Part shown: positions 1-64,000 of the stretch, in pieces
How positions within the stretch are numbered: the first letter of the stretch is position 1
Layout: each line of letters opens with the position of its first letter
NCBI GenBank assembly: GCA_021824175.1
Contig: JAKALP010000012.1
Span: 108,185-172,184 of the forward strand
DNA from: Deltaproteobacteria bacterium
GTDB taxonomy: Bacteria; Desulfobacterota; Desulfobacteria; Desulfobacterales; Desulfosarcinaceae
DNA: 64,000 nt
Direction: 5' to 3'
The notes under the pieces: generated by a model
Seen by the model: only the letters and a program-made list of their open reading frames with translations
Databases searched by the model: none
Told to the model about the DNA's origin: nothing
Translations under genes and position numbers: made by a program

Positions 1-28
1 TGTAACAGCGATCTTACAGCAAGATGCG

Positions 29-56
29 CATTCCCACGCAGAGCGCGGGAACGAGG
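29..56. repeat. Dispersed intergenic palindrome (GTTCCC/GGGAAC family), copy 1
   Basis: An imperfect hairpin built from TTCCCACGC and GCGCGGGAA ending in ACGAGG. The same family recurs at 16405-16435, where the arms CCTCGTTCCC and GGGAACGAGG are perfect. Repeats of this kind are scattered between genes of many environmental bacteria; no function can be read from it. Confidence 0.6.
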
Positions 57-93
57 AATACGCGACCCACCGTCGAATAGAATCATTGAGTAT

Positions 94-156
94 ATCCGTG
101 TCATCAGTGCCATCCGTGGTCAATTTTTTACCACGGATCACACTAATTACACGGAT
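94..156. repeat. ATCCGTGT/ACACGGAT interspersed hairpin
   Basis: The outer pair ATCCGTGT and ACACGGAT encloses an inner pair ATCCGTGGT and ACCACGGAT around an AT-rich loop. This is a widely seen interspersed hairpin of environmental genomes. It lies beyond the 3' end of the neighbouring minus-strand regulator and may act as a transcript end, but no U tract proves that. Confidence 0.55.
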
Positions 157-200
157 AGGTAGGATCGAAGGAGTAATTCTGAAAACAAAAAATCTGACGA

Positions 201-1148
201 TTACGGCATCGACCCCGGCGTCACAATATTATACCGCTTCATCGAACGATAGATGCGCATGCGGCTCCAGTGCAGCGTGCGGGCCGCTTTGGCTTTATTC
301 CAATCCGCGTGGGCCAGGGCCAGCACCAGGCGGTCTTTTTCGCTCGAAATACTGCCGGCGGCGTAATTGATCTTTTTGACGAAGGTTTTGGGAAAGTCGC
401 AAAATTCGATGCGCCGGGACTCGCACTGGATAAAGGCCGATTCCAGCAAGTTGTTCAGCTCCCGCACATTACCGGGCCAGGCGTAGTGCACCAGCGAGGT
501 CAGGGCCTCGTCGGAAATGGCCTGAATGCGCCGCCCCATCTGCCGGTTCAAATGATCGATGCCCATGGCCACCAGGTCGGGGATATCCTCCTTGCGCTCC
601 CGCAGCGGCGGCAGGTGGATATGGGCCACATTGAGCCGGTAGTAAAGGTCGGAACGGAAGATGCCCTGGTCCACCAGGGCTTCGGGATCGCGGTTGGTGG
701 CCGCGATGACGCGCACATCCACCGAAGTGCCGCGCGCGGCGCCTAAAGGGAAGATCTCGTTGCTTTCCATACAGCGCAGGATCTTGGCCTGGGCACAAAG
801 GCTCATTTCCCCGATCTCATCCATGAACAGCGTGCCCTGGTGCGCCAAGCTGAATTTGCCTTTTTGGGTGGCCGCGGCGCCCGTGAAGGCGCCCTTCTGG
901 TATCCGAACAGTTCGCTCTCCACCAGGTTTTCCGGAATGGCGGCACAGTTCACGCAAATCATGGGATGCGCGGCCCTGGGGCTGTTATTGTGAATGGCGC
1001 GGGCGACCAACTCTTTGCCGGTGCCGGTTTCGCCGGTGATCAGCACCGTGCTGCCGGCGCCGGCCACGCGCAGCAAAAATCGCTTGATCTGCTTCATGGT
1101 TTGGCCATGCCCGATGATCCCATCGTCCATGTCTCCCCTCACTTTCAC
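201..1148 (-). CDS. Sigma-54-dependent transcriptional activator without receiver domain
   Basis: An NtrC-type activator consisting of an AAA+ ATPase and a C-terminal Fis-type helix-turn-helix. Visible are Walker A GETGTGKE (about residue 39), the sigma-54 contact loop GAFTGA, Walker B GTLFMDEIGE and the arginine-finger region with R-SDLYYRL. The C terminus (KAARTLHWSRMRIYRSMKRY) is the DNA-binding helix pair. At 315 residues it lacks any N-terminal receiver, PAS or GAF domain, so either it is constitutive or its input comes from a partner protein. The start is the first in-frame methionine; a second at residue 7 is possible. The family drives transcription from -24/-12 promoters using ATP. 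Its target genes are not evident here; the two tiny genes at 1719-2023 are divergent from it and are possible targets. Confidence 0.9.
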   Translation of the reverse strand: MKVRGDMDDGIIGHGQTMKQIKRFLLRVAGAGSTVLITGETGTGKELVARAIHNNSPRAAHPMICVNCAAIPENLVESELFGYQKGAFTGAAATQKGKFSLAHQGTLFMDEIGEMSLCAQAKILRCMESNEIFPLGAARGTSVDVRVIAATNRDPEALVDQGIFRSDLYYRLNVAHIHLPPLRERKEDIPDLVAMGIDHLNRQMGRRIQAISDEALTSLVHYAWPGNVRELNNLLESAFIQCESRRIEFCDFPKTFVKKINYAAGSISSEKDRLVLALAHADWNKAKAARTLHWSRMRIYRSMKRYNIVTPGSMP

Positions 1149-1437
1149 CGCTGAAAAAGCGTGTTGTGTGCAATGAGCGGCGGTTACCTCACCAACAGGG
1201 CGTTTTATGAATGAATGATTTTGACGAAGCCTAAAACGGTAAGTGATTTTACATCGGGCGAGGGTAGCTGCGGCACTATCCGGATCAAGTTCAACGCATC
1301 TGAGATTTCATACCACACCAATTGAGCCTGTCAACCATCAAGCGGGCTTCAGGGAAGTCTGGAACTCCACCCCCTTTTCATCAGAATAGCCGGCCGTGTC
1401 ATTCGTCGCACCCTTACCGCGCTCTTCCAGCACCGTA

Positions 1438-1453
1438 TGTGATCCATGTCACA
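1438..1453. promoter_or_regulatory. CRP/FNR-family operator candidate (TGTGA-N6-TCACA)
   Basis: TGTGATCCATGTCACA is a perfect TGTGA-N6-TCACA inverted repeat, the spacing used by CRP, CooA and HcpR-type regulators. It lies about 265 bp upstream of the small gene at 1719 and 290 bp upstream of the divergent activator. The regulator is not identifiable from this window. Confidence 0.55.
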
Positions 1454-1525
1454 CTCAGCCGGATTTCGTTCGAGGAGCCAGCCTGTCCCCCACCGGCGCT
1501 ATCATTCGAATGGTAGTTGCCTTTT

Positions 1526-1560
1526 TCGGTATCGGCGTCGGAATCGGTATCGAAAAAAAT
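1526..1560. repeat. TCGGNN hexamer tract ending in TCGAAAAAAAT
   Basis: Consecutive hexamers TCGGTA, TCGGCG, TCGGAA, TCGGTA then TCGAAAAAAA. Its architecture matches one arm of the TCGTAC hexamer elements found at 13212, 28061, 33259, 38005 and 53408, but with a different hexamer sequence. No second arm is seen here. Confidence 0.5.
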
Positions 1561-1584
1561 TAAATGAGCCAAAAAAAGATCGTT

Positions 1585-1609
1585 GGGTGTGACCGGATCT
1601 GTCACACCC
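1585..1609. promoter_or_regulatory. 9-bp-arm inverted repeat upstream of small-gene pair
   Basis: GGGTGTGAC, a 7-nt spacer and GTCACACCC form a perfect inverted repeat. It contains TGTGA and TCACA half sites spaced 9 nt apart. It sits about 110 bp before the start at 1719, an operator-like position. It could instead be a transcription-factor site of another family or an RNA hairpin. Confidence 0.45.
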
Positions 1610-1718
1610 CCCTGGTAGGGTGTCTTTACAATAGGCTGAAGATGGAAGGCATCGAGCACTAAAAGTCTCCCCTTCAGCCGGACCACGGCAACAAAATCAT
1701 TTACCGAAGGAGGCAACC

Positions 1719-1898
1719 ATGACCAGCTATTATGCCCATCAGGATGTCCAGGAAGTTTACGAATATCACGGCAACACCGCCATCGAACGCATCCGCCGCC
1801 AGCGGGGCCGCATTTGGCGCGAATGGCTCTATTTCGATTCCGCCGAGGAGGCCGAGGCCTTTTTTCACGAACAATGCGCCTGCCATGAGGTGGACTGA
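1719..1898 (+). CDS. Small conserved-looking protein, 59 aa, unknown function
   Basis: ATG at 1719 follows a strong ribosome-binding site GAAGGAGG with 6-nt spacing. The product begins MTSYYAHQDVQEVYEYHGN, is rich in Arg, Glu and aromatic residues, and ends ACHEVD with two cysteines (CAC) near the C terminus. It has no signal peptide or membrane segment. Its stop overlaps the next start in the arrangement ATGA, so the two small genes are translationally coupled. I do not recognise the family. Good RBS, coherent codon use and coupling support a real gene; the opposite strand carries a long spurious frame. Confidence 0.7.
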   Translation: MTSYYAHQDVQEVYEYHGNTAIERIRRQRGRIWREWLYFDSAEEAEAFFHEQCACHEVD

Positions 1899-2023
1899 TG
1901 AATACCGAGATGAACTGGCCGCGCCTGAGTTGGAGCATCGGGCTCAGCGGCCTGATTGACTGCGTGGTGATGGCCCTGTTTGTGGCCATGAGCGCGGGGG
2001 TCACTTGGCTCATCTGGCAGTAA
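1898..2023 (+). CDS. Tiny single-pass membrane protein, 41 aa
   Basis: Starts at the ATG overlapping the stop of the preceding 59-residue gene (ATGA). The product MNTEMNWPRLSWSIG followed by a hydrophobic stretch of about 25 residues (LIDCVVMALFVAMSAGVTW) ends LIWQ. One membrane helix with a short cytoplasmic N terminus is predicted. The coupling suggests that the soluble 59-residue protein and this peptide act together at the membrane, for example as a small subunit or regulator of a larger complex. The function is unknown. Confidence 0.62.
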   Translation: MNTEMNWPRLSWSIGLSGLIDCVVMALFVAMSAGVTWLIWQ

Positions 2024-2263
2024 AGAGCGCAAGAGCGGATCTGGCCATATGCGGGAGGGGCGTGTAACAGTTTTCCCATTCAAGATGGCTTGCGGGGAAA
2101 GCGTGCATTGGGCGAACCATTGGCTTGGGCACCAACTCCATTTGCCATTTGGTTTGACGCCATTATGTTTTCGCAGTTAGCAAAGGATGGCCGAAGCATC
2201 GGAAAGTTTCCCCGTTGGAGTCTGGAAATGACTTCCCCCGATGCTCATAAGTGGAGGTGCCCA

Positions 2264-2902
2264 ATGACCATAAACACATTTCTCCAGAATGTTCGCAATA
2301 GCTTCAATGCCCGCATGCTTGATCTGGCTGATGGCATGATGGACCGCATCTACGGTTCACGCAAACGGGAAATCTTCAGCCGGCTGCCGTCGACCGTAGT
2401 GGAAATCGGGCCGGGTGCCGGCGCCAATCTGCGCTATTATGCACCGGGCACAAAAGTCATCGCCATTGAACCTAATCCCGCGGTTCATCCCCACCTGGCG
2501 GCCCGCGCGGGCAGAAACCGCGTCGACCTGGAAATCAAACCCATCAAAGGCGAGAAAATCGATTTGCCGGACAACAGTGTTGAAGCCGTGGTGGGATCGC
2601 TGGTTTTGTGTTCCGTTCAAGACCCGCGGCAGGTCATGGTCGAAGTCCACCGCATTCTCAAACCCGGCGGCCGCTATATCTTCGTAGAGCATGTGGCCGC
2701 ATTGACCGGCACGCGTCTGCGCTGGGTCCAGGAGCGCCTCTTATCGTTCTGGCGCCGGGTGTTTGAAGGGTGCCATCTCAATCGCAATACCCACGAGACA
2801 ATCCAGCACGCCGGCTTTAGCCGGGTGGATATGAATTGCTTCGGCCTGTCCAGACGCTGGCTGCCATTTGCACCCCATATCTTCGGACGGGCGGTCAAGT
2901 GA
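2264..2902 (+). CDS. Class I SAM-dependent methyltransferase, METTL7-like
   Basis: The 212-residue product has the Rossmann methyltransferase motif I VVEIGPGAGANL (near residue 45), acidic motif II IAIEPNP, and motif IV VVGSLVLCSV. The C-terminal part with GCHLNRNTHETIQHAGF resembles the METTL7/thiol-methyltransferase-like branch of methyltransferase type 11. ATG at 2264 is preferred over upstream in-frame starts because GGAGGTG precedes it at proper spacing. The substrate is not predictable; small thiols, lipids or quinone-like molecules are used by relatives. It stands alone, downstream of an unrelated small-gene pair. Confidence 0.82.
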   Translation: MTINTFLQNVRNSFNARMLDLADGMMDRIYGSRKREIFSRLPSTVVEIGPGAGANLRYYAPGTKVIAIEPNPAVHPHLAARAGRNRVDLEIKPIKGEKIDLPDNSVEAVVGSLVLCSVQDPRQVMVEVHRILKPGGRYIFVEHVAALTGTRLRWVQERLLSFWRRVFEGCHLNRNTHETIQHAGFSRVDMNCFGLSRRWLPFAPHIFGRAVK

Positions 2903-3038
2903 TCGGACGATGGTTATAACTCTTTCCTTCTCCATTTTGATAGTCTGCGAAGTCAAATGGGTGGCCGTGGCAATGCCGGAATACTACTTCGTCGTAAAAG
3001 GATTATACCTGCCCGGAAACGAATCTTCCTGATCAGCC

Positions 3039-3112
3039 GAACCGCCGTATACGCGATCCGTACGTACGGTGGTGTGGGAGGGCTCCCCAGTGATGGGGAG
3101 TCCTATCCCGTT
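3039..3112 (+). mobile_element. 3' end of a group II intron (domains V and VI)
   Basis: The stretch 3042-3072 folds into a domain V hairpin: CCGCCGTA pairs with TACGGTGG (one G-U), a 2-nt GC bulge follows on the 3' side, then TACG pairs with CGTA under a short loop. Position of the bulge and stem lengths match the catalytic domain V. Directly after, GGGAGGGCTCCCC pairs with GGGGAGTCCTATCCC, a domain VI-like stem with an unpaired A near its 3' base. The next bases are TTAGGC, the integron core site, so this is the insertion point typical of class IIC-attC introns. No reverse transcriptase is left upstream; the rest of the intron is lost. Confidence 0.7.
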
Positions 3113-3435
3113 AGGCAACAATTGATAGATACTCATGCTCTTTAAGTTCCTTGAGGTTTTTCCTCAGCATATTCAGTCCAGTACCATGAAAGTGAAGCCC
3201 CGCTGTATGTCCACCTGGAACAACTTCAATCGGTTTATACCAATCAATTTTTTCAAGCACTAGATTAATGGAGCCTACATTGCCAAGTTCTATTGTTTTA
3301 TATTCATCATCTATCCCTATAATTTTACATTTAGTTAGTGATTGATGTAAAAACAGTGCCAAGAGGAATATCCTGGTCGTAATTTCTTCCAACAACGACA
3401 TCACCTTCTCGTATTGAATCAATGAGAAATTTCAT
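3111..3435 (-). pseudogene. Frameshifted integron cassette ORF, unknown function
   Basis: An AT-rich cassette gene unlike its GC-rich neighbours. From ATG at 3435 the frame begins MKFLIDSIREGDVVVG and runs to a stop after GTVFTSITN. The neighbouring frame then continues as KCKIIGIDDEYKTIELG and ends EHEYLSIVA. Skipping one base near the ATCACTAAC stretch joins both into one protein of about 107 residues, so I infer a single-base frameshift. The gene starts 11 nt after a GTTAGGC core site and its stop overlaps GCCTAAC, the matching core of its own attC. Function unknown; foreign origin is likely from base composition. Confidence 0.6.
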
Positions 3436-3445
3436 TATTCTCTGT

Positions 3446-3522
3446 GCCTAACATTATAATTATGTGGATGGCCACTTTTCGCGGAAAAAGCGGACGGCCG
3501 GTGGCTGAAATTTTTGTTATAT
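3446..3522 (-). repeat. Integron attC site of the preceding cassette
   Basis: Read on the minus strand it ends in the core GTTAGGC and begins with a partner ATAACA. Inside are short complementary stems GCCA/TGGC and CTTTT/AAAAG. The last bases TTAGGC belong to the cassette that follows (3111-3435) and are complementary to that cassette's own R'' core GCCTAAC at 3110-3116, as expected for an inserted cassette. The left side is degenerate. Confidence 0.5.
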
Positions 3523-3760
3523 CTTTGTAACCATTTAAAATCACATCTGATATTGTTTCAACCGCTGCCTTGCCCATTTTGTTGTTGGAGACATCGGGCT
3601 AGTTTTTGTGATTTGGTGGTTCATGTGGCTGTCTTATCAATTATTCTAAATTATATTCTCGTTAAAAATCACATTGTTTTAACAGTTACTCATACCTGAT
3701 GCCTTCTATAATCGCTTGTTAAAAGACTATCAGGGCGTCTGCTTTTCGCCGTTTTTATCA

Positions 3761-3786
3761 GTATTATATGGACGTCCACATAATAC
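3761..3786. repeat. 26-bp near-perfect palindrome
   Basis: GTATTATATGGAC is followed directly by GTCCACATAATAC; only one pair mismatches and the centre TGGACGTCCA is perfect. It is located in non-coding AT-rich DNA. It could be a protein-binding site or the relic of a mobile-element end. Confidence 0.5.
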
Positions 3787-4209
3787 AGGAATTGTTTTAT
3801 AACCGGATTGCACGAATTCCATAAATCATTAAAATTACTAACTAATGTTGACAGCAGTGATCTCCTTTCATTATTATTCGCGGAATTAACTCAATATTTT
3901 TGTTTTTTGTCTAAAATCAGCCTGGGGAGGCCACGCTGGAATGCCGGTCTGTCCATTCTCACCATCCGCTGTTTCCGCGGGCCTAAGCTAAAGGACCAAG
4001 ATAGGGAGCCTGTAAGCCATCCCATAAGGACTTTTGGCCAAGGTTCTTTTTTAAGATGGCTTAAAATCATATCCATACACATTTCTAACCAAAATCTAAC
4101 ACAATCTCTTCTTGACCCCGGCGCGCCGCCGCTTAGTTTAATCACAAGCTGCCATAGCTTACTACTTTATGGTTATTGACTGGTGTCACAGGGATTTGGC
4201 GGCTCATGG

Positions 4210-4231
4210 TGATGAAGTATTCGTGAAGTTG
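4210..4231 (+). promoter_or_regulatory. Possible Pho-box-like direct repeat upstream of pstS
   Basis: TGATGAAGTAT and TCGTGAAGTTG lie head to tail with the 11-bp period used by PhoB-type response regulators. They match at 7 of 11 positions, sharing TGAAGT. The site is 79 bp before the pstS start. The sequence differs from the enterobacterial Pho box, so this is a weak call. Confidence 0.25.
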
Positions 4232-4309
4232 GCTGCTCATCTTTTTTCTTTATATGTCCACTTTTCATAAAGCCATAACCCCCGAAGAACATAAACAAGG
4301 AGGAGAACA

Positions 4310-5347
4310 ATGAGGAGATCGTTCAATTTGATTTTGCTGGGAACAGCGTTCGCTTTGATGATCGTTAGTGCGGCCTTTGCCGGCGAAATCACTGGTGCCG
4401 GCGCCACCTTTCCATATCCGGTCTATGCCAAGTGGGCCGAAGCCTATAAGGCCAAAACAGGCATCGGCATGAATTACCAGAGCATTGGATCTGGCGGCGG
4501 CATCAAACAAATCACGGCCGGCACGGTTCAGTTCGGCGCCAGCGACAAACCGCTGACGCCTGAAGAGCTGGAAAAGGACGGCCTGGTTCAGTTTCCAACA
4601 GTGATGGGCGGAGTTGTACCCGTGCTTAACGTGAAAGAAGTAGCAGCTGGAAAACTCAAGCTGACCGGTGCGGTCCTGGCCAAAATCTATCTGGGCCAGA
4701 TCACCAAATGGGATGCCCCTGAAATCGCCCAACTCAATCCAGACCTGAAGCTTCCGGCGGATGACATCACCGTGGTGCATCGTTCCGATGGTTCGGGCAC
4801 CACCTTCATTTTTACCAATTACTTGTCGAAAACCAGCCCGGACTGGAAGGAGAAGATCGGCAACGACGCGTCAGTCGCATGGCCGGTGGGCGTGGGCGGA
4901 AAAGGCAATGAAGGGGTGGCTTCTTATGTCCAACGGATTGTGGGCTCCATCGGTTACGTTGAGTATGCGTATGCCCTGCAGAACAAGATGAGTTATGCCT
5001 TGCTGCAAAACCAGGCCGGCGAATTCGTCAAACCCGAAGCCAAGAACTTCCAGGCCGCGGCCGCTTTTGCGGATTGGGCCAAGGCGCCGGGATTTTATCA
5101 GATTCTCACCGATCAGCCGGGCAAGGAAAGCTGGCCGATCACAGGCGCGACCTTTATCCTGATGCATAAAATGGAGAAGGACCCCAAAGCCGCCAAACAG
5201 GTCCTGGAGTTCTTCAAATGGGCGTATGCCAACGGCGGCAAGATGGCCGAAGAGCTGGACTACATTCCCATGCCGGACAATGTGGTCAAACTCATCTTTG
5301 AGGAGTGGAAGAAGATCAAAGGCCCGGATGACAAGGCGGTAATCTGA
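4310..5347 (+). CDS. pstS: Phosphate ABC transporter periplasmic phosphate-binding protein
   Basis: Binds inorganic phosphate in the periplasm and hands it to the PstCA channel. The start follows AAGGAGGAG. A Sec signal peptide (residues 1-24, cleavage after AAFA) precedes the mature N terminus [13 protein letters not shown], diagnostic of PstS. Phosphate ligands lie in YQSIGSGGG (about residue 65) and HRSDGSGTT (about 155). The length of 345 residues is normal. It is first in a pstSCAB operon with pstC 11 bp downstream. There is no lipobox, so it is a soluble periplasmic form. Confidence 0.97.
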
Positions 5348-5358
5348 TCGACTACTAC

Positions 5359-6426
5359 ATGCCCTCTCAAAAAAGTCTTCTGGTCCAATTTGCGAATGCT
5401 TGTAGAAATACTTCTCATGGTCATATGGGAGGCGTAAAAAAGAAAAGGGCGGCGCGCATGGCGCTTGGCGAGGCAGATAACGGCGGCAGGAAGACTTCAG
5501 CCGGACGGTCGTGGGGCGACTTCGTATTTGAAAATATCAGCAAGTTGTCCGCCTGGCTGGTACTGGGGATTTTATTGGGTATCATTGTTTCCCTGATCGT
5601 AGGTAGTTATCCCGCCATTCGGCGGTTTCATTTGGGGTTTTTGGTCAGCGGTCAATGGAACCCCGTCACCCAGCAATTTGGCGCCTTGGTGCCCATCGTC
5701 GGTACCCTGGTGACTTCCGCGGTGGCCATGTTGATCGGTATACCGGTCAGCTTTGGCATCGCTCTTTTTTTAACCGAACTTTCTCCGGTCTGGTTGAAAC
5801 GACCGCTGGGCACGGCCATCGAACTGCTGGCCGCCATCCCAAGCATCATTTACGGTATGTGGGGATTGTTTGTATTCGCCCCGATCTTTGCCGATACACT
5901 GCAGCCCTGGTTGAAGTCCCGTTTAAGCGGCCTGTGGGTGTTTGGGCCGCTCTTCCAGGGACCGCCCATGGGAATCGGTGTGTTGACCGCCGGATTGATT
6001 CTGGCCATCATGGTAATTCCTTTCATTGCTTCGGTCATGCGGGATGTATTTGAAGTGGTGCCACCCGCCCTGAAGGAATCGGCGTACGCCCTGGGCGCGA
6101 CTACCTGGGAAGTCGTGTGGCGGGTGGTTCTGCCATATACCAAAGCCGGCGTTTTGGCCGGCATCATGCTGGGTTTGGGAAGAGCGCTGGGCGAAACCAT
6201 GGCGGTCACCTTTGTCATTGGCAATGCCCATAATCTGAATGTCTCCCTGTTCATGCCTGGCAATAGTATTGCTTCCACCCTGGCCAATGAATTTACCGAG
6301 GCGATCGGTGCCATGTATACTTCGTCGCTGATCTACCTGGGGCTGCTTTTATTCTTTATCACGTTCATCGTGTTGGCTTTTTCGCGGCTGCTGCTTGCGC
6401 GCATGAAGCAATCCGAGGGGCGCTGA
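5359..6426 (+). CDS. pstC: Phosphate ABC transporter permease PstC
   Basis: Inner-membrane permease with six or more hydrophobic helices and the ABC-permease coupling loop EAAA-like segment [20 protein letters not shown] around residue 240. The N-terminal 50 residues are polar and poorly conserved. The annotated start (5359) has no good RBS; the in-frame ATGs at 5425 and 5458 are equally possible, and the conserved part starts near [13 protein letters not shown]. It pairs with PstA (next gene, 14 bp away) to form the channel. Confidence 0.94.
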
Positions 6427-6440
6427 CGGATGAAGAAATC

Positions 6441-7289
6441 ATGTTGATCACATCACCCTATCGCCGCAGGCGCTTCATCAATTTTTTAGGGTTGGCCTTT
6501 GCCATGGCCGCCATGGGCTTCGGCCTTTTCTGGCTGGCGTGGATTCTTGCGACCCTGCTGCACTATGGCTTGCAGGGTATCAGTTTTAAGCTTATTACAT
6601 TGATGACGCCGCCGCCGGGGAGCAGCGGTGGGCTCCTCAATGCTATTTACGGCAGTCTCGCCATGTCGGCCGCGGCCGCGGGCATTGGCACGCCCATTGG
6701 CATTTTGGCGGCCACCTATCTTTGCGAATATGGCCGTGGCCGATGGCTGGCCGGCACCACCCGATTTATCAATGACATTTTGCTCAGCGCTCCTTCGATC
6801 ATCATTGGTCTGTTCATCTATTCGATCTATGTGGCCCAGGTCGGGCATTTTTCAGGATGGGCCGGAGCATTCGCGCTTGCCCTGATTGTCATACCCGTGG
6901 TCGTGCGCACCACCGAAGATATGCTCAAGCTGGTGCCGGACCGGTTGCGCGAAGCGGCCGCGGCTTTGGGGGCGCCGCGCTGGAAAGTGACCATCTTTGT
7001 CGTGTACCGTGCTGCCAGGGCCGGCATCCTCACTGGTATTCTGCTGGCTCTGGCCCGAATCAGCGGTGAGACCGCTCCGCTGCTTTTTACTGCCCTGAAC
7101 AATCAATTCTGGAATCCGAACCTGAACGCCCCCATGGCCAATCTGCCGGTGGTGATATTTCAATTCGCCATGAGCCCCTACCGGGATTGGCATGAGCTGG
7201 CCTGGACCGGTGCGTTGTTGATCACTCTCGGCGTTTTGGGATTCACCATTCTTGCTCGTTTTCTCTTGAGGCCAAAGCGCCATGATTGA
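6441..7289 (+). CDS. pstA: Phosphate ABC transporter permease PstA
   Basis: A 282-residue inner-membrane permease with six predicted helices and the coupling loop [20 protein letters not shown] near residue 170. A typical PstA feature is the [14 protein letters not shown] segment of the first transmembrane domain. It heterodimerises with PstC for phosphate import. Its 3' end overlaps the start of pstB by 8 bp, indicating translational coupling. Confidence 0.95.
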
Positions 7290-8106
7290 TCTTCTCCATA
7301 CAGAAGCAAAGACAGCGAAACACTTGCGCGATCCTTCCGACCACCGTAAGAACCCGGTTAAACTTTCGGTACGGAACCTCGATTTTTATTACGGCGAGTA
7401 CCGCGCGCTCAAATCCATCTCCCTGGATATCATGGAAAACAAGGTCACCGCGATTATCGGGCCATCGGGGTGCGGCAAATCGACTCTGCTGCGGAGCATG
7501 AACCGGATCTATGAGCTATATCCCGGTCTCAGGGCCACCGGCGAAATACTTCTTGATGGGCGCAATATTCTCTCCAGAAAGCAGGATCTTAATCTGCTGC
7601 GCGTCAAGGTGGGCATGGTCTTCCAGGCGCCGACGCCATTTCCCATGACGATCTTCGACAACATTGCTTTCGGCATCAAACTCTATGAAAGACTAAACAA
7701 CTCGGAACTGGCCGATCGAGTGGAATGGGCCCTGCGCAAGGCCGGCGTATGGGATGAGGTAAAAGACAAACTTCATTACAAAGGCACCAGCCTTTCCGGC
7801 GGCCAGCAGCAGCGACTGTGCATTGCGAGGGCCATCGCCGTCAAACCGGAATTGATTCTTCTGGACGAGCCCTGTTCAGCCCTGGACCCCATCTCCACCT
7901 CGCGCATAGAAGATTTGATCGTCGAACTGAAAAGCGACTACACCATTGCCATGGTCACGCACAATATGCAGCAGGCCGCCCGGGTATCGGACTACACGGC
8001 TTACATGTATTTAGGTGAATTGATCGAGTTCGGCGACACGGATACCATTTTCACACGACCAACGAAAAAAGCGACGGAAGATTACATCACGGGAAAATTT
8101 GGTTGA
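7282..8106 (+). CDS. pstB: Phosphate ABC transporter ATP-binding protein PstB
   Basis: The ATPase that powers PstCA. It shows Walker [10 protein letters not shown] (near residue 60), the Q-loop [10 protein letters not shown] typical of PstB, signature LSGGQQQR, Walker [13 protein letters not shown] and the H-loop [12 protein letters not shown]. At 274 residues it is of normal size with a short extra N terminus before [12 protein letters not shown]. No phoU follows, unlike many pst operons; the next gene is a broken Fur-family regulator. Confidence 0.97.
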
Positions 8107-8206
8107 GCCCGGTCGAAACCGATTACAATTGATCCCAGTGGCCCAGCAAAGGGTTAAAATTAGACCATCAAATGGGAGTTGACCGCAGAAGAAAATTAAT
8201 GCTAAT

Positions 8207-8221
8207 TGAAAATAATTCTCA
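8207..8221 (+). promoter_or_regulatory. Fur/PerR-box candidate
   Basis: TGAAAATAATTCTCA matches the 7-1-7 Fur/PerR consensus TGATAATNATTATCA at 13 of 15 positions. It lies 20-35 bp before the TTG start of a Fur-family gene, the usual place for autoregulation. The gene is truncated, so the site may be a relic. Confidence 0.55.
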
Positions 8222-8241
8222 TTTGGACAGAGGGACTTCAA

Positions 8242-8538
8242 TTGGCGGATCCTAAAGAAAGATTTGAGATCATCATCCAGAAATTGAGGGATGCTGGCCA
8301 AAAGATTACGCCACAGCGGATGGCCATCGTTAAAATTCTGGCTAAAAGCGAAGGCCATCCCAGTGTTGAGAACATTTACAATCAAATCAAAAATGATTTT
8401 CCAACCATGAGTCTGGCCACGGTGTACCGAACGCCGTTTTTCTTCAGGCCCTTGACCTCTCACAACCGCGCCGAATGCTGTGGTTCGCCAAAAAGAGGTG
8501 TTGTCGGGCCAAGCAGATGGGCTGTTTGGCCGATCTGA
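8242..8538 (+). pseudogene. Truncated Fur/PerR-family regulator
   Basis: From the TTG at 8242 (after AGAGGGAC) the product reads ADPKERFEIIIQKLRDAGQK and contains the family signature ITPQRMAIVKIL, HPSVENIYNQIK and TMSLATVYRT. Family homology stops at about 8433, just after the winged-helix domain. The remaining frame (PFFFRPLTSHNRAE) is unrelated and overlaps the tail of the opposite-strand membrane-protein gene. The dimerisation and metal-binding domain, about 70 residues, is missing. I infer a rearrangement that replaced its 3' half. A truncated DNA-binding fragment might still be made. Confidence 0.75.
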
Positions 8539-10289
8539 GGCATTTTATAGTGGACGAATACGAATCCATTGTCCTGCCAGACATAGAATTCCAGCCCATC
8601 ATCTTCCAAGCGACGGTCGCAGGTGAACCGCACGCGCAAGGGGCGCTGGTCCGCGGTCAGGGTCAGTACTTCCACGCGCATGCCGTTTAGATTGACTATT
8701 TGCCCGGCGCGCATGGGATAGTCCACTCCTCGAAAGAGTTGATCCAAGTCCTTGGCAATGAAGCCTTGGGATTCGATTTCAAAGGAGACTTCGTCGATCC
8801 GTTTCATGATGAGATCGGTCCCGAGCCCGGATAACAGCCCAAATGATGAGACCGGCGCTCCCATGTGATGCTCTTCGCAAAGCAATGGCACAAAGGAGAT
8901 GCCGAAAGTAATGGGCGGATTGATGAAGACGGCGGTTTTGCCGCTCAAATCTTCATGCTGGACCAACTCCATCAGGGGGTCGCCGATGATCGTGTCTTCA
9001 AACCGTTTCATCGATTTGCAGGTCAGGGGCAGCATCATGGGGGCATGAACAAAGTGGACCATGATCAAAATGACCACGAATGCCTTTGCCAAGCCGCGCC
9101 ATACGCGAAGGCGCGGCAGCCAAGGCGATTGATCCAGCCAGGCGGCCAGAAATTGGGCCAGCAGCCCCATGGCGCCCAGTCCCACGAAAAGCAGATTTCG
9201 GTTGAGGGGTTCGGTAGTACAAATGGGAAGCAGTGACAGAATCATGCCTAAGGCCCAAAATCGCGCCACGGCGTCTCTCTTTAATAAGGGCCGTAATAGA
9301 AGAAAGAGGCCACCTAAAAGCAGGTAGATCATACCCAAAACTAAATAAGAATAAGGCTTGGGCACATATTGATAGAAAGCCCCGTCGGGCAGGAGCCACT
9401 GCCCGTTGAGCAGCACGGGCACGCGTACTATCAGAGCCAATAAAAAGGCCATGGGATCTTCGCCGGGCTCACTATAAAAGCCACTGCCAAAGGTACCGTA
9501 GCCCAAGCGCAGGTATAGGATCAACCAAGTGCCGGCCACCAGGGTATAAGGGGCGATACCCGTTGCTTTCCCGGATAGTTTGTGCGGCCCCAGAAATACT
9601 TCGTATGCCAGAAGATAAGCGCCCATGGCCAGACCGGCTTCACCGCAAAGAAGACTCAATAAAAAGAAAATCGTTCCAAGATACCTTCCTGGCCGCCAAT
9701 GGTCGCGACGCCACCGGTCATGGCAATAGAGGGAAATAAAGCCAAATACGGCCGCAATCAGAACATACCGATTGGCGAGCCATCCGGCCGGAACGCCATG
9801 AGTGTCATCAATGGCAAACAGCAATGCCGCCAGCCCGGCGATCCAGGTGGTCGTCATAAAGCGCCGGTAGAGGATGGCCGCGGTCCATATCATCAACCAG
9901 AACCATATCAGGCTATGCACATGCATCCATGAAGGTTTTTCGGGCCATAGTTGATAGTCCAGCCATAAGCTGAAGGCCGCCAGGGGTCTGAAAAAAGAGA
10001 CGCGCAATTGCGGCAGGGTCCACCACGGCGCTTCGCCGACTTCAATCAATTTTTGATTCTCCTCCGGAATTCCGGAAGTAAAAGTATATAAGTCCATCAT
10101 CGCCGAGGGCAGGCCGGCGATGGAACCGCGTTGTTTCAATTTATAGCGATGGATGTAGTCATCGGACTGCAATCCCGTGGTAATGGAACCAGAGGTCAGC
10201 AGTACAGCCAAAAAAGCGACTACAAGCGGCAAGTATTTGCCGGCCAGGCGATGGCGCAGATATTCTTTTAGCTTTTGATATATTGGCAT
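8460..10289 (-). CDS. Polytopic membrane protein, GT-C glycosyltransferase-like architecture
   Basis: A 609-residue protein with a short cytoplasmic N terminus, about ten hydrophobic helices up to residue 415, and a soluble C-terminal domain of about 190 residues. The first loop contains SDDYIHRY, an acidic pair in the position used by GT-C enzymes (PMT/OST type) for lipid-linked sugar transfer, and WFWLMIWTAAILYRR follows. I do not recognise a named family. A role in modifying envelope glycans or proteins is an inference from topology. Its 3' end runs into the truncated Fur-like gene, so the terminal residues may be altered. Confidence 0.75.
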   Translation of the reverse strand: MPIYQKLKEYLRHRLAGKYLPLVVAFLAVLLTSGSITTGLQSDDYIHRYKLKQRGSIAGLPSAMMDLYTFTSGIPEENQKLIEVGEAPWWTLPQLRVSFFRPLAAFSLWLDYQLWPEKPSWMHVHSLIWFWLMIWTAAILYRRFMTTTWIAGLAALLFAIDDTHGVPAGWLANRYVLIAAVFGFISLYCHDRWRRDHWRPGRYLGTIFFLLSLLCGEAGLAMGAYLLAYEVFLGPHKLSGKATGIAPYTLVAGTWLILYLRLGYGTFGSGFYSEPGEDPMAFLLALIVRVPVLLNGQWLLPDGAFYQYVPKPYSYLVLGMIYLLLGGLFLLLRPLLKRDAVARFWALGMILSLLPICTTEPLNRNLLFVGLGAMGLLAQFLAAWLDQSPWLPRLRVWRGLAKAFVVILIMVHFVHAPMMLPLTCKSMKRFEDTIIGDPLMELVQHEDLSGKTAVFINPPITFGISFVPLLCEEHHMGAPVSSFGLLSGLGTDLIMKRIDEVSFEIESQGFIAKDLDQLFRGVDYPMRAGQIVNLNGMRVEVLTLTADQRPLRVRFTCDRRLEDDGLEFYVWQDNGFVFVHYKMPQIGQTAHLLGPTTPLFGEPQHSARL

Positions 10290-10523
10290 CTATTGGGATT
10301 CCTTCTATGTAGTCCGGGCCGCGGCCCTGTGGGACGCTTGAAAATTGGGAATGAAAAATGGCTCGCCTTTAACTGTGTATTAAATTTACTTCATAATGGA
10401 GGGGGCGCCGGGAATAACTTTCTAGGGGGAGTGGAACGGGCGCTAACATACCCAAGGCAGTGGGTTGATGTCAATGCTTTTAGACTGAAAGCGCTTTTAG
10501 ATTACAAGAATGTTAGGAACGGC

Positions 10524-12476
10524 TCATCCAACATTTTGAAGGGGCAGCCAAAGTGTAATGGTGCAGCCGGGACCGTCGTTATTGGCGGCCTGCACCCGGC
10601 CGCCCATGGCCAGGACCAGCTTTTTGACCAGGGCCAGGCCGATGCCTGTGCCGGGCGTGGCCTGGGTCAGGGCATTGTCGGCGCGGTAGAAATCGTCAAA
10701 GACTTTGTTCAAGGCATGGCGGGGGATGCCCGGTCCGGTGTCGGACACAATGACGCGCACAGTGCCATCCTGGGCCAGGGCCGAGAGGGTGATGCGGCGT
10801 TGGGGGGCGTTGCGGCCGAACTTGATGCTGTTTTCGATCAGGTTGATCAAAATCTGGATCATGGCCTCGCGGTCATAATTGAATTGCGGTACCTGCTCGA
10901 CCTGGACGACCAATTCAAACCCCTCCTGGGTCAGTTTGGGCGCCATGACGGCCTTTACTTCGGCGATCACTTCTTCCAGCCGGCCCGGCGTCATTTGCAC
11001 TCGCCGTTGCTTTTTCTCCAGCTTGGACAGCTCCAGCACATTATTGATCAGTCGGGAGAGCCGGCCGCTCTCCGAGCCGATGATGCCCAAATACTCTTGC
11101 TCGCGCTCGGGCGTGGCGGCAATGCCCTGCTCCAGCATCTCCACATACATGCGGATGTTGGTCAACGGTGTTTTCAGCTCGTGGGTCACCGAGGAGACAA
11201 ATTGTGAGCGCCGTTCGGACAGCGCCACCACGGCGCGCACGCTCTGGTAGATGGTCAACAGCCCCAGCAGCATCACCGCGCCCAAAGCAATCAAGGCCAT
11301 ATTTAGGGTGCGGCGGGTGGCCGACGATGGCAGCCGATCCCCCAGCACCTCGGCGCTGATGAAGTTAAAGGGCGCTGGAAAAAGCCGGGCCGCCACTTTG
11401 CGGCCGTTGGCCCTGGTCACTCCGGCGGTGACCGATTCACCGCGGCCCTCCGGGTTAATGACCATCAGGCGCAGGCGGGTGAAGCCGGCCATGGGCTGGG
11501 GGCTGAAGTAGACCTGGGCCAGGTGGCTCAGAAAAGGCTGCAACTTGAGCACGAAACCCTGGCGAAACACCTGGTTGTTGATGGCCACCCGGCGGAAGAT
11601 AAAGACTTGCGCCGCATCGATGAACACCGATTGCAGGGGCGCCACCTCCACTTCGAAGCGCTGGAGCGTCGGAGCGGTAGCCACTGGGGGGGCCGCGCCA
11701 GCGGCCGGAGCGGGTGCTTGCTCCCTTTGGCGCCGTGACGCCTGGGTCAAGGACTTCAATAGATCGCTTCCAGTGCCTTTATCTTCTTCTGAAACGGCTT
11801 GGGCCTTGGCGGCGCTATCGGCGCCGGCCGATGAACCGGGCGTTTCGCTGGCGGCAATGTTAGCGGCCTGGCGGGGCGAGATCTCTTCGACCCGCACGCT
11901 CTTTTGGCCCAGATAGCTTTTCTTCTCGGCCTTCAGCTTGGAGGGGGCCAGGTAGCGCTCGGAAAACTCCTTCTCATCTTTTTTTTCTGCTTGCGGCGGC
12001 TGCCTCTGCTCGGCCAGAACCGAGGCAGGGTTGAAAGACTCGGTGCTCGTCGGCAGCGCGAATTTCTTCTGATTGAAAACCTGATTGATCTGTTGAAGCT
12101 GATCGATTAAGGGCCGGTAAGATGTCGGACCTTGGACCGAGCCGTCAGATAGCGGGGTCTGCATGGCGCCGTCCGGGTTGTTTTGGAAGTAGCCCAAAAT
12201 GTACTCTTCTTTGGGCATCCCCGCCAGGGGCGAATTCACCGAACGGTTGCCCGTGGAAACCATGGTGGGGTTATATTCATCCACGGCGCGGTTTTCTTCG
12301 CGTTGCACTAGTTGGGCCAACTCCTTCTCCATTTCATCGAACAGGGTTTCGGAGAAGAAACGCAACTGGGCCCACTCCTCCTGCTCCAATCCTTTATAGG
12401 TGCGCCAGATCACGAAGGAGAGGGGCACGGAGAGGGCCAGGCAGAAGAGCAGGATGTAGAGTTTCAAGCGGTTCAT
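10524..12476 (-). CDS. Sensor histidine kinase with large periplasmic domain
   Basis: A 650-residue membrane kinase. TM1 spans about residues 8-26 and TM2 about 393-413, flanking a roughly 365-residue periplasmic region that includes a low-complexity Ala/Pro/Ser stretch. The kinase core has the H-box SSVTHELKTPLTNIRM (His near 432), N-box NLIENSIKF, G1 DTGPGIP and G2 GTGIGLALVKKL. The start chosen is the ATG that overlaps the stop of the response-regulator gene (ATGA). There is no HAMP domain. It is the partner of the OmpR-type regulator upstream. The adjacent VWA-PspA operon suggests envelope-stress sensing (inference). Confidence 0.93.
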   Translation of the reverse strand: MNRLKLYILLFCLALSVPLSFVIWRTYKGLEQEEWAQLRFFSETLFDEMEKELAQLVQREENRAVDEYNPTMVSTGNRSVNSPLAGMPKEEYILGYFQNNPDGAMQTPLSDGSVQGPTSYRPLIDQLQQINQVFNQKKFALPTSTESFNPASVLAEQRQPPQAEKKDEKEFSERYLAPSKLKAEKKSYLGQKSVRVEEISPRQAANIAASETPGSSAGADSAAKAQAVSEEDKGTGSDLLKSLTQASRRQREQAPAPAAGAAPPVATAPTLQRFEVEVAPLQSVFIDAAQVFIFRRVAINNQVFRQGFVLKLQPFLSHLAQVYFSPQPMAGFTRLRLMVINPEGRGESVTAGVTRANGRKVAARLFPAPFNFISAEVLGDRLPSSATRRTLNMALIALGAVMLLGLLTIYQSVRAVVALSERRSQFVSSVTHELKTPLTNIRMYVEMLEQGIAATPEREQEYLGIIGSESGRLSRLINNVLELSKLEKKQRRVQMTPGRLEEVIAEVKAVMAPKLTQEGFELVVQVEQVPQFNYDREAMIQILINLIENSIKFGRNAPQRRITLSALAQDGTVRVIVSDTGPGIPRHALNKVFDDFYRADNALTQATPGTGIGLALVKKLVLAMGGRVQAANNDGPGCTITLWLPLQNVG

Positions 12477-13165
12477 ATGGACCACCGATACCCTTCCCCC
12501 CGCACGGTTTCAATTAATGTACTCGTTGCATCCAGGGCGCTGATCTTCTTGCGCAGCTTGAGCATGTGAATGTCTACCGTGCGGGTTTCGATTTCGGCAT
12601 CGGCATAGTGCCATACCTGGGTGAGCAGTTCTTTTCTGCTGACGATGCGCTCCTGGTGGCGGTGCAGGTAGACCAGAATATCCATCTCCCGGCGGGTGAG
12701 TTCCTGAATCTGGTCACCGCGCTGGGCGCGCAGATTTTTGCCGTCAAAGGTCATGTCTTTGTATTGGATCTGTTCTTCGCCCAACGATTTGCCGCTGCGC
12801 CGCAGCACGGCCTCCACCCGCACCATCAGTTCGCGCAATGAAAAGGGCTTGCACACGTAGTCGTCGGCGCCGGCCTTGAAACCGGTGATCACATCATCTT
12901 CCGACCCTTTGGCCGTGAGCATGATGATGGCCTGGGCCGGCTTGTCGCGGCGCAACTGCTTGCAGATGGCAAAGCCGTCCATGGTGGGCAGCATGACATC
13001 CAGCAGCACCAGATCGTAGCCGCCGGCCAGGGCCTCGCGCAAGCCCTGGCCGCCGTCAGTCACGCCCTGGGTGGCGTAGCCGTTGAAAATCAGCACGTCG
13101 CAAAGCCCTTTTTGGATGGCGGCATCGTCTTCCACCACCAGGATGCGCGCTTTGGGGGTTTTCAT
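12473..13165 (-). CDS. OmpR/PhoB-family response regulator
   Basis: A receiver domain (residues 1-120) with the acidic pair VEDD, phospho-acceptor Asp in LVLLDVMLP, Thr in MLTAKG and Lys in CKPFSLREL is followed by a winged-helix DNA-binding domain (130-230) with ELTRREMDILVYLHRH and RTVDIHMLKLRKK. Translationally coupled to the kinase downstream (4-bp overlap). It is divergent from the VWA-PspA operon across 467 bp and is the likely regulator of that operon. Confidence 0.95.
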   Translation of the reverse strand: MKTPKARILVVEDDAAIQKGLCDVLIFNGYATQGVTDGGQGLREALAGGYDLVLLDVMLPTMDGFAICKQLRRDKPAQAIIMLTAKGSEDDVITGFKAGADDYVCKPFSLRELMVRVEAVLRRSGKSLGEEQIQYKDMTFDGKNLRAQRGDQIQELTRREMDILVYLHRHQERIVSRKELLTQVWHYADAEIETRTVDIHMLKLRKKISALDATSTLIETVRGEGYRWSI

Positions 13166-13632
13166 GGGGTGCTCCGCAGGGCGTTGATTGGTTGATTAGT
13201 TGATTGGTTTATTCGTACTCGTACTCGTACGCGTACTCGAAAATACTCTGCGAGTACACGTACGATAAGCCAACGAAGTGATCTACACAACCCAAGTAGG
13301 TACACAAGCTAATCAGTTGAATGGTCAAACAGCGCGAAGATGCCAACGACTCAACCAATCAACGAATCAACGCGCCAAAGCTTAAGCCTTAGCGACCAGA
13401 TAATGATAGTAATCGACTTGGGGTTTGTGCATTGCCGCATAAGCCGATAGCATTACCTTCCACCTTACTCCTTCTACCTTCTACCCCTGCACCCCTCCTC
13501 TTGCCAAGTAAAACTTTTGTAAAAAATCGCCCCTAACCTTTTGCAATGCTTTGAATTGTCTTTTCTTTGGGTCGCAATAGAATCGCTTCCAGAACAGACC
13601 AAAACCCTCTTGAAACGGAAAGGAGAAAATCA
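13166..13632. other. Divergent intergenic region with two repeat families
   Basis: Between the response regulator and the VWA gene. It holds octamer tracts of the ACCAATCA type (about 13181-13211 and 13356-13377) and a TCGTAC hexamer hairpin (13212-13268). Promoters for both directions must lie here. A TAGAAT hexamer about 60 bp before the VWA start is a possible -10 box, but no confident -35 was found. Confidence 0.5.
13212..13268. repeat. TCGTAC hexamer hairpin element, copy 1
   Basis: Left arm: TCGTAC units with one GCGTAC, then TCGAAAA. Right arm: CGAGTACACGTACGA. The sequence just outside also pairs (GGTTTAT against ATAAGCC). It lies between divergent operons. See the other copies at 28061, 33259, 38005 and 53408. 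Confidence 0.75.
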
Positions 13633-15051
13633 ATGAAGACGTATAAGAAAAGCTTGATTGCGATTATCGGTTTGATTGCTTTGACCATTTCAGCTTTGGC
13701 GCTGATCGGGCCGGGCGTATCCACCTCCGGTCCCACCACGGTCCCGGTCAAAGCCGGCGACGGTCTCCTCACCCTCAACACCCAGCTCGTGCAAGACAAG
13801 GTGCTGCAAGGCTCCCAGGGCCAGGTGGGCGTGGCCGTGACCCTGGCGGCCGCGGACCTGCCCCAGGCCGCCGACCGCCCCAAGCAGGCCATGGACCTGG
13901 TAATTGTGCTGGATCGCAGCGGCTCCATGCAAGGCGCCAAATTGGAATCGGCCCGGCAGGCGGTGCATCAATTGTTGCAACGCCTGGGGCCCAGCGACCG
14001 TCTGGCCCTGGTGACCTATGAGACCAGCGTGCAGTTAATGGCTCCTTTGACGGCGGTCAGTGAAGTCAACCGGGGGCGCCTGGCCGCCATTATCAACCAA
14101 GTGTACGTGGATGGCAGCACCAACCTGGGCGGTGGCTTGCAGCAAGGGATCGATCTGCTGCTCCGGGCGGCCGATGAAGGCCGGCAGCGCAAACTGATCC
14201 TGATCTCCGACGGCCTGGCCAACCAGGGCATTACCGATCCCCAGACATTGGGTCGCATGGCGGCCGCGGCCACCGACCACCATTTCGCGGTGAGCACCGT
14301 GGGCGTGGGGCTGGATTTCAATGAATTGCTGATGACCACCATCGCCGACCAGGGCACCGGGCGCTATTACTTCCTGGAAAACCCCGTGGCTTTTGCTCAG
14401 GTGTTTGAAAAAGAGTTTCAGAATGCGCGCCAGGTGGCGGCCAGCGAGGTGCAGATCCGCATCCCCCTGGCCAAGGGCGTACGCTTGGTGGAAGCCGGCG
14501 GCTACCCCATCAAAATGGAGGGCGAACAGGCCGTGATCTTCCCCGGCAGCCTGGTGTCGGGCGGCCAGCGCAAACTCTTTCTGACCTTTCAAGTGCCCAC
14601 CGATGCCGAGCGCAGTATTTCCCTGGGGCAGATTCAGGTGCGCTATCAACATGACGGACTGAATCAAACCCTGCAAAGTCAGGATATGCTCACCGTGGCC
14701 TGCATCCGTGATGAAAAGGCGGTGGTGGCCAGCATGGATAAGGAGACCTGGGGCCAGCAAGTGATTCAAGACGAATACAGCCGTCTCAAGGAAGAAGTCG
14801 CCGATGCGGTGCGCAAAGGCGATGCCCAGGCGGCCCAGGCCACCATCCAGGCCTATGAAACCAAAAATCGCGCCCTTAATGCCGGCGTGGGTTCCGCGGC
14901 CGTCAGCGAGCATCTGGAAAAAGATGTGAAGGTGCTGCGCCAAAGCGTTTCCGACACCTTTGCCGGACCGCCGGCGGCCGTGGCCGAGAAGCAGAAGAAG
15001 CAATCCAAGGCATTGCAGTATGAAGGCTATGAGCAGCGCCGGGGGAAGTAG
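13633..15051 (+). CDS. Secreted von Willebrand factor A domain protein
   Basis: A 472-residue protein with an N-terminal hydrophobic signal or anchor (residues 7-27). The VWA domain covers about residues 85-260 with a complete MIDAS: DRSGSM, GSTNLGGG and the Asp of ISDGLAN. The C-terminal part is a beta-rich accessory region followed by a charged helical tail ending KKQSKALQYEGYEQRRGK. The start is set by AAAGGAGA just upstream; an earlier in-frame start would add 22 residues with no RBS. It is first gene of an operon with a PspA-like protein and a membrane protein and faces a two-component system. Probable role: extracytoplasmic ligand or metal-dependent protein binding in an envelope response. 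Confidence 0.9.
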   Translation: MKTYKKSLIAIIGLIALTISALALIGPGVSTSGPTTVPVKAGDGLLTLNTQLVQDKVLQGSQGQVGVAVTLAAADLPQAADRPKQAMDLVIVLDRSGSMQGAKLESARQAVHQLLQRLGPSDRLALVTYETSVQLMAPLTAVSEVNRGRLAAIINQVYVDGSTNLGGGLQQGIDLLLRAADEGRQRKLILISDGLANQGITDPQTLGRMAAAATDHHFAVSTVGVGLDFNELLMTTIADQGTGRYYFLENPVAFAQVFEKEFQNARQVAASEVQIRIPLAKGVRLVEAGGYPIKMEGEQAVIFPGSLVSGGQRKLFLTFQVPTDAERSISLGQIQVRYQHDGLNQTLQSQDMLTVACIRDEKAVVASMDKETWGQQVIQDEYSRLKEEVADAVRKGDAQAAQATIQAYETKNRALNAGVGSAAVSEHLEKDVKVLRQSVSDTFAGPPAAVAEKQKKQSKALQYEGYEQRRGK

Positions 15052-15205
15052 GAGTTATTGGTTGAATGGTTGATTTGTTGATTGGGTGAGTCGGCGGATA
15101 AAAGAATCATCCAATCAACAACATCACCACTTAACTACTTCAGGTAGGGGGCTCTTCGTCATGCCCGCCTGCGCGGATGACGTGCCTTGAGTCGAGAAAC
15201 TTCCG

Positions 15206-15269
15206 ACCAATCAACCAATCAACCAATCAACGAATAAACGAATAAACGAATCAACGAATCAACCAAAGG
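15206..15269 (+). repeat. Octamer tandem repeat AC(C/G)AAT(C/A)A
   Basis: Eight head-to-tail 8-bp units starting with ACCAATCA, changing to ACGAATAA and ACGAATCA and ending at ACCAAAGG. It sits just before the RBS of the PspA-like gene. Shorter tracts of the same octamer, in both orientations, occur near 13181-13211, 13356-13377, 15058-15090 and 55054-55077. Confidence 0.75.
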
Positions 15270-15281
15270 AAGGAACACGCC

Positions 15282-15842
15282 ATGGCAATCATGTCACGAA
15301 TGCTTCGCTTATGGAAAGCCGATATGCACGGCGTCATGGACCAGCTCGAAGACAAGGCCCTGCTGCTCAAGCAGTACTTGCGGGAGATGGAAACCAGCCT
15401 GCAGCAAAAGCAGGCCCATCTGGCGCAGTTGCGCAGGGGGCGCGAACAATTGCAGAAGAGTCAACTCCTGCGAGTCCAGGAGCGCCAAAAAGTAGAACAG
15501 GATATCCAACTGGCCGTGCGCAAGGAGAAGGACGATATCGCCAAGATGCTGATTCGCAAACGCCTGGCGTTACAGGCGGCCCAAGAGCGCGCCACCATCG
15601 AGCTTCAGCGTCTGGAGGAAGACGAGCAGCGCCTCAGCCACCTGTTCAATGAACAGCAGGGGCAATACGAGCGCCTCAAGATTAAGGCCGCGGCTTATTG
15701 CCACCAGGCCGAGCAGCACGCCATGGCCGGCGCGGATTCCGTCTGGAATGAATCGGTCGGCATGGGCGTCGCCACCGATGAAGAAGTGGAACTGGAGTTG
15801 ATGCGCTGCAAGGAGGCTGTTGCCCAGGGAGGTGCCCAATGA
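15282..15842 (+). CDS. PspA/IM30-family membrane-associated protein
   Basis: A 186-residue, almost entirely coiled-coil protein. The N terminus (RMLRLWKADMHGVMDQLED) matches the PspA/Vipp1 start, where an amphipathic helix binds membranes. Heptad-rich segments run from about residue 25 to 145. It is shorter than classical PspA (about 220). PspA proteins are ESCRT-III relatives that polymerise on damaged inner membranes. The RBS AAGGAAGGA precedes the ATG. Its stop overlaps the next gene by 4 bp. The neighbouring VWA protein and two-component system support an envelope-stress role. Confidence 0.82.
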   Translation: MAIMSRMLRLWKADMHGVMDQLEDKALLLKQYLREMETSLQQKQAHLAQLRRGREQLQKSQLLRVQERQKVEQDIQLAVRKEKDDIAKMLIRKRLALQAAQERATIELQRLEEDEQRLSHLFNEQQGQYERLKIKAAAYCHQAEQHAMAGADSVWNESVGMGVATDEEVELELMRCKEAVAQGGAQ

Positions 15843-16375
15843 ATCGGCCCGTGCGTACCACGATCGTCTTTGGCCTGGTCAGTGCCGTGCTGATCTTCCC
15901 CGTGGTGGAGGTGTTTACGAATCGCTGGGGATGGTCATTGTCCTTTAAAGTGACCCTGTGGGCCGATCTGGCCGTATACGCGGCGTTGCTGGCGCGTTGG
16001 AGCGGCCGGTCACCGTCCGCCATCGTGTTTCCCTTGCTCATTTTGCTGGGCACGGCGCTTTGGCCGTGGAGTTATGCTGGTTTCTTTTTGTTGGGTCTGG
16101 GCACCTTGAGTTGGATTCGCAGCGGTATCTGCTTCAAAGCGCCGCCTTTGCGCCTGATTTTCGCCGAGACCGTCACCATGGCCGGCGGGGCTGGTTTGGT
16201 GGCGGCCATGGGGCCCTCCGCGCCACTCTCCTGGTCCCTGGCCTTGTGGCTCTTCTTCCTGGTGCAAACGCTTTACTTCTTTATCATGCCGGGGCTGGCG
16301 GAGAAGTCCAATACCGGTGCATGTGGGGATGCATTTGAAGCGGCTTCGCGGGAAGCGGAGAAGATTTTGGGATGA
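15839..16375 (+). CDS. Small polytopic membrane protein of the VWA-PspA operon
   Basis: A 178-residue hydrophobic protein with about five predicted membrane helices between residues 8 and 155 and a polar C-terminal tail (GDAFEAASREAEKILG). It overlaps the PspA-like gene (ATGA), so the two are probably made in step. No family was recognised. It may be the membrane receptor for the PspA-like protein, by analogy with PspB/PspC, but shares no visible motif with them. Confidence 0.72.
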   Translation: MNRPVRTTIVFGLVSAVLIFPVVEVFTNRWGWSLSFKVTLWADLAVYAALLARWSGRSPSAIVFPLLILLGTALWPWSYAGFFLLGLGTLSWIRSGICFKAPPLRLIFAETVTMAGGAGLVAAMGPSAPLSWSLALWLFFLVQTLYFFIMPGLAEKSNTGACGDAFEAASREAEKILG

Positions 16376-16404
16376 GAATAAGTGGTGCGCGCAACGCTAA
16401 TAAT

Positions 16405-16435
16405 CCTCGTTCCCATGCTCTGCTTGGGAACGAGG
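16405..16435. repeat. Dispersed GTTCCC/GGGAAC palindrome, copy 2
   Basis: CCTCGTTCCC and GGGAACGAGG form perfect 10-bp arms around ATGCTCTGCTT. It is the same family as the copy at 29-56. It lies after the VWA-PspA operon and could serve as its transcript end. Confidence 0.7.
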
Positions 16436-16673
16436 GGGAAACTTCTTCGCAGGGCCCCGTTGACAGCGCGGCGGGCTTCTGACATTCTGGCGGGGAAGCG
16501 GATTCGACCCCATCCCTCGGAGCGGTTCGCTTGTGTTTTTGGGCAGGGCTGAGGCGCTGGCGCCTTGGATGCCTTGCCGGTCATCGTTCTTCTCCTGCCA
16601 CTCTTCGCGCCAGACCGGGGATGGAATTCAGCGGCCCATTTTAACCCCTTTAATCGGATCACAAGGAGGAACA

Positions 16674-17132
16674 ATGAAAAAGGTATTGAAAGGCACTGTT
16701 TGCGCCCTGTTGGTGGCGGGATTGGTGGGTGTGGCCTATGCCCAGTTCGCCAAAACCGAAGATGCCATCGAGTATCGGCAGTCGGTCATGGTATTGATCG
16801 GCCACCATTTTGGCCAGATTGCGGCCATGGTTCAGGGGAAAAAACCCTTTGACGCTAAAGAGCTACAGCAAAACGCCGCGCTGGTGGAAACCCTTTCCAA
16901 ATTGCCGCTGGCGGCATTTTTAATGGATGGTTCAGACAAGGGCAAGACTCATATGAAACCCGCGGCGTTAAAGGACAAGGAAGATTTCAAGGCCCACCTT
17001 GAGGCCTTTGACACAGAGGCCGCCAAACTGGCCCAGGTTGCGGCCGGTGGCGATTTAGAGGCCATCAAAGCCCAGTTCGGCAACGTGGGGAAATCCTGCA
17101 AGGCATGTCACGATAAGTACCGCAGCCATTAA
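16674..17132 (+). CDS. Cytochrome c'-family protein (class II c-type cytochrome)
   Basis: The 152-residue product has a signal peptide (residues 1-22, ending GVAYA) and a single C-terminal haem motif CKACHDKYRSH. The haem site at the extreme C terminus and the otherwise helical sequence (YRQSVMVLIGHHFGQIAAMV) define a four-helix-bundle cytochrome c'. Such periplasmic proteins bind NO or carry electrons. ATG at 16674 follows AAGGAGG; the longer in-frame extension has no coding character. It is monocistronic, with a terminator at 17156. Confidence 0.93.
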   Translation: MKKVLKGTVCALLVAGLVGVAYAQFAKTEDAIEYRQSVMVLIGHHFGQIAAMVQGKKPFDAKELQQNAALVETLSKLPLAAFLMDGSDKGKTHMKPAALKDKEDFKAHLEAFDTEAAKLAQVAAGGDLEAIKAQFGNVGKSCKACHDKYRSH

Positions 17133-17155
17133 AAATCTGCTGCAACAGTGTACCT

Positions 17156-17192
17156 AAGGTCGCCGGTAATATTGCACGGCGGCCTTTTGTTT
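17156..17192 (+). terminator. Rho-independent terminator of the cytochrome gene
   Basis: AAGGTCGCCG pairs with CGGCGGCCTT (one mismatch) around a 10-nt loop, and the 3' arm runs into TTTTGTTTT. It begins 24 bp after the cytochrome c' stop codon. Confidence 0.75.
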
Positions 17193-17297
17193 TGCGACAG
17201 CCGGCCAATGATGCCCCATCCTGATGGCGTCCGCCGGTCAACATCATTTCTCTCCCGCGCATGGCATGCGGCGAAAGGGTTTGAGACTGATTAGAGG

Positions 17298-18971
17298 TCA
17301 GAGGTAGTTGTCGCGATAGATCTTTTCCTGTTCATCCAGGATTTCATTGAGGATCTTGAGGGTGGTCAAAGGATTCATGATGACCGAGCGCAGCACCACG
17401 ATGGGATCTTCCAGGGAGTTTTTCTCGTAAAGCGTGGTGCGCGAAACGAAGCTGACACCGCCTTCGCGTTGCAGCACCTGGATGCCGCGGTTCATGTCGT
17501 TGAGATATGCATTGAGGCGCCGCCGCTGGAGCGTATCAGCGCTCTCGAGCTCCGCTTTAATCTCCGGCGGGCAGACGCGATAGGTCAGGATATTAAGCCT
17601 CGGCTCAGTGACCAGCTGGAACAGGGGGCGCTTTTTGATCTGGGCCGCAAAAGATTTGGCGGTGGCGATGCCATGCTCGATGAGCAGGGAGTAGCCGCGC
17701 GAGCCCATGATCTGCAAGGCGCTGGCCAGCACCAGGGAGTTGGCTTCGCGCGAGCCCGAAAGGGTGCGGATGCCCAAGTCCACGCTGCCCTGCCGGGCAA
17801 TATAGCGGGCATGGTAGGCGATGCGTTCCAGGATATGGGGGTTCTTGAAATAGACCATGCCGCAGCCCATGGGCATATAGAGTTGTTTGTGGCCGTCAAC
17901 AGTGACCGAGTCGGCCAGGTGGATGCCCTCCAGCAGGTGGCCATATTTCTCGCTCAGCAAGGTAGGGCCGCCCCAGGCCGCGTCCACATGATAGTAAATG
18001 CCGTGTTCGGCGCAGATTTCGGCCAACTGTGGCAGGGGATCGATACTGCCGGTTTCGGTGGCGCCGGCAATGCCCACGATGGCGATGACGCGCGTGCGCC
18101 CCTGGGTGGCCTGGATGTCGCGCAGGCATTGTTTCAGGGCCGACAGTTTGATGCGGTTGCCGGCATCCACATCGATGCTGAGCACATTGCGGTTGCCGAT
18201 GCCCAACAGTCCGGCGGCTTTGCGCAAGGAGAAGTGCCCGAGGCGCGACACCAGGATCACGCAGCGCTCGATGCCGTGGGCCTGCAATCCGGCCACCACG
18301 CCATCTTGTTCGCATCCATTAAAATCGCCTTTGGGCGCCAGCAGGCTGTTGCGGGCCACCCACAGAGCCGTGATGTTGGCCAGGGTGCCGCCTTCGGTAA
18401 AACATCCCAGGGCCGTGGCGGGGTTTTGCACATGTTCGTCATAGAAGGCGGTCGGCATTTTAAATATCAAACGGTGAATTTTGGCCAGCACCTGCTTTTC
18501 GATAATGGAGAGCACCTTGGAGGTTTCGGCCTTGTTGACGTTCTGGTTCAGGGCCGCGGTGATGGTCTTGAGGTGCACCATGAAATAGGGGATGGCCGAA
18601 GTCATGTGGCCGATGAAGTAAGGTGAAGCCACATTGACCGCATGGGGGGCGATTTGATGCACCAGGTCCGAAATGACCTCGGAGAGTCGCTTTTCCGGAT
18701 GGGGCTGGATCAAAGTGTCGGTGAACCGATCAGCCAGCTCCTTGAGGCTGGCCTCTTCGGTAATGCCCACGTGCTTTTGCAGGAAATCGTGCAGACCGAA
18801 AAGGATCTGCTCCATGTGCTTGAAAAGGGCCCGGCGGTTATCGTCGTCTTCGGGCCGGATGAAGATGCGATTGAGCGTCTTCCAGTCGGCGATGAGCTTT
18901 TTCTTGGCGGGGGGTGTGCTTGCTTCCATCTCAGTATCGTGTCGGCTTGAAATCAGATTCAGTGAATTCAC
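17298..18971 (-). CDS. panP: PLP-dependent decarboxylase, PanP-type aspartate 1-decarboxylase
   Basis: A group II (GAD-like) decarboxylase of 557 residues. The PLP lysine lies in TVDGHKQLYMPMGCG (about 345). Other family features are NPATALGCFTEGGTLANITA, where the phosphate is held, and HVDAAWGGP, the Asp that pairs with the pyridine nitrogen. The length and N-terminal region match PanP, which makes beta-alanine from aspartate for coenzyme A in bacteria lacking PanD. A broader glutamate/aspartate specificity cannot be excluded. A second start (MEASTPP, residue 15) is possible. It stands alone. Confidence 0.83.
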   Translation of the reverse strand: MNSLNLISSRHDTEMEASTPPAKKKLIADWKTLNRIFIRPEDDDNRRALFKHMEQILFGLHDFLQKHVGITEEASLKELADRFTDTLIQPHPEKRLSEVISDLVHQIAPHAVNVASPYFIGHMTSAIPYFMVHLKTITAALNQNVNKAETSKVLSIIEKQVLAKIHRLIFKMPTAFYDEHVQNPATALGCFTEGGTLANITALWVARNSLLAPKGDFNGCEQDGVVAGLQAHGIERCVILVSRLGHFSLRKAAGLLGIGNRNVLSIDVDAGNRIKLSALKQCLRDIQATQGRTRVIAIVGIAGATETGSIDPLPQLAEICAEHGIYYHVDAAWGGPTLLSEKYGHLLEGIHLADSVTVDGHKQLYMPMGCGMVYFKNPHILERIAYHARYIARQGSVDLGIRTLSGSREANSLVLASALQIMGSRGYSLLIEHGIATAKSFAAQIKKRPLFQLVTEPRLNILTYRVCPPEIKAELESADTLQRRRLNAYLNDMNRGIQVLQREGGVSFVSRTTLYEKNSLEDPIVVLRSVIMNPLTTLKILNEILDEQEKIYRDNYL

Positions 18972-19143
18972 AAGTAATCTTCCGGCGCTTGCCGCCTCCG
19001 CGGTACAAACTTGTTGCCATCTTCAATATATTGTACACCCCGCCACGCTTTTAGCCAAGCCGGCTTCTATATCGACCGGTTGAGGTCGGCTCTTTATATC
19101 CATACGACCCCAGCCATGCCCGCGGTGCCGGATGTAATGGTTT

Positions 19144-19566
19144 TTAGACTACAACCGCATTGGGAGAGGTGCACACCAGATCATTGATGCTGATGGCATC
19201 CAGTTTCTCGAACAAAGCGGCATTGGCCTGGGTCCAGGCCGCGCGTACCGGGCAGGTGCCGGCCATGTCGCATTTATCCGGCGAGTCGACGCACTCCACC
19301 AGATCCGCTTGGCCTTCAAAGATCCGCACAATGTCCCCCAGGCTGATCTCCTTGGCCGGCTTGGCCAGGGTGTAGCCGCCTTTGGGTCCGCGGCTGCTGA
19401 GAATTAAGCGACTGCTTTTCAGGGTGCGGATCAATTGTTCGACATACTTGGGGGGTATTTTCTGGCGCCTGGAGATTTCGCTCACCTGCACGGGTTGCGT
19501 GCCGGTGTTGCGCGCCAGCTCCAACAATATGCGAACGCTATACCTGCTACGTGTGGATAATTTCAT
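19144..19566 (-). CDS. Rrf2-family (IscR-like) Fe-S transcriptional regulator
   Basis: A 140-residue winged-helix regulator starting MKLSTRSRYSVRILLELA, typical of Rrf2. The recognition region contains EISRRQKIPPKYVEQLIRTL and SSRGPKGGYTLAKP. Three cysteines in the pattern C-x6-C-x5-C (VECVDSPDKCDMAGTCPVR) near residues 92-105 should bind a [2Fe-2S] or [4Fe-4S] cluster. It overlaps the end of the PHP gene by 4 bp and is the second gene of that transcript. Targets unknown; relatives control Fe-S assembly, NO or redox responses. Confidence 0.92.
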   Translation of the reverse strand: MKLSTRSRYSVRILLELARNTGTQPVQVSEISRRQKIPPKYVEQLIRTLKSSRLILSSRGPKGGYTLAKPAKEISLGDIVRIFEGQADLVECVDSPDKCDMAGTCPVRAAWTQANAALFEKLDAISINDLVCTSPNAVVV

Positions 19567-20225
19567 TGGGGCACTCCGGTTTCCGTCCAGTTAATGGATA
19601 TATATCCCCGTATCATATCATTTTGCTCAGCAAAATAGTCATCTTTGCGAAGGGCCGCCACCAACTCCGCCTCATTTTCAATGGGGCCTGGAAAACAGGT
19701 ATATGCGCTGCCCAAAGCCTGGATGCCGTGGGCATCCGACCCGCCGATGCCTCTGACTCCCATTTGGCGCGCGGCTTGGCCCGCCAAGCGGTTTTCTTCG
19801 GCATTCAGACTGCCATTGACGGTCTCCACCGCCACCAGCTCCTTGAGCTGAAGCAACCGATCTCCCAAAGGGCTGCCAACGATCCCGGCCCGGTAGGGGT
19901 GGGCCGGAATGGCCACGCCGCCGCGCCGATGGACCCATTCCACGACGGTCTGCATGGGAAGGCCCGGCAGAAAATCGCCTTTGCCCGCCCGTACCCCGTA
20001 GATCAGCAGATGCCCTTCAGCCGCCCGATACTCCAGGCCGCGAAGAATTGGAAAATTCTCCCGGCGGGCGATCTGGTCAAAGGGCCGGCTCAGATCGTAG
20101 GAGTGGTGCTCGGTGATGCACACGCCATCCAATCCCGCCCGGCGAGCCTGGGCCACCACGGTTTCAGGCTGGATGGATGAATCGCCGCCAAGGGCGCTGT
20201 GTACGTGGAGGTCGATTTTAAACAT
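19563..20225 (-). CDS. PHP-domain metal-dependent phosphoesterase
   Basis: A 220-residue PHP protein. Metal ligands are visible in IDLHVHSALGGDS (residues 4-16), CITEHHSY (about 36-43) and GGSDAHG near 168. The family hydrolyses nucleotide or sugar phosphates with a trinuclear metal site; RNase AM/TrpH-like members are of similar size. It is the first gene of a two-gene unit with the Rrf2 regulator. Substrate undetermined. Confidence 0.88.
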   Translation of the reverse strand: MFKIDLHVHSALGGDSSIQPETVVAQARRAGLDGVCITEHHSYDLSRPFDQIARRENFPILRGLEYRAAEGHLLIYGVRAGKGDFLPGLPMQTVVEWVHRRGGVAIPAHPYRAGIVGSPLGDRLLQLKELVAVETVNGSLNAEENRLAGQAARQMGVRGIGGSDAHGIQALGSAYTCFPGPIENEAELVAALRKDDYFAEQNDMIRGYISINWTETGVPQ

Positions 20226-20243
20226 GCACGTTGTTGCCGTCTC

Positions 20244-20777
20244 TCAGCTTTTACTACTCTCGGAACGCGCTACACCATCGCTGGGCAGACAATCGCCCAA
20301 GGCCTTTTTTTCTTTCTGCTTTTCTAGTTTGCGCATTTTGTTGCGCTCGATGGCTTCCCGGTTGCGACGGCACTCTCCCTCGGTCTGAAACAGCAACTGC
20401 GGCACCTCCTTGGGCCGATGTTTTTCATCCAGGCTGACAAAGGTCAGATAGGCCGAGGCAATGTGGCGCACTTCGCCGCTGAGCAGATTTTCAGCCTCTA
20501 CGCGTACACCGATCTCCATGGAGGAGCGGCCCACATAGTTCAGGCAGGCCTTGAGGGTCAGCAGCTCCCCCACAAAGGCTGGATTGTGAAAATCGAGCCG
20601 GTCGATGGAAGCGGTCACCACGTTGGCCCTGGCGTGGCGATAAGCCACAATGCCCGCGGTATTGTCGATATGTTTCATGATCACGCCGCCATGCACATTG
20701 CCCGCGGGGTTGGTGTCGGCTGGCATCACCAGATAGGATACGACCAAGCTGGATTCGGTGGCGGTTCGGGTGGTCAA
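20244..20777 (-). CDS. Acyl-CoA thioesterase, hotdog fold (YciA/ACOT type)
   Basis: The product of 177 residues contains the hotdog catalytic segment NPAGNVHGGVIMKHID, with the Asp in the central helix. The later segment is VTASIDRLDFHNPAFVGELL. These enzymes hydrolyse acyl-CoA to free acid and CoA. I set the start at a TTG (20777) because AGGAGGC lies 6 nt before it; an upstream ATG would add 27 residues without conserved character. The C-terminal tail (about residues 140-177) is unusually charged (RNKMRKLEKQKEKK). Confidence 0.85.
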   Translation of the reverse strand: MTTRTATESSLVVSYLVMPADTNPAGNVHGGVIMKHIDNTAGIVAYRHARANVVTASIDRLDFHNPAFVGELLTLKACLNYVGRSSMEIGVRVEAENLLSGEVRHIASAYLTFVSLDEKHRPKEVPQLLFQTEGECRRNREAIERNKMRKLEKQKEKKALGDCLPSDGVARSESSKS

Positions 20778-21028
20778 AGGGATGCCTCCTGTTAATGTCA
20801 ATGAAGGGTGTCGGCCTGGGGCCGAAGGCCCTATTGATTTGTTTAATGGAAAACGCACCGAAATTAGCGGAGGCCGAATTTATTGTCAACGCCGCGATTT
20901 AAACCTTAATTCTTTCCAACCGGGTGCCGATACCTTCATTGCAGCACCCCCGGCGCCCTGCTTGTCCTTCGACATCGAATTGCAGCCAACCGGCACTGGG
21001 GCCAATCAAGGGAGGAGCGCAAGCTCAA

Positions 21029-21559
21029 ATGACCGAAAAAAAGACCGACAATCAGAGCCGTCTGCTCATTGATCTCATCATGGATATTCCCTTTTTCGCC
21101 ATGCTGGACAGCCTGGAACTGGCTGTGGTTGCCAAGCACATGAACTATTTTGAAATTAAAACCGGGGAGGTCCTGTTCACGGAAGGAGAAGCAGGCGATT
21201 CGGTCTGCTTTGTCATCAAAGGAACCCTGGATGTCTACAAATCCTCCTCCACGGTGGGCAAGGCGGTACGTATCGCCACCGTGACCAAAAATCGCTCCAT
21301 CGGCGAAATGGCGGTCATCGACGAATATCCGCGCTCAGCAACGGTGCGAGCCCGCAGTGACGCCATCATCGTTTCCCTGACCAAAAGGGGGTTTGATGCC
21401 ATATTGAAAGAAAACCCGGCCGTTGGGGCCGCCATTTTAAAGAAGATCGCCTCCCTGGTGAGCATGAATCTGCGGCGGGCCTCATCCCAACTGGCCGATT
21501 TCATCGATATGCCGACGTCACCACCTCCCCAAAGCCCCAACGAGGCAATGAATGGCTGA
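21029..21559 (+). CDS. Stand-alone cyclic-nucleotide-binding domain protein
   Basis: A 176-residue CNB-domain protein without a DNA-binding domain. The jelly-roll covers about residues 25-145 and includes the phosphate-binding cassette IGEMAVIDEYPRSATV with the Glu and Arg that hold a cyclic nucleotide. The C terminus is Pro-rich and disordered. ATG at 21029 follows GGGAGGAG. Its 3' end overlaps the hydrogenase large-subunit gene by 8 bp, so it is the leading gene of a four-gene operon. It may tune the hydrogenase or chemoreceptor in response to a nucleotide (inference). Confidence 0.85.
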   Translation: MTEKKTDNQSRLLIDLIMDIPFFAMLDSLELAVVAKHMNYFEIKTGEVLFTEGEAGDSVCFVIKGTLDVYKSSSTVGKAVRIATVTKNRSIGEMAVIDEYPRSATVRARSDAIIVSLTKRGFDAILKENPAVGAAILKKIASLVSMNLRRASSQLADFIDMPTSPPPQSPNEAMNG

Positions 21560-23066
21560 AAAAATTGAGATTGATCCCATTACCCGCATCGAGGGTCATT
21601 TGGCCGTTTCCGTGGAAGTCGAGGAGGGCCGGGTGGCCCGCGCCTTTTGCAAAGGCGAGATGTTTCGCGGGTTCGAGCTGATTTTAAAAGGCCGGGACCC
21701 CCTGGATGCCCAACAGATTACCCAGCGCATTTGCGGCGTCTGCCCCGTTTCCCACGGTATGGCCTCGGTGCTGGCCCAGGAGCAGGCTTACGGGATCACA
21801 CCCAACGAAAACGGCCGGCTGGTGCGTAACCTGATCCTGGGGGCCAACTACCTTCAATCCCACATCATCCATTTTTATCACCTCTCCGCCGTGGATTTTA
21901 TCGATCTGGAGGCCATAGCCCAGTACCAGGGCAAGGATGCGGCCCTCAATGAATTCAAAGCCTGGGTGGGAACCCAGAAAGCCTCATCGGTGGTGGCGCC
22001 CGGCGCCCCTTTTCTGCCGCGCTATGCCGGCGATTATTTGGATGGCACCGACGCCAATATCACGGCCATCAAACACTATCTGGAAGGATTGCGCATGCGT
22101 GCCCTGGCCCACCAGATGGCGGCCCTGTTCGCGGGCAAGCTGCCCCATGTGGCTTCTTTGGTGCCCGGCGGCGTCACCGAACGGGTGACCACTCAGAAGA
22201 TCGCGGCCTACGGCGCCATGCTGCAGGAGCTGCGCTCGTTTATCAACCGCAGTTATTTGCCCGACGTGATGTCGGTGGCGGCCGGGTTCCCCAGCTATTT
22301 CAAGCTGGGCAAGGGGTGCGGCAACTTTCTGGCCTATGGCGCTTTCGCCGAAAGCGCCGACAACTCCCGCAAATACCTGCCGGCTGGTGTAGTGATTGGC
22401 GGTCGGCTGGCTGAATTTGATCCGCGTCAGATCACCGAGGATGTAAAATACTCCTATTATCAATCCGCCTCAGGGTTGGCGCCCGCCGCCGGCCAGACCG
22501 TTCCGCGCCCTGGCAAGCCGGATGCCTACACCTGGCTCAAAGCGCCGCGCTATAAAGGCATGGCAATGGAAGTCGGGCCTCTATCGCGCATCCTGATAGC
22601 GTATCTCAGCGGCACCGACCCTGAGGTGCGCCAGGCGGTGGATCATGGATTGAATCAGTTGAATCGTTCCACCGAAGATTTGGACTCGGCCATGGGACGA
22701 CACGCCGCCCGGGCCATCGAGTGCAAGCTGGTGGCAGACCAGTGCGCCCGTTGGCTGGATCAGCTCAAGCCGGGTGAACCGGCCTGTGTCGACTTCACCA
22801 TCCCCAGAAGCGGCCAAGGCGTGGGGCTGTGTGAAGCGCCCCGCGGCGCCCTGGGACACTGGTTGGCCATCGACGATTACAAAATTGCTTCCTATCAGTG
22901 CGTGGTGCCCACCACTTGGAACTGCTCTCCCAAAGATGATCAGGGCCATCCAGGACCGGTGGAGCAGGCTCTGATCGGTACTCCCATTGCCAATGCCGCC
23001 CAGCCCATCGAGGCCGCGCGTGTGGTGCGCTCGTTTGACCCCTGCCTCGCTTGCGCAGTTCATTAA
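21552..23066 (+). CDS. hysA: [NiFe] hydrogenase large subunit without C-terminal propeptide
   Basis: Catalytic subunit of a group 1 hydrogenase, 504 residues. It has RIEGHL (Glu14, proton path), the L1 motif RICGVCPVSHG (Cys61, Cys64) and the L2 motif DPCLACAVH (Cys498, Cys501), giving the four Ni ligands. The protein stops exactly after the His of L2 (TAA). Most exported hydrogenases carry a further 15 or so residues removed by an endopeptidase after Ni insertion, so this enzyme needs no such protease. Its small subunit resembles HysB of [NiFeSe] hydrogenases, but the L2 position is Cys, not Sec. The gene precedes the small-subunit gene, the reverse of the usual order. Confidence 0.93.
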   Translation: MAEKIEIDPITRIEGHLAVSVEVEEGRVARAFCKGEMFRGFELILKGRDPLDAQQITQRICGVCPVSHGMASVLAQEQAYGITPNENGRLVRNLILGANYLQSHIIHFYHLSAVDFIDLEAIAQYQGKDAALNEFKAWVGTQKASSVVAPGAPFLPRYAGDYLDGTDANITAIKHYLEGLRMRALAHQMAALFAGKLPHVASLVPGGVTERVTTQKIAAYGAMLQELRSFINRSYLPDVMSVAAGFPSYFKLGKGCGNFLAYGAFAESADNSRKYLPAGVVIGGRLAEFDPRQITEDVKYSYYQSASGLAPAAGQTVPRPGKPDAYTWLKAPRYKGMAMEVGPLSRILIAYLSGTDPEVRQAVDHGLNQLNRSTEDLDSAMGRHAARAIECKLVADQCARWLDQLKPGEPACVDFTIPRSGQGVGLCEAPRGALGHWLAIDDYKIASYQCVVPTTWNCSPKDDQGHPGPVEQALIGTPIANAAQPIEAARVVRSFDPCLACAVH

Positions 23067-23078
23067 GGAGTGGACCCC

Positions 23079-24008
23079 ATGTTTTCAATGACTCGCCGCC
23101 AATTTATGACTTACAGCGCCAGGCTGGCCGCAATGACCGGGCTGGGCGCTTCGGCCGTGCCCAAAATCGGGCTGGCCCTGCAATCCCTGGCCTCCGGCCA
23201 AGCACCGCTGGTGTGGTTGCAAGGGCAGAGCTGCTCGGGTTGCTCAGTCTCTCTGCTCAATGCCGCACACCCGGACCCGGCGTCGATCTTGATGCGTTAC
23301 ATCTCGCTTCAATTTCACGGCACCCTGTCCACCGCCACCGGCGATCTGGGCATGGCGGTATTGAATGCCAACATCAAGCAGGGCAATTATCTGCTGGCGG
23401 TGGAAGGTAGTGTGCCCGCGGCCATGCCCGAGGCGTGTGTGATCGGCGCCGAGCCTTATAACAAACTGCTGCTGCGCGCGGCCAGCGCGGCCCAGGCCGT
23501 AGTGGCCGTGGGCGCCTGCGCCGGCTTCGGCGGCATCCCCGGCGCTGAAAACAATCCCACCGGCGCCCTGAGCGTCAAAGAGTTCTTGAACAAAAACCAG
23601 GTCGGCAAGCCGATTATTGTCCTGCCCGGGTGTCCGGTGCATCCGGATTGGTTGGTAGGCACCCTGGTGCATGTGCTCAAGTTCGGCGTGCCATCCTTGA
23701 ACGCCGACGGCGCGCCGCTGATGTTCTATGAACGCCTGGTCCACGACCAGTGCCCGCGCTTTTCGGATTACGAACGGGAACATTTTGCCCGTTTCTTCTC
23801 CGATGAGGGCTGTCTGTTCAAATTGGGATGCCTGGGGCCGGTCACCCATGCCGACTGTCCCAAACGGCTTTGGAATTCGGGCACCAATTTCTGCATCAAC
23901 GCCGGCGCGCCCTGTATCGGATGCAGTGCCAAAACCTTCGCCCAGAAAGCATCCCTGCCCTTTTTCAGGAAAGTAGAACAGATCAAAGACAAGGCGGCCG
24001 GCGCATGA
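23079..24008 (+). CDS. hysB: [NiFe] hydrogenase small subunit, HysB-like, Tat-exported
   Basis: A 309-residue Fe-S subunit. Twin-arginine signal MTRRQFMTY near the N terminus. Proximal-cluster ligands are CSGC (52, 55), GACAGFGG and LPGCPVHP. Distal-cluster ligands are HDQC, DEGC and KLGC. The medial region reads [22 protein letters not shown], where a Cys replaces the Pro of the classical [3Fe-4S] cluster. Three [4Fe-4S] clusters are therefore expected, as in HysB. There is no C-terminal membrane anchor, so it is a soluble periplasmic enzyme. ATG at 23079 lies 8 nt after AAGGAG. Its stop overlaps the chemoreceptor start (ATGA). Confidence 0.93.
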
Positions 24009-25693
24009 AACTCTACACCAAATTACTTCTCTCGCTGTTGGCTGGCGTGGCGGCGGTGGCGGCCTGCGCCCAGATGCTTCAATACTTATCCATCCGCGCC
24101 CAAGTGAAGAGGTTTTCCGAAGCGAACTTGACCCTGCTCTCCCAAAGCCAGGAAGCCTTTGTCAAAAATATCTTTGAGTCCATCGAATATGCCGTGGCCG
24201 GCTCGCTGGAGCGCGGCGAGATGGATAAGTTCAACCGGATTCTGGCGGAACAGCGAAAAATCGACGGCCTGACGGAGTTCTCCTTGCATAACCGTGAAGG
24301 TATGGTCACTTACTCCTCCGATGCCGCTTATCTCTCCACAACCCTGGCGCCGGAGACCAAGGCCAAGCTGGAAACGGCGCCGCAAATGCTGATGCAGTGG
24401 ACAGTCGACGCCGTGGAGATCGTCCAGCCTCAGATGGTCAAAGGAGATTGCGTGCGCTGTCATCTGAATTGGCGGCCGGGTGAAATTGGTGGTTACACCC
24501 ATTTCCGGTTTTCAAAATCCAGGTTGGATCAGGCTCAGATCACGGCCTCGAATATCCAGCGCAGTCTGGGCCGCTCCGTGCTGAAGAACGCCATCTTGTC
24601 GATATTGGGCATAATGGCGGTACTGGTGCTGGTGATGCATTGGATCGTGAAGAAGTTCGTGGCCCTGCCCTTGCAACGTATGAATGAGCGCGTGCATGAC
24701 ATCGCCGAGGGGGAAGGAGATTTGACCGCGCGGGTGACGGTTTTCAGCCAGGATGAAATCGGCCGACTCTCCAGCGCTTTCAATCAATTCATTGAAAAAT
24801 TGCAGCATATGATCCGGGATATCGCCGCCAAGGCCGGCGCCCTGAGCGACTCCTCGGTTCATCTGGCCAGTTTGTCGGAGAACATCTCCTCCGACTCTTC
24901 CGGCATGCAGTCCCGATCCAATACCGTGGCCGCCTCAGCCGAGCAGATGAGTCAAGGCATGCGCACCGTGGCCGCCTCAATGGACCAGTCGGCCGGCAGT
25001 ATCAGCATGGTGGCGGCCGCCACCGAGCAGATGAGCAGCGTGATTACCGAAATCGTCCAGAGCGCGGCCGAGGCCCGGCGCATCAGTGATGCGGCCGTGG
25101 CCGAGGCCCAGGCCGCGGTGGCCCTGATGGGCGAATTGGGCAAGTCGGCCCAGGATATCGGCAAAGCCACCCAGAGCATAACGGATATTTCCGAGCAGAC
25201 CAATCTGCTGGCCCTCAATGCCACCATCGAGGCGGCCCGGGCTGGAGAAGCGGGTAAAGGATTTGCCGTGGTGGCCAACGAGATCAAAGAGCTCGCCCGT
25301 CAGACAGCGGCATCGAGCGTGGAGATCAAGGACAAGAATAACGGAATCCAAGAGACCATCTCCGCGGCCATCGAAAAAATAAACGAGATCGGCAAAACCA
25401 TTTCTAAAACCAACGCTTTTGTGGCCGACATGACCGGCGCCATGGAAGAACAGGCGTCTACTACCCGCGACATCGCGGCCAGTGTAAGCCAAGTTTCCAG
25501 CGGCATCCAGGATGTCAATCAGACCGTGACCCAAAGCTCCACCGTCACGGCTCAGATCGCCCAGGAGATTTCGGCCGTTAACGCGGCGGTGGACGGCATG
25601 TCCCACAGTAACGCCCAAATCAATCAAAACGCCGCCGAGCTCTCCCGCTTGGCGGTCCAGCTTAAATCATTGGTAGAGCGGTTTACGGTGTAG
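24005..25693 (+). CDS. Methyl-accepting chemotaxis protein with periplasmic c-type haem motif
   Basis: A 562-residue chemoreceptor. TM1 covers residues 7-28 and TM2 about 196-218. The 170-residue periplasmic domain contains [10 protein letters not shown], a CxxCH haem-c site (Cys149, Cys152, His153), as in DUF3365/Tll0287-like haem sensors. A HAMP domain (219-270) with [10 protein letters not shown] leads to the signalling domain, whose tip reads [20 protein letters not shown]. There is no C-terminal CheR-binding pentapeptide. It starts inside the stop of hysB, so hydrogenase and receptor are co-translated. I infer that it reports the redox state set by the neighbouring hydrogenase. Confidence 0.94.
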
Positions 25694-25745
25694 TAGAAAA
25701 CCGTTGATGAATACGATCGCTTCGGAATCCTGCCGCGGTGGACTC

Positions 25746-26558
25746 TCATCGCGCGATGGTCTTCAATTGATTTTGTACTATTCGTTGCAGGGCCGCGGCA
25801 TGATTGGAGAAGATCCAGTCCACGCCGCGGTTTATTTCACGGAACAGGCAGTTGCGCGACGATGGATAAGCCGTGCCGATGCTTTGGCCCTGACGGTGAT
25901 GTTTCGCAATCACGGCGCGGCTCATCATGCCGTAGTGGGCGCACAAACCGCCCCACTGATTCCGCATGACCCATTGGCTGTATTGGTAGGGCAGATAGTA
26001 GGCAATGCAGACCAGGCATGCGCCGGGGAAGCCGCGCAGGTGATCCAGGGTCATGGGGTGCAGGGCCATGAAATGGTAATGGGTCACCGCTCGCAGCGAT
26101 GCCAGGTGTTCGCGCAGGCTTTGGATTTGGCCACTGGGGTCTGGCCATGGATTTTGCTTGATCTCGATCATCAGATGCAATCGCGCCCCGAACCGCGCCA
26201 CCACCTCGCGCAACGAGGGAATCTCGGGCTCCATGCGCTTTAATTGCTCCCGGCTGAGGTCGACGATCGCGGCGTCGTGGCCCCACACCCGGCGCAGGTC
26301 GGGATCATGGGCCACCACCGGCACCATGTCCCTGGTCCAGCGCACATCCAGTTCAACGCCCCAAAGCCCCGCGCCGGCCGCCTGGTCAAAAGCGGCCAAC
26401 GTATTTTCTTTGACTCTGACAGTGTCATGTTCGCCGCGATGGGCGATGATTTTGCAGCGCTTCAACGCCTCGGCCGAAGGTGTGGGCTGCCGGAGCCGGT
26501 TGAAGATCAAATCCAACAGGCCGATGTATGAATGCTCGATGAAAGAAGCGATGGGCAT
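25746..26558 (-). CDS. Glycerophosphodiester phosphodiesterase family protein
   Basis: A 270-residue GDPD-type TIM-barrel enzyme. The catalytic signature is visible: IIAHRGEHD (His-Arg, about residue 37), ENTLAAFDQA, the metal ligands ELDV and VVAHDPDL, and the later MIEIKQN. It hydrolyses glycerophosphodiesters to glycerol-3-phosphate and alcohol, or acts on related lipids. There is no signal peptide, so it is probably cytoplasmic. It is convergent with the chemoreceptor gene and follows the UspA gene on its own strand. Confidence 0.88.
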   Translation of the reverse strand: MPIASFIEHSYIGLLDLIFNRLRQPTPSAEALKRCKIIAHRGEHDTVRVKENTLAAFDQAAGAGLWGVELDVRWTRDMVPVVAHDPDLRRVWGHDAAIVDLSREQLKRMEPEIPSLREVVARFGARLHLMIEIKQNPWPDPSGQIQSLREHLASLRAVTHYHFMALHPMTLDHLRGFPGACLVCIAYYLPYQYSQWVMRNQWGGLCAHYGMMSRAVIAKHHRQGQSIGTAYPSSRNCLFREINRGVDWIFSNHAAALQRIVQNQLKTIAR

Positions 26559-26630
26559 GATGATAAATGTGCGCGTGACCGCTCCCTCTCCCCGTTGGAG
26601 AGAGGGTCGGGTTGCGGGGGAAACCGCGTT

Positions 26631-27101
26631 TTAATTGACGATCAGTACCGACGCCTCTTTGGCGCCATGGAGCACTTTGTTGGAAGTACTTCCCATGAAG
26701 AACTCCTTGATGCCCGACAGTCCGCGCCGGCCCATGACGATAAGGCTATACCCCTTTTCAGCTTCGGCCAGAATGTCCCGCGCCACACCGTGCTTTTTGA
26801 CTTCGATTTTGATCTCGATGTTTTGGGGAGCAAATCCGGCGGCCTGCAATATTTCTTTGGCCTTTTGCATGGAGGAGTTGATCAGCTCGCGTTTTTTGTC
26901 TTCCAGAACACAAAAGCTGGCCTGCTGGGCCTTGAACAAAGGGGTCAGTTCAGGACTGTCCATTTTGCACAATGTGGCCGTGTCCAGAATCACGCTGAGC
27001 AGGGTGACCTGGGTGTCCTTGGAAAAGCGTTTGGCCACGAAAGCCACTGCCCGTTGGGCATTTTCAGAGTCGTCGACGGCGATCAGTATTTTCTGCGTCA
27101 T
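26631..27101 (-). CDS. Universal stress protein (UspA family, ATP-binding type)
   Basis: A 156-residue UspA-fold protein: ILIAVDDSENAQRAV at the N terminus and the ATP-binding signature VMGRRGLSGIKEFFMGST (Gly-x2-Gly-x9-Gly-Ser) near the C terminus. The start was moved to the ATG after GGAGGGGCCC. The UspA family is induced by starvation and stress; the exact role is unknown. Confidence 0.92.
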   Translation of the reverse strand: MTQKILIAVDDSENAQRAVAFVAKRFSKDTQVTLLSVILDTATLCKMDSPELTPLFKAQQASFCVLEDKKRELINSSMQKAKEILQAAGFAPQNIEIKIEVKKHGVARDILAEAEKGYSLIVMGRRGLSGIKEFFMGSTSNKVLHGAKEASVLIVN

Positions 27102-27200
27102 GGGCCCCTCCTTCATCTAATTGTTCTAATATTTTTGTATTTTCATTGCGATATTTGAGGCGTATTCCATACTTTGATATGACTTACATAACATGGTCGG

Positions 27201-27866
27201 TTGAAGAATAAAATTGAAATGAACCCTGTGAGCCGAATGACCAACGACCCCATTAAAGCTGTACTGTTCGATTTCGACGGCACCTTGACCTTGCCGGGGG
27301 CCCTGGATTTCCCAATCATAAAAACGGCCATTGGTTGCCCCGTGGATCAGGCCCTGCTGGAGTATATCCAATCCCTGCCGGATCCCCGGCGCCGCCAGGA
27401 GGCCTTTGCCCAATTGGATAACTTTGAAATCCGGGCCGCCCAACAATCGCGGCCCAACCACGGCGCCATGGAGATTCTGCGCTGGCTTAAAAAACAGGGG
27501 TTGCCCATGGGGATCATCACCCGCAACAGCCGTGCTTCGGTGCTGACCGCCCTGGAGCACTTCGCGCCCATGGAGCCGGGCGATTTCGTGGTCTTGATCA
27601 CGCGCGATGATCCGCCGGCGCCCAAGCCCAGCGCGGAAGGCGTGCTGTGGGCGGCGCAGGCCTTCAAAACCGCACCGAGCGAGCTTTTGATGGTGGGAGA
27701 TTATCTCTTTGATTGTCAGGCCGGACGGGCCGCGGGCGCCCCCACGGCCTTGCTCGATCCCAACCACGACCCGCGACTGCAGGCCGCGCAATGTGATTTT
27801 CGTATTCAGCGGCTGGAAGAGTTGAAGGAGATTGTGGGCGCTGGGGGCGGGGCGGTTGGGGACTGA
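27201..27866 (+). CDS. HAD-superfamily phosphatase
   Basis: A 221-residue hydrolase with HAD motif I VLFDFDGTLT (nucleophile and general acid Asp), motif II IITRNSR, the Lys of KPSAEGVLWAA and motif III MVGDYLFDCQAGRAAG. It resembles the Gph/PGP-like branch. Starts at 27201 (TTG), 27219 or 27237 are all possible; none has a strong RBS. The C-terminal end runs into a GGGACTGA-type tandem repeat. Substrate unknown. Confidence 0.87.
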   Translation: MKNKIEMNPVSRMTNDPIKAVLFDFDGTLTLPGALDFPIIKTAIGCPVDQALLEYIQSLPDPRRRQEAFAQLDNFEIRAAQQSRPNHGAMEILRWLKKQGLPMGIITRNSRASVLTALEHFAPMEPGDFVVLITRDDPPAPKPSAEGVLWAAQAFKTAPSELLMVGDYLFDCQAGRAAGAPTALLDPNHDPRLQAAQCDFRIQRLEELKEIVGAGGGAVGD

Positions 27867-27913
27867 GGGACAGAGGGGCTGAGGGACTAAGGGACTGAGG
27901 GAGTTAGGGAGCA
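27859..27913 (+). repeat. Short GA-rich tandem repeat (GGGACTGA-like)
   Basis: Imperfect copies of an 8 to 9-bp unit (GGGACTGAG, GGGACAGAG, GGGCTGAG, GGGACTAAG) directly after and partly within the HAD gene stop. It is probably a slippage-prone microsatellite. Confidence 0.55.
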
Positions 27914-28060
27914 GAGAAGTATTTTTCGTGGATTTACTTTTTCAGTGAAGCATTCCAACCCTTGCTTGAATTGGATTGAACTTTTTCTTCTTCTACTTTT
28001 TGCTTTCACCTGTATGCCATTCACTTAAGCATTATGGAATGCGGCAATTCCATGAATCTA

Positions 28061-28111
28061 TTCGTACTCGTACGCGTACCCATACCGTTCCGCGGAGTAT
28101 GTGTACGATTT
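28061..28111. repeat. TCGTAC hexamer element, copy 2 (degenerate)
   Basis: Left arm TTCGTACTCGTACGCGTAC; the right arm GAGTATGTGTACGAT is diverged. It lies between the convergent HAD and subtilase genes. Confidence 0.65.
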
Positions 28112-28151
28112 AAACCCTTATCGATAATTCTTAAGATAATGACCTCGCCGG

Positions 28152-30029
28152 CTACTCAGCCAACGCCTCAATAAAGCAGCCTCCGCCGCCCCCGCTGCCA
28201 GGTCCGCCGGAAGAAGCCGACGGCGAGCGGTAGTTGGGATCATCCTGCAGCATCATGGCGCTATAGGCATTGATGCGGCCGCCCGAGGCGATCTTCCCGC
28301 TAAAATGGTCATTGGCGTCGACGCTTTGCATCAGGATACTCTTGAGATCCATCGGCGTCAGGGCGCCATTTTGCGACAGGAGTCCAGCCGCCGCGCCGGA
28401 AACAAATCCCGCGGCCATGGAGGTGCCGCTCATGAACTGGTAGGCCTCCTGGTCCGAAGTGGCGCTCAAGGTGATGCCGTCGATGAAAAAGCCGGCCGCA
28501 TTGACCTGATCATTGCTTTTGAAACGCCAGCGGATGAAAAGTTGCGGCACGCCGTCGAAGGGGCCCAGATCCAGGCTGGCCGTGGTCCAGTAGGGGTAAA
28601 CCCCGGAGATGCCGTTAGTGGCCACGCTGCCGGCCACTTTGACCGGGCGATTGGACCAGCTGGCCCCGTCGGTGGAAAGCTCTACATAGAGATAATCGCG
28701 GTTGGCTTCCGTGGACCCAATCAACTGAAAAGAGAGTTTGCAGCCTGAAGCATTGCTGAGGTCCAGCCTTGGCGCCATGGCCCAAGTGTCGGCATTGTCG
28801 GCATAGGTGTCGTTGGGGGTCAGGCGCAGGGCCACGCTGTCCGAGCTATAGGGTGTTGTCCCCGCGCTCCAGGTGGCGGGCGCGCCGCCAAGGGTCCACC
28901 CCGTCAGGCCGTCCAGGCTGAAGTCTTCGGACCACAGCGCGCGGCGGTCCAGCCCCAGGCTGTAGATCCTTACCCCCGGCGCCGCCACGTGGACCTTTTG
29001 CTTTCCGTAATTTGAAAACCACGTCAGATCATCCATCTGATCCCCGGCTGCCACGGAGATCACATTGTCCAGATTGTAGCTGGCCGGATAAAAGCCGCTT
29101 TGGTCATTATCCGTGCCATTGTTGCCCGCGGCGCAGACAAACAAAGCATCGGAGGTGGCCATGATGCCATATAGGGAAGAACTGAACCCCGAGCTGCCCC
29201 AACTGCAATTGATGATCCGCGCGCCATTGTTGATCGCATATTCGATGGCCCGGATGGCGTCCGCCACCGTGCCGGTGTCAAAGGCGTTCATGAAACGCAA
29301 CGGCATAATGCGTACGTGCCGGGCCGTACCTGAGATTCCGATCCCATTATCATGGCTGGCGGCAATGATGCCTGCCACGTGGGTGCCATGGCCCGAAGCA
29401 TCCTGGGGGGCGTTGTCGCCATCGGCAAAGTCCCAGCCATGAATATCATCAACATAGCCATTGCCGTCGTCATCCGAACCATTGTTGGCGACCTCATTTG
29501 GGTTGGTCCAGACATTGGCGGCCAGATCGGGGTGAGACATGTTGCAGCCGGTATCCACTACCGCCACTACGGTCGCGCTGTCGCTGATCATCAGTTCCCA
29601 GGCGCTCACCGCATCGATATCCGCGCCCGCTGTACCGACGTATCCGCTGACGGCCTGCCCGGAATTCTGTAGCCCCCACTGCTGGGTAAAATAAGGATCA
29701 TCGGGGGCGTCCGGCTGGGACTGGGTGTAAAGCAAGTAGTTAGGCTCGGCAAACTCCACGTCGGGGTCATTTTGAAAAACCGTCAGGGCCTCTTCCACGC
29801 TCATCTCGTCCGGCAGCAACAATTGCTGCACCCGACCTTGGTCCAAAGACCTTAAGGGGCGAATCCCCAACGTGCTCGCGGAGCGCGCCAGAGCTGCATT
29901 GCTTCGGTTGGGTTTGAAGCGCACCAGCAGTTCACCGGATCGATACTCCGGTGGCTGGGCCAAGGTTAAAGAGGTTGCGAACAAGACAATTCCCACAGTC
30001 ACCAACAGGGCGGCGATGGCTTTTGACAT
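28152..30029 (-). CDS. Secreted subtilisin-family (S8) serine protease with CFI-box-like tail
   Basis: A 625-residue exported protease. Signal peptide 1-24; an inhibitor I9-like propeptide follows (to about residue 100). The catalytic triad is complete: Asp in VVDTGCNMSHPD, His in GHGTHVAGI and Ser in GTSMAAGFVSGAAA. Between the His and Ser boxes a beta-sandwich insertion of about 150 residues (LDGLTGWTLGGAPATWS) resembles a MAM/jelly-roll module. The C terminus GGPGSGGGGGCFIEALAE starts like the Gly-rich CFI-box sorting tail but stops early, without the usual TAAYGS continuation. Role: extracellular protein breakdown or surface processing. Confidence 0.92.
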   Translation of the reverse strand: MSKAIAALLVTVGIVLFATSLTLAQPPEYRSGELLVRFKPNRSNAALARSASTLGIRPLRSLDQGRVQQLLLPDEMSVEEALTVFQNDPDVEFAEPNYLLYTQSQPDAPDDPYFTQQWGLQNSGQAVSGYVGTAGADIDAVSAWELMISDSATVVAVVDTGCNMSHPDLAANVWTNPNEVANNGSDDDGNGYVDDIHGWDFADGDNAPQDASGHGTHVAGIIAASHDNGIGISGTARHVRIMPLRFMNAFDTGTVADAIRAIEYAINNGARIINCSWGSSGFSSSLYGIMATSDALFVCAAGNNGTDNDQSGFYPASYNLDNVISVAAGDQMDDLTWFSNYGKQKVHVAAPGVRIYSLGLDRRALWSEDFSLDGLTGWTLGGAPATWSAGTTPYSSDSVALRLTPNDTYADNADTWAMAPRLDLSNASGCKLSFQLIGSTEANRDYLYVELSTDGASWSNRPVKVAGSVATNGISGVYPYWTTASLDLGPFDGVPQLFIRWRFKSNDQVNAAGFFIDGITLSATSDQEAYQFMSGTSMAAGFVSGAAAGLLSQNGALTPMDLKSILMQSVDANDHFSGKIASGGRINAYSAMMLQDDPNYRSPSASSGGPGSGGGGGCFIEALAE

Positions 30030-30269
30030 GGCAGATAGGATCCCTTTCAGCGTTGATAATCTCTCTCCGGTCCAAAGGCATGACCATTTCTGCTATCGGC
30101 TTTTGGGGTGTAAAACTTGAGCGGTCTAATTGGAGGGCTTCAATTGCGAGATTGAGGCGGTAGTGGCAGAAATTAATAATAATATCATTGACATGGCTAT
30201 GGGTGCGGGATTAAGCTAAAAGCAATTTTTTGACGCGTTGGACAAAAAACAGGATGGGCCCCAATTACG

Positions 30270-32969
30270 ATGGAACACTACCGTATCCTGAAGCTGCTGG
30301 GTAAAGGCGCCATGGGAGAAGTATATCTGGCCGAGGATACCCGGCTGAAGCGTTCGGTCGCGCTCAAGGTGCTGGCGGCCGAGTTGCGGCGGGAAGAGGA
30401 AATTTTCCGCCGTTTCAAGATCGAAGCCGAGGCGGCGGCGCGCCTCAATCACCCCAATATCGCTACGCTGTACACCATCGAAGAGATCGACGAGCACTGG
30501 GTCATTGCCATGGAGTATATCGATGGCGTGCCCCTGAAGGAGCGAATTTCTGAAGCGGGTCTCGATCTGGAGACTTTCTTCGAGTGGTTTTTGCCTTTGG
30601 CCGAAGCATTGGCCCATGCCCACGAGAGAAATGTCATTCACCGGGATATCAAGCCCGGCAATATCATGATCAGCCGGGAGAATGGGCCTAAAATCCTCGA
30701 TTTCGGTCTAGCCCGCATCCATCGGGAGAAAGAGGGTGACCCGAGCAATCCGGCCGGCGAGCAGAGTTTGACCCAGATCGGCACCATCATGGGCTCGCCG
30801 GCCTACATGTCGCCCGAGCAGGCCGCGGGCGCCAAGATGGATCAGCGCACTGATATCTTCAGCTTCGGCATCGTGATGTACGAGGCCCTGACCGGCAAAA
30901 AGCCTTTCAAGGGCCGGAGCTTTCAGGAAATCATCACCAGCGTGTTACGCGACGAGCCGGTGGCCATTACTTCTTTGAGACCCGACATTCCTTATTTGCT
31001 GGCGCACATCATTGCCAAAGCCCTGCAAAAAGATCTTCGCAAACGCTACCAGACGGTTCAGGATATCGTGAACGATCTTCGGGCCGCCAAGAAAGACCGA
31101 GCGCTTCAGATAAATAGAGAAGAATTCCCGGCAGAGGTTGTGGCCGGCACTGCCGGCTCGATTCAGCCGGTTAATAGAAAATCGAGTTGGCATTGGCTGC
31201 TAATCATCGGTCTGCTGCTGGCCGCAGGGGTGCTGGGCGGATTGCTTTGGCGGACAAACACGGCACCCACCGCTCCATCGGGCCAGCGCATTTTCAAGAT
31301 CCCCATGGAGGGTGCTTCCAGCTCGGTTGCGGGTGGCGGGCCGGCCATTTCTCCCGACGGTCAAATGATCGCCTATGTCCAGGGCGATCGGCTGCGGCTC
31401 ATGAACCTCACCAGCGGGCAATGGTCGCTGGTTCAGGATACTTCTTCCGTAGAAGGGCAACCCTTCTGGTCTCCGGACAGCCGGTATCTTTGCTATTTCA
31501 CCAATATGGGCCGCACCATCCGCAAGCTAACCATCAAAGATAGTCAGAGCGTGACCTTGTGCGATATCTCGGCCCAAGGATATGCCGGTGCCGGGAGCTG
31601 GAGCGGCCGCGGCGAAATCATCTTCGACCTTTGGGGCGGCGATTGGACCAGGGGCCTGGGGTTGCTGAAAGTCTCCCAGGAGGGCGGCTCGCCCCAGACA
31701 CTTCTCCCGCCGGACCCGGAAAAGGGGGAGACCTATCAAGCACCGTGGTTTTTGCCTGAGAGCCGGGGCCTCTTGTATGTGAAGGTTTTTGCCAACGGCC
31801 AGTCGGAGTTGATGGTCAAATCCGATGGGATCGACCGCAGCCTCGTTAAACGCACGGAGGGCCTCATTTTCTACCCCATCTACTGCCCGCCGGGTTATCT
31901 TCTCTACCAAGCCGGAGTGGCGGATCACAACAGTATTTGGGCCGTGCCGTTCTCCCTGATACGCCTGGAGACCACGGGCGAACCCTTCCTGGTGGCTGAA
32001 AACGCGGCCTGGCCCAGCGTATCGGCCGATGGCACCCTGGCCTTCATGTCCGATCCGCCTTTCGAGCAGCAGTTGGTCTGGCTGAGCCGCAACGGTCAAC
32101 TGCTTTCGACGGTCGGACCGGCCTTGAGCGGCACCCAGATCGGCGGGTTGGCTCTGCGCGCCGATCAAGCCAAGGTGGCCATGGATGGTTTCGATACCGG
32201 CTTCGAGGAGATCTGGCTGGTGGACATCGCGCGCGGCGCGCGAAGCCGGCTGACTTATTCCGGGGCCAGGGATGCCGAGGCCACCTGGTCGCCCGATGGA
32301 AAACAATTGGTCTATGCTTCCGAAAGGGACGGCCTGAGCGATCTGTTCATCCAAAACGCTGATCCGGGCGCCCAGGCGGAAAAGATCGTCGGAGGCGGTG
32401 GAGATAAATACAACCCCAGTTGGTCTTCGGACGGACGTTTTCTGGCCTACGAGCAGCTCAGCGCAAAGACCAAACGGGATTTGTGGTATTTGCCGTTGAA
32501 TCCCGGAAGTAAATCGGCGGGAGCGAGCGCGGCCGGGCAGCCCGTGCTATTTCTACAGACCCCGTTTGATGAAACCATGCCGCAAATTTCTCCCGATGGC
32601 CGCTGGATCGCCTTCATGTCCGATATCTCGGGCCGTTGGGAGGTCTACGTGCGGCCCTTCCCGGAAGGCTCGGGAGAGTGGCAGATTTCGGTGCGCGGTG
32701 GCGGATATCCGTGCTGGAGCGGTCGGGGCGATGAACTGTTCTTCGTGGAAGGCGATCTGCTGATGAGCGCCAAAGTGCACACCAGGCCCGAAATCAAGGT
32801 TGATCTGCCGGTTAAGCTTTTCAAATGGAAACACCTCGGGCTTTACTTCAGCCGTCGTTTCCAGCCCAATACGGATGGGGCTCGTTTCCTGGTGGTGCAG
32901 GAGAACTCCCAGGATACACCGCTGTTGAATATCGTGGAGAATTGGCGGAAAGGTATCACCGCGAAATGA
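30270..32969 (+). CDS. Eukaryotic-type Ser/Thr protein kinase with C-terminal TolB/PD40-like repeats
   Basis: An 899-residue protein. Kinase domain (1-270): Gly loop LGKGAMGEVYLAED, Lys in VALKVL, catalytic loop HRDIKPGNIM, DFGLA and MGSPAYMSPEQ. A membrane helix (about 308-328) anchors it, and the outer part carries WD40/PD40-type beta-propeller repeats with signatures such as ISPDGQMIAYV, WSPDGKQLVYAS and ISPDGRWIAFMS. The propeller probably senses an external ligand while the kinase acts inside. It is coupled (ATGA) to a tiny membrane-protein gene. The subtilase upstream is divergent. Confidence 0.94.
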   Translation: MEHYRILKLLGKGAMGEVYLAEDTRLKRSVALKVLAAELRREEEIFRRFKIEAEAAARLNHPNIATLYTIEEIDEHWVIAMEYIDGVPLKERISEAGLDLETFFEWFLPLAEALAHAHERNVIHRDIKPGNIMISRENGPKILDFGLARIHREKEGDPSNPAGEQSLTQIGTIMGSPAYMSPEQAAGAKMDQRTDIFSFGIVMYEALTGKKPFKGRSFQEIITSVLRDEPVAITSLRPDIPYLLAHIIAKALQKDLRKRYQTVQDIVNDLRAAKKDRALQINREEFPAEVVAGTAGSIQPVNRKSSWHWLLIIGLLLAAGVLGGLLWRTNTAPTAPSGQRIFKIPMEGASSSVAGGGPAISPDGQMIAYVQGDRLRLMNLTSGQWSLVQDTSSVEGQPFWSPDSRYLCYFTNMGRTIRKLTIKDSQSVTLCDISAQGYAGAGSWSGRGEIIFDLWGGDWTRGLGLLKVSQEGGSPQTLLPPDPEKGETYQAPWFLPESRGLLYVKVFANGQSELMVKSDGIDRSLVKRTEGLIFYPIYCPPGYLLYQAGVADHNSIWAVPFSLIRLETTGEPFLVAENAAWPSVSADGTLAFMSDPPFEQQLVWLSRNGQLLSTVGPALSGTQIGGLALRADQAKVAMDGFDTGFEEIWLVDIARGARSRLTYSGARDAEATWSPDGKQLVYASERDGLSDLFIQNADPGAQAEKIVGGGGDKYNPSWSSDGRFLAYEQLSAKTKRDLWYLPLNPGSKSAGASAAGQPVLFLQTPFDETMPQISPDGRWIAFMSDISGRWEVYVRPFPEGSGEWQISVRGGGYPCWSGRGDELFFVEGDLLMSAKVHTRPEIKVDLPVKLFKWKHLGLYFSRRFQPNTDGARFLVVQENSQDTPLLNIVENWRKGITAK

Positions 32970-33190
32970 ATCTGCTCGGCACCATTATCCTCGCCTTTAT
33001 CTGTGGCAGTATCGGCGGCAGTTTTGCCGCGGATTACAGGACAACGCGCAGCGCCTTTTCAGCAGTGGTGGCTTTGGTGGTCATTGCCGGCGCACTCTTC
33101 TGGTCAGTGGCCGGCGGCCTGGCGGTGCTAATCCCGGAGTTGGCCGGATTTTTATTTATCTTCAATTATGCGCGCAAATTTCGCGGTTGA
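32966..33190 (+). CDS. Small membrane protein coupled to the Ser/Thr kinase
   Basis: A 74-residue protein with two or three hydrophobic helices (LGTIILAFICGSIGGSF and AVVALVVIAGALFW among them) and a basic C terminus NYARKFRG. ATG at 32966 overlaps the kinase stop (ATGA), so it is translated with the kinase. No family was recognised. A membrane helper of the kinase is conceivable. Confidence 0.65.
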   Translation: MNLLGTIILAFICGSIGGSFAADYRTTRSAFSAVVALVVIAGALFWSVAGGLAVLIPELAGFLFIFNYARKFRG

Positions 33191-33258
33191 AGAAGTAATA
33201 CATTGCAGCCATCAGGCCCATATTCGGCGTGGCGCCGCAGCGGTTGATCTCGCAGGTC

Positions 33259-33336
33259 CCCACATCGTACTCGTACGCGTCGCGAATGCTTTTCAAATTT
33301 TTTCGAGTACGAGTACGCGTACGAGTACGATGTGGG
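33259..33336. repeat. TCGTAC hexamer hairpin element, copy 3
   Basis: Arms CCCACATCGTACTCGTAC and its complement ending GTACGATGTGGG enclose an AT-rich centre (TTTCAAATTTTTTCGAG). The outermost CCCACAT/ATGTGGG pair is specific to this copy. It lies between the small membrane-protein gene and the NtrC-like regulator. Confidence 0.8.
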
Positions 33337-33521
33337 TGATGCTGAAACCAAAAACATAACCCCGCCATCGTCGACACGCCCCAATAGATCCACACCACAT
33401 ATAGCGCTGCCGAATTTCTTGACACACAACGATTAACGCGTGTATGCTCCGCTTTAACAGCTCGGTATTATTGTTTCTTCTCTCTTTGGCGGTTCGGCGT
33501 AGCCACGGCGTTGGGGTGGAA

Positions 33522-34949
33522 ATGGGCAAGGCGTTGATAATTTCCGGCGATCAGAAGCTCATCGAATCCGTATCATCCCTGCTTGCACCGATTGGGCACA
33601 CCCTTTTCAATGCATCGGACCTCTGCCGGGGATGGGCCCTGGCCATTGAACATCGGGTGGATGTGGTGACCCTGGCGACCGAGCTTTCCGACGGCGACGG
33701 ACTGGTTCTGCTGCCCCGCCTCAAACAGCTTCCCGAAAATCCCGAAGTAGTGGTGGTCAGCGACGCGGTTGACCCGCGCGCGGCTGATTTCGCCTTGCGC
33801 AATTGCGCCTGGGACTACCTGATCACCCAGGGTGACGGCCGCACACTGGCCATGAGCATGGATCAGGCCATGCAATACCGGCAGGAGCAAGTGACGGAAG
33901 AGGCGCCGGTGGCCATCAAGCGGGAACGCATCGTCGGCAACAGCCCCCAGATGAAGTCCTGTTTTGCCTTGCTGGGTCAAGCCGCGGGCAGCAACGCCAA
34001 TGTCTTGATCGTGGGCGAAACCGGCACCGGCAAAGAGCTTTTTGCACGCGCCATACACTCCAACAGTCCCCGCGCCCGAGCGCGATCATTGTCGCCGGAA
34101 GTACGGAGCGGCAATCCCCGCGCGGATAAGAATTTCGTGGTGGTGGACTGCACGGCCTTGCCCGAAACGCTGGTGGAAAGCGTTCTCTTCGGGCATGCCA
34201 AGGGCGCCTTTACCGGCGCGGATCGCGACCATGACGGTCTGATCGCCCAGGCCGACGGCGGCACCCTCTTTCTCGATGAGATCGGCGAATTGCCATTGAA
34301 CACCCAAAAAGCCTTTTTGCGGGTGCTGCAGGAGCGCCATTACCGGCCAGTGGGCGGCAAGACCGAGCATCAGAGCGACTTTCGCCTCATAGCCGCCACC
34401 AACCGTGATTTGGACCAGATGGTGGACCAGGGCACCTTTCGCAAGGATCTGCTTTTCCGGCTCCGGGGGCTGACCATCGCGTTGCCGCCCTTGCGCGGCC
34501 GGCCGGATGATATCAAGGATCTGGTGCGCTATCACACCCAGCGCATGTGCGATTCCTACGACATTGCACCCAAGGGGTTTGCCTTGGAGCTGTTGGACAC
34601 CATGGCCGCTTACTCCTGGCCCGGCAATGTGCGCGAACTGGTGCACACCATCGACGCCATGCTGGCTGTGGCCGGCAACGATGCCACCCTCTATCCCAAA
34701 CACCTGCCGGCCCACATTCGTCTGCAGGTAGTCTGCCAGGCCCATGAGGAGCCCAAGGTCACGGTGATTGGCAGGCAAGACTCCGATGCCTTGGGCGACT
34801 TTAAAACCTACCGCAACCACTCCGAGCGCCGCTACCTCGAAGATCTACTGCGCATCAGCGAACGCAATATCCCCAAGGCCTGCCAAATATCGGGCATCTC
34901 CCGCTCCCGCCTCTATGAAATGCTGGCCAAGCATGCGTTGAGTGCATAG
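33522..34949 (+). CDS. NtrC-type sigma-54 activator with degenerate receiver domain
   Basis: A 475-residue regulator. Residues 1-120 form a receiver-like domain, but the phospho-acceptor position is Ala52 (DVVTLATELSDGDG) instead of Asp, and the acidic pair is missing. The AAA+ domain has GETGTGKELF, GAFTGADR and GGTLFLDEIGELP, with a linker insertion ARSLSPEVRSGNPRADKN just before VVVDCTALPE. The Fis-type HTH is IPKACQISGISRSRLYEML. It probably works without phosphorylation, perhaps gated by protein binding. It lies directly upstream of the 130-residue gene and the DUF11 surface cluster, its plausible targets. ATG at 33522 follows GGGGTGG. Confidence 0.92.
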   Translation: MGKALIISGDQKLIESVSSLLAPIGHTLFNASDLCRGWALAIEHRVDVVTLATELSDGDGLVLLPRLKQLPENPEVVVVSDAVDPRAADFALRNCAWDYLITQGDGRTLAMSMDQAMQYRQEQVTEEAPVAIKRERIVGNSPQMKSCFALLGQAAGSNANVLIVGETGTGKELFARAIHSNSPRARARSLSPEVRSGNPRADKNFVVVDCTALPETLVESVLFGHAKGAFTGADRDHDGLIAQADGGTLFLDEIGELPLNTQKAFLRVLQERHYRPVGGKTEHQSDFRLIAATNRDLDQMVDQGTFRKDLLFRLRGLTIALPPLRGRPDDIKDLVRYHTQRMCDSYDIAPKGFALELLDTMAAYSWPGNVRELVHTIDAMLAVAGNDATLYPKHLPAHIRLQVVCQAHEEPKVTVIGRQDSDALGDFKTYRNHSERRYLEDLLRISERNIPKACQISGISRSRLYEMLAKHALSA

Positions 34950-35151
34950 GGAACCCTTCCACGATCTCGGATCTTGTCCGTAAAACCGGACGACTTCGCT
35001 GTTGATTTTACTTCTTTATGGTCCCTTATAACTGAAATCCCATTGAAATCATTGTCTATTTTAGGCGAATGACCTATCGGCACACCTATTGCTACGGGCT
35101 CTGTTTAGAAGCCTTCAAGGCTTTGTTATCCAACAGAAAGGAGTCCAAGGC

Positions 35152-35544
35152 ATGATCCTGTTCTACGCTGCCGAGAACAACCCCGTGGTAGAAGCATTAG
35201 AACAGATTGTGGCTGGTGAGATCCCAACCCGACCCTTGATTCGCTGTCGTTCGCTCAATGTGCTGGAGCAGCGCCTGCGGCGGCCCCGCAACGATATCGA
35301 TGTCATCCTGATATCGGTCAATGATGCCATCGAAATGCGCCAACTCAACGCCATGCGGGCCCTGCTCATCGATTTGCGTCTGGTGATGGTGCTGCCCTGG
35401 CGCGATGAGGACATCATCGCCTGGGCCCATAAACTGGGGCCGCGCTTCATCGCCTTTGCCGACAACGGCTATGAACAGGTGGGGCCGGTGCTGAGGAAGA
35501 TGTTCGGCGCGGCCAAAGTGATCCATCTGTGCTTACACAGATAG
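35152..35544 (+). CDS. Small receiver-fold-like protein, unknown function
   Basis: The 130-residue product (MILFYAAENNPVVEALEQIV) shows alternating strands and helices that resemble a response-regulator receiver: IDVILISVND at the acceptor-strand position, LVMVLPWRDEDII after it, and RFIAFADNGYEQVGPVL at the end. It lacks a clear phosphorylatable Asp context. The start follows GAAAGGAG. It sits between the degenerate-receiver activator and the lectin-like gene, which it slightly overlaps if the upstream start of that gene is used. Its function may be to sense or relay within this regulatory group. Confidence 0.65.
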   Translation: MILFYAAENNPVVEALEQIVAGEIPTRPLIRCRSLNVLEQRLRRPRNDIDVILISVNDAIEMRQLNAMRALLIDLRLVMVLPWRDEDIIAWAHKLGPRFIAFADNGYEQVGPVLRKMFGAAKVIHLCLHR

Positions 35545-35573
35545 ATGAAAAAGTATTCGGAGTTCAACCAGGA

Positions 35574-37973
35574 ATGACCTTGATCCGACCCTCACAAAGA
35601 AGCATTGCGCGCCTGGGACGAAGAGCACTTTACTTCGGCGCAGTATTGCTGGTGGTACTGGGGGTTTCCGCGGCGCGGGCGGACTGGGTTCTTAACGGCA
35701 ACGCCTCGCTCTCGGGCGGCATGGTGACCATCACGCCGGCAGCCACCAATCAGGTGGGCTCGGCCTGGCTCAACAGCCGCATGGATCTGGCTTATGACTT
35801 TGACATCACCTTGCAAGTCTACCTCGGCACCAACGATAGCACCGGCGCCGATGGTATGTCTGTTGTCTTTCAAAACGACTCCAGGGGTACGGCCGCGATG
35901 GGCGATACGGCCGGCGGCGGCGAGTGGGTCGGCATGCACACCATCCGGCCGGCTCTTGCGGTGGAGATCGACACTTACCAAAACAGCCAGTGGAACGACC
36001 CGGCCGCCGACCATATCGCCATCAATGAATTCATAAATGCGGCTTCCGGTCCCAATCATGCCGGCGCCGCGCCTGTATCGTTGGGCAACATCGAAGACAG
36101 CGCCAACCACTTGCTGCGCCTCGTCTGGAGCAGCGCCACGCGCACATTGACTGTTTACTTCGATGGCGTCCTGCGAATCACCTACAATCGCGACTTCATC
36201 ACCAATGTCTTCGGCGGCAACACCCAGCTCTGGTTCGGGGTGGTGGGTTCCACCGGTGGGTCCTACAATCTGCAACGGTTTCAACCGCTCATCACCAACA
36301 CCAACTTGAGCGCGGCAAAATCGGTCAACCCTTCGTCCGTGAATCCAGGCGAAGCAGTCGCGTATACCGTGACGATTCAAAACAGCGGCGGTATTCCGGC
36401 GGCCGTAACCCAAATCACAGACACGCTGCCCGCGGGCTTCGCTTATACACCCGGTACCAGCAGCGGTGTGACCAGCGCCAACCCGGCCGTCAGCGGCCAG
36501 ACCCTGACCTGGTCGGGCAATTGGGTCATTCCCCCGGCCCAGACTCGCACCTTGACCTTTTACGTCCAGAGTACTTCTTCGCCAGGAGTTTATTATAACA
36601 GCGCCGTGGTGAACGGGTCCGACTTCGCGGCATTGAGCATTGGCCCCATCGCGCCGGTGCTGGTCAACGGAACGCCACCGCCGGCCCAGGGCAGTAAACC
36701 GCTTTATCTCTACTCCAATCCCTCCAATCTGCTATCTCGCACTCCCCCGGCCAGCAGTCAGCCATCCGTGAATATCAACGGTGGCAATGCCAGCGCCACC
36801 TGGATACTCTCCTCAGCATTGAGGGAGGCCGTTGTTATTAATGGCAGCTCCGGTCGCATCCCGCTGGAGATCTTTTTGCAGCGCTCTTCCAATACCAATC
36901 GAGCGATGACGGTGGCCCTCTACTCCGCCAGTCTTGGGCTGATCGGCACTACGGGTGTTCAAAGCTATAACGGTCTGCCAATTGCTCCGGCCGCGCCCGT
37001 GCTTTACACCATCAATATCCCCATCAGCGGTGACATCACTTTGCCGACGGGCGATACTCTTTCACTGACCATCACCAACAACAGCTCCAACGGCCGAACT
37101 ATCACGGTATTTCCGGTCTACGGAAGTACTTATTCGCGTCTGGTGCTGGATGCCAGAAGCGTCATCCATGTAGACAGCGTGGCATTTTACAGCGCGAGGT
37201 ATATCGACGGCGGCAACATTATTACTTCGGCCCGGCCCGGCCAGACCGTATACGTCCGGGCCGTGGTAGGTGACCCCTTCGGCAGCTTTGATATCAGCGG
37301 CGCCAGCCTGCAAGTCATCAATCCTCTCAATCAGGTGGTCATCAACAACGCCATGAACCAGGTCTACGATTCGGGCATGGCCCTGAGAATCTATGAGTAC
37401 TCTTTCGAAGTCACCTCCGAAGGCACTTGGACCGCCCAGGTGACGGCCGAAGAGGGCACCGAGGGTCTGGTGCGCCACTCGGGAGTGGCGACTTTGCTGG
37501 CGGCTTCGCCCAATCTACTACTCATTAAATCGGTCATCACCCTGTCTGATCCCGTTCATGGAACGACCAATCCCAAGGCCATTCCGGGTGCGGTCATGAC
37601 GTACACGATTACGGCCAGCAACCAGGGCAGCGGCCCCGTGGATAATAACTCCACGGTGGTCATCGATGCCATGGCGCCCCACACCGCCTTGTACGTGGGC
37701 GATCTGGGGCAGCCTTCCGGACCGGTTGTCTTTGTAAACGGTTCCACGTCCAGTGGCCTGAGCTACGCCTTTTCCAGCTTGAACAATACTACCGATGATT
37801 TGTCATTTTCCAATAACAATGGAGCGACTTTTGATTATACGCCCGTGCCGGATGCCTTGGGCTTCGACCCCCAGGTGACCGATCTGCGGGTCAATCCCAA
37901 GGGCGTCTTCAATGGCATGTCCGGCGGCAATGCGCCCTCGTTCACCCTGCGATTCAGGGTGAGGGTGGAGTAG
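35574..37973 (+). CDS. Secreted L-type lectin plus DUF11-repeat protein
   Basis: About 799 residues with an N-terminal signal (LYFGAVLLVVLGVSAARA). A legume-lectin-like domain covers about residues 40-245 (NDSTGADGMSVVFQ, ALAVEIDTYQN, SATRTLTVYFDG), followed by a DUF11 domain (AAKSVNPSSVNPGEAVAYTV). The middle region shows beta-sandwich character. A final DUF11-like domain (LIKSVITLSDPVHG) ends FTLRFRVRVE. Expected on the cell surface, binding glycans. It is first of five consecutive genes that share DUF11-type domains. ATG at 35574 follows CCAGGA; an earlier start at 35529 is possible. Confidence 0.85.
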   Translation: MTLIRPSQRSIARLGRRALYFGAVLLVVLGVSAARADWVLNGNASLSGGMVTITPAATNQVGSAWLNSRMDLAYDFDITLQVYLGTNDSTGADGMSVVFQNDSRGTAAMGDTAGGGEWVGMHTIRPALAVEIDTYQNSQWNDPAADHIAINEFINAASGPNHAGAAPVSLGNIEDSANHLLRLVWSSATRTLTVYFDGVLRITYNRDFITNVFGGNTQLWFGVVGSTGGSYNLQRFQPLITNTNLSAAKSVNPSSVNPGEAVAYTVTIQNSGGIPAAVTQITDTLPAGFAYTPGTSSGVTSANPAVSGQTLTWSGNWVIPPAQTRTLTFYVQSTSSPGVYYNSAVVNGSDFAALSIGPIAPVLVNGTPPPAQGSKPLYLYSNPSNLLSRTPPASSQPSVNINGGNASATWILSSALREAVVINGSSGRIPLEIFLQRSSNTNRAMTVALYSASLGLIGTTGVQSYNGLPIAPAAPVLYTINIPISGDITLPTGDTLSLTITNNSSNGRTITVFPVYGSTYSRLVLDARSVIHVDSVAFYSARYIDGGNIITSARPGQTVYVRAVVGDPFGSFDISGASLQVINPLNQVVINNAMNQVYDSGMALRIYEYSFEVTSEGTWTAQVTAEEGTEGLVRHSGVATLLAASPNLLLIKSVITLSDPVHGTTNPKAIPGAVMTYTITASNQGSGPVDNNSTVVIDAMAPHTALYVGDLGQPSGPVVFVNGSTSSGLSYAFSSLNNTTDDLSFSNNNGATFDYTPVPDALGFDPQVTDLRVNPKGVFNGMSGGNAPSFTLRFRVRVE

Positions 37974-38004
37974 GGGGAAGGTAGAAGGTGGAAAGGAATG
38001 CAAT

Positions 38005-38103
38005 CAACTTATCGTTCTCGTACTCGTACTCAGCGAAGCGGTACTCGTACTCGGAAATTCGAGTACGAGTACGCGTACGAGTACGAGTACGAATAATAAG
38101 TTG
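38005..38103. repeat. TCGTAC hexamer hairpin element, copy 4
   Basis: The longest copy: CAACTTATCG then TCGTAC-type units, a centre TCGGAAATTCGAG, then the complementary GTACGA units and ATAAGTTG. The copy-specific outer arms CAACTTAT and ATAAGTTG pair. It lies within the DUF11 gene cluster. Confidence 0.8.
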
Positions 38104-38216
38104 AAGGTAAGGAAGACGACACTCTGAAATAGCTTAATGCTAATGAAATAATGCGCCCCGCTCCGCGTCCCCCGCCGCGGAGTGGAATCAGCGCAAAGAG
38201 AAGTAAAGGAAGTAAA

Positions 38217-39266
38217 GTGTTCAGGCTAAAGGAAGATCAAGCGATTTCTCCGCTCGTGCTCGCCATTGGGTTGGTGATGCTGGTGGCGTGCCTGGCGGCC
38301 CTGGCCTGCGGTCAGGCCTGGGCCCTGGGCACGCCCGCCGGTACCGTCATCACCAATACGGCGCAAGCGAGTTATACCCTGGGCAGTGATCCCACGCTGC
38401 ACACGGTTTCCGCCTCCCACAACTTCAGGGTGCTGGAAGTCATTGATGCCGTGGTGGTTTGGCGCGACAGTGCCAATGTGTCCGTCAACTCTCCCCAGAC
38501 CGGCGCACCCCTCACCTTTTTGCTGACCAACACTGGCAATGGCCCGGAACGTTACACGCTGGCATTTGACGACGCCGTGGCCGGCGATCAGTTCGACCCC
38601 GCGACGCAGCAGATCTGGCTGGAGAGCAACGGGGTGGCGGGTTTGCAAACCACTGGCGCTGTGCCTGATACTCTTTATCAACCGGGCGTGAACGACCCTG
38701 CCCTGGCCTCGGATGGCGCCGCGACCATTTACTTGTTCAGCAATATCCCGGCCGGACAAAACAACGGCAGCATCGGCCAGGCGCGCGCAATCGCGCGATC
38801 CGCCACCTCGGGCGCGGCCGGGGCGACGCCAGGCACTGTTTTGGCGGGTGCAGGGCAGGGGGGCGTGGATGCCATTGTCGGCCATACGGGAGCGGCCGGT
38901 CAAGCGACCGGTGCCTACCTCATTGCTTCCACTTCCGTGCAAGTGGTGAAAACCATTCAACGCATTTTAGACCCCAGCGGCGGCAATCAGCCGTATCCCG
39001 GCGCGCGGGTGACCTATCGCTTGTCGGTGTCTGTGTCCGGCAGCGGCACGGCCACGGGGTTGGTGATTACCGATCCAATCCCGGCCAACACGACTTACGC
39101 GGCCGGCACTATTCTTCTGGACAGCGTACCTCAAACCGATGCCGCCGATGGCCCGGCGGATCGCAGCGACTTCAATGTCACCAACGCCAATGCGGTGACC
39201 GTGAATATTGGAGACATGGCGGCCCCGGCCGGCCATACCATCGAATTTACAACCATCATCAACTAG
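38217..39266 (+). CDS. Secreted DUF11-domain protein
   Basis: A 349-residue exported protein: a hydrophobic signal (VLAIGLVMLVACLAALACG, cleavage after AWA) followed by a domain beginning GTPAGTVITNTAQASYTLG. This start is shared by three proteins of the cluster. Then comes a DUF11-like domain (YPGARVTYRLSVSVSGSG). GTG at 38217 is chosen because AAAGGAAG precedes it; an ATG 66 bp upstream has no RBS. It is probably assembled on the cell surface with its neighbours. Confidence 0.8.
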   Translation: MFRLKEDQAISPLVLAIGLVMLVACLAALACGQAWALGTPAGTVITNTAQASYTLGSDPTLHTVSASHNFRVLEVIDAVVVWRDSANVSVNSPQTGAPLTFLLTNTGNGPERYTLAFDDAVAGDQFDPATQQIWLESNGVAGLQTTGAVPDTLYQPGVNDPALASDGAATIYLFSNIPAGQNNGSIGQARAIARSATSGAAGATPGTVLAGAGQGGVDAIVGHTGAAGQATGAYLIASTSVQVVKTIQRILDPSGGNQPYPGARVTYRLSVSVSGSGTATGLVITDPIPANTTYAAGTILLDSVPQTDAADGPADRSDFNVTNANAVTVNIGDMAAPAGHTIEFTTIIN

Positions 39267-39281
39267 CAAAAGGAGAGAACC

Positions 39282-39776
39282 ATGAACGCACCAAAAGTCA
39301 GCATCCTCGCAACGGCTTTACTACTGATCACGCTCACGGCCGGATGGGCCTTGGCCGATGGCCAGGTACAGTTACGAAGCGTGGCTGAAGTGGAGACCAG
39401 TTCCACCAACACCGAGGGGCAGAAAGTGGTCCAACGGGTCCCGGCCGCCAAAGTACTGCCCGGACAGGAAGTACTCTTTACGACCTATTATGAGAACACC
39501 AGCGCCAAAGCCGCTGAAAACGCGGTGATCACCAATCCCATTCCCGAGCACATGCTCTACAAGGCGGACTCGGCCAGCGGGGCGGGCACCCGGATCACCT
39601 TTTCGGTAGACGGCGGTAAAACCTATAACACCCCCGCCAAGCTCATGATCAAGGATGCGGCCGGAAGAGAATTTCCGGTCCGCCCCAAGGATTACACCCA
39701 CATCCGCTGGACGTTCGAACATCCCCTGCCGCCCGGCGCCAAGGGTGAAGTGAGCTTTCGGGCCATTTTAAAGTAG
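39282..39776 (+). CDS. Small secreted DUF11-type protein
   Basis: A 164-residue protein with signal peptide (residues 1-25, cleavage near ALA) and a single DUF11-like beta-sandwich: PGQEVLFTTYYENTSAKAAE and AVITNPIPEHMLYKAD. The RBS AAAGGAGAG precedes the ATG. It lies 15 bp after the previous gene. It resembles pilus- or sheath-like repeat modules; the exact role is unknown. Confidence 0.8.
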   Translation: MNAPKVSILATALLLITLTAGWALADGQVQLRSVAEVETSSTNTEGQKVVQRVPAAKVLPGQEVLFTTYYENTSAKAAENAVITNPIPEHMLYKADSASGAGTRITFSVDGGKTYNTPAKLMIKDAAGREFPVRPKDYTHIRWTFEHPLPPGAKGEVSFRAILK

Positions 39777-39825
39777 TAGTTGAGCGCTTATTCCAACGGT
39801 ACGTTAACGGTTAAAGGAGGTCAAC

Positions 39826-40938
39826 ATGAAGAGACAGTTGAAGAGAACCACATCATTGGGATTACTTCTATTGGCAATGGCCGCGGCGTTTTGCTTCTTG
39901 TGCCAGTCTGCTCTGGCAGCGCCCACGGACACCGGCGCCGGCACGGCCATCACCAACCAGGCCACCATCAATTACCAGGTGGGCGGCATCAGCCAGACGC
40001 CCGTGCTCTCCGACAATGACAACAATCCGGCCAACGGTGTCAATCCCACCACCTTCGTGGTGGATCAAAAGGTGCGTGTAGTGGTGACCGCCGGCGCCAA
40101 TGCCACGGTCACGCCGGGCGCGGTGGGGTATCTGACCTTCTCCGTGCTCAATGACGGCAACTCCGCGGCTCCCGGTCTGGCCATCCGGCTGGCCCCCCAG
40201 GCCGGCGCCAACGGCACCGAGGACCAATTCGATATGACCGGAGTCGCCGTTTACTATGACGACAATGGCAACGGCACCTATGACGGCACCGAGCCGGGCG
40301 GCGCCAACTATGTGCTGACGCTGCCGCGGGACACGGCCGCCACGATTTTCGTGGTGGCCACCACGCCCTTGAGCACGGCCGATAGTCAAACCGCCTTGTA
40401 CCATCTGATCGCCACAGCCTGGAATACCGGCGCCGGCGCGCCCTTGGTAGAGGATAGCGACGGCGATGACCCGGCGCTGTCGGAAGTGGTTTTTGCCGAC
40501 GCCGCGGGCACGGTCCCGGCTCCGGCCGGACCGGATGTGGCCTTTGACGGCCGCCATTCCGCCAGCCGCCTGTTCACAGCGGCCGCCGCCACGCTGTCCG
40601 TACAGAAAAACTCCAGCGTGATCTCCGATCCTTTCGGCAGCACCTATCGGGTCCCTGGCGCCCGCGTGCGCTACAGCGTCGGTCTTGCCAACAGCAGCGC
40701 CGCCACCGCGGCCAATACGGTAGTACTCACCGATGCCATTCCGACCAACACCCATTTTGTGGTGGGCTCCGTAGCCGGCGGAACGCTCTCCGAATACTCC
40801 AATGACAACGGCGCCACCTGGACCTATGTGCCTTCGGGCAGTCCCACGGACCCGGCGGTGACCAATCTTCGCGTGACCGTGGGCAATATCGCCGCGGGCG
40901 GCAATGCCCAGGTCACCTTTGATGTCATGATCCAGTAG
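39826..40938 (+). CDS. Secreted DUF11-domain protein
   Basis: A 370-residue protein with a signal peptide (ending SALA), then TDTGAGTAITNQATINYQVG, homologous to the start of the 38217 gene product. The C-terminal DUF11 domain holds PGARVRYSVGLANSSAATAA. Acidic loops such as YYDDNGNGTYDG look like Ca2+-binding turns. AAAGGAGG precedes the ATG. It is directly upstream of the giant outer-membrane gene. Confidence 0.83.
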   Translation: MKRQLKRTTSLGLLLLAMAAAFCFLCQSALAAPTDTGAGTAITNQATINYQVGGISQTPVLSDNDNNPANGVNPTTFVVDQKVRVVVTAGANATVTPGAVGYLTFSVLNDGNSAAPGLAIRLAPQAGANGTEDQFDMTGVAVYYDDNGNGTYDGTEPGGANYVLTLPRDTAATIFVVATTPLSTADSQTALYHLIATAWNTGAGAPLVEDSDGDDPALSEVVFADAAGTVPAPAGPDVAFDGRHSASRLFTAAAATLSVQKNSSVISDPFGSTYRVPGARVRYSVGLANSSAATAANTVVLTDAIPTNTHFVVGSVAGGTLSEYSNDNGATWTYVPSGSPTDPAVTNLRVTVGNIAAGGNAQVTFDVMIQ

Positions 40939-40957
40939 CCAGCAGGGGCAGGCGACC

Positions 40958-43900
40958 GTGAGAAGAACAGCGCTTCGCATAGAATCGACCACCGCGGCGG
41001 CGTCGTTGCAACGCCGCACGGCCGGGATGTTGATCGAGTGGGCGCTGCTTTTTGTCTTCTGCATCTATCGCCTTGCCAGATATGCACGCCGGCACTTTTG
41101 GCCGGCGTGCATTTTACTTTCGGTAGTACTTTTTGGTATTCCAATTTCGGCCCAGGCCGTGCCGCCGGGAACCGTGATCAGCAATACGGCCCGGGCCTCG
41201 TTCCAGATTCAGGGCACGCCCATCACGGCGGCCTCCAATACAGTGGCTCTCACCACCACCTGGAAAAGAACGCCGTCCCACATCGAATTGCTCCAGTACG
41301 CGCCGGCCGTGGGTAACGCCGAAAGCATTCAGCTGCCGGCGACCCAATACAGCCCGGACGGCACCACTGGCAGTACTACTCAGTCCATCGCGGCCGTTCA
41401 TCCGGCCGGCAGCACTATCGCCATTGATCTGAGCAGCCCCGTGCCGCTATCGGCCGCGGCCCTCTATCACCAGGGCGAGCCCATCTTCTTCCGGGTGATC
41501 GATCCGGACCAGAACATCGATCCCCAGCGCGCCGAAACCATCTGGGTGCTGCTGACTTCTTCGGAAACCCATGATACCGAATTGCTGCTGCTCACCGAAA
41601 CCGGGCCCGACACCGGCATCTTCATCGGCTATCTGCAATCTTCGGGTCTGGGACCAGCCCAGACTTACAATGGGCTGCTGGATGTCACCGAAGGCGGCCA
41701 CATCAGCGCCCAGTATACGGATGTGGCCGACCCCTCCGATTCGGTCAATCTCTCCGTGCTGGTCGATCCTTATGGCCTGGTGTTTGACAGCGCCACGGGC
41801 CAAGCCGTGGATCAGGCCGGCCTGACCCTGATCAATGTGGCCACCGGCCAGCCCGCCGTGATCTATGGCGACGACGGGGTCAGCACATTCCCAGCCACGA
41901 TTACTTCCGGCGGCACCTTTACGGACAGCAGCGGCAAAGTCTATGCGTTTCCCAGGGGCGCCTTCCGGTTCCCCTTCGTGGCGCCGGGCCAATACCGGCT
42001 GGCGGTTACACCGCCCGGCGGCTACGCGGCGCCTTCCACCGTGTCTACTTCTCAGTTGCAGACCTTGCCCGGCGCGCCCTTTGCCATTGCCGAGCCGGGC
42101 TCGCGGGGCGAACCGTTTATCCTCAATCCCGGTCCGGCCCTGCGCATCGATATTCCCATGGACCCCACCACCAACGGCCTGTGGGTGCGCAAGCTGGCCA
42201 ACGTGGAGATCGCGGCGGTGGGCGATTTCATCCAGTACACGGTGAGCATTCAAAATAGTTCCACCTTGGCCGCCGAAGGGGTGACCCTCAACGACCGGCT
42301 CCCCCTGGGATTCCGCTACCGCGCTGGCTCGGCGCGCTTGGACGGCCAGCCCACGAGCGACCCCGTTATCTTTTCCGACGGCCGGAGTTTGGCATTTGCC
42401 GCGGGCCGCTTGGCGGCCGGAAGTACGATACAGATTCGCTACGTGGCTGAAGTCGGCGCCGGCACCAAACCCGGCAAGGCCCTCAACCGCGCCCAGGCCG
42501 TCAGCGCCAATGGCTTGAGCTCCAATACGGCCGCGGCCCTGGTGCGGATCAAAGAAGAACTCTTCCGAAGTAAAAGCTTTATCGCCGGCCGCGTGATCGC
42601 CGACAATTGCGCCGATGAGCCAAAGGAAGCAGACGGCGTGGCCGGGGTTCGGATCTACCTGGAAAACGGCACCTACGTGGTTACTGACTCAGAGGGCAAG
42701 TACCATTTTGAAGGCGTCAAACCCGGCACCCATGTGGTCCAGCTCGATCTCGCCAGCCTGCCCCTGGCCTACGAAATGGCCGACTGTGACGCCAATTCCC
42801 GCATGGCCGGCACTCCCTATTCCCACTTCGTGGATCTGCAGGGCGGCACCCTGTGGCGCGAGGATTTTCATGTTAAATCCAAACCCGCGCCCACGGGTGA
42901 GGCTGGTCTGAAGATCGCCTGCGATCTCCAGGATAAGCGCGCCGCCTATCAGGCAGGCATTGATGTGCGCCAGGTGGCTTTGGATAATGTGCGCCTGACC
43001 GTGGTGCTGCCCGAGGGCAGCCAATACAGCGCCGGCACCAGCCGACTGGGCGGCCAGTCCATCGGCGATCCCGAGGGGGGCACGGGCGTGCTGGTCTACC
43101 GTTTGGGCGCCATCCAGGCCGGGCAGCGTCAGGAACTGGCCTTTGAGGTGGATTTGAACGGGGCCTTGAAACCCGGTCGTCTGCACACCAAGGCCATGTT
43201 GAGCTTTGATACGCCCAGCGCCCGGAATCAGCGCAGCGAAGCCATTGACACCATCCTCGATCTGGTCGAGCGCAAGGTGCGCGAGACCCAGCCCACCATC
43301 GTGGTGCGGCCGCTCTTTGAGACGTACAGCGACCGGCTCTTGCCGGCCGGCAAAGAGCTGCTGGATAACCTGGCCGAGCGGCTGCAATCCCTGGAAATCG
43401 AGCAGGCCACCGTCGTGGGCCATACGGACAACCTGCCGGTGCGGACTCTCTCCCATGGCGTATTCCCCGATAACCAGACCTTGTCCGAAGCCCGGGCCCG
43501 GCGAGTCTCCGAATATCTGGCCGCCAAACTTAATTTGCAGTCCCGGCCCTGGAGCGTCAGCGGCAAAGGCGACAGCCAACCGCTGCGGTCCAATGATACC
43601 GAAGAGGGCCGGGCCTATAACCGGCGGGTGGAAGTGACGGTCCTGACGGTCAAAGTCAAGGTGGCGCAGGATATCGCCGCCGTGAAATGCGAAGATCAAA
43701 ATACGACCGCCACCCAGGGCGCCAAGATCAGCCCGCCGTCCCATGAGGCCCCGGTGGTGGAGGAGAAGCCGCCGATCCAGGATTTCAGCCACATCCAACC
43801 TGAAGCGCTGTCTCCCGGCTTTGGCTGGCTCATGCCCGAAGCGGATTTCAATCCCGCCATCCCCAGCCTGAAAGTGGCCATCCAGCATGCGGCCGCTGAA

Positions 43901-46894
43901 ATGGTGGAATTGATGGTCAATGGCCGGCCGGCCAGTGCCATAAGCTTTGAGGGCCGCCAGGTGAACAAGGCCGGCACCGTGGTCGTCAGCATGTGGCGCG
44001 GCCTGGATCTGGCCGATGGAGCCAACCAGTTCGTGGCCGTGCGCAAGGATCGAGCGGGAACCGAGTTGGAGCGCATCGAACGCACCATTTACTACGCCGG
44101 CTTCCCCGTGCGCGCGGCCCTGGACAAGGCTGCCTCGCGCCTCATCGCCAATGGCAAGGATGAGCCGGTCATCGCCGTGCAACTGTTCGATGGCCAGGGC
44201 CGCCCGGCGCGACCCGGTCTATCCGGCGAATTCTCCGTGGAGCCGCCCTTTGAAGCCCAGCAGCTCACAGACGAGATCCAGCGCAGTCTGCCGCAGCTCA
44301 GAAGTCAGAACATCCGCTATACCATCGGCGTTGACGGCATCGCCCGCATCCGCCTCAAACCCACCACCCACAGCGGCCAGGCCGTGATCCGCCTGCAACT
44401 GGAAGGCCACGAAGAAGAGATCCGCGCCTGGCTGCAACCCGAAGCCAGGGAGTGGATTCTGGTGGGCCTGGCCGAAGGCACGGCCGGTTACAATACAGTC
44501 AGCGGCAACATGGAGCAGTTGGAAGCATCCGATGCCAAGGAAGATTACTACCAGGACGGCCGAATAGCATTTTTCGCCAAAGGCAAGATCAAAGGCAATT
44601 GGCTGCTCACGGCGGCCTTTGACTCCACCAAGGACCACAAGGACCCGGACAACCCGCTCTTCCAGACCATCGACCCCGGCACCTACTACACTCTCTACGG
44701 CGATGCGGCCCAGCAGCAGTATGAGGCCGCCAGCATTCGCAAACTCTACCTGAAGATCGAACGCGACCAGTTCTACGCCCTGTTCGGCGACTTTGATACC
44801 GGCCTGACAGTTACCGAGCTGTCGCGCTACAGCCGGCGCTTGAACGGTTTGAAATCAGAGTATGACGGCCAACACTTCGGCTATAATCTTTTTGCCGCTG
44901 ACACCAGCCAGGCCTATGTGCGCGACGAGATTCAAGGCCAGGGCATCTCCGGTCTCTACCATCTGTCGCGCCAGCATATCGTGATCAACTCCGATAAAAT
45001 CAACATCCAGACCCGGGATCGCTTCCGCAGCGAAGTGATCATCTCTTCCCAGAATTTAATGCGCTTCGTGGATTACAGCATCGATTACGAAGCCGGCACG
45101 CTCTTCTTCAAAAATCCGATTTACAGCCGCGATGAAAACTTCAACCCCATCTTCATCGTGGCCGAGTATGAGTCCGAAGACAGCGGCGATGAAGCCCATA
45201 CCTATGGCGGTCGCGGCGCGGCGAAGTTCTTTGACAACCGCCTGGAGGTGGGCACCACAGCCATCCACCAGGGGCCGGATCAGACCAAAAGCGAACTGGG
45301 CGGCCTGGATGCCCGCCTGGATCTGGGCCAGGGCCTGACCCTGAAAGCCGAAGCGGCGGCCACGCGCAACCAGCAAACAAGCGACGAAGAGCAAGGCGAA
45401 GCCTATCTGGCGGAACTCCACAAAACCAATGATACCATCGACAGTAAAATTTACTACCGGGAGATGGGGGAAGGATTCGGGCTGGGGCAGCAAAACGGCA
45501 GTGAGGGGCAGACCCGCAAAGTTGGCGCTGACGCGGCCTGGCGCCTGAAGAAGGAGTGGACGGTTAACGGCGAAATCTACCGCTACGACAATCTGGCCAC
45601 CAGCGCCCAGCGTGATTTTGTCGAATCGGATGCGGTGTACCGCGATCTGCGCAACTCCTTGCGCCTGGGTGGCCGGGTGGTGCGCGACCAATACAATGAC
45701 GGCACCGAAAATCGTTCGACCCAGGTGATTGTCGGCGCTTCGAGGACCTATTTGGAAGATCGCCTGCAACTGCGCGTCACACGCGAGCAGTCCCTGGGCG
45801 GTGAAGACGCCAGCGTGGATTTTCCCACCCGCACCCTGTTTGGCGCCGATTACAAACTCTCCAAACTCACGACGCTGTTTGCCGAACATGAGATCACCCA
45901 GGGCCAGGATCTGGACTCCCAGAGCAGCCGCGTGGGTTTCAAGGCCACGCCCTGGACCGGCGGACAACTCGGCTCGTCCATCGGAAACCAGACCAGCACC
46001 GATGGCCAGCGCCTGTTCGCCAACCTGGGCCTCTTCCAGAGCTGGCGGATTAACTCCCGCTGGAACATGGACGGCGGCCTGGACCGCTCCCAGAGCATTG
46101 AGTCGCAACGCTACCGGCCCTTTAATCCCAATGTGCCCACGGCCGCCGGCGCGGCCGAAGACTTCAGCGCCGCCACCCTGGGGCTGGGCTATAAAGCCGA
46201 GTACTGGTCCTGGACCGGCCGGGTAGAAGAGCGCTGGGCCGAAACCGAAGACAAACTCGGCCTGGTCACCGGCATTGCCGGCGAAGTAAAAAAGGGCTTG
46301 GGGCTGTCAGCCGGACTCAAGGCCTTTGATACCCAAAGCCATATCGGCAACGACAGCCGGGACGGGGATCTGCGCCTGAGCCTGGCCTGGCGGCCAGCCC
46401 AAACCCGCTGGATCATCTATGACCGGCTGGATTATATCATCAAGGAAGTAGAAGTAATCGAAGGCAGAAACGCCGCCCGCCGCATCGTCAACAACTTCAA
46501 CGCCAACTACCGGCCCATTCACCGCCTGCAGATCGCCCTGCAGTACGGCGCCAAATATGTCTTCGACACCATCAGCAATGAAAGTTATTCCGGATACACC
46601 GATCTGCCCGGCCTGGAAGCGCGCTACGACCTGACGAAGCGCTGGGATATCGGCGTGCACGCCAGCATGCTGCACTCCTGGCAGGCCGAGCAAATGGACT
46701 ATCGCACGGGCCTTTCCGTGGGCTACAATGTGATCAAAAACGCCTGGATCAGCCTGGGTTATAACTTAACCGGCTTCCATGACGAAGACTTCTCCGCGGC
46801 CGACTACACCGCCCAAGGCCCCTTCATCAAATTCCGCCTGAAGTTCGACCAGCAAACCGTGCGCGAAATGGTAGATTGGTTTAGCCAGAAATAA
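40958..46894 (+). CDS. Giant outer-membrane protein with DUF11, OmpA-like and C-terminal barrel regions
   Basis: A 1978-residue protein. Order of parts: N-terminal membrane signal (about 40-65), PPGTVISNTARASFQ module, a DUF11 domain (VGDFIQYTVSIQNSS, near 420), an SdrD/CNA-B-like module (TDSEGKYHFEGVKPGTH), another DUF11-like part, and an OmpA peptidoglycan-binding-like domain near residues 785-900 (VVGHTDNLP, LSEARARRVSEYL, NRRVEVTVL). Beta-rich repeats follow, then a C-terminal region of about 750 residues of alternating amphipathic strands ending in FRLKFDQQTVREMVDWFSQK, which looks like a large barrel. GTG start after CAGGGGCAGG. It probably anchors or exports the upstream DUF11 proteins. 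Confidence 0.85.
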   Translation: MRRTALRIESTTAAASLQRRTAGMLIEWALLFVFCIYRLARYARRHFWPACILLSVVLFGIPISAQAVPPGTVISNTARASFQIQGTPITAASNTVALTTTWKRTPSHIELLQYAPAVGNAESIQLPATQYSPDGTTGSTTQSIAAVHPAGSTIAIDLSSPVPLSAAALYHQGEPIFFRVIDPDQNIDPQRAETIWVLLTSSETHDTELLLLTETGPDTGIFIGYLQSSGLGPAQTYNGLLDVTEGGHISAQYTDVADPSDSVNLSVLVDPYGLVFDSATGQAVDQAGLTLINVATGQPAVIYGDDGVSTFPATITSGGTFTDSSGKVYAFPRGAFRFPFVAPGQYRLAVTPPGGYAAPSTVSTSQLQTLPGAPFAIAEPGSRGEPFILNPGPALRIDIPMDPTTNGLWVRKLANVEIAAVGDFIQYTVSIQNSSTLAAEGVTLNDRLPLGFRYRAGSARLDGQPTSDPVIFSDGRSLAFAAGRLAAGSTIQIRYVAEVGAGTKPGKALNRAQAVSANGLSSNTAAALVRIKEELFRSKSFIAGRVIADNCADEPKEADGVAGVRIYLENGTYVVTDSEGKYHFEGVKPGTHVVQLDLASLPLAYEMADCDANSRMAGTPYSHFVDLQGGTLWREDFHVKSKPAPTGEAGLKIACDLQDKRAAYQAGIDVRQVALDNVRLTVVLPEGSQYSAGTSRLGGQSIGDPEGGTGVLVYRLGAIQAGQRQELAFEVDLNGALKPGRLHTKAMLSFDTPSARNQRSEAIDTILDLVERKVRETQPTIVVRPLFETYSDRLLPAGKELLDNLAERLQSLEIEQATVVGHTDNLPVRTLSHGVFPDNQTLSEARARRVSEYLAAKLNLQSRPWSVSGKGDSQPLRSNDTEEGRAYNRRVEVTVLTVKVKVAQDIAAVKCEDQNTTATQGAKISPPSHEAPVVEEKPPIQDFSHIQPEALSPGFGWLMPEADFNPAIPSLKVAIQHAAAEMVELMVNGRPASAISFEGRQVNKAGTVVVSMWRGLDLADGANQFVAVRKDRAGTELERIERTIYYAGFPVRAALDKAASRLIANGKDEPVIAVQLFDGQGRPARPGLSGEFSVEPPFEAQQLTDEIQRSLPQLRSQNIRYTIGVDGIARIRLKPTTHSGQAVIRLQLEGHEEEIRAWLQPEAREWILVGLAEGTAGYNTVSGNMEQLEASDAKEDYYQDGRIAFFAKGKIKGNWLLTAAFDSTKDHKDPDNPLFQTIDPGTYYTLYGDAAQQQYEAASIRKLYLKIERDQFYALFGDFDTGLTVTELSRYSRRLNGLKSEYDGQHFGYNLFAADTSQAYVRDEIQGQGISGLYHLSRQHIVINSDKINIQTRDRFRSEVIISSQNLMRFVDYSIDYEAGTLFFKNPIYSRDENFNPIFIVAEYESEDSGDEAHTYGGRGAAKFFDNRLEVGTTAIHQGPDQTKSELGGLDARLDLGQGLTLKAEAAATRNQQTSDEEQGEAYLAELHKTNDTIDSKIYYREMGEGFGLGQQNGSEGQTRKVGADAAWRLKKEWTVNGEIYRYDNLATSAQRDFVESDAVYRDLRNSLRLGGRVVRDQYNDGTENRSTQVIVGASRTYLEDRLQLRVTREQSLGGEDASVDFPTRTLFGADYKLSKLTTLFAEHEITQGQDLDSQSSRVGFKATPWTGGQLGSSIGNQTSTDGQRLFANLGLFQSWRINSRWNMDGGLDRSQSIESQRYRPFNPNVPTAAGAAEDFSAATLGLGYKAEYWSWTGRVEERWAETEDKLGLVTGIAGEVKKGLGLSAGLKAFDTQSHIGNDSRDGDLRLSLAWRPAQTRWIIYDRLDYIIKEVEVIEGRNAARRIVNNFNANYRPIHRLQIALQYGAKYVFDTISNESYSGYTDLPGLEARYDLTKRWDIGVHASMLHSWQAEQMDYRTGLSVGYNVIKNAWISLGYNLTGFHDEDFSAADYTAQGPFIKFRLKFDQQTVREMVDWFSQK

Positions 46895-46956
46895 TAAAAG
46901 CCGCGGCCTGCAGATTTTATGGGTTTGCCATAGAGGCCTTGAAGGGCAGAAGAATT

Positions 46957-47401
46957 ATGGAGATCTACACCTTGACTCCCGAGCAGGTATTCGAAGGGAT
47001 CGCCCGCGCCAAGGCCGAGCAGCGCCACCAATTTTACTGCTACCGTCGCCTGGCCAAATGCGAAGCCTGGTTGGTGACGGTACATAGCAGCCCAATCTTG
47101 ATAGAGGGCACCCGATTTGCTCTATTCGATCGTTCGTGATATCAGCGAACGTAAAATGGCGGAGGAGGAGAAGGAAAGGCACATTATTGAATAGAGCGAT
47201 GTCCTGGCAAAGATCAGGATACTGAGTGTGTTTGCTGCCTATTTGTGCTTCGTGCAAGAAGAACCGGGATGACAAAGGCTATTGGTGGCAAATCGAATCC
47301 GACATCCGGGAGCACTCACAGGCGGATTTCAGCCACGGCCTCTACCCTGACAATCTGAAAAGACTCAACCCGATATTGCCGGTAAGCTTTGATATCTTAT
47401 G
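46957..47401 (+). pseudogene. Decayed PAS-domain sensor/response-regulator gene
   Basis: Three frames together give the tail of a PAS signalling protein. Frame one reads MEIYTLTPEQVFEGIARAK and VTVHSSPILIEGT. After a frameshift near 47109 it continues LLYSIVRDISERKMAEEE, the PAC signature. Past a stop, another frame reads LPICASCKKNRDDKGYWWQ and ADFSHGLYPDNLKRL, the cysteine-rich tail seen at the end of many PAS kinases and regulators. At least two frame disruptions and an internal deletion are needed, so it is dead. Confidence 0.72.
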
Positions 47402-47770
47402 AAAAACAGCCGACTTGTATACTCCACTGAAACTGGCCGGATTTGCGGCCAATGCGGTCAATCCACTTCCCAGTGTAGATGCAAAAAGCAACCATCTCTT
47501 AAACCATCCAATCAATCGATCCCATTTCCAACCGATGGCACCGTGCGTATCCGCCGCGAAACCGCCGGACGCGGCGGCAAAATCGTCACTGTCGTTTATG
47601 GCTTGCCTGTATCCGCCGACCTTAACCATATAGCCCGCCTTCTCAAACAACGCTGCGGCAGCGGCGGCAGCGTCAAAGATGCGACCATCATCATTCAGGG
47701 TGATCACCGCGAAGCAGTGCAGACTGAAGTCATCAAAATAGGATTCAAGGTGAAGCTGGCGGGCGGGTAG
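47399..47770 (+). CDS. yciH: SUI1/eIF1-like translation factor (YciH family)
   Basis: A 123-residue protein with a Cys-rich N-terminal part (CGQCGQSTSQCRC, possible zinc knuckle) and the SUI1 fold: TVRIRRETAGRGGKIVTVVY, then LLKQRCGSGGSVKDATIIIQ and the terminal VIKIGFKVKLAGG. Relatives bind the small ribosomal subunit and affect start-codon selection. The start at 47399 overlaps the end of the decayed PAS gene. Confidence 0.93.
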   Translation: MKNSRLVYSTETGRICGQCGQSTSQCRCKKQPSLKPSNQSIPFPTDGTVRIRRETAGRGGKIVTVVYGLPVSADLNHIARLLKQRCGSGGSVKDATIIIQGDHREAVQTEVIKIGFKVKLAGG

Positions 47771-47783
47771 GGACCATCTGAGA

Positions 47784-47866
47784 TGACAGTGGTAAGGGAC
47801 GGTGGTAAGGGACGTACATAAACGGTGGTAAGGGACGTGGTAAGGGACGTACATAAATATATAAAA
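47784..47866 (+). repeat. GGTAAGGGACG tandem repeats flanking the RAYT gene
   Basis: Four imperfect copies of GGTAAGGGACG, twice followed by TACATAAA, lie between yciH and the minus-strand transposase. The last copy merges into the left inverted end of the RAYT element. Confidence 0.7.
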
Positions 47867-48933
47867 AGTTATTCTTCCATCATCGTCCAGCCGTTTTTGT
47901 CCGCCAGCAACCTGCCCCTGCGGACCGCCTGGCTGATGGCCGGCTGGGTCTGTTTGAGCATCTGGGCTAACTCCATTTGGGATATTCCCAACTGGTCCGT
48001 AGCCCAGTAGCACAGTATACTCCTTGCTTGGGTTCGCAGCCTGTCCCGCTGCCCGTCCAACAACTGCCGTGGGCTGATGTTGGTTATCTCCGAAATACGC
48101 TTGCATAGCTTTGTAATATCATAGCCTTCGGCGACCATCCGATATCTATTTTGCAGGCGCTCATCAGCTTGCTTTAAAACCTCTTTGACAAAATCCCCAT
48201 CGCCCAAGATACGCTCGTCACCTTTTTGATAATTGCCGGCCCTACGGTTGGCTTTTAACGACGCCCACCCTCCTTGGCTGCGCAACAGACCGCCGCCGGT
48301 CAATTCCGGTCGCGGGCCCAATTCTATTCCCTTGCGGACAAATTCGCTGTAATTGCTTTTTGCTTCCGTCTTTTTTTTTCCGAACAAGCGCAGCACATAT
48401 TGTCTATTCTGCCAGTCATTTTTAATCTGGCCCAATATGACGCCATGACCGGAAAAAGGATGCTTGGACAAGCGCTTGTACTCTTGAACGATCTTCGCGC
48501 GTAAGGGGTTGAGGTGGATATAGCGCACCAGTTCAAGCAAATATGAATCTTCCTGACACAAAATCGATTTATATCGGTTCTGAAATAGATGCCCGACACG
48601 GCGGTGACGCCGGTTGTAGTGAATGGCATAAGCGGTCAGCAGCCGTTTCATCAGCACTGAAATCGGGATGTTTCCGGTTCTGAGCAGCAGATGAAAATGG
48701 TTGGGTAGTAAAGCCCAGGCAAAACACTGGGTGTCGGACTCAATCAATAAGTCGCGCAATCGTTCGATGAAAAAAGTATAATCATCGGGATCATCAAATA
48801 TGGCGGTCCGATCAATGCCGCGAGCAATAATGTGATGCAATGCGCCGGGGGCATCTATGCGGGCTTGTCTGGGCATAAATATCGCGTAGCAAAACTGCGA
48901 TATAAAATCAACTTATATTTTTATGTACGTCCC
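47844..48933 (-). mobile_element. RAYT-type element with matching inverted ends
   Basis: The left end GGGACGTACATAAATATAT and the complement of the right end GGGACGTACATAAAAATAT match over about 19 bp with one difference, and enclose a single Y1-transposase gene. REP-associated tyrosine transposases usually do not move themselves but disperse short hairpins. The GGGACG repeats on both sides fit such dispersal. Confidence 0.65.
47869..48876 (-). CDS. REP-associated tyrosine transposase (IS200/IS605-like Y1 domain)
   Basis: A 335-residue protein. The Y1 domain spans about 1-180 with the HUH motif PNHFHLLLRT and the catalytic-Tyr helix YAIHYNRRHRRVGHLFQNRY. A long C-terminal extension (200-335) contains a DnaA-domain-IV-like helix-turn-helix (SISEITNISPRQLL-type) and a second HTH-like segment QMELAQMLKQTQPAISQAV. 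This architecture is typical of group RAYTs. The frame is intact. Confidence 0.9.
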   Translation of the reverse strand: MPRQARIDAPGALHHIIARGIDRTAIFDDPDDYTFFIERLRDLLIESDTQCFAWALLPNHFHLLLRTGNIPISVLMKRLLTAYAIHYNRRHRRVGHLFQNRYKSILCQEDSYLLELVRYIHLNPLRAKIVQEYKRLSKHPFSGHGVILGQIKNDWQNRQYVLRLFGKKKTEAKSNYSEFVRKGIELGPRPELTGGGLLRSQGGWASLKANRRAGNYQKGDERILGDGDFVKEVLKQADERLQNRYRMVAEGYDITKLCKRISEITNISPRQLLDGQRDRLRTQARSILCYWATDQLGISQMELAQMLKQTQPAISQAVRRGRLLADKNGWTMMEE

Positions 48934-49009
48934 CAATTTTTCCGTCCCCAATTTTTCATTTTTCACAATTTTTCAAGCTTTGAGGATATTGAGATGGCTT
49001 GTGAAAAGC

Positions 49010-49045
49010 ACAAAACGGAAACCGCGTCGGCGGTTCCCGTTTTGT
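49010..49045. terminator. Strong 16-bp hairpin downstream of the MerB-like gene
   Basis: ACAAAACGGAAACCGC and GCGGTTCCCGTTTTGT pair along 16 bp with one mismatch and a GTCG loop. On the minus strand it is followed by TGCTTTTC. It lies 84 bp beyond the stop codon of the MerB-like gene and probably ends that transcript. Confidence 0.55.
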
Positions 49046-49128
49046 CTTCTCGTATTTGTAATCCCAAATCTTGAAAGAACCGGGGAGCTCACTCAGCTTT
49101 CTCTCAAATTCGATACAGCCAGATTCAT

Positions 49129-49827
49129 TTATTGGGCGGCCGGTCGCCAGTATGGCCCCATGCCTTTGAGGATCTCAACCAGTTCCACAAAGTAAGATTG
49201 CAGTTTCGAGGCATAGTCAGGGTCCAGTCGCCTAGTGAAAAGGTTTCCGGAAAAAAGTTCCGCCATTGCGGATAATTTGTTGATGCCCGCTTCGGTTTGC
49301 GGTTTGAATCCGCGCCACTTGCGTGCATGCTCCTCCGACCGGAAGAGATTCATGTTGCTTCAGGAAAACGGCAGGTTATTGAACCAGTCCCTGAACGGCA
49401 CGGATGTATATCCGACAATACTATCCGGATCGCTTTCCAGAACCTTTCCGTCTCTCATCACTACTGTGACTTTGGCGCCGCAATCCAGACAGGGCGCCTC
49501 GATGCGTACTGATTTTCCTGGAAACAGCCAGCTGACCGCCAGCGATTCGAAGCCTCACTGGGCTGTCCACTTCTGCTGGCCGTCCACTGTGATGCGATAT
49601 TGGGTGGGAAGGTTGCTGAAAGGCGGGAACGAGCCGATATAATCGGTGTTGGGAAACAACCACGCGGGGAAACCAGGGGAGAAGAGTTCGTGCACCGCTA
49701 GGCGCCCCTCCTCCATGGGTACACCCATTTCAGTGGCGATTTCGGTGAAGTGGGGGGCCTGGCCCGTTTCGATCATCTTTTTCATGATGATCTGGAAAAC
49801 ATGATCGAGCTGTTTGGATTCACTCAT
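49129..49827 (-). CDS. MerB-like (alkylmercury lyase family) protein with two predicted selenocysteines
   Basis: The 232-codon frame starts at ATG 49827 (AGGAGGA just upstream) and contains two in-frame TGA codons, 91 (49555-49557) and 156 (49360-49362). Read through, it gives KWTAQ-U-GFESLAVSWLFPG and NNLPFS-U-SNMNLFRSEEHARK. In MerB the catalytic Cys96, Asp99 and Cys159 fall in the same contexts: U91 aligns with Cys96, Glu94 (three residues on) with Asp99, U156 with the Cys159/160 pair. N-terminal residues 1-75 form the winged-helix part of MerB. Reading frame, codon use and homology continue through both TGAs without any shift. Each TGA is followed at 12-14 nt by a hairpin with a GG-U loop, as in the E. 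coli fdhF SECIS. MerB cleaves carbon-mercury bonds; the substrate here is unproven. Confidence 0.85.
49330..49347 (-). promoter_or_regulatory. Bacterial SECIS-like hairpin for second UGA
   Basis: On the minus strand CTCTTCC pairs with GGAGGAG (7 bp, one G-U) under a GGTC tetraloop, starting 12 nt after the TGA at 49360-49362. Loop GGTC sits 20-23 nt after the UGA, matching the spacing in fdhF. Confidence 0.7.
49531..49543 (-). promoter_or_regulatory. Bacterial SECIS-like hairpin for first UGA
   Basis: On the minus strand GCTG pairs with CAGC around GCGGT. The GGTC stretch is 18-21 nt after the TGA at 49555-49557. The stem is short, but the position and the loop match known bacterial SECIS elements. 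Confidence 0.55.
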
Positions 49828-50324
49828 AAGTCCTCCTCTCATGTTGATGTGGCAGGGACGATGATCCCCTGTCTGGTGAGGGCCCGATTTTCGATTCGTC
49901 GAGATAGTATTGGAGAGCTTTATGACAATTGGCTTCAGCGTGACGAGTGGATGGTAAAAGGAAACCGATGACAATTGAAGCGTCGGGCCGAAAATTAAAG
50001 CCGCCCATGCAGAACTGCGAGCCAGGATACCGCAGAGGCTTAGCCGATGCAGGAGGCAAAAAGAGAAGCATGAGATCGGAAATGTCAGGCTGGTACCGTG
50101 GTGTCCACGTCCAAAAATCGAGGCCTTTGCTGTTCGGTGACGTTATCGCTATCCCGGCTCAGGCTGGCATCGTCTACAAGTAAAACGAATCCGGGAAAAT
50201 GGGAATGGGGTAAACTATGTATCAATGTAACATTGAGTCCCCATCATCATCCGGGGTTTGCCGGCGTTTCCCATCACTTGCGTTGCCAAATCCGAATGTG
50301 ATGGCGGCGGTCTGCCTGGCAGTT
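49828..50324. other. Gene-free stretch upstream of the MerB-like gene
   Basis: About 500 bp containing the promoter region of the MerB-like gene (minus strand) and beyond the end of the cytochrome b gene. Frames present (for instance 49947-50183) have no recognisable features. I checked it for a tRNA-Sec-like cloverleaf and found none I could support. Confidence 0.5.
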
Positions 50325-50993
50325 TCAGGCTTGGGTCAGCAGATAAACGCCCACGATGCATATAGCGGCGATTATAAGGGCGATCCAGGACGATTTCATG
50401 GCGCTGGCTGGGGGCGCAACGGGCTCCTTCCAGGCTTTGCGGCCGGTGATCATGGGCAGGATCAAATTTTCCTTTTTGACCAGAAGATAGAAGAGAATGG
50501 CAGCCAGATGCAGGCAGACCAGGGCGATAATGACGCCTTGGTTGAAGAGGTGAATGCTGGTAAGCCAGCTGCTGGTTTTATCACTGACAAACGGATAGAG
50601 CGGTCCCTGCGTGGCGATTTCATCATTGGCGAATAACCCGGTGACGGCCTGGAGAAGCAATGCCAGCAGCATGGCCACTACCGACCAGCCGCCCAGCGGG
50701 TTGTGTCCCAGCAATGGCGTCTGCTTCTTCTCCATGAGGTGACGGGCATAGTGCCATGCTGCCGCCGGGCCGCGCACAAACGAAGCAAAGCGGGCGCTGT
50801 GGCTGCCGGTCACGCCCCAGATCAAACGAAAGAGCAGCAATGTTAGCACCGCATACCCGCTCAATTTGTGGTAGGTCATGGCATTGCCGCCGATTTCACC
50901 GGTAGTAAAAGAAACAATGACCAGCGCCACTAATACCCAATGAAACAGACGCGTGGGCAGATCCCAGATTTTGATAAAACCGTTATTCTTCAT
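50325..50993 (-). CDS. Cytochrome b561-type membrane protein
   Basis: A 222-residue di-haem cytochrome b with four core helices plus a C-terminal helix. Conserved parts: IWDLPTRLFHWVLVALV (first haem His), MTYHKLSGYAVLTLLLFRLIWG, HNPLGGWSVVAMLLALL and LTSIHLFNQGVIIALVCLH. Such proteins move electrons between quinones and periplasmic c-type cytochromes or hydrogenases. The start was placed at MKNNGFIKIWD, overlapping the end of the PfpI gene by 11 bp. Confidence 0.88.
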   Translation of the reverse strand: MKNNGFIKIWDLPTRLFHWVLVALVIVSFTTGEIGGNAMTYHKLSGYAVLTLLLFRLIWGVTGSHSARFASFVRGPAAAWHYARHLMEKKQTPLLGHNPLGGWSVVAMLLALLLQAVTGLFANDEIATQGPLYPFVSDKTSSWLTSIHLFNQGVIIALVCLHLAAILFYLLVKKENLILPMITGRKAWKEPVAPPASAMKSSWIALIIAAICIVGVYLLTQA

Positions 50994-51534
50994 CCTGCAA
51001 TCGCTCTTTGGCCGTTGCTTCCAGCAACGCTGAAACCAGTTCACTGCAAAAGGCCGGAATATCGGCCACCACGCGACCCCAAACCTGATTGCCGTCCCGC
51101 AGGGCCGGAACATCTTCCCAGGTGGCGCCGGCATTGATCAGATCGTCTTTGATGCCAAGGGAGCCCGTGGCCCGGCGGCCGTTCACGATTTTGGCGGAGA
51201 TAGCCACCAGCCCGCCGTGGCAGATAATCCCAATGGGTTTTTCCTGACGATGCAGGTCGGCCACCAGTCGATTGACGAACTCGTACCGACGCAGCTTGTC
51301 CGGAGCCCAGCCGCCTGGGATCACAATTCCCAGCAGGTCGCGGCTGTTCAAGGATTCAATGGCCGCCGTGGGCGTGATTTCCAAACCATTTTTACCCCGC
51401 ACGGGTTTGAGGTTCAACCCCGCGGCAATGACTTCGGCGCCTTCTTCCTGCAAACGCATGTATGGTACATAAAACTCCAGATCCTCAACCCCTTCAGCCA
51501 GGAGAATGGCGATTTTTTTTCCTTGTAAGCGCAT
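50983..51534 (-). CDS. DJ-1/PfpI-family protein
   Basis: A 183-residue protein with IAILLAEGVEDLEFYVPY at the N terminus, the oxyanion segment VIPGGWAPDKLR and the nucleophile elbow GIICHGGLVAIS (Cys about residue 107). It resembles the PfpI/YhbO general-stress deglycase-like group. Start after AGAAGG. Lies between the hybrid kinase and cytochrome b genes, all in one direction. Confidence 0.9.
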   Translation of the reverse strand: MRLQGKKIAILLAEGVEDLEFYVPYMRLQEEGAEVIAAGLNLKPVRGKNGLEITPTAAIESLNSRDLLGIVIPGGWAPDKLRRYEFVNRLVADLHRQEKPIGIICHGGLVAISAKIVNGRRATGSLGIKDDLINAGATWEDVPALRDGNQVWGRVVADIPAFCSELVSALLEATAKERLQDEE

Positions 51535-51626
51535 GGAACACCTTCTTTCTTTGCCCGTTGGCCCTTTGATGGTCGCGGGCACGTGGGCTAACCTAATCAC
51601 CATGAAGGATATTGCAACCTGGGAGA

Positions 51627-53192
51627 TCACTGGATTGTTTGGGCAAGCGCCTGTTCCAGAACATCACGGAGCTTTTCAATGGTATAGGGCTTTTGCAGAA
51701 AATCGACAAACTCGCGCCCCTTGAAGGATTGAACCACCTCTTTTTCCGCGTAACCGCTGGAGAGGATCACTCGCACCTTGCGGATGTTATGAAGCTCATC
51801 AAAGGTTTCCATGCCGTTTAATTCCGGCATGGTGTAGTCGAGGATCACCACATCGATGGCCTCTTTGTGCTTCCTGTACAAGGCGATGCCCTGGGGGCCA
51901 TTGGGGGCCGTCAGAACGCTATAACCAAGCAGTTTCAACATCTCCGAGCTGACATCGCGCACATTGGGATCATCATCAATCAGCAGCACCTGAATATTGG
52001 CGGATGCAGACTTGTCTTTTGAACTTTTTGATTTGGCTTTTTCATCTTCTGCGGGCATGGCCGGCAGCAAAACCCGAATGGTGGTTCCCCGGCCCGGTTC
52101 GCTGTCGACCCGGATGGTGCCGCCATGGCTGCGCACAATGCCCAGTACGGCCGCCAGGCCCAAACCACGCCCCACAAATTTGGTCGTGAAAAAGGGATCG
52201 AAGATCTTTTCACGAGTCTGTGCATCCATGCCCTGGCCGGTATCCGCCACTTCCAGGAAGACATACTGACCTTCAGGCAGATGGTTGTTAAAGTGGCACT
52301 GACTTAGATAATCCCGGTCGCAGAACATGACGCCGATGGTGATCGAAATTTCTCCTTTGCGGTCGCTGATGGATTCCGCGGCATTGGAGACCAGATTGAT
52401 GACAATCTGCTTCATCTGGCTGGCATCGGCCATGACGGGTGGGATGTCGGCATCGAAAATGTAGCGAAGAATTATCTTCTTGGAAACGCTTGCTTCGAGC
52501 ATTTGTGTCATTTCACCTACGATCGTGGGCAGATCATAGCGCGCCACCATCATGCTGCCCTTGCCGGAGTAGGCCAGCATCTGGCGGCAAAGCTCGGCCG
52601 CGCGCTTGGAGGCGAGCGCGATCTCTTCTACATAACGCCGCACCGGCGAATTGGGAGGCAGCGAAATCATGGTCAGATCAGCGTTTCCCAGGATGGCCAT
52701 CAGAAGATTGTTAAAGTCGTGGGCGATGCCGCCGGCCAGGACCCCGAGGCTTTCCAATTTCTGAACCTCTTGCATTTGGGCTTCCATCCGGTTGCGTTCT
52801 GCTTCCCGGCGCCGGTGCTCTGTTAAATCGCGGGTAAAGGCGCAGTGATACTCTTTGCCTTCGAAATGGACGTGGTTCACCCGGATCTCCACTGGGAAGA
52901 TTCGGCCGTCCTTGGTCTTGTGAGAAGACTCGTAGGTGTGGCTGCCCTTGATTTGGATCGAGGCCCAGTGGTCCAACCAGCGTTCCTGGGTCAATTCCGG
53001 CTGGATGTCATGTATTGTCATGTCCAGCAGTTCCTTGCCGCTGAATCCCAACGAACGGCAAGCCGCGTAGTTGACATAGATCAGCCGGCCATCCGCCCCG
53101 ATCCAAAAAGCGGGCTCGGCGCTGTGATCAATGGTGTAGCGGATTAATTCGATGCGTTTGAGGTCGCTCTCGCCCTGTTTGGATTTGGTCAT
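51627..53192 (-). CDS. Hybrid sensor kinase: PAS, HisKA/HATPase and receiver
   Basis: A 521-residue cytosolic hybrid kinase. PAS (12-130) with FWIGADGRLIYVNYAACRSLG and a PAC ending FTRDLTEHRRRE. Kinase with the H-box GVLAGGIAHDFNNLLMAILG, N-box LVSNAAESI, G1 EVADTGQGMD and G2 GRGLGLAAVLGIV. C-terminal receiver (about 395-515) with DDDPNV, Asp in VVILDYTMPELNG and Lys in LQKPYTIEKL. No membrane segment. It probably governs the two genes downstream or a distant output via phosphorelay. Confidence 0.94.
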   Translation of the reverse strand: MTKSKQGESDLKRIELIRYTIDHSAEPAFWIGADGRLIYVNYAACRSLGFSGKELLDMTIHDIQPELTQERWLDHWASIQIKGSHTYESSHKTKDGRIFPVEIRVNHVHFEGKEYHCAFTRDLTEHRRREAERNRMEAQMQEVQKLESLGVLAGGIAHDFNNLLMAILGNADLTMISLPPNSPVRRYVEEIALASKRAAELCRQMLAYSGKGSMMVARYDLPTIVGEMTQMLEASVSKKIILRYIFDADIPPVMADASQMKQIVINLVSNAAESISDRKGEISITIGVMFCDRDYLSQCHFNNHLPEGQYVFLEVADTGQGMDAQTREKIFDPFFTTKFVGRGLGLAAVLGIVRSHGGTIRVDSEPGRGTTIRVLLPAMPAEDEKAKSKSSKDKSASANIQVLLIDDDPNVRDVSSEMLKLLGYSVLTAPNGPQGIALYRKHKEAIDVVILDYTMPELNGMETFDELHNIRKVRVILSSGYAEKEVVQSFKGREFVDFLQKPYTIEKLRDVLEQALAQTIQ

Positions 53193-53407
53193 ACCTTGGC
53201 CTTCTGTATCACCTTTGTCCAGGGCCGCGGCCGGCTCGACCTATTGAGCGGTAGGGAGAAGCCTTGGCCCTAACTGTTTGGTTTTGCAATTATATCTGTG
53301 GGATGGGCAAAACAACGGGAATTTTGGACGCCAAGGCATCTTGAGCAATACAAATCCACATAAGCATAATTTGCCTTTAAAATCAAGATATCAGGAGGCA
53401 GTGTGTG

Positions 53408-53531
53408 CGAGTCAAGAGTGTTGCACACCGGTGTCTTCCCAAATCGTACTCGTACGCGTACTCGTACTCGAATGATTTTAAAAATTTTTCGAGTACGCGT
53501 ACGAACACCTGTACGATGCAACACTCCTGAC
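53408..53531. repeat. TCGTAC hexamer hairpin element, copy 5, within a larger hairpin
   Basis: Outer arms GTCAAGAGTGTTGCA and TGCAACACTCCTGAC pair and are unique to this copy. Within them TCGTACTCGTACGCGTAC units and their complements flank TTTTAAAAATTTTT. It lies between the hybrid kinase gene and the divergent MarR gene. Confidence 0.8.
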
Positions 53532-53635
53532 TTACACACGGTGGCAGTCGGAGATTGGCGATCCCCATCGGGAATAATTGTCGCCGGCAAAAAAAATGGC
53601 TTGACGCGAACGAAAAAGAGAGTATAGTTCACATC

Positions 53636-54121
53636 ATGAACAAAAAAAACGAAAATGCCAGCCCGGTCGTTCCCGCCAATCAGGTCGAACAGTTCCGACG
53701 CCTCATTCTCAGGCTTTTTCAATGTTGCCAGGAGCGCATGCAATATCAGTGCGAGCGCTTCGGACTGCCCGACGCTGAAATTCGTTGCCTGCTGCTCTTT
53801 GGGGAGGAGCGCTATTTGACCGCCAAGGGCATTGCCCACAAGCTCAACGTGGTCAAAAGCCGGGTTACGAAACTCGTTGATGGCTTGATCCGCAAGGGGA
53901 TCATCCAGAAAGTACAGGATCCGGGGGATTCCCGCGTGGTCCTGCTCAGTCTCACGCCCAAGGGGCAGGCGACTCTCAAGGAAATAAATGGATTCATGCT
54001 GGACATGCATTCCCAGGTGCTGACCATGATTCATCCGGATCAGCGCAGCGGAATGATGAATCATCTCGAGTTGCTCAGAATTTCCATGGAAGCGGTGAAT
54101 GAGCGCATCGATCAAACCTAG
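53636..54121 (+). CDS. MarR-family transcriptional regulator
   Basis: A 161-residue winged-helix regulator. The HTH lies in YLTAKGIAHKLNVVKSRVTKL and the wing in DPGDSRVVLLSLTPKGQAT, both classical MarR. The start ATG at 53636 begins MNKKNENASPVVPAN. It is directly upstream of the DsrE2-TusA-DsrMK-like genes in the same direction and is the likely local regulator. Confidence 0.92.
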   Translation: MNKKNENASPVVPANQVEQFRRLILRLFQCCQERMQYQCERFGLPDAEIRCLLLFGEERYLTAKGIAHKLNVVKSRVTKLVDGLIRKGIIQKVQDPGDSRVVLLSLTPKGQATLKEINGFMLDMHSQVLTMIHPDQRSGMMNHLELLRISMEAVNERIDQT

Positions 54122-54290
54122 TGCGGTGAGGGCTCCTTGCTTTGGTTTCTTTGATGGTGTGGCATGCATGAACAGGCAAAAAAATTTGCGGTAATGGTAC
54201 ATAGCATAAACTTTATTGTTGTTAGTTTTTATTTAAATGGCTAATATTATATAATTAATAATGTACAGAGCATCAAACACGGAGGGATTC

Positions 54291-54836
54291 ATGGAAAACC
54301 TGGAGAAACAACTCGTCGAATTGCAGACACGCCTGCAAGCCCTGGAAACCAAGGCGCCATCCAATAAATTATCCATGGTGGTTTTCAGCGGCGACATGGA
54401 CAAAGTATTGGCCTCTTTTGTGATCGCCACGGGCGCGGCAGCCATGGGCATGGAGGTGGTGATGTTTTTCACCTTCTGGGGCACGCCCATTTTGCGGGAC
54501 AAAGGCAAATCGGTCGGCGGCAAGGATACCATGGGCAAGATGTTCGGCGCCATGCTGCCCAAGGGGACCTGTGAAGTCAAACTGTCCAAAATGAACATGG
54601 GCGGTCTGGGCACGGCCATGATGAAATCCCTGATGAAGAAAAAAAATGTGGCCAGCCTGGAGCAGATGTTGGAGATGTCCGATGAACTGGGCGTGCGCAT
54701 CTTTGTGTGTGAGATGTCCATGGATCTGATGGGATTCAAGCGCGAAGAAATCATCAACTACCAGAATCTGAGCTACTGCGGGGTGGCCAAGTTCCTGGAA
54801 GAGGCCAATGACAGCCGCATTCAGCTGTTCATTTGA
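54291..54836 (+). CDS. DsrE2-type sulfur-carrier/peroxiredoxin-like membrane-associated protein
   Basis: A 181-residue DsrE/DsrF-superfamily protein with an N-terminal coiled coil (ENLEKQLVELQTRLQALE), the strand MVVFSGDMDKVLASFVIA, hydrophobic AAAMGMEVVMFFTFWGTPIL, and cysteines in IFVCEMSMDLMG and LSYCGVAKF. DsrE2 proteins pass persulfide sulfur to or from TusA. Start after GGAGGG. The TusA gene is 259 bp downstream. Confidence 0.88.
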   Translation: MENLEKQLVELQTRLQALETKAPSNKLSMVVFSGDMDKVLASFVIATGAAAMGMEVVMFFTFWGTPILRDKGKSVGGKDTMGKMFGAMLPKGTCEVKLSKMNMGGLGTAMMKSLMKKKNVASLEQMLEMSDELGVRIFVCEMSMDLMGFKREEIINYQNLSYCGVAKFLEEANDSRIQLFI

Positions 54837-54951
54837 TGCTGATCGGTTTTAAATGCAGCCAGAGGGTTATAGACGATTGCTTGGAAGAAATGAGCAACTA
54901 TTTCAGTTAACCAATTAACCGAGGAGTCGGGGAGTTTCTCGAACAAATGGG

Positions 54952-55027
54952 CGTCATTCCCGCGAAAGCGGGAATCCAGTTTTCTTGAATGCTATCCCGC
55001 TGGATGCCCGCCTGCGCGGGCATGACG
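54952..55027. repeat. CGTCATTCCCGCG-type dispersed hairpin pair
   Basis: CGTCATTCCCGCG..CGCGGGAATCCAG at the left and TGGATGCCCGCC..GCGCGGGCATGACG at the right form nested inverted arms. This well-known proteobacterial repeat often sits between genes. A half copy is seen near 15160-15180. Confidence 0.7.
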
Positions 55028-55053
55028 GAAGAAACACCCCGGGCTCTGAATTA

Positions 55054-55077
55054 ACCAATCAACCAATCAACGAACAC
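55054..55077 (+). repeat. Octamer tract ACCAATCA
   Basis: Two to three units (ACCAATCA, ACCAATCA, ACGAACAC) just upstream of the tusA RBS, the same location as the larger array before the PspA-like gene at 15206. Confidence 0.6.
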
Positions 55078-55095
55078 CCCAAACAGGAGGATACC

Positions 55096-55338
55096 ATGAG
55101 CGAAGAAATCAAAGCCGACAAAGTGATGGATTTAAAAGGCCTGGCCTGCCCCATGCCCATCGTCAAAATCAGCAAAGGCATCAAAGAAGTCCAAGTAGGA
55201 CAAGTGGTGGAAGCAATTACCACCGATCCCGGTTCCCTGGCCGATTTTCCCGCCTGGGCGCGCACCAGCGGCAACGAAATTCTCAAGACCGAGCAGAACG
55301 GCAAGGAAATCAAATTTTTTGTACGGCGCAAAGCCTGA
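55096..55338 (+). CDS. tusA: TusA-family sulfurtransferase
   Basis: An 80-residue sulfur-carrier protein with the CPxP signature LKGLACPMPIVKISKGIK (active Cys18). The rest (VEAITTDPGSLADFPAWART) follows the family's beta-alpha pattern. It accepts persulfide sulfur and delivers it to Dsr- or Hdr-type systems. Strong RBS CAGGAGG. Between DsrE2 and the DsrM/K-like pair, suggesting a sulfur relay. Confidence 0.95.
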   Translation: MSEEIKADKVMDLKGLACPMPIVKISKGIKEVQVGQVVEAITTDPGSLADFPAWARTSGNEILKTEQNGKEIKFFVRRKA

Positions 55339-55413
55339 TTACGATTCAATGGCGGTTCACTCCCGGGAGCCATCTAAATTCAACGGGAGTGGACCGCAAC
55401 CTTGGAGGTGTGC

Positions 55414-56124
55414 GTGGAAACCGTATACTACATTGTCTTCGTCCCCATGGTTTACCTGGCCGCGGCCGTGTTCTTCTTCGGCATCGCCGTTCGCCTGGCG
55501 GGGATATTGAGGGCGCCGCGAAATGCGACCTCACTGCAAATCTACCCGGAGAAAAAGCCTCGCTGGCTGCTGGCGCTGTATGACACCTTCTTCTTCCCCA
55601 CGGTCCGCCGTCACAAGCCGCTTTTATGGGTCTTTCTGATCGTGTTCCATATTGGTCTTCTATTGCTGCTCATCGGACACATCGAGCTTTTGGGCGATTT
55701 CGCGATATTTCAAATCATTCCCCACGAGGTGTTTATCGGTAAAGGATTGGTGGGCGTCGCAGTAATTATCTGCCTGCTCTATTTTCTCTTTCGCCGGTTC
55801 CATGGCGCGGTCCGCGAGTTGTCCGTTCCCGAAGATTATTTGCTGCTGATCTTGTTGCTGTTGACCGCCCTGTTTGGCAGCCAGATGGATTGGGCGCGGA
55901 CCTGGTATGGTTACCAGGAATTGATGCCGTCGGATTACCGTGAATATCTGCTCAGCCTGATCGCCTTGCACCCCAAAGTCCCCTATACCATGATGTCGAC
56001 CGGCCACGCTTTCATGATGGTGCTGCATGTGTTCTGCGCCAATCTGTTTCTGATGGTCTTCCCCTTCAGCCAGTTGATGCACGCCATATTCGCATTGCCA
56101 ATGAATAAATTGAGAAGAGGTTAG
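55414..56124 (+). CDS. NarI/DsrM-like membrane cytochrome b subunit
   Basis: A 236-residue membrane protein with five or six helices and His residues in helices for b haems (WVFLIVFHIGLLLLLIGH, STGHAFMMVLHVFCANLFLM). It belongs to the nitrate-reductase gamma/DsrM superfamily that takes electrons from quinol. GTG at 55414 is favoured because GGAGGTG precedes it; an upstream TTG would overlap that RBS. It is coupled to the HdrD/DsrK-like gene (2-bp gap). Confidence 0.9.
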   Translation: METVYYIVFVPMVYLAAAVFFFGIAVRLAGILRAPRNATSLQIYPEKKPRWLLALYDTFFFPTVRRHKPLLWVFLIVFHIGLLLLLIGHIELLGDFAIFQIIPHEVFIGKGLVGVAVIICLLYFLFRRFHGAVRELSVPEDYLLLILLLLTALFGSQMDWARTWYGYQELMPSDYREYLLSLIALHPKVPYTMMSTGHAFMMVLHVFCANLFLMVFPFSQLMHAIFALPMNKLRRG

Positions 56125-56126
56125 CC

Positions 56127-57386
56127 ATGGATGAAACCACACGAAACGATCTGCTTAAACTTTTCAAAGGCAAACTCAACCGGGCCATGCGGTACTATTT
56201 GGAGACGTGCACCCGTTGCGGCGTCTGTACCGAGGCATGCCATGTGCATGCTTCCATGGGCCAAACCCGCTACATCTCGGCCTACCGCCATGAATTTGTG
56301 CGGCGGTTGTATAAGAAGTACTTCAAGGCCCGCGGCAAATTCTGGCCTTCGGTGGGCGAAGCCAAGGAGCTCAACGATGTCACGATGCAGGAGCTGGCCG
56401 AAGTGGCCTATTCATGCACCGGCTGCCGGCGCTGCGTGGTGTACTGCCCATTCGGCATCGATACCCAGATGATCATGTCCATTGCCAAACTGTTACTGGT
56501 GGGCGCTGGCACCGAGCCTGAAATTCTCACCCTGCTGGCCGATACTTCCATTGAAAAGGGCAAATCCCTGGAGATCTTTAAAGATAACTTCCTCGAAGGG
56601 ATCAAACGGCTGGAAGATGAAGTAGTCCAGAAATGGCAAGCCGAGGCCGGCAAAACCGTGATCCCGGTGGATCGCCAGGGAGCTGACCTGCTCTACGTGG
56701 CCCTGGCCGGCGCCCATTCCATCATCCCGGCCGCCGCCGTATTCAATGCGGCTGGCGAAAATTGGACCCTGAGTTTCTTTGAGGCCGTCAATTTTGGCGC
56801 CTTCGTAGGCGACCCCACCCGGACCCAGCTCATTCTGGATCGCATCATCAATGAAGCCAAACGGCTCAAAGTCAAAGAAGTGTGCATCTGCGAATGCGGC
56901 ACCGCCTTCCGGGTAATGAAGCAGCTTAGCGGCAAACAGCCTTTCAAAGTCTCCTCGATAACCGAAGTGCATGCCCGCTATCTGCGCGAAGGCCGCATCC
57001 GGCTGGATAAATCAAAGGTGACGCAATCGGTGACCTATCACGATCCCTGCCAGATTGCCCGCAACGGCGGCGTCATCGACGAGGCACGCTATATCCTGCG
57101 GCACCTGGTGAGCGACTTCCGGGAAATGACCAAGGAACCGCGCTATAACTGGTGCTGCGGCGGAGGTGGCGGGCTGGTGGCCCTGGGAGAAGAGACTTTG
57201 GATTTCCGCATGAAGTCTTCGCGGGTCAAGGCCGACCAGGTCAAGGCCACAGGGGCCACCTTGCTGGCCACGGCCTGTGAGAATTGCCATACCCAATTGA
57301 GCAACCTCAACGACCATTACAAGATGGGGGTGGATGTAAGATTTCTTTCTTCCATGGTGGCCGATGCACTGATCCCGGTGGCTTGA
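56127..57386 (+). CDS. HdrD/DsrK-like iron-sulfur oxidoreductase
   Basis: A 419-residue cytosolic Fe-S protein. Two 4Fe-4S motifs, CTRCGVCTEACHVH (about residue 29) and CTGCRRCVVYCPFG (about 93), are followed by the CCG-domain region: CICECGTAFR, then YHDPCQIARN, WCCGGGGGLVAL and CENCHTQL. In DsrK/HdrD the CCG domains bind a noncubane [4Fe-4S] that handles disulfides or persulfides. With the NarI/DsrM-like partner it should link the quinone pool to a thiol or sulfur carrier, presumably TusA/DsrE2 (inference). Confidence 0.92.
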   Translation: MDETTRNDLLKLFKGKLNRAMRYYLETCTRCGVCTEACHVHASMGQTRYISAYRHEFVRRLYKKYFKARGKFWPSVGEAKELNDVTMQELAEVAYSCTGCRRCVVYCPFGIDTQMIMSIAKLLLVGAGTEPEILTLLADTSIEKGKSLEIFKDNFLEGIKRLEDEVVQKWQAEAGKTVIPVDRQGADLLYVALAGAHSIIPAAAVFNAAGENWTLSFFEAVNFGAFVGDPTRTQLILDRIINEAKRLKVKEVCICECGTAFRVMKQLSGKQPFKVSSITEVHARYLREGRIRLDKSKVTQSVTYHDPCQIARNGGVIDEARYILRHLVSDFREMTKEPRYNWCCGGGGGLVALGEETLDFRMKSSRVKADQVKATGATLLATACENCHTQLSNLNDHYKMGVDVRFLSSMVADALIPVA

Positions 57387-57411
57387 CATAGTACACTCGC
57401 CCATAAATTTA

Positions 57412-57730
57412 CTACAAGCTATCTGAGGGGTCAGGGAGTTTTTTGGTAGCGTCTGATGCGATTTTTGGCACGGCCAAAGGCGTTGGGCCTCAGCGGCGGT
57501 TGGACCCAATTGCATCGGAATGTTTAGCGCCGCTTTTGCGCGCGGAGGAATGGCTGCCCACACTGTTTGAGCCGCAGGCGAGTTTGTGGGCAGCCCGCAG
57601 CGCACAATTAGCGGCGCTTGACATGCAGATGCAGGGGCCAACCGCCGCTGAGGCCCAACGCCGGCAGGCAGCACTGCGAGCTGTTAGGGGAGTCTTGAAA
57701 AAACTCCCCGACCCCTCAGATAGCTTGTAG
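57412..57730. mobile_element. 319-bp nested inverted-repeat element (MITE-like)
   Basis: Terminal inverted repeats of 33 bp (57412-57444 and 57698-57730, one mismatch; start CTACAAGCTATCTGAGGGG) bound the unit. Inside lie a second perfect pair of 25 bp (57479-57503 and 57638-57662; GGCGTTGGGCCTCAGCGG at its start) and a third of 11 bp (GGCTGCCCACA, 57552-57562 with 57585-57595). The whole can fold as one long segmented hairpin. No transposase is encoded; a 95-residue frame inside has no family. It is located between dsrK-like and porin genes. Confidence 0.8.
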
Positions 57731-57859
57731 ATGTTGGCCAACACGACATTGAAAAAGCTTCCGGCTGATCGTCCAAAGATTGGAACAGAGCCCGTCGGCT
57801 CTATTTTAATACCGCATAGTTAGGCTGAAGAAATTCAACAAAGAAAAAAGGAGGAGTCT

Positions 57860-59113
57860 ATGAGGAGAATTGTAATTGGTTTGTCTTCGGTCGTCTTGAT
57901 GTTGTGCTTGGCAGCCCCACTCTATGCGACCAATGGGGATAATCTCATCGGAGTGGGGCCGGTCTCACGATCCATGGGCGGCGTGGGCATCGCCAGCCCC
58001 CAAGATGCCATCAGCGCGGTCTTTGCCAATCCATCGGCCATGTGCTTTGCGCCCTATTGCCCATCGTCCCAGTTTGATTTCGCGGGCACTTTGTTCATGC
58101 CAAAAGTCAAAGCCAGCGTCACCAATGGGGCCAACACGGCCTCGGCCGACAGCGAAGAGAATGTGTATGCCATACCGGCCATTGGCTTTTCGGTGCCCAT
58201 CGAATCAGGCCCCCAGAGCTGGCGCTTCGGCCTGTCGGCCTATGGCGTCACCGGTCTGGGCGTGGACTACCGCGGCACGGCCATTGACGATGCCACCATC
58301 GCGGGTATTCTCCCAGGCGTCAGCGGTGAGTATACTTCCCTGCAGATCATGAAATTCGCGCCGGCCGTGGCTTTCCAGCCCAATTCCAAGTGGTCGGTGG
58401 GCGCGGCCGTGCATGTGGATTACGGCATTCTGGACCTGCGCTCCGGTTCCTCGGCCGGCTATGCCTTGGGATTTCAACCGGGCGTGACCTATACACCGAC
58501 CGCCAACTGGACTTTTGGCGCGGTCTATGTAACTCCCCAGAAGATTACTCACAAAAATATCAGCGATTTTGACCAGGACGGTCATCTGGACGACCTGGAT
58601 CTGGAATCGCCCCAGCAACTGGGCCTGGGCGCGGCCTACACCTTTACTCCGCTCCATTTACAAGTGGAAGCGGACCTCAAGTGGATCAATTGGTCCAACG
58701 CGGCCGGCTACCGGGATTTTGACTGGTCGGATCAATGGGTCTATGCCCTGGGTGCCCAATACAGCGCCACCCAAAACCTCAAGGTGCGCGTCGGGTATAA
58801 TTATGCCGCCAACCCGGTCAAGGAACACAATGGATTTACCGGATATCAATTAACCTCGGTGCAGGGCAAGAACATGCCCAGGTACTACTATGAAACATTC
58901 AGAATCATCGGCTTTCCGGCCGTGGCCGAGCAACACATCACCCTGGGGGTCGGATACCAATTCGGCCAGAATCTGATTCTGGATCTGGGTTACATGTACG
59001 CCTTTGAAAACACCATCCGCGAAACCGGCACCAATGTGATCGGCCAGCAGAGCAGCCTGCAGTCCACCTTGAGCGAGTCGAGCATTGATTTTGGATTGAC
59101 CTGGCGGTTTTAA
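57860..59113 (+). CDS. OmpP1/FadL/TodX-family outer-membrane transporter
   Basis: A 417-residue outer-membrane barrel. Signal peptide ends LYA; the mature protein starts TNGDNLIGVGPVSRSMGGVG, the usual FadL hatch region (SRSMGGVGIASPQDAISAVF). Repeated amphipathic strands and a terminal aromatic residue (IDFGLTWRF) fit barrel insertion. Family members import long-chain fatty acids or aromatic hydrocarbons. RBS AAAGGAGGAG. Monocistronic; terminator at 59161. Confidence 0.92.
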   Translation: MRRIVIGLSSVVLMLCLAAPLYATNGDNLIGVGPVSRSMGGVGIASPQDAISAVFANPSAMCFAPYCPSSQFDFAGTLFMPKVKASVTNGANTASADSEENVYAIPAIGFSVPIESGPQSWRFGLSAYGVTGLGVDYRGTAIDDATIAGILPGVSGEYTSLQIMKFAPAVAFQPNSKWSVGAAVHVDYGILDLRSGSSAGYALGFQPGVTYTPTANWTFGAVYVTPQKITHKNISDFDQDGHLDDLDLESPQQLGLGAAYTFTPLHLQVEADLKWINWSNAAGYRDFDWSDQWVYALGAQYSATQNLKVRVGYNYAANPVKEHNGFTGYQLTSVQGKNMPRYYYETFRIIGFPAVAEQHITLGVGYQFGQNLILDLGYMYAFENTIRETGTNVIGQQSSLQSTLSESSIDFGLTWRF

Positions 59114-59160
59114 TCGCGGGTAGTAATTTCTACACATTTTTGCGGTCCACAAGCATTGCC

Positions 59161-59200
59161 GGGGTGAGGGGGCCTGTATCCAAGACAGCCTCCTCACCCC
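59161..59200. terminator. Bidirectional terminator hairpin
   Basis: GGGGTGAGG and CCTCACCCC plus an inner GGC/GCC and TGT/ACA pairing form a long hairpin between the convergent porin and SDR genes. There is no strong T tract on either side. Confidence 0.6.
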
Positions 59201-59302
59201 GCCTTTGCAAAGAGTTGATAATCCTTTCTTGTTTTCATTGATCACCTCCAGGGTGCTGTCCAAATGCATTATCGGTGACGACAAATTACGACTGCGCGTT
59301 GC

Positions 59303-60178
59303 TTACATGTTTCGCATAGCGATGTTTATGATTGTCTCCGTAGGGTTTTTAGGATTTTCCAACAGTAGCAGATTTTCAACCCTTAAACGAATAGCTTGTA
59401 TATATTCTTCGTCCGTGAGGATGTAGAACTTATCACTTTGAATGGCCTCAAACACTTGATCGGCCACATGGGAAGGGGATAGACCTGCCTTAACCGCGGC
59501 TTCCGCAAACTCTTTGACTGCCTTTTCCTTGGCAGATAGTTCCCTGGGGGCGTTTTGCAACTCTGCGGGCCGGTGTCGCTCTGTATAAATAATATTCGTG
59601 TTGACCAAACCAGGGCACAGTACAGCTACTTTGACAAGGGCGCCGCTTTGTTGGAGAGATAAATAGAGGCCTTCTGAGAGTGCGACCACGGCATGTTTGC
59701 TAACATAATAAGGCGTATTCGACCCATGATTCGCTATTAGGCCAGCAATGGAAGCGGTATTAACGATATAACATTCAGTATTTTGAGCCAACATAATAGG
59801 TGTAAAGACCTTGACCCCATGTATCACCCCCCACAAGTTGACACCAATCACCCACTCCCAATCATTGTATGTGGCCTGCCAAGGCGTGCTCCCGGCAGCG
59901 ACTCCCGCGTTATTGAAAAGTAGATGTACCGAGCCAAACTCATGAATTGTCTTTTCGGCAAGTCGCTCAATTTCGTGCCGCTTTGACACATCCGTCTTAA
60001 TTGCAGTTACGGTACCGCCGGCCTTCGCTAAAACACCGCTTGTCTTTGAAAGTTCTTCTTCATCAATATCCGCGAGCACAACTTTCATGCCTTCAAGCAA
60101 GCATCTTTCGGCTATTCCCCTGCCAATACCGCTTGCCGCGCCCGTTATTACTGCTACTTTGTTCTTAAACTCTTTCAC
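59303..60178 (-). CDS. Short-chain dehydrogenase/reductase
   Basis: A 291-residue SDR with the NAD(P)-binding TGAASGIGRGIAE, NNAGVA, catalytic Ser in VNTASIAGLI and YxxxK in YYVSKHAVVALS. The Asp of VLADIDEEEL at the end of strand 2 suggests NAD preference. The start GTG at 60178 follows GAGGAGG; an ATG further up adds 22 unlikely residues. Substrate unknown. The next gene upstream on this strand is a small membrane protein. Confidence 0.92.
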   Translation of the reverse strand: MKEFKNKVAVITGAASGIGRGIAERCLLEGMKVVLADIDEEELSKTSGVLAKAGGTVTAIKTDVSKRHEIERLAEKTIHEFGSVHLLFNNAGVAAGSTPWQATYNDWEWVIGVNLWGVIHGVKVFTPIMLAQNTECYIVNTASIAGLIANHGSNTPYYVSKHAVVALSEGLYLSLQQSGALVKVAVLCPGLVNTNIIYTERHRPAELQNAPRELSAKEKAVKEFAEAAVKAGLSPSHVADQVFEAIQSDKFYILTDEEYIQAIRLRVENLLLLENPKNPTETIINIAMRNM

Positions 60179-60275
60179 TCGATCCTCCTCATATGACACT
60201 GTTCGGGTTAAATCTATTTGTCTCCAACAAAGAGTTTGGGTCAAAAGATTATGTTGAGATAGCTTGTAGTCTATC

Positions 60276-60752
60276 TCATTGATGCAGTGCTTTGATCATA
60301 TGGGGGACCAGGATCATAACCAATAGCAATGCCATAACCGGCCGCATTAGATTGACGGGCTTCATATTGCCTTCAATAAAGGAAGTGGCGGCATGGTTTA
60401 CAGCCGAGAAAACAAAAAACAGCAACATTGAGGTTACGATGGCAGCATCCGCATATCGCCCCCAATCCAGCAGATAAACAATCAAAGCGGTTATGGCCGT
60501 GGCGGCATTTGAAAGACCTGATTGAACTTGATAAGCACGACTGTGGCGATAACCGATTTTCTCAGCGGCCACTTCCCCCAGGATAAGAGATTCAAAGGCC
60601 ACGGTACCGGACATGAGCATTGCAATGAAAGGCCCCATGATATGAAAGCGTGATATCTCGTCCTTTCCCCAATAATACGCGAAGAAGATGGCCAATCCTA
60701 TCCCCACCGGCCGGATCCATTCCATCATCGCCGCCAACATCTTCTTATTCAT
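60276..60752 (-). CDS. Small polytopic membrane protein (DUF6790-like)
   Basis: A 158-residue protein with about four helices. The segment FHIMGPFIAMLMSGTVAFE and the later HSRAYQVQSGLSNAATAI are the most characteristic and resemble the DUF6790/DUF4345 type of small membrane proteins. Function unknown. It is 98 bp upstream of the SDR gene in the same direction. Confidence 0.7.
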   Translation of the reverse strand: MNKKMLAAMMEWIRPVGIGLAIFFAYYWGKDEISRFHIMGPFIAMLMSGTVAFESLILGEVAAEKIGYRHSRAYQVQSGLSNAATAITALIVYLLDWGRYADAAIVTSMLLFFVFSAVNHAATSFIEGNMKPVNLMRPVMALLLVMILVPHMIKALHQ

Positions 60753-60939
60753 TATGGCTCACTTTCCCTTCAGGTTGTCATTCGAACGGGCTCTCCAACG
60801 GCCGCGCTTTTTTGGCTCCGCTGCAAAAGCAAGATTATGCGCTCCCCTGGTTGTCGTGCTTTCCCGCCGCTTAGCCCATTGCCATCCGCAAGCCATGGTC
60901 GCGCTCATCATCGAGGCTGATCCGCCAGACAATTTCGCC

Positions 60940-61248
60940 TCAAGGCGCCATCGTTTCCGGTGTGATATCCCATCCCGCTTCAGTACCCCCTGGTAACATC
61001 TGGCCGCGATCCTCGCCGACCTCTTTATCGATGAGCCCATTGAGCTTATCATTGATGGCGACGAGGATGTTGTAGGGACCTTTGTTCTTCGCCCTGCCCG
61101 GTGCCGGTTGGCTTGTACCCGTCGCCGCCGATGCGACATGGGCAGCACCGTCGACAGCACCAAGACCCAAAACCGTAGCGCCAGCGCCGGCAAGCCGCAG
61201 AAACTCCCGGCGCGAAATTGAGAAAATAGAATCGTCGTGATTCTTCAT
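60940..61248 (-). pseudogene. Internally deleted Tat-exported sulfatase remnant
   Basis: The N terminus has a Tat signal (SISRREFLRLAGAGATVLG) followed by KNKGPYNILV, the start of a type I sulfatase domain. It jumps at once to NDKLNGLIDKEVGEDRGQ and MLPGGTEAGW, which is the C-terminal end of such sulfatases. About 400-500 central residues, including the formylglycine Cys/Ser motif, are missing, yet the frame is kept (102 residues). It cannot be an active sulfatase. Confidence 0.75.
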
Positions 61249-61534
61249 GCCATATCCTGATAGTAAATGGTTATGCGTAGATGTTGTATGCTGCATTGCG
61301 TATGCCTGAGGGGCGCGTGTGGAGCGGCAGCAGAACACGCGCCCCTCTCAAAGCAGAGATTGGGTGCACTTCATAACTTTCAGTGAATGCTTTTTGCCAA
61401 TCCTATAAAAAAACAACACCTATTATAGAAAAAATTATTGCGGCTACAAAAACCTTAATCGCAATCTTAGTCAAATCCGATGCGGTTGGATTTGTGGACT
61501 TTACCGTTTTCTCAGTCGCCTGGTAATCCCCTCA

Positions 61535-62281
61535 TCACCGCGCCATAAGCGCGAACACACCCCAGCCCATGTATTCACGCGTGTAAGCGGCGTAGCGCTC
61601 GGGTTCCGAGGTGAGTTTGGCCCGAACATCTTTCGCGAACTCGTCGTCGGGATTGGCTTCAAGCCATCGGCGCATGGTGAGCCATTTGGCTGCCTCGTAT
61701 CTGTCCCAGCCGTCTTGGTCAGCCAAAACCATTTCAACGAGGTCGTAGCCAAGGTGGCCGAAAGACGCGAGAAGTTCTGGAAGCATGAGAAAGTCGGAGA
61801 CTGAGTTGGCAAGACACCCCTTGGCAACATCTTCTGTCGGCGGTAACTGCCGCCAGTATGGCTCGCCAATGAGGATGATCCCTCCCGTGCGGAGGCTCTG
61901 CGCCAGAAGCTCGATCGTGCCCATGACTCCACCGCCGATCCAAGTCGCACCGACACAGGCTGCCACATTGACCTTTTTGTCAGAGACATGACCGGCCGCA
62001 TCGCCATGGACGAATTTGACCTGATCTGCGACGCCGAGTTCTTCAGCACGGAGTTTCGCCTGCTCGGTGAACAACTGGCTCATGTCGATGCCGGTGCCGA
62101 TGACTCCGTAATCGCGTGCCCAGGTGCACAGCATCTCCCCCGAACCGCTGCCGAGGTCAAGTACTCGGGTTCCCCTTTCCAAACGCAGCGCAGCACCGAG
62201 AGTGGCGAGCTTTTCGGGTGTGAACGGGTTATGGATGCGGTGAGCACTTTCGGTGATGCTGAAGATCCGTGGAATGTCCAA
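61535..62281 (-). CDS. SAM-dependent methyltransferase in integron cassette
   Basis: A 248-residue class I methyltransferase with motif I VLDLGSGSGEMLCTWA, acidic GTGIDMSQLF, and motif IV AACVGATWIGGG. The segment GGIILIGEPYWRQLPP is typical of the UbiE/Methyltransf_25 group. The gene starts about 90 bp after an attC core (GTTGGCC, 62373-62379), so it appears to be the last clear cassette of the array. Substrate unknown; single-enzyme cassettes of this kind are common in environmental integrons. Confidence 0.87.
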   Translation of the reverse strand: MDIPRIFSITESAHRIHNPFTPEKLATLGAALRLERGTRVLDLGSGSGEMLCTWARDYGVIGTGIDMSQLFTEQAKLRAEELGVADQVKFVHGDAAGHVSDKKVNVAACVGATWIGGGVMGTIELLAQSLRTGGIILIGEPYWRQLPPTEDVAKGCLANSVSDFLMLPELLASFGHLGYDLVEMVLADQDGWDRYEAAKWLTMRRWLEANPDDEFAKDVRAKLTSEPERYAAYTREYMGWGVFALMAR

Positions 62282-62372
62282 TGCTGAAAAACTCCTTACT
62301 GGCGTTAATAGATTCGGTCACTGCATAGATAGGCTTCAGCGAGTGCGTCCCCTTTTTTGTCGAAGTCAGTAA

Positions 62373-62442
62373 GGCCAACGGATGCATCAGGGAGTTGCAT
62401 GGAGCGCAGCGCAATACAATCCTCTGGATGCAGTGGCTATAA
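62373..62442 (-). repeat. Integron attC site between cupin and methyltransferase cassettes
   Basis: On the minus strand it ends with the core GTTGGCC, preceded by TCCCTGATGC, which pairs with GCATCCAGAGGA upstream, leaving extrahelical bases on one strand. The R'' side (TATAGCC) is degenerate. Confidence 0.5.
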
Positions 62443-62751
62443 TTTTTCTATGAAGAATACCAAGGCCTTTTCCGACAGAACCCTACCTTTGTGTCTATGT
62501 TCCGGACCATCTGGAATAAGGATACCATCACCTTCGCTGTAAACGATTTCGGTATCTGGGTACTCGATTGCCATTTGGCCACTCAAAAGAAATCCGCAAT
62601 GTCCTTTTTCACACCAATGCGGTGGCAGATCTTGTGAATACTCAACGAGCCGAATGCGTTGACCATTATAATCAACGAATTTGTGCTTAACACCAGCTAT
62701 CGGTGATTCCCATGGGATTTTATCAAATTGTATTTGGTATGGAATGTTCAT
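62437..62751 (-). CDS. Cupin-domain protein in integron cassette
   Basis: A 104-residue single-domain cupin with metal-site pattern PPHWCEKGHCGFLLSG and the second motif EGDGILIPDGPEHRHKG. Start MNIPYQIQFDKIP, 15 bp after the attC core GTTATAC. It may bind a small ligand or divalent metal. Composition is lower in GC than the core genes. Confidence 0.85.
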   Translation of the reverse strand: MNIPYQIQFDKIPWESPIAGVKHKFVDYNGQRIRLVEYSQDLPPHWCEKGHCGFLLSGQMAIEYPDTEIVYSEGDGILIPDGPEHRHKGRVLSEKALVFFIEKL

Positions 62752-62765
62752 TACGATCGCCTGTA

Positions 62766-62828
62766 GAGTATAACGTACTGCTTTGGGGCGGCATGCTCCT
62801 CGCCGCACCAACAGCAGATGGTTAGCTC
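62766..62828 (-). repeat. Integron attC site between YkgJ and cupin cassettes
   Basis: A 63-bp site on the minus strand: R'' GAGCTAAC, then CTGCT-G-TTGG-T-GCGGC paired with GCCGC-CCAA-AGCAG, with unpaired G and T on one arm as in true attC hairpins, then R' GTTATACTC. R'' here is complementary to the core GTTAGCTC at the far end of the YkgJ cassette, exactly as cassette exchange predicts. Confidence 0.82.
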
Positions 62829-62844
62829 ATGCCATTCATTACTT

Positions 62845-63180
62845 TCAACGGCCACTCCAAATGCGACAGGTTTCTCTTTGAATAGCTGTCGATGGATAAT
62901 CTCGACACGTCACCGATCGCGCTTCATATACGCTGCATGAATAGGCACCATCTATCATTTTAAGGAAAACACAATCCCCGTTCTCTCTAAATTGCAGAAA
63001 GCGCTTCACGCCGCTTTTATCAATATTGTTTGTAAATTCTTCCGAGGTCAGTCCCGTGAATGTTTCAAGCCTTTTGATATCCTCTTGAGACAGTTGGATG
63101 AATGCGAAATTCCGGCAACATAGTCCACAACTGTTGCATATATGCACTTTAGGCACTATGGCTATTTTATCAAATTTCAA
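62845..63180 (-). CDS. YkgJ-family cysteine-cluster protein in integron cassette
   Basis: A 111-residue protein with CNSCGLCCRNF near the N terminus and further cysteines in GDCVFL, YSCSVYEARSVTCRDYP and RETCRIW. The family (UPF0153/YkgJ) binds zinc or an Fe-S cluster; function unknown. It is bounded by attC sites at 62766 and 63199. Confidence 0.88.
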   Translation of the reverse strand: MKFDKIAIVPKVHICNSCGLCCRNFAFIQLSQEDIKRLETFTGLTSEEFTNNIDKSGVKRFLQFRENGDCVFLKMIDGAYSCSVYEARSVTCRDYPSTAIQRETCRIWSGR

Positions 63181-63198
63181 TAGAATCTACTTTCTTTG

Positions 63199-63249
63199 AG
63201 CTAACGAGTCTGTAGAAAAAGTCCTTCATCAGTAGGCTTCTGTTCAATT
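63199..63249 (-). repeat. Integron attC site between TPR and YkgJ cassettes
   Basis: On the minus strand this ends with ACTCGTTAGCTC, whose GTTAGCTC is complementary to the R'' GAGCTAAC of the YkgJ cassette at 62821-62828. The inner arms (AGAAGCC and GGACTTTTTCT) are poorly paired. Confidence 0.5.
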
Positions 63250-63450
63250 TTTCTTCCTTAAATCGCCAATAATAAAGGCAGCCAATTTTTTCCCCTGCTC
63301 GATAAAGCATTTGGCTAACCTTGTATATGCATCTGCGGCACGATCATCCAACTCAATCATTTTAGTATTGATGTCGATGGCCTCATCACCCCAATTGCCA
63401 GATAAAGCAAGCTTCTTTGCTCTTTCACGAAGAACAGAAACATCGTCCAT
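63244..63450 (-). CDS. Short TPR-like cassette protein
   Basis: A 68-residue protein beginning MDDVSVLRERAKKLALSGNW. The stretch EAIDINTKMIELDDRAADAY followed by TRLAKCFIEQGKK fits a tetratricopeptide helix pair. Start lies 20 bp after the core GTTGGGC, with GGAGAG as RBS, as usual for cassette genes. It may be a truncated member of a longer TPR protein. Confidence 0.7.
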   Translation of the reverse strand: MDDVSVLRERAKKLALSGNWGDEAIDINTKMIELDDRAADAYTRLAKCFIEQGKKLAAFIIGDLRKKN

Positions 63451-63470
63451 TTTGACTCTCCACTCAGAGG

Positions 63471-63557
63471 CCCAACGCTCCGGCTGTGCGGCGCCGGGGT
63501 AAAAATGTTTCGTTCAAATGAGTACGTTGCTCCCGGCGTCCGCACGAGCCGGTTGTT
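63471..63557 (-). repeat. Integron attC site interrupted by a group II intron
   Basis: On the minus strand: CCGGCT-C-GTGCGG-A-CGCCGGG pairs with CCCGGCG-CCGCAC-AGCCGG, leaving two unpaired bases on one arm, and the site ends with the consensus core GTTGGGC. On the plus strand the upper arm is followed by TTGTT and then the intron start at 63558. Confidence 0.75.
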
Positions 63558-64000
63558 GTGTGCCGGGCACGGCACACGTTCTTAAAAGTGAGCCAAGCAT
63601 ATCAAACGGTTAGAAGGCTTGGCAAGTCTTAGACCCAGCCGGATGGAGGCGAAAGGTGTAGCGGTAGCGCAACCTGGTACCGGCGACGGTGCTGGGGAAA
63701 GAGGCCGCCCTGCCGCGGCAGGGTACCGCGAAGGCACGGGGTGACGACACAGAAACCGGGTGAGGCGTGCATTGTGGGACGAGCCTGCAACACAAGGCGA
63801 AGTCCTCTATCCATTATAAACAATGCCCGTATACTCGGCGCCCACGTACCAAAAGACGTGTGTTTACCCCGGGAGGTGTTGATTTCCAAAATAAATGGAA
63901 CCAAATTTTCAGTTTAGATTGAAGAGCGCGCAATATTTTCAAAGCAATTGGAAGCAGTCGCCGCGCTTCATTTTATTGTATGGGTTTTAAAGGCATCGGC
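63558..64000 (+). mobile_element. 5' part of a class IIC-attC-type group II intron (runs off window)
   Basis: The first bases GTGTGCCGGGC fit the group II 5' consensus GUGYG and follow TTGTT at the base of an attC hairpin, the known target arrangement of IIC-attC introns. The orientation is opposite to the cassettes, as expected. The following 440 bp are highly structured (for example CCCTGCCGCGGCAGGG) with no coding frame of recognisable type, consistent with domain I. Frames inside are spurious. The reverse transcriptase would lie beyond 64000. Confidence 0.62.

What the first reader, a model, noticed from the sequence alone, without database searches (positions are those of the whole stretch)
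49129..49827. MerB-like protein with two predicted selenocysteines at the catalytic cysteine positions
The sequence shows one uninterrupted reading frame broken only by two TGA codons (codons 91 and 156). These TGAs stand where alkylmercury lyase MerB has Cys96 and the Cys159/160 pair, and Glu94 stands where MerB has Asp99. Both UGAs are followed by hairpins with a GG-U loop about 20 nt downstream, the second being a 7-bp stem with a GGUC loop like fdhF. Double, position-specific replacement is very unlikely by decay. A diselenide or selenol pair would bind mercury or cleave a carbon-metalloid bond with unusual strength. I do not know whether this selenoprotein has been described. Ordinary gene calling splits it into two or three small frames.
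Basis: partly seen in the sequence, partly recalled or inferred. Interest (0 to 1): 0.94.

Follow-up and report, generated by a model that had tools for sequence, protein, structure and literature searches.

The report
Double-selenocysteine MerB-like organometal lyase
A relative of the mercury-detoxifying enzyme MerB is encoded with in-frame UGA codons exactly at its two catalytic cysteine positions, in this genome and in many other bacteria; both are predicted to be read as selenocysteine, the protein would likely split carbon-mercury or similar bonds, and because ordinary gene calls end at the UGA codons, surveys of mercury-cycling genes would likely miss it.

Summary
On the minus strand, 49827-49129 is a 232-codon frame with a Shine-Dalgarno site, broken only by UGA at codons 91 and 156, which align with MerB Cys96 and Cys159; Glu94 aligns with Asp99. 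It is not decay. Of 89 distinct full-length relatives, 84 have UGA at both places and 5 have TGC91 + UGA156, with no other internal stop. All three segments are under purifying selection (median dN/dS 0.09-0.15). Both UGAs are followed by hairpins, consensus loop GGUC, with frozen synonymous sites; the second also covaries. The genome has selA, selB, selD (itself a UGA gene) and tRNA-Sec. Cys/Sec interchange needs about 22 changes on the family tree. I conclude that this is a real, widespread double selenoprotein of the MerB superfamily. It meets the cut-off of neither MerB nor the known single-Sec relative SaoL, and lacks SaoL's Cys-Sec motif. Function is inferred: an organometal (probably methylmercury) lyase. 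The genome carries hgcAB; 17 of 23 double-UGA genomes carry hgcA against 97 of 372 others, weaker but still seen within families (p 0.013). No protein evidence exists.

The parts
49129..49827 (-). Coding region of the MerB-like double selenoprotein, 232 codons, ATG at 49827; the TAA stop codon ends at 49129
49832..49837 (-). Shine-Dalgarno sequence AGGAGG, 4 nt before the ATG
   Evidence: sequence
49555..49557 (-). UGA codon 91 = position of MerB Cys96 (predicted Sec91)
49527..49543 (-). Predicted bacterial SECIS hairpin 1: 6-bp stem, loop GGUCA, 17 nt after UGA91
49360..49362 (-). UGA codon 156 = position of MerB Cys159 (predicted Sec156)
49330..49347 (-). Predicted bacterial SECIS hairpin 2: 7-bp stem CUCUUCC/GGAGGAG, loop GGUC, 19 nt after UGA156
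49546..49548 (-). Glu94 codon = position of MerB Asp99 (proton donor in MerB, recalled); Glu in 89 of 89 relatives
49480..49491 (-). Cys113-Leu-Asp-Cys116 motif; Cys113 = MerB Cys117; Cys in 89 of 89 (113) and 88 of 89 (116) relatives

Best explanation
The gene encodes a MerB-superfamily protein whose two catalytic cysteine codons are both UGA, each followed by a conserved hairpin, so that it is predicted to be made as a double selenoprotein and would likely use its two selenols to grip a metal or metalloid and split a carbon-metal bond, most likely carbon-mercury. Shown by sequence: the position-exact UGA pair in 84 of 89 relatives, the RNA-level constraint on the hairpins, Sec/Cys interchange, purifying selection across both UGAs, and a full set of Sec-decoding genes. 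Inferred: UGA91 and UGA156 are decoded by SelB-tRNA(Sec); Sec91 and Sec156 take the place of MerB Cys96 and Cys159 as metal ligands and Glu94 that of Asp99 as proton donor; the Cys113-x-x-Cys116 pair holds the fold or helps hand the product metal to cellular thiols. Suggested by co-occurrence only: in anaerobes with hgcAB it breaks down methylmercury that the cell itself makes.
For: Codons: 84 of 89 distinct full-length CDS are TGA/TGA, 5 are TGC/TGA, no other internal stop in about 21,000 codons, while Trp is encoded by 594 TGG. Selection: median dN/dS 0.09, 0.145 and 0.119 for codons 1-90, 92-155 and 157-228 over 22-25 pairs. RNA: folding below synonymous-codon shuffles is strongest of all scanned positions after codons 155/156 (mean z -2.18/-2.04) and also low after 90/91 (-0.94/-0.89), against -0.20 with sd 0.41 over positions. 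In 8 conserved degenerate hairpin columns codon homozygosity is 0.84 (expected 0.35), against 0.44 (0.39) in 41 columns away from the hairpins. Hairpin 2: 98.7% of cells paired (slid controls 44-63%), 21 cells with both sides changed (shuffled mean 8.3). Interchange: 22 changes among UU/CU/CC on a 158-row tree; well-supported branches force at least 12 for UU and 13 for CU. Machinery: selA, selB, tRNA-Sec UCA, selD with its own in-frame UGA. Catalytic positions align to solved MerB/MerB2. hgcA and hgcB adjacent in the genome; 17 of 23 double-TGA genomes have hgcA over cut-off against 97 of 372 others, Fisher p 5e-6; stratified by family 16 observed against 11.2 expected, p 0.013.
Against: No protein, selenium or activity data exist. 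Asp99 of MerB is Glu here in 89 of 89 relatives, and a selenolate pair might hold Hg(II) too tightly for turnover. No conserved neighbourhood was found, and nine window neighbours scanned show no mer gene; no MerA passes its cut-off in the genome (best 366.8 against 454.45 bits). 6 of 23 double-TGA genomes lack hgcA over cut-off (two of these, G057 and G077, have fragments), and the association weakens when stratified by family. One double-TGA genome, G009 (85% complete), shows no strong SelB (best E 4e-17). SelB is over cut-off in 353 of 395 phylum genomes, so its presence is weak evidence by itself. The site-91 folding signal is weaker and not sharply placed (codons 83-89 give -0.68 to -0.89), and of 5 TGC91 loci, which need no SECIS there, three keep the GGU loop sequence and a fourth the stem. 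Some copies are decayed, split or partial (G374 with a TAA, G387, G019, G150), and two listed proteins have Ser or Gly at 91 (P0108, P0082).
Confidence: 0.6

Rival explanations
1. [quoted passage not shown]
For: Asp99 is replaced by Glu in 89 of 89 relatives and a CxxC motif is present in 88 of 89; no mer gene among nine window neighbours scanned; no MerA over cut-off; 6 of 23 carriers lack hgcA over cut-off; the nearest NCBIfam model is SaoL, named organometallic lyase.
Against: Association with hgcA persists within families at p 0.013; the fold and all three catalytic positions are those of a mercury enzyme.
Confidence: 0.27
2. A double selenoprotein that works as a redox enzyme or as a mercury/selenium-binding sink, not a lyase: Sec91 and Sec156 cycle through a diselenide or selenenylsulfide with Cys113/Cys116, or simply bind Hg(II).
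For: Four chalcogen residues at conserved places; in a Smithella/Syntrophaceae subset downstream genes include a C_GCAxxG_C_C protein, CCG-domain and FAD-oxidase proteins.
Against: An invariant acidic residue at the MerB proton-donor place (89 of 89), not needed by a binding sink; that neighbourhood is shared by a minority only.
Confidence: 0.1
3. A pseudogene or sequencing/assembly error.
For: Ordinary gene calling splits the frame.
Against: The same two TGAs in 84 of 89 distinct loci, dN/dS near 0.1 on all three segments, frozen synonymous sites.
Confidence: 0.01
4. UGA is read as Trp or Cys by reassignment or by leaky readthrough, without selenium.
For: 47 of 120 listed database proteins carry Trp at both sites, which I read as gene calls made with code 4.
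Against: In all 5 loci that lack TGA at 91 the codon is Cys (TGC), not Trp; Trp is TGG 594 times in these genes; SECIS-type hairpins and Sec machinery are present.
Confidence: 0.02

Closest known systems
MerB alkylmercury (organomercurial) lyase (PF03243; NF009710, NF033555; PDB 1s6l, 3f2f)
   Same: Same Pfam domain (E 8e-21); the three catalytic positions align (91/Cys96, 94/Asp99, 156/Cys159), as does Cys113/Cys117; similar length (232 aa against 212-220 for the solved chains).
   Different: Both catalytic Cys codons are UGA, Asp99 is Glu, there is no Cys160 equivalent, an extra Cys116 is present, no mer gene among nine window neighbours scanned; far below the MerB equivalog cut-offs (30.3 of 193; 26.9 of 200 bits).
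SaoL, MerB-like organometallic lyase of the SAO selenoprotein system (NF040728; Haft and Gwadz 2023, as listed in PMC13188914)
   Same: A MerB-superfamily selenoprotein; nearest NCBIfam model (42.7 bits).
   Different: Listed with one Sec in a Cys-Sec motif; here two UGAs, and residue 155 is never Cys (A 64, S 19, R 5, T 1 of 89); far below the SaoL cut-off of 140 bits.
MerB2 (PDB 5c17; from Bacillus megaterium, recalled)
   Same: Best solved relative, E 1.5e-13, profile positions 19-190.
   Different: Cysteines in place of Sec and Ser at the Asp99 place.
MerB-like L126 (predicted single-Sec) and its Cys relatives L123-L125, found here
   Same: MerB-like; L126 has TGA at the Cys159 place where L124, near-identical by eye, has TGC.
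   Different: A distant family (28-36% identity, open frames 235-307 codons, L126 cut by its contig end), Cys at 91, at most one Cys of the 113/116 pair.

Membership tests
Bacterial selenoprotein | In-frame UGA aligned with Cys in homologues | tested here: met
   84 of 89 TGA/TGA, 5 TGC/TGA; four natural C/C proteins P0009, P0047, P0049, P0077
Bacterial selenoprotein | SECIS hairpin just 3' of each UGA, G in first two loop positions | tested here: met
   82 of 89 at each site by minimum-energy fold, with the loop GGUC itself in 51 (site 91) and 72 (site 156); four of the five TGC91 loci also pass at site 91. RNA-level constraint. bSECISearch was not available
Bacterial selenoprotein | selA, selB, selC, selD in the genome | tested here: met
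Bacterial selenoprotein | Selenium present in the protein | not testable with these tools
   needs 75Se labelling or mass spectrometry
MerB superfamily (PF03243) | Pfam gathering score | tested here: met
   74.8 bits against 27
MerB alkylmercury lyase sensu stricto | Cys96, Asp99, Cys117, Cys159 | tested here: not met
   UGA, Glu, Cys, UGA at the aligned places
MerB alkylmercury lyase sensu stricto | NCBIfam curated cut-off | tested here: not met
   30.3 of 193 and 26.9 of 200 bits
MerB alkylmercury lyase sensu stricto | Cleaves organomercurials | not testable with these tools
   needs an enzyme assay
SaoL | NF040728 cut-off of 140 bits | tested here: not met
   42.7 bits for the window protein; scores of the other 44 rows of A2 were not printed one by one, best E 3.5e-14
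SaoL | Cys-Sec motif with one Sec | tested here: not met
   residue before Sec156 is never Cys in 89; two UGAs; motif of SaoL taken from the table of PMC13188914
SaoL | Lies in the SAO operon with transporter selenoproteins | tested here: inconclusive
   No conserved neighbour gene was found and nine window neighbours show no such gene in the scans, but the neighbours of the other loci were not scanned with the Sao models

The most novel reading that the evidence does not exclude
Anaerobic mercury methylators hide a selenium-dependent methylmercury lyase with two selenocysteines in its active site, so the same cell both makes and destroys methylmercury; UGA-split annotation and Cys-based screens have kept this enzyme out of mercury-cycling surveys.
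Probability: 0.4. Interest if true: 0.93.

Novelty: new variant of a known kind. Interest (0 to 1): 0.82.

Why it matters
Selenium binds mercury far more strongly than sulfur does (general chemistry, recalled), so an enzyme that replaces both mercury-binding cysteines of MerB by selenocysteine would be an extreme and testable case of what selenium is for in enzymes. It also touches an open environmental question. The mer survey PMC8261052 screened MerB by Cys96/Asp99/Cys117/Cys159 and reported that none of the genomes with MerB alone codes for HgcAB (passages read). The family found here fails that screen by construction, and 17 of 23 carrier genomes in the phylum sample have hgcA. If it degrades methylmercury, estimates of demethylation from merB counts would need correction.

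Tried and rejected
Pseudogene, read error and UGA reassignment were tested and rejected (machinery). A function from gene neighbourhood was sought in 89 loci (88 plus the window): no neighbour cluster recurs in more than 14, and most immediate neighbours belong to clusters seen once or twice, so the gene looks free-standing. Neighbours were put through family scans only for nine window genes (cytochrome b561, DJ-1/PfpI, transposase, histidine kinase, MarR, DsrE-like, TusA, nitrate-reductase-gamma-like, SUI1) and four of L074, so mer genes near the other loci are not excluded. In a Smithella/Syntrophaceae subset, C_GCAxxG_C_C, CCG-domain and FAD-oxidase genes recur downstream. SelB as a correlate was uninformative, because 353 of 395 phylum genomes have it over cut-off. 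Direct DNA proof that the Trp/Trp database proteins are TGA was sought, but none of the 47 matched a fetched locus at 90% or more; three 155-residue Cys91 proteins did match loci with TGA156 (P0103 at 100%, P0076 and P0087 at 94.8%), while P0108, with Ser at 91, is 94.8% like L081, which has TGA91.

Rows left out of counts: of the loci searched, L120 and L122 (pieces in two frames, TGA at both places), L121 (fragment) and L123-L126 (distant family) are not among the 103 full-length rows; 14 duplicates left 89. The search for related loci returned 80 of 179 relatives, and one of its three search patterns allowed Cys or Trp codons but not TGA at site 91, a bias towards Cys if any; the protein search listed 120 of 232 hits. 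So the samples favour close relatives. The tree used 158 rows; the query, the 47 Trp/Trp proteins and four odd rows (P0069, P0082, P0085, P0108) were left out. In one search, 6 of the 55 conserved degenerate columns lie at the hairpin margins and were put in neither group. In the hgcA test the 372 others include genomes with decayed or partial copies (G374, G387, G019, G150, G337). Its lists were transcribed by hand, and the stratified part covers the 11 families with a carrier other than the window's own. Hairpin 2 was taken from the consensus of the sequences on which it was then counted.

Full report
What is there. The finding lies on the minus strand. From ATG at 49827 the frame runs 232 codons to a TAA that ends at 49129, with TGA at codons 91 and 156 and no other stop. 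AGGAGG stands 4 nt before the ATG. Under table 11 the frame is listed as a 139-aa ORF that ends at TGA91 and a 74-aa ORF that begins after TGA156.

Homology. With the UGAs read as Cys, Pfam MerB (PF03243) matches at E 8e-21 over residues 70-191. The profile of 45 relatives finds solved MerB2 (5c17, 1.5e-13) and MerB (3f2g, 3fn8, 1s6l, 5c0t; 9e-7 to 7e-6). The alignments put residue 91 on MerB Cys96, Glu94 on Asp99, Cys113 on Cys117 and residue 156 on Cys159. Residue 157 is Ser, so only Cys159 of the Cys159/160 pair has a partner.

Conservation of the UGAs. A scan of named species genomes gave 80 loci of 179 relatives; a scan of 395 genomes of the window's phylum gave 43 genomes with a match, and 27 full or nearly full-length places with exactly 2 TGA in 23 genomes; a few further places are partial, split or decayed. 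Of 103 full-length loci 89 are distinct: 84 have TGA at both places, 5 have TGC at 91 and TGA at 156 (L076, L083, L090, L095, L096), and no further internal stop occurs (the one extra TGA counted is taken to be the terminator of L041). Glu94 and Cys113 are 89 of 89, Cys116 is 88 of 89. Record titles include Desulfobacteraceae, Syntrophaceae, Nitrospirae, Nitrospinae, Chloroflexi/Dehalococcoidia, Poribacteria, Tectomicrobia and others; bin purity of these MAGs was not checked. Coding sequences identical between named loci and same-phylum genomes (14 pairs, for example L117 and L088, Deltaproteobacteria SM23_61) place the window's genome in the deltaproteobacterial phylum.

Database proteins. 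Of 120 listed hits, 47 have Trp at both places, 64 have Cys91 and end within residues 153-155, 4 have Cys/Cys (P0009, P0047, P0049, P0077), and 5 are other. I read the Trp as UGA called with code 4 and the 155-residue proteins as gene calls that stopped at UGA156. The second reading is confirmed by DNA for P0103 (100% to L096) and by near-identical loci for P0076 and P0087; the first could not be confirmed by DNA. Two proteins have Gly or Ser at 91 (P0082, P0108). On a FastTree tree of 158 rows (84 UU, 70 CU, 4 CC) the states need 22 changes; well-supported branches force at least 12 (UU) and 13 (CU); shuffles of the labels give a mean of 55. Repeated Sec/Cys interchange at the same codon is the classical mark of selenocysteine (recalled; also the criterion described in PMC13188914).

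Selection. Among 22-25 pairs, median dN/dS is 0.09 before UGA91, 0.145 between the UGAs and 0.119 after UGA156. The protein is thus used beyond both UGAs.

RNA signals. Folding energy of the 42 nt after each codon was compared with synonymous-codon shuffles of the same genes. The mean z is lowest of all scanned positions at codons 155/156 (-2.18/-2.04) and low at 90/91 (-0.94/-0.89), against -0.20 with sd 0.41 over positions; codons 83-89 are nearly as low as 90/91 (-0.68 to -0.89). The consensus after UGA156 is a 7-bp stem CUCUUCC/GGAAGAG with loop GGUC; after UGA91 it is a 6-bp stem GCUGGC/GCUGGC with loop GGUCU. By single-sequence folds 82 of 89 at each site have a hairpin with G in the first two loop positions at 10-36 nt; the loop GGUC itself is seen in 51 (site 91) and 72 (site 156). 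In 8 conserved degenerate columns within the hairpins codon homozygosity is 0.84 against 0.35 expected; in 41 columns away from them it is 0.44 against 0.39. In hairpin 2, over 75 distinct rows, 98.7% of cells pair (slid controls 44-63%), and 21 cells change on both sides (shuffled mean 8.3, 0 of 500 as high). The outer pair links the first base of codon 161 (Leu or Phe) to the silent third base of codon 166: CG 53, UA 24, UG 5, others 7 of 89; thinned to 38 loci under 70% identity, CG 25, UA 9, UG 1, others 3. Against: of the 5 TGC91 loci, which need no SECIS at site 91, three keep the GGU loop sequence, a fourth keeps the stem, and only L096 has lost both. That GGUC is also the loop of E. 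coli fdhF is recalled.

Machinery. The genome (6.07 Mb, 99.5% complete, 3.4% contamination as listed) has selA (620 bits), selB (379 bits), tRNA-Sec with anticodon UCA, and selD with YedF; selD has its own in-frame UGA near its start. Of the 23 genomes with the double-TGA gene, 22 have a SelB match at E 5.3e-94 or better; G009 (85% complete) has only 4e-17. SelB is over cut-off in 353 of 395 phylum genomes, so this is consistent but not discriminating.

Function. The gene looks free-standing: no neighbour family recurs in more than 14 of 89 loci. Nine window neighbours scanned include no mer gene, and no MerA passes its cut-off in the genome. The genome has adjacent hgcA (443.8 bits) and hgcB (128.9 bits), so the organism is a predicted mercury methylator. 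Among 395 phylum genomes, hgcA passes its cut-off in 17 of 23 with the double-TGA gene and 97 of 372 without (Fisher p 5e-6). Within the 11 families holding other carriers, 16 are observed against 11.2 expected (p 0.013). This may reflect shared habitat. Two of the six carriers without a hit over cut-off (G057, G077) have hgcA fragments.

Mechanism proposed. In MerB two thiolates bind the organomercurial and Asp99 moves the proton that releases the hydrocarbon (recalled; PMC8261052 states that Cys96, Asp99 and Cys159 are essential). Here two predicted selenols and a Glu stand at those places. Selenols are ionised at neutral pH and bind soft metals more strongly (recalled), which should favour attack on methylmercury at the low levels of sulfidic sediments; release of Hg(II) would then need thiols, sulfide or the CxxC pair. 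All of this is inference.

Known or new. Single-Sec MerB-like SaoL (motif CU) is listed in PMC13188914 (passages read), and a MerB-like selenoprotein without stated motif in PMC9312934 (passages read). The window protein reaches 42.7 of 140 bits for SaoL and none of 89 relatives has Cys before Sec156. NCBIfam release 20.0 gives the window protein only SaoL and two MerB models, all below cut-off, and one chance-level hit (E 0.041). Paper searches showed no double-Sec MerB in the titles and abstracts listed; one search listed 20 of 48 papers and 10 of 31. The main texts of PMC12013277, PMC5029168 and PMC2398784 hold no 'MerB' (term counts); their supplements were not seen. The two Haft papers are not held, so prior naming there is not excluded. 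PMC8261052 (passages read) screens MerB by Cys96, Asp99, Cys117 and Cys159 and states that none of the MerB-only genomes code for HgcAB.

Verdict. That this is a double selenoprotein I hold at about 0.97; that it is an organometal lyase at about 0.8; that its main substrate is methylmercury at about 0.5.

Noticed in passing
G000 contigs C22 (L127: tRNA-Sec about 8.7 kb in, selB 8807-10729) and C31/C32: The genome has two selB and two tRNA-Sec(UCA) genes. The C22 pair is adjacent, and its SelB matches the family model only over positions 3-358, so its SECIS-binding end looks divergent; it sits near a formate-dehydrogenase-like gene and cysS (both by eye), selD with a UGA, and yedF.
   Followed up: partly
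L123-L126: A second MerB-like family in the same phylum: L126 has TGA at the Cys159 place where its near-identical relative L124 has TGC, so it is likely another, single-Sec selenoprotein.
   Followed up: partly
window 47869-48876, minus strand: IS200-like / REP-associated tyrosine transposase gene directly downstream of the finding (Pfam Y1_Tnp over cut-off; NCBIfam 66.1 of 80 bits).
   Followed up: no
window 63677-63863, plus strand: Group II intron domain (RF02001), 94.6 bits.
   Followed up: no
L128 9327-11494 (G000 C32, just downstream of tRNA-Sec): A mercuric-reductase-like flavoprotein gene (366.8 bits, below the MerA cut-off of 454.45) followed by what looks by eye like a TVP38/DedA membrane protein, next to the tRNA-Sec gene.
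   Followed up: no
L054, second match about 9 kb downstream of the first: This contig carries a second copy of the double-TGA MerB-like gene, cut by the contig end; G083 (3), G140 (2) and G077 (2) also carry more than one copy.
   Followed up: no
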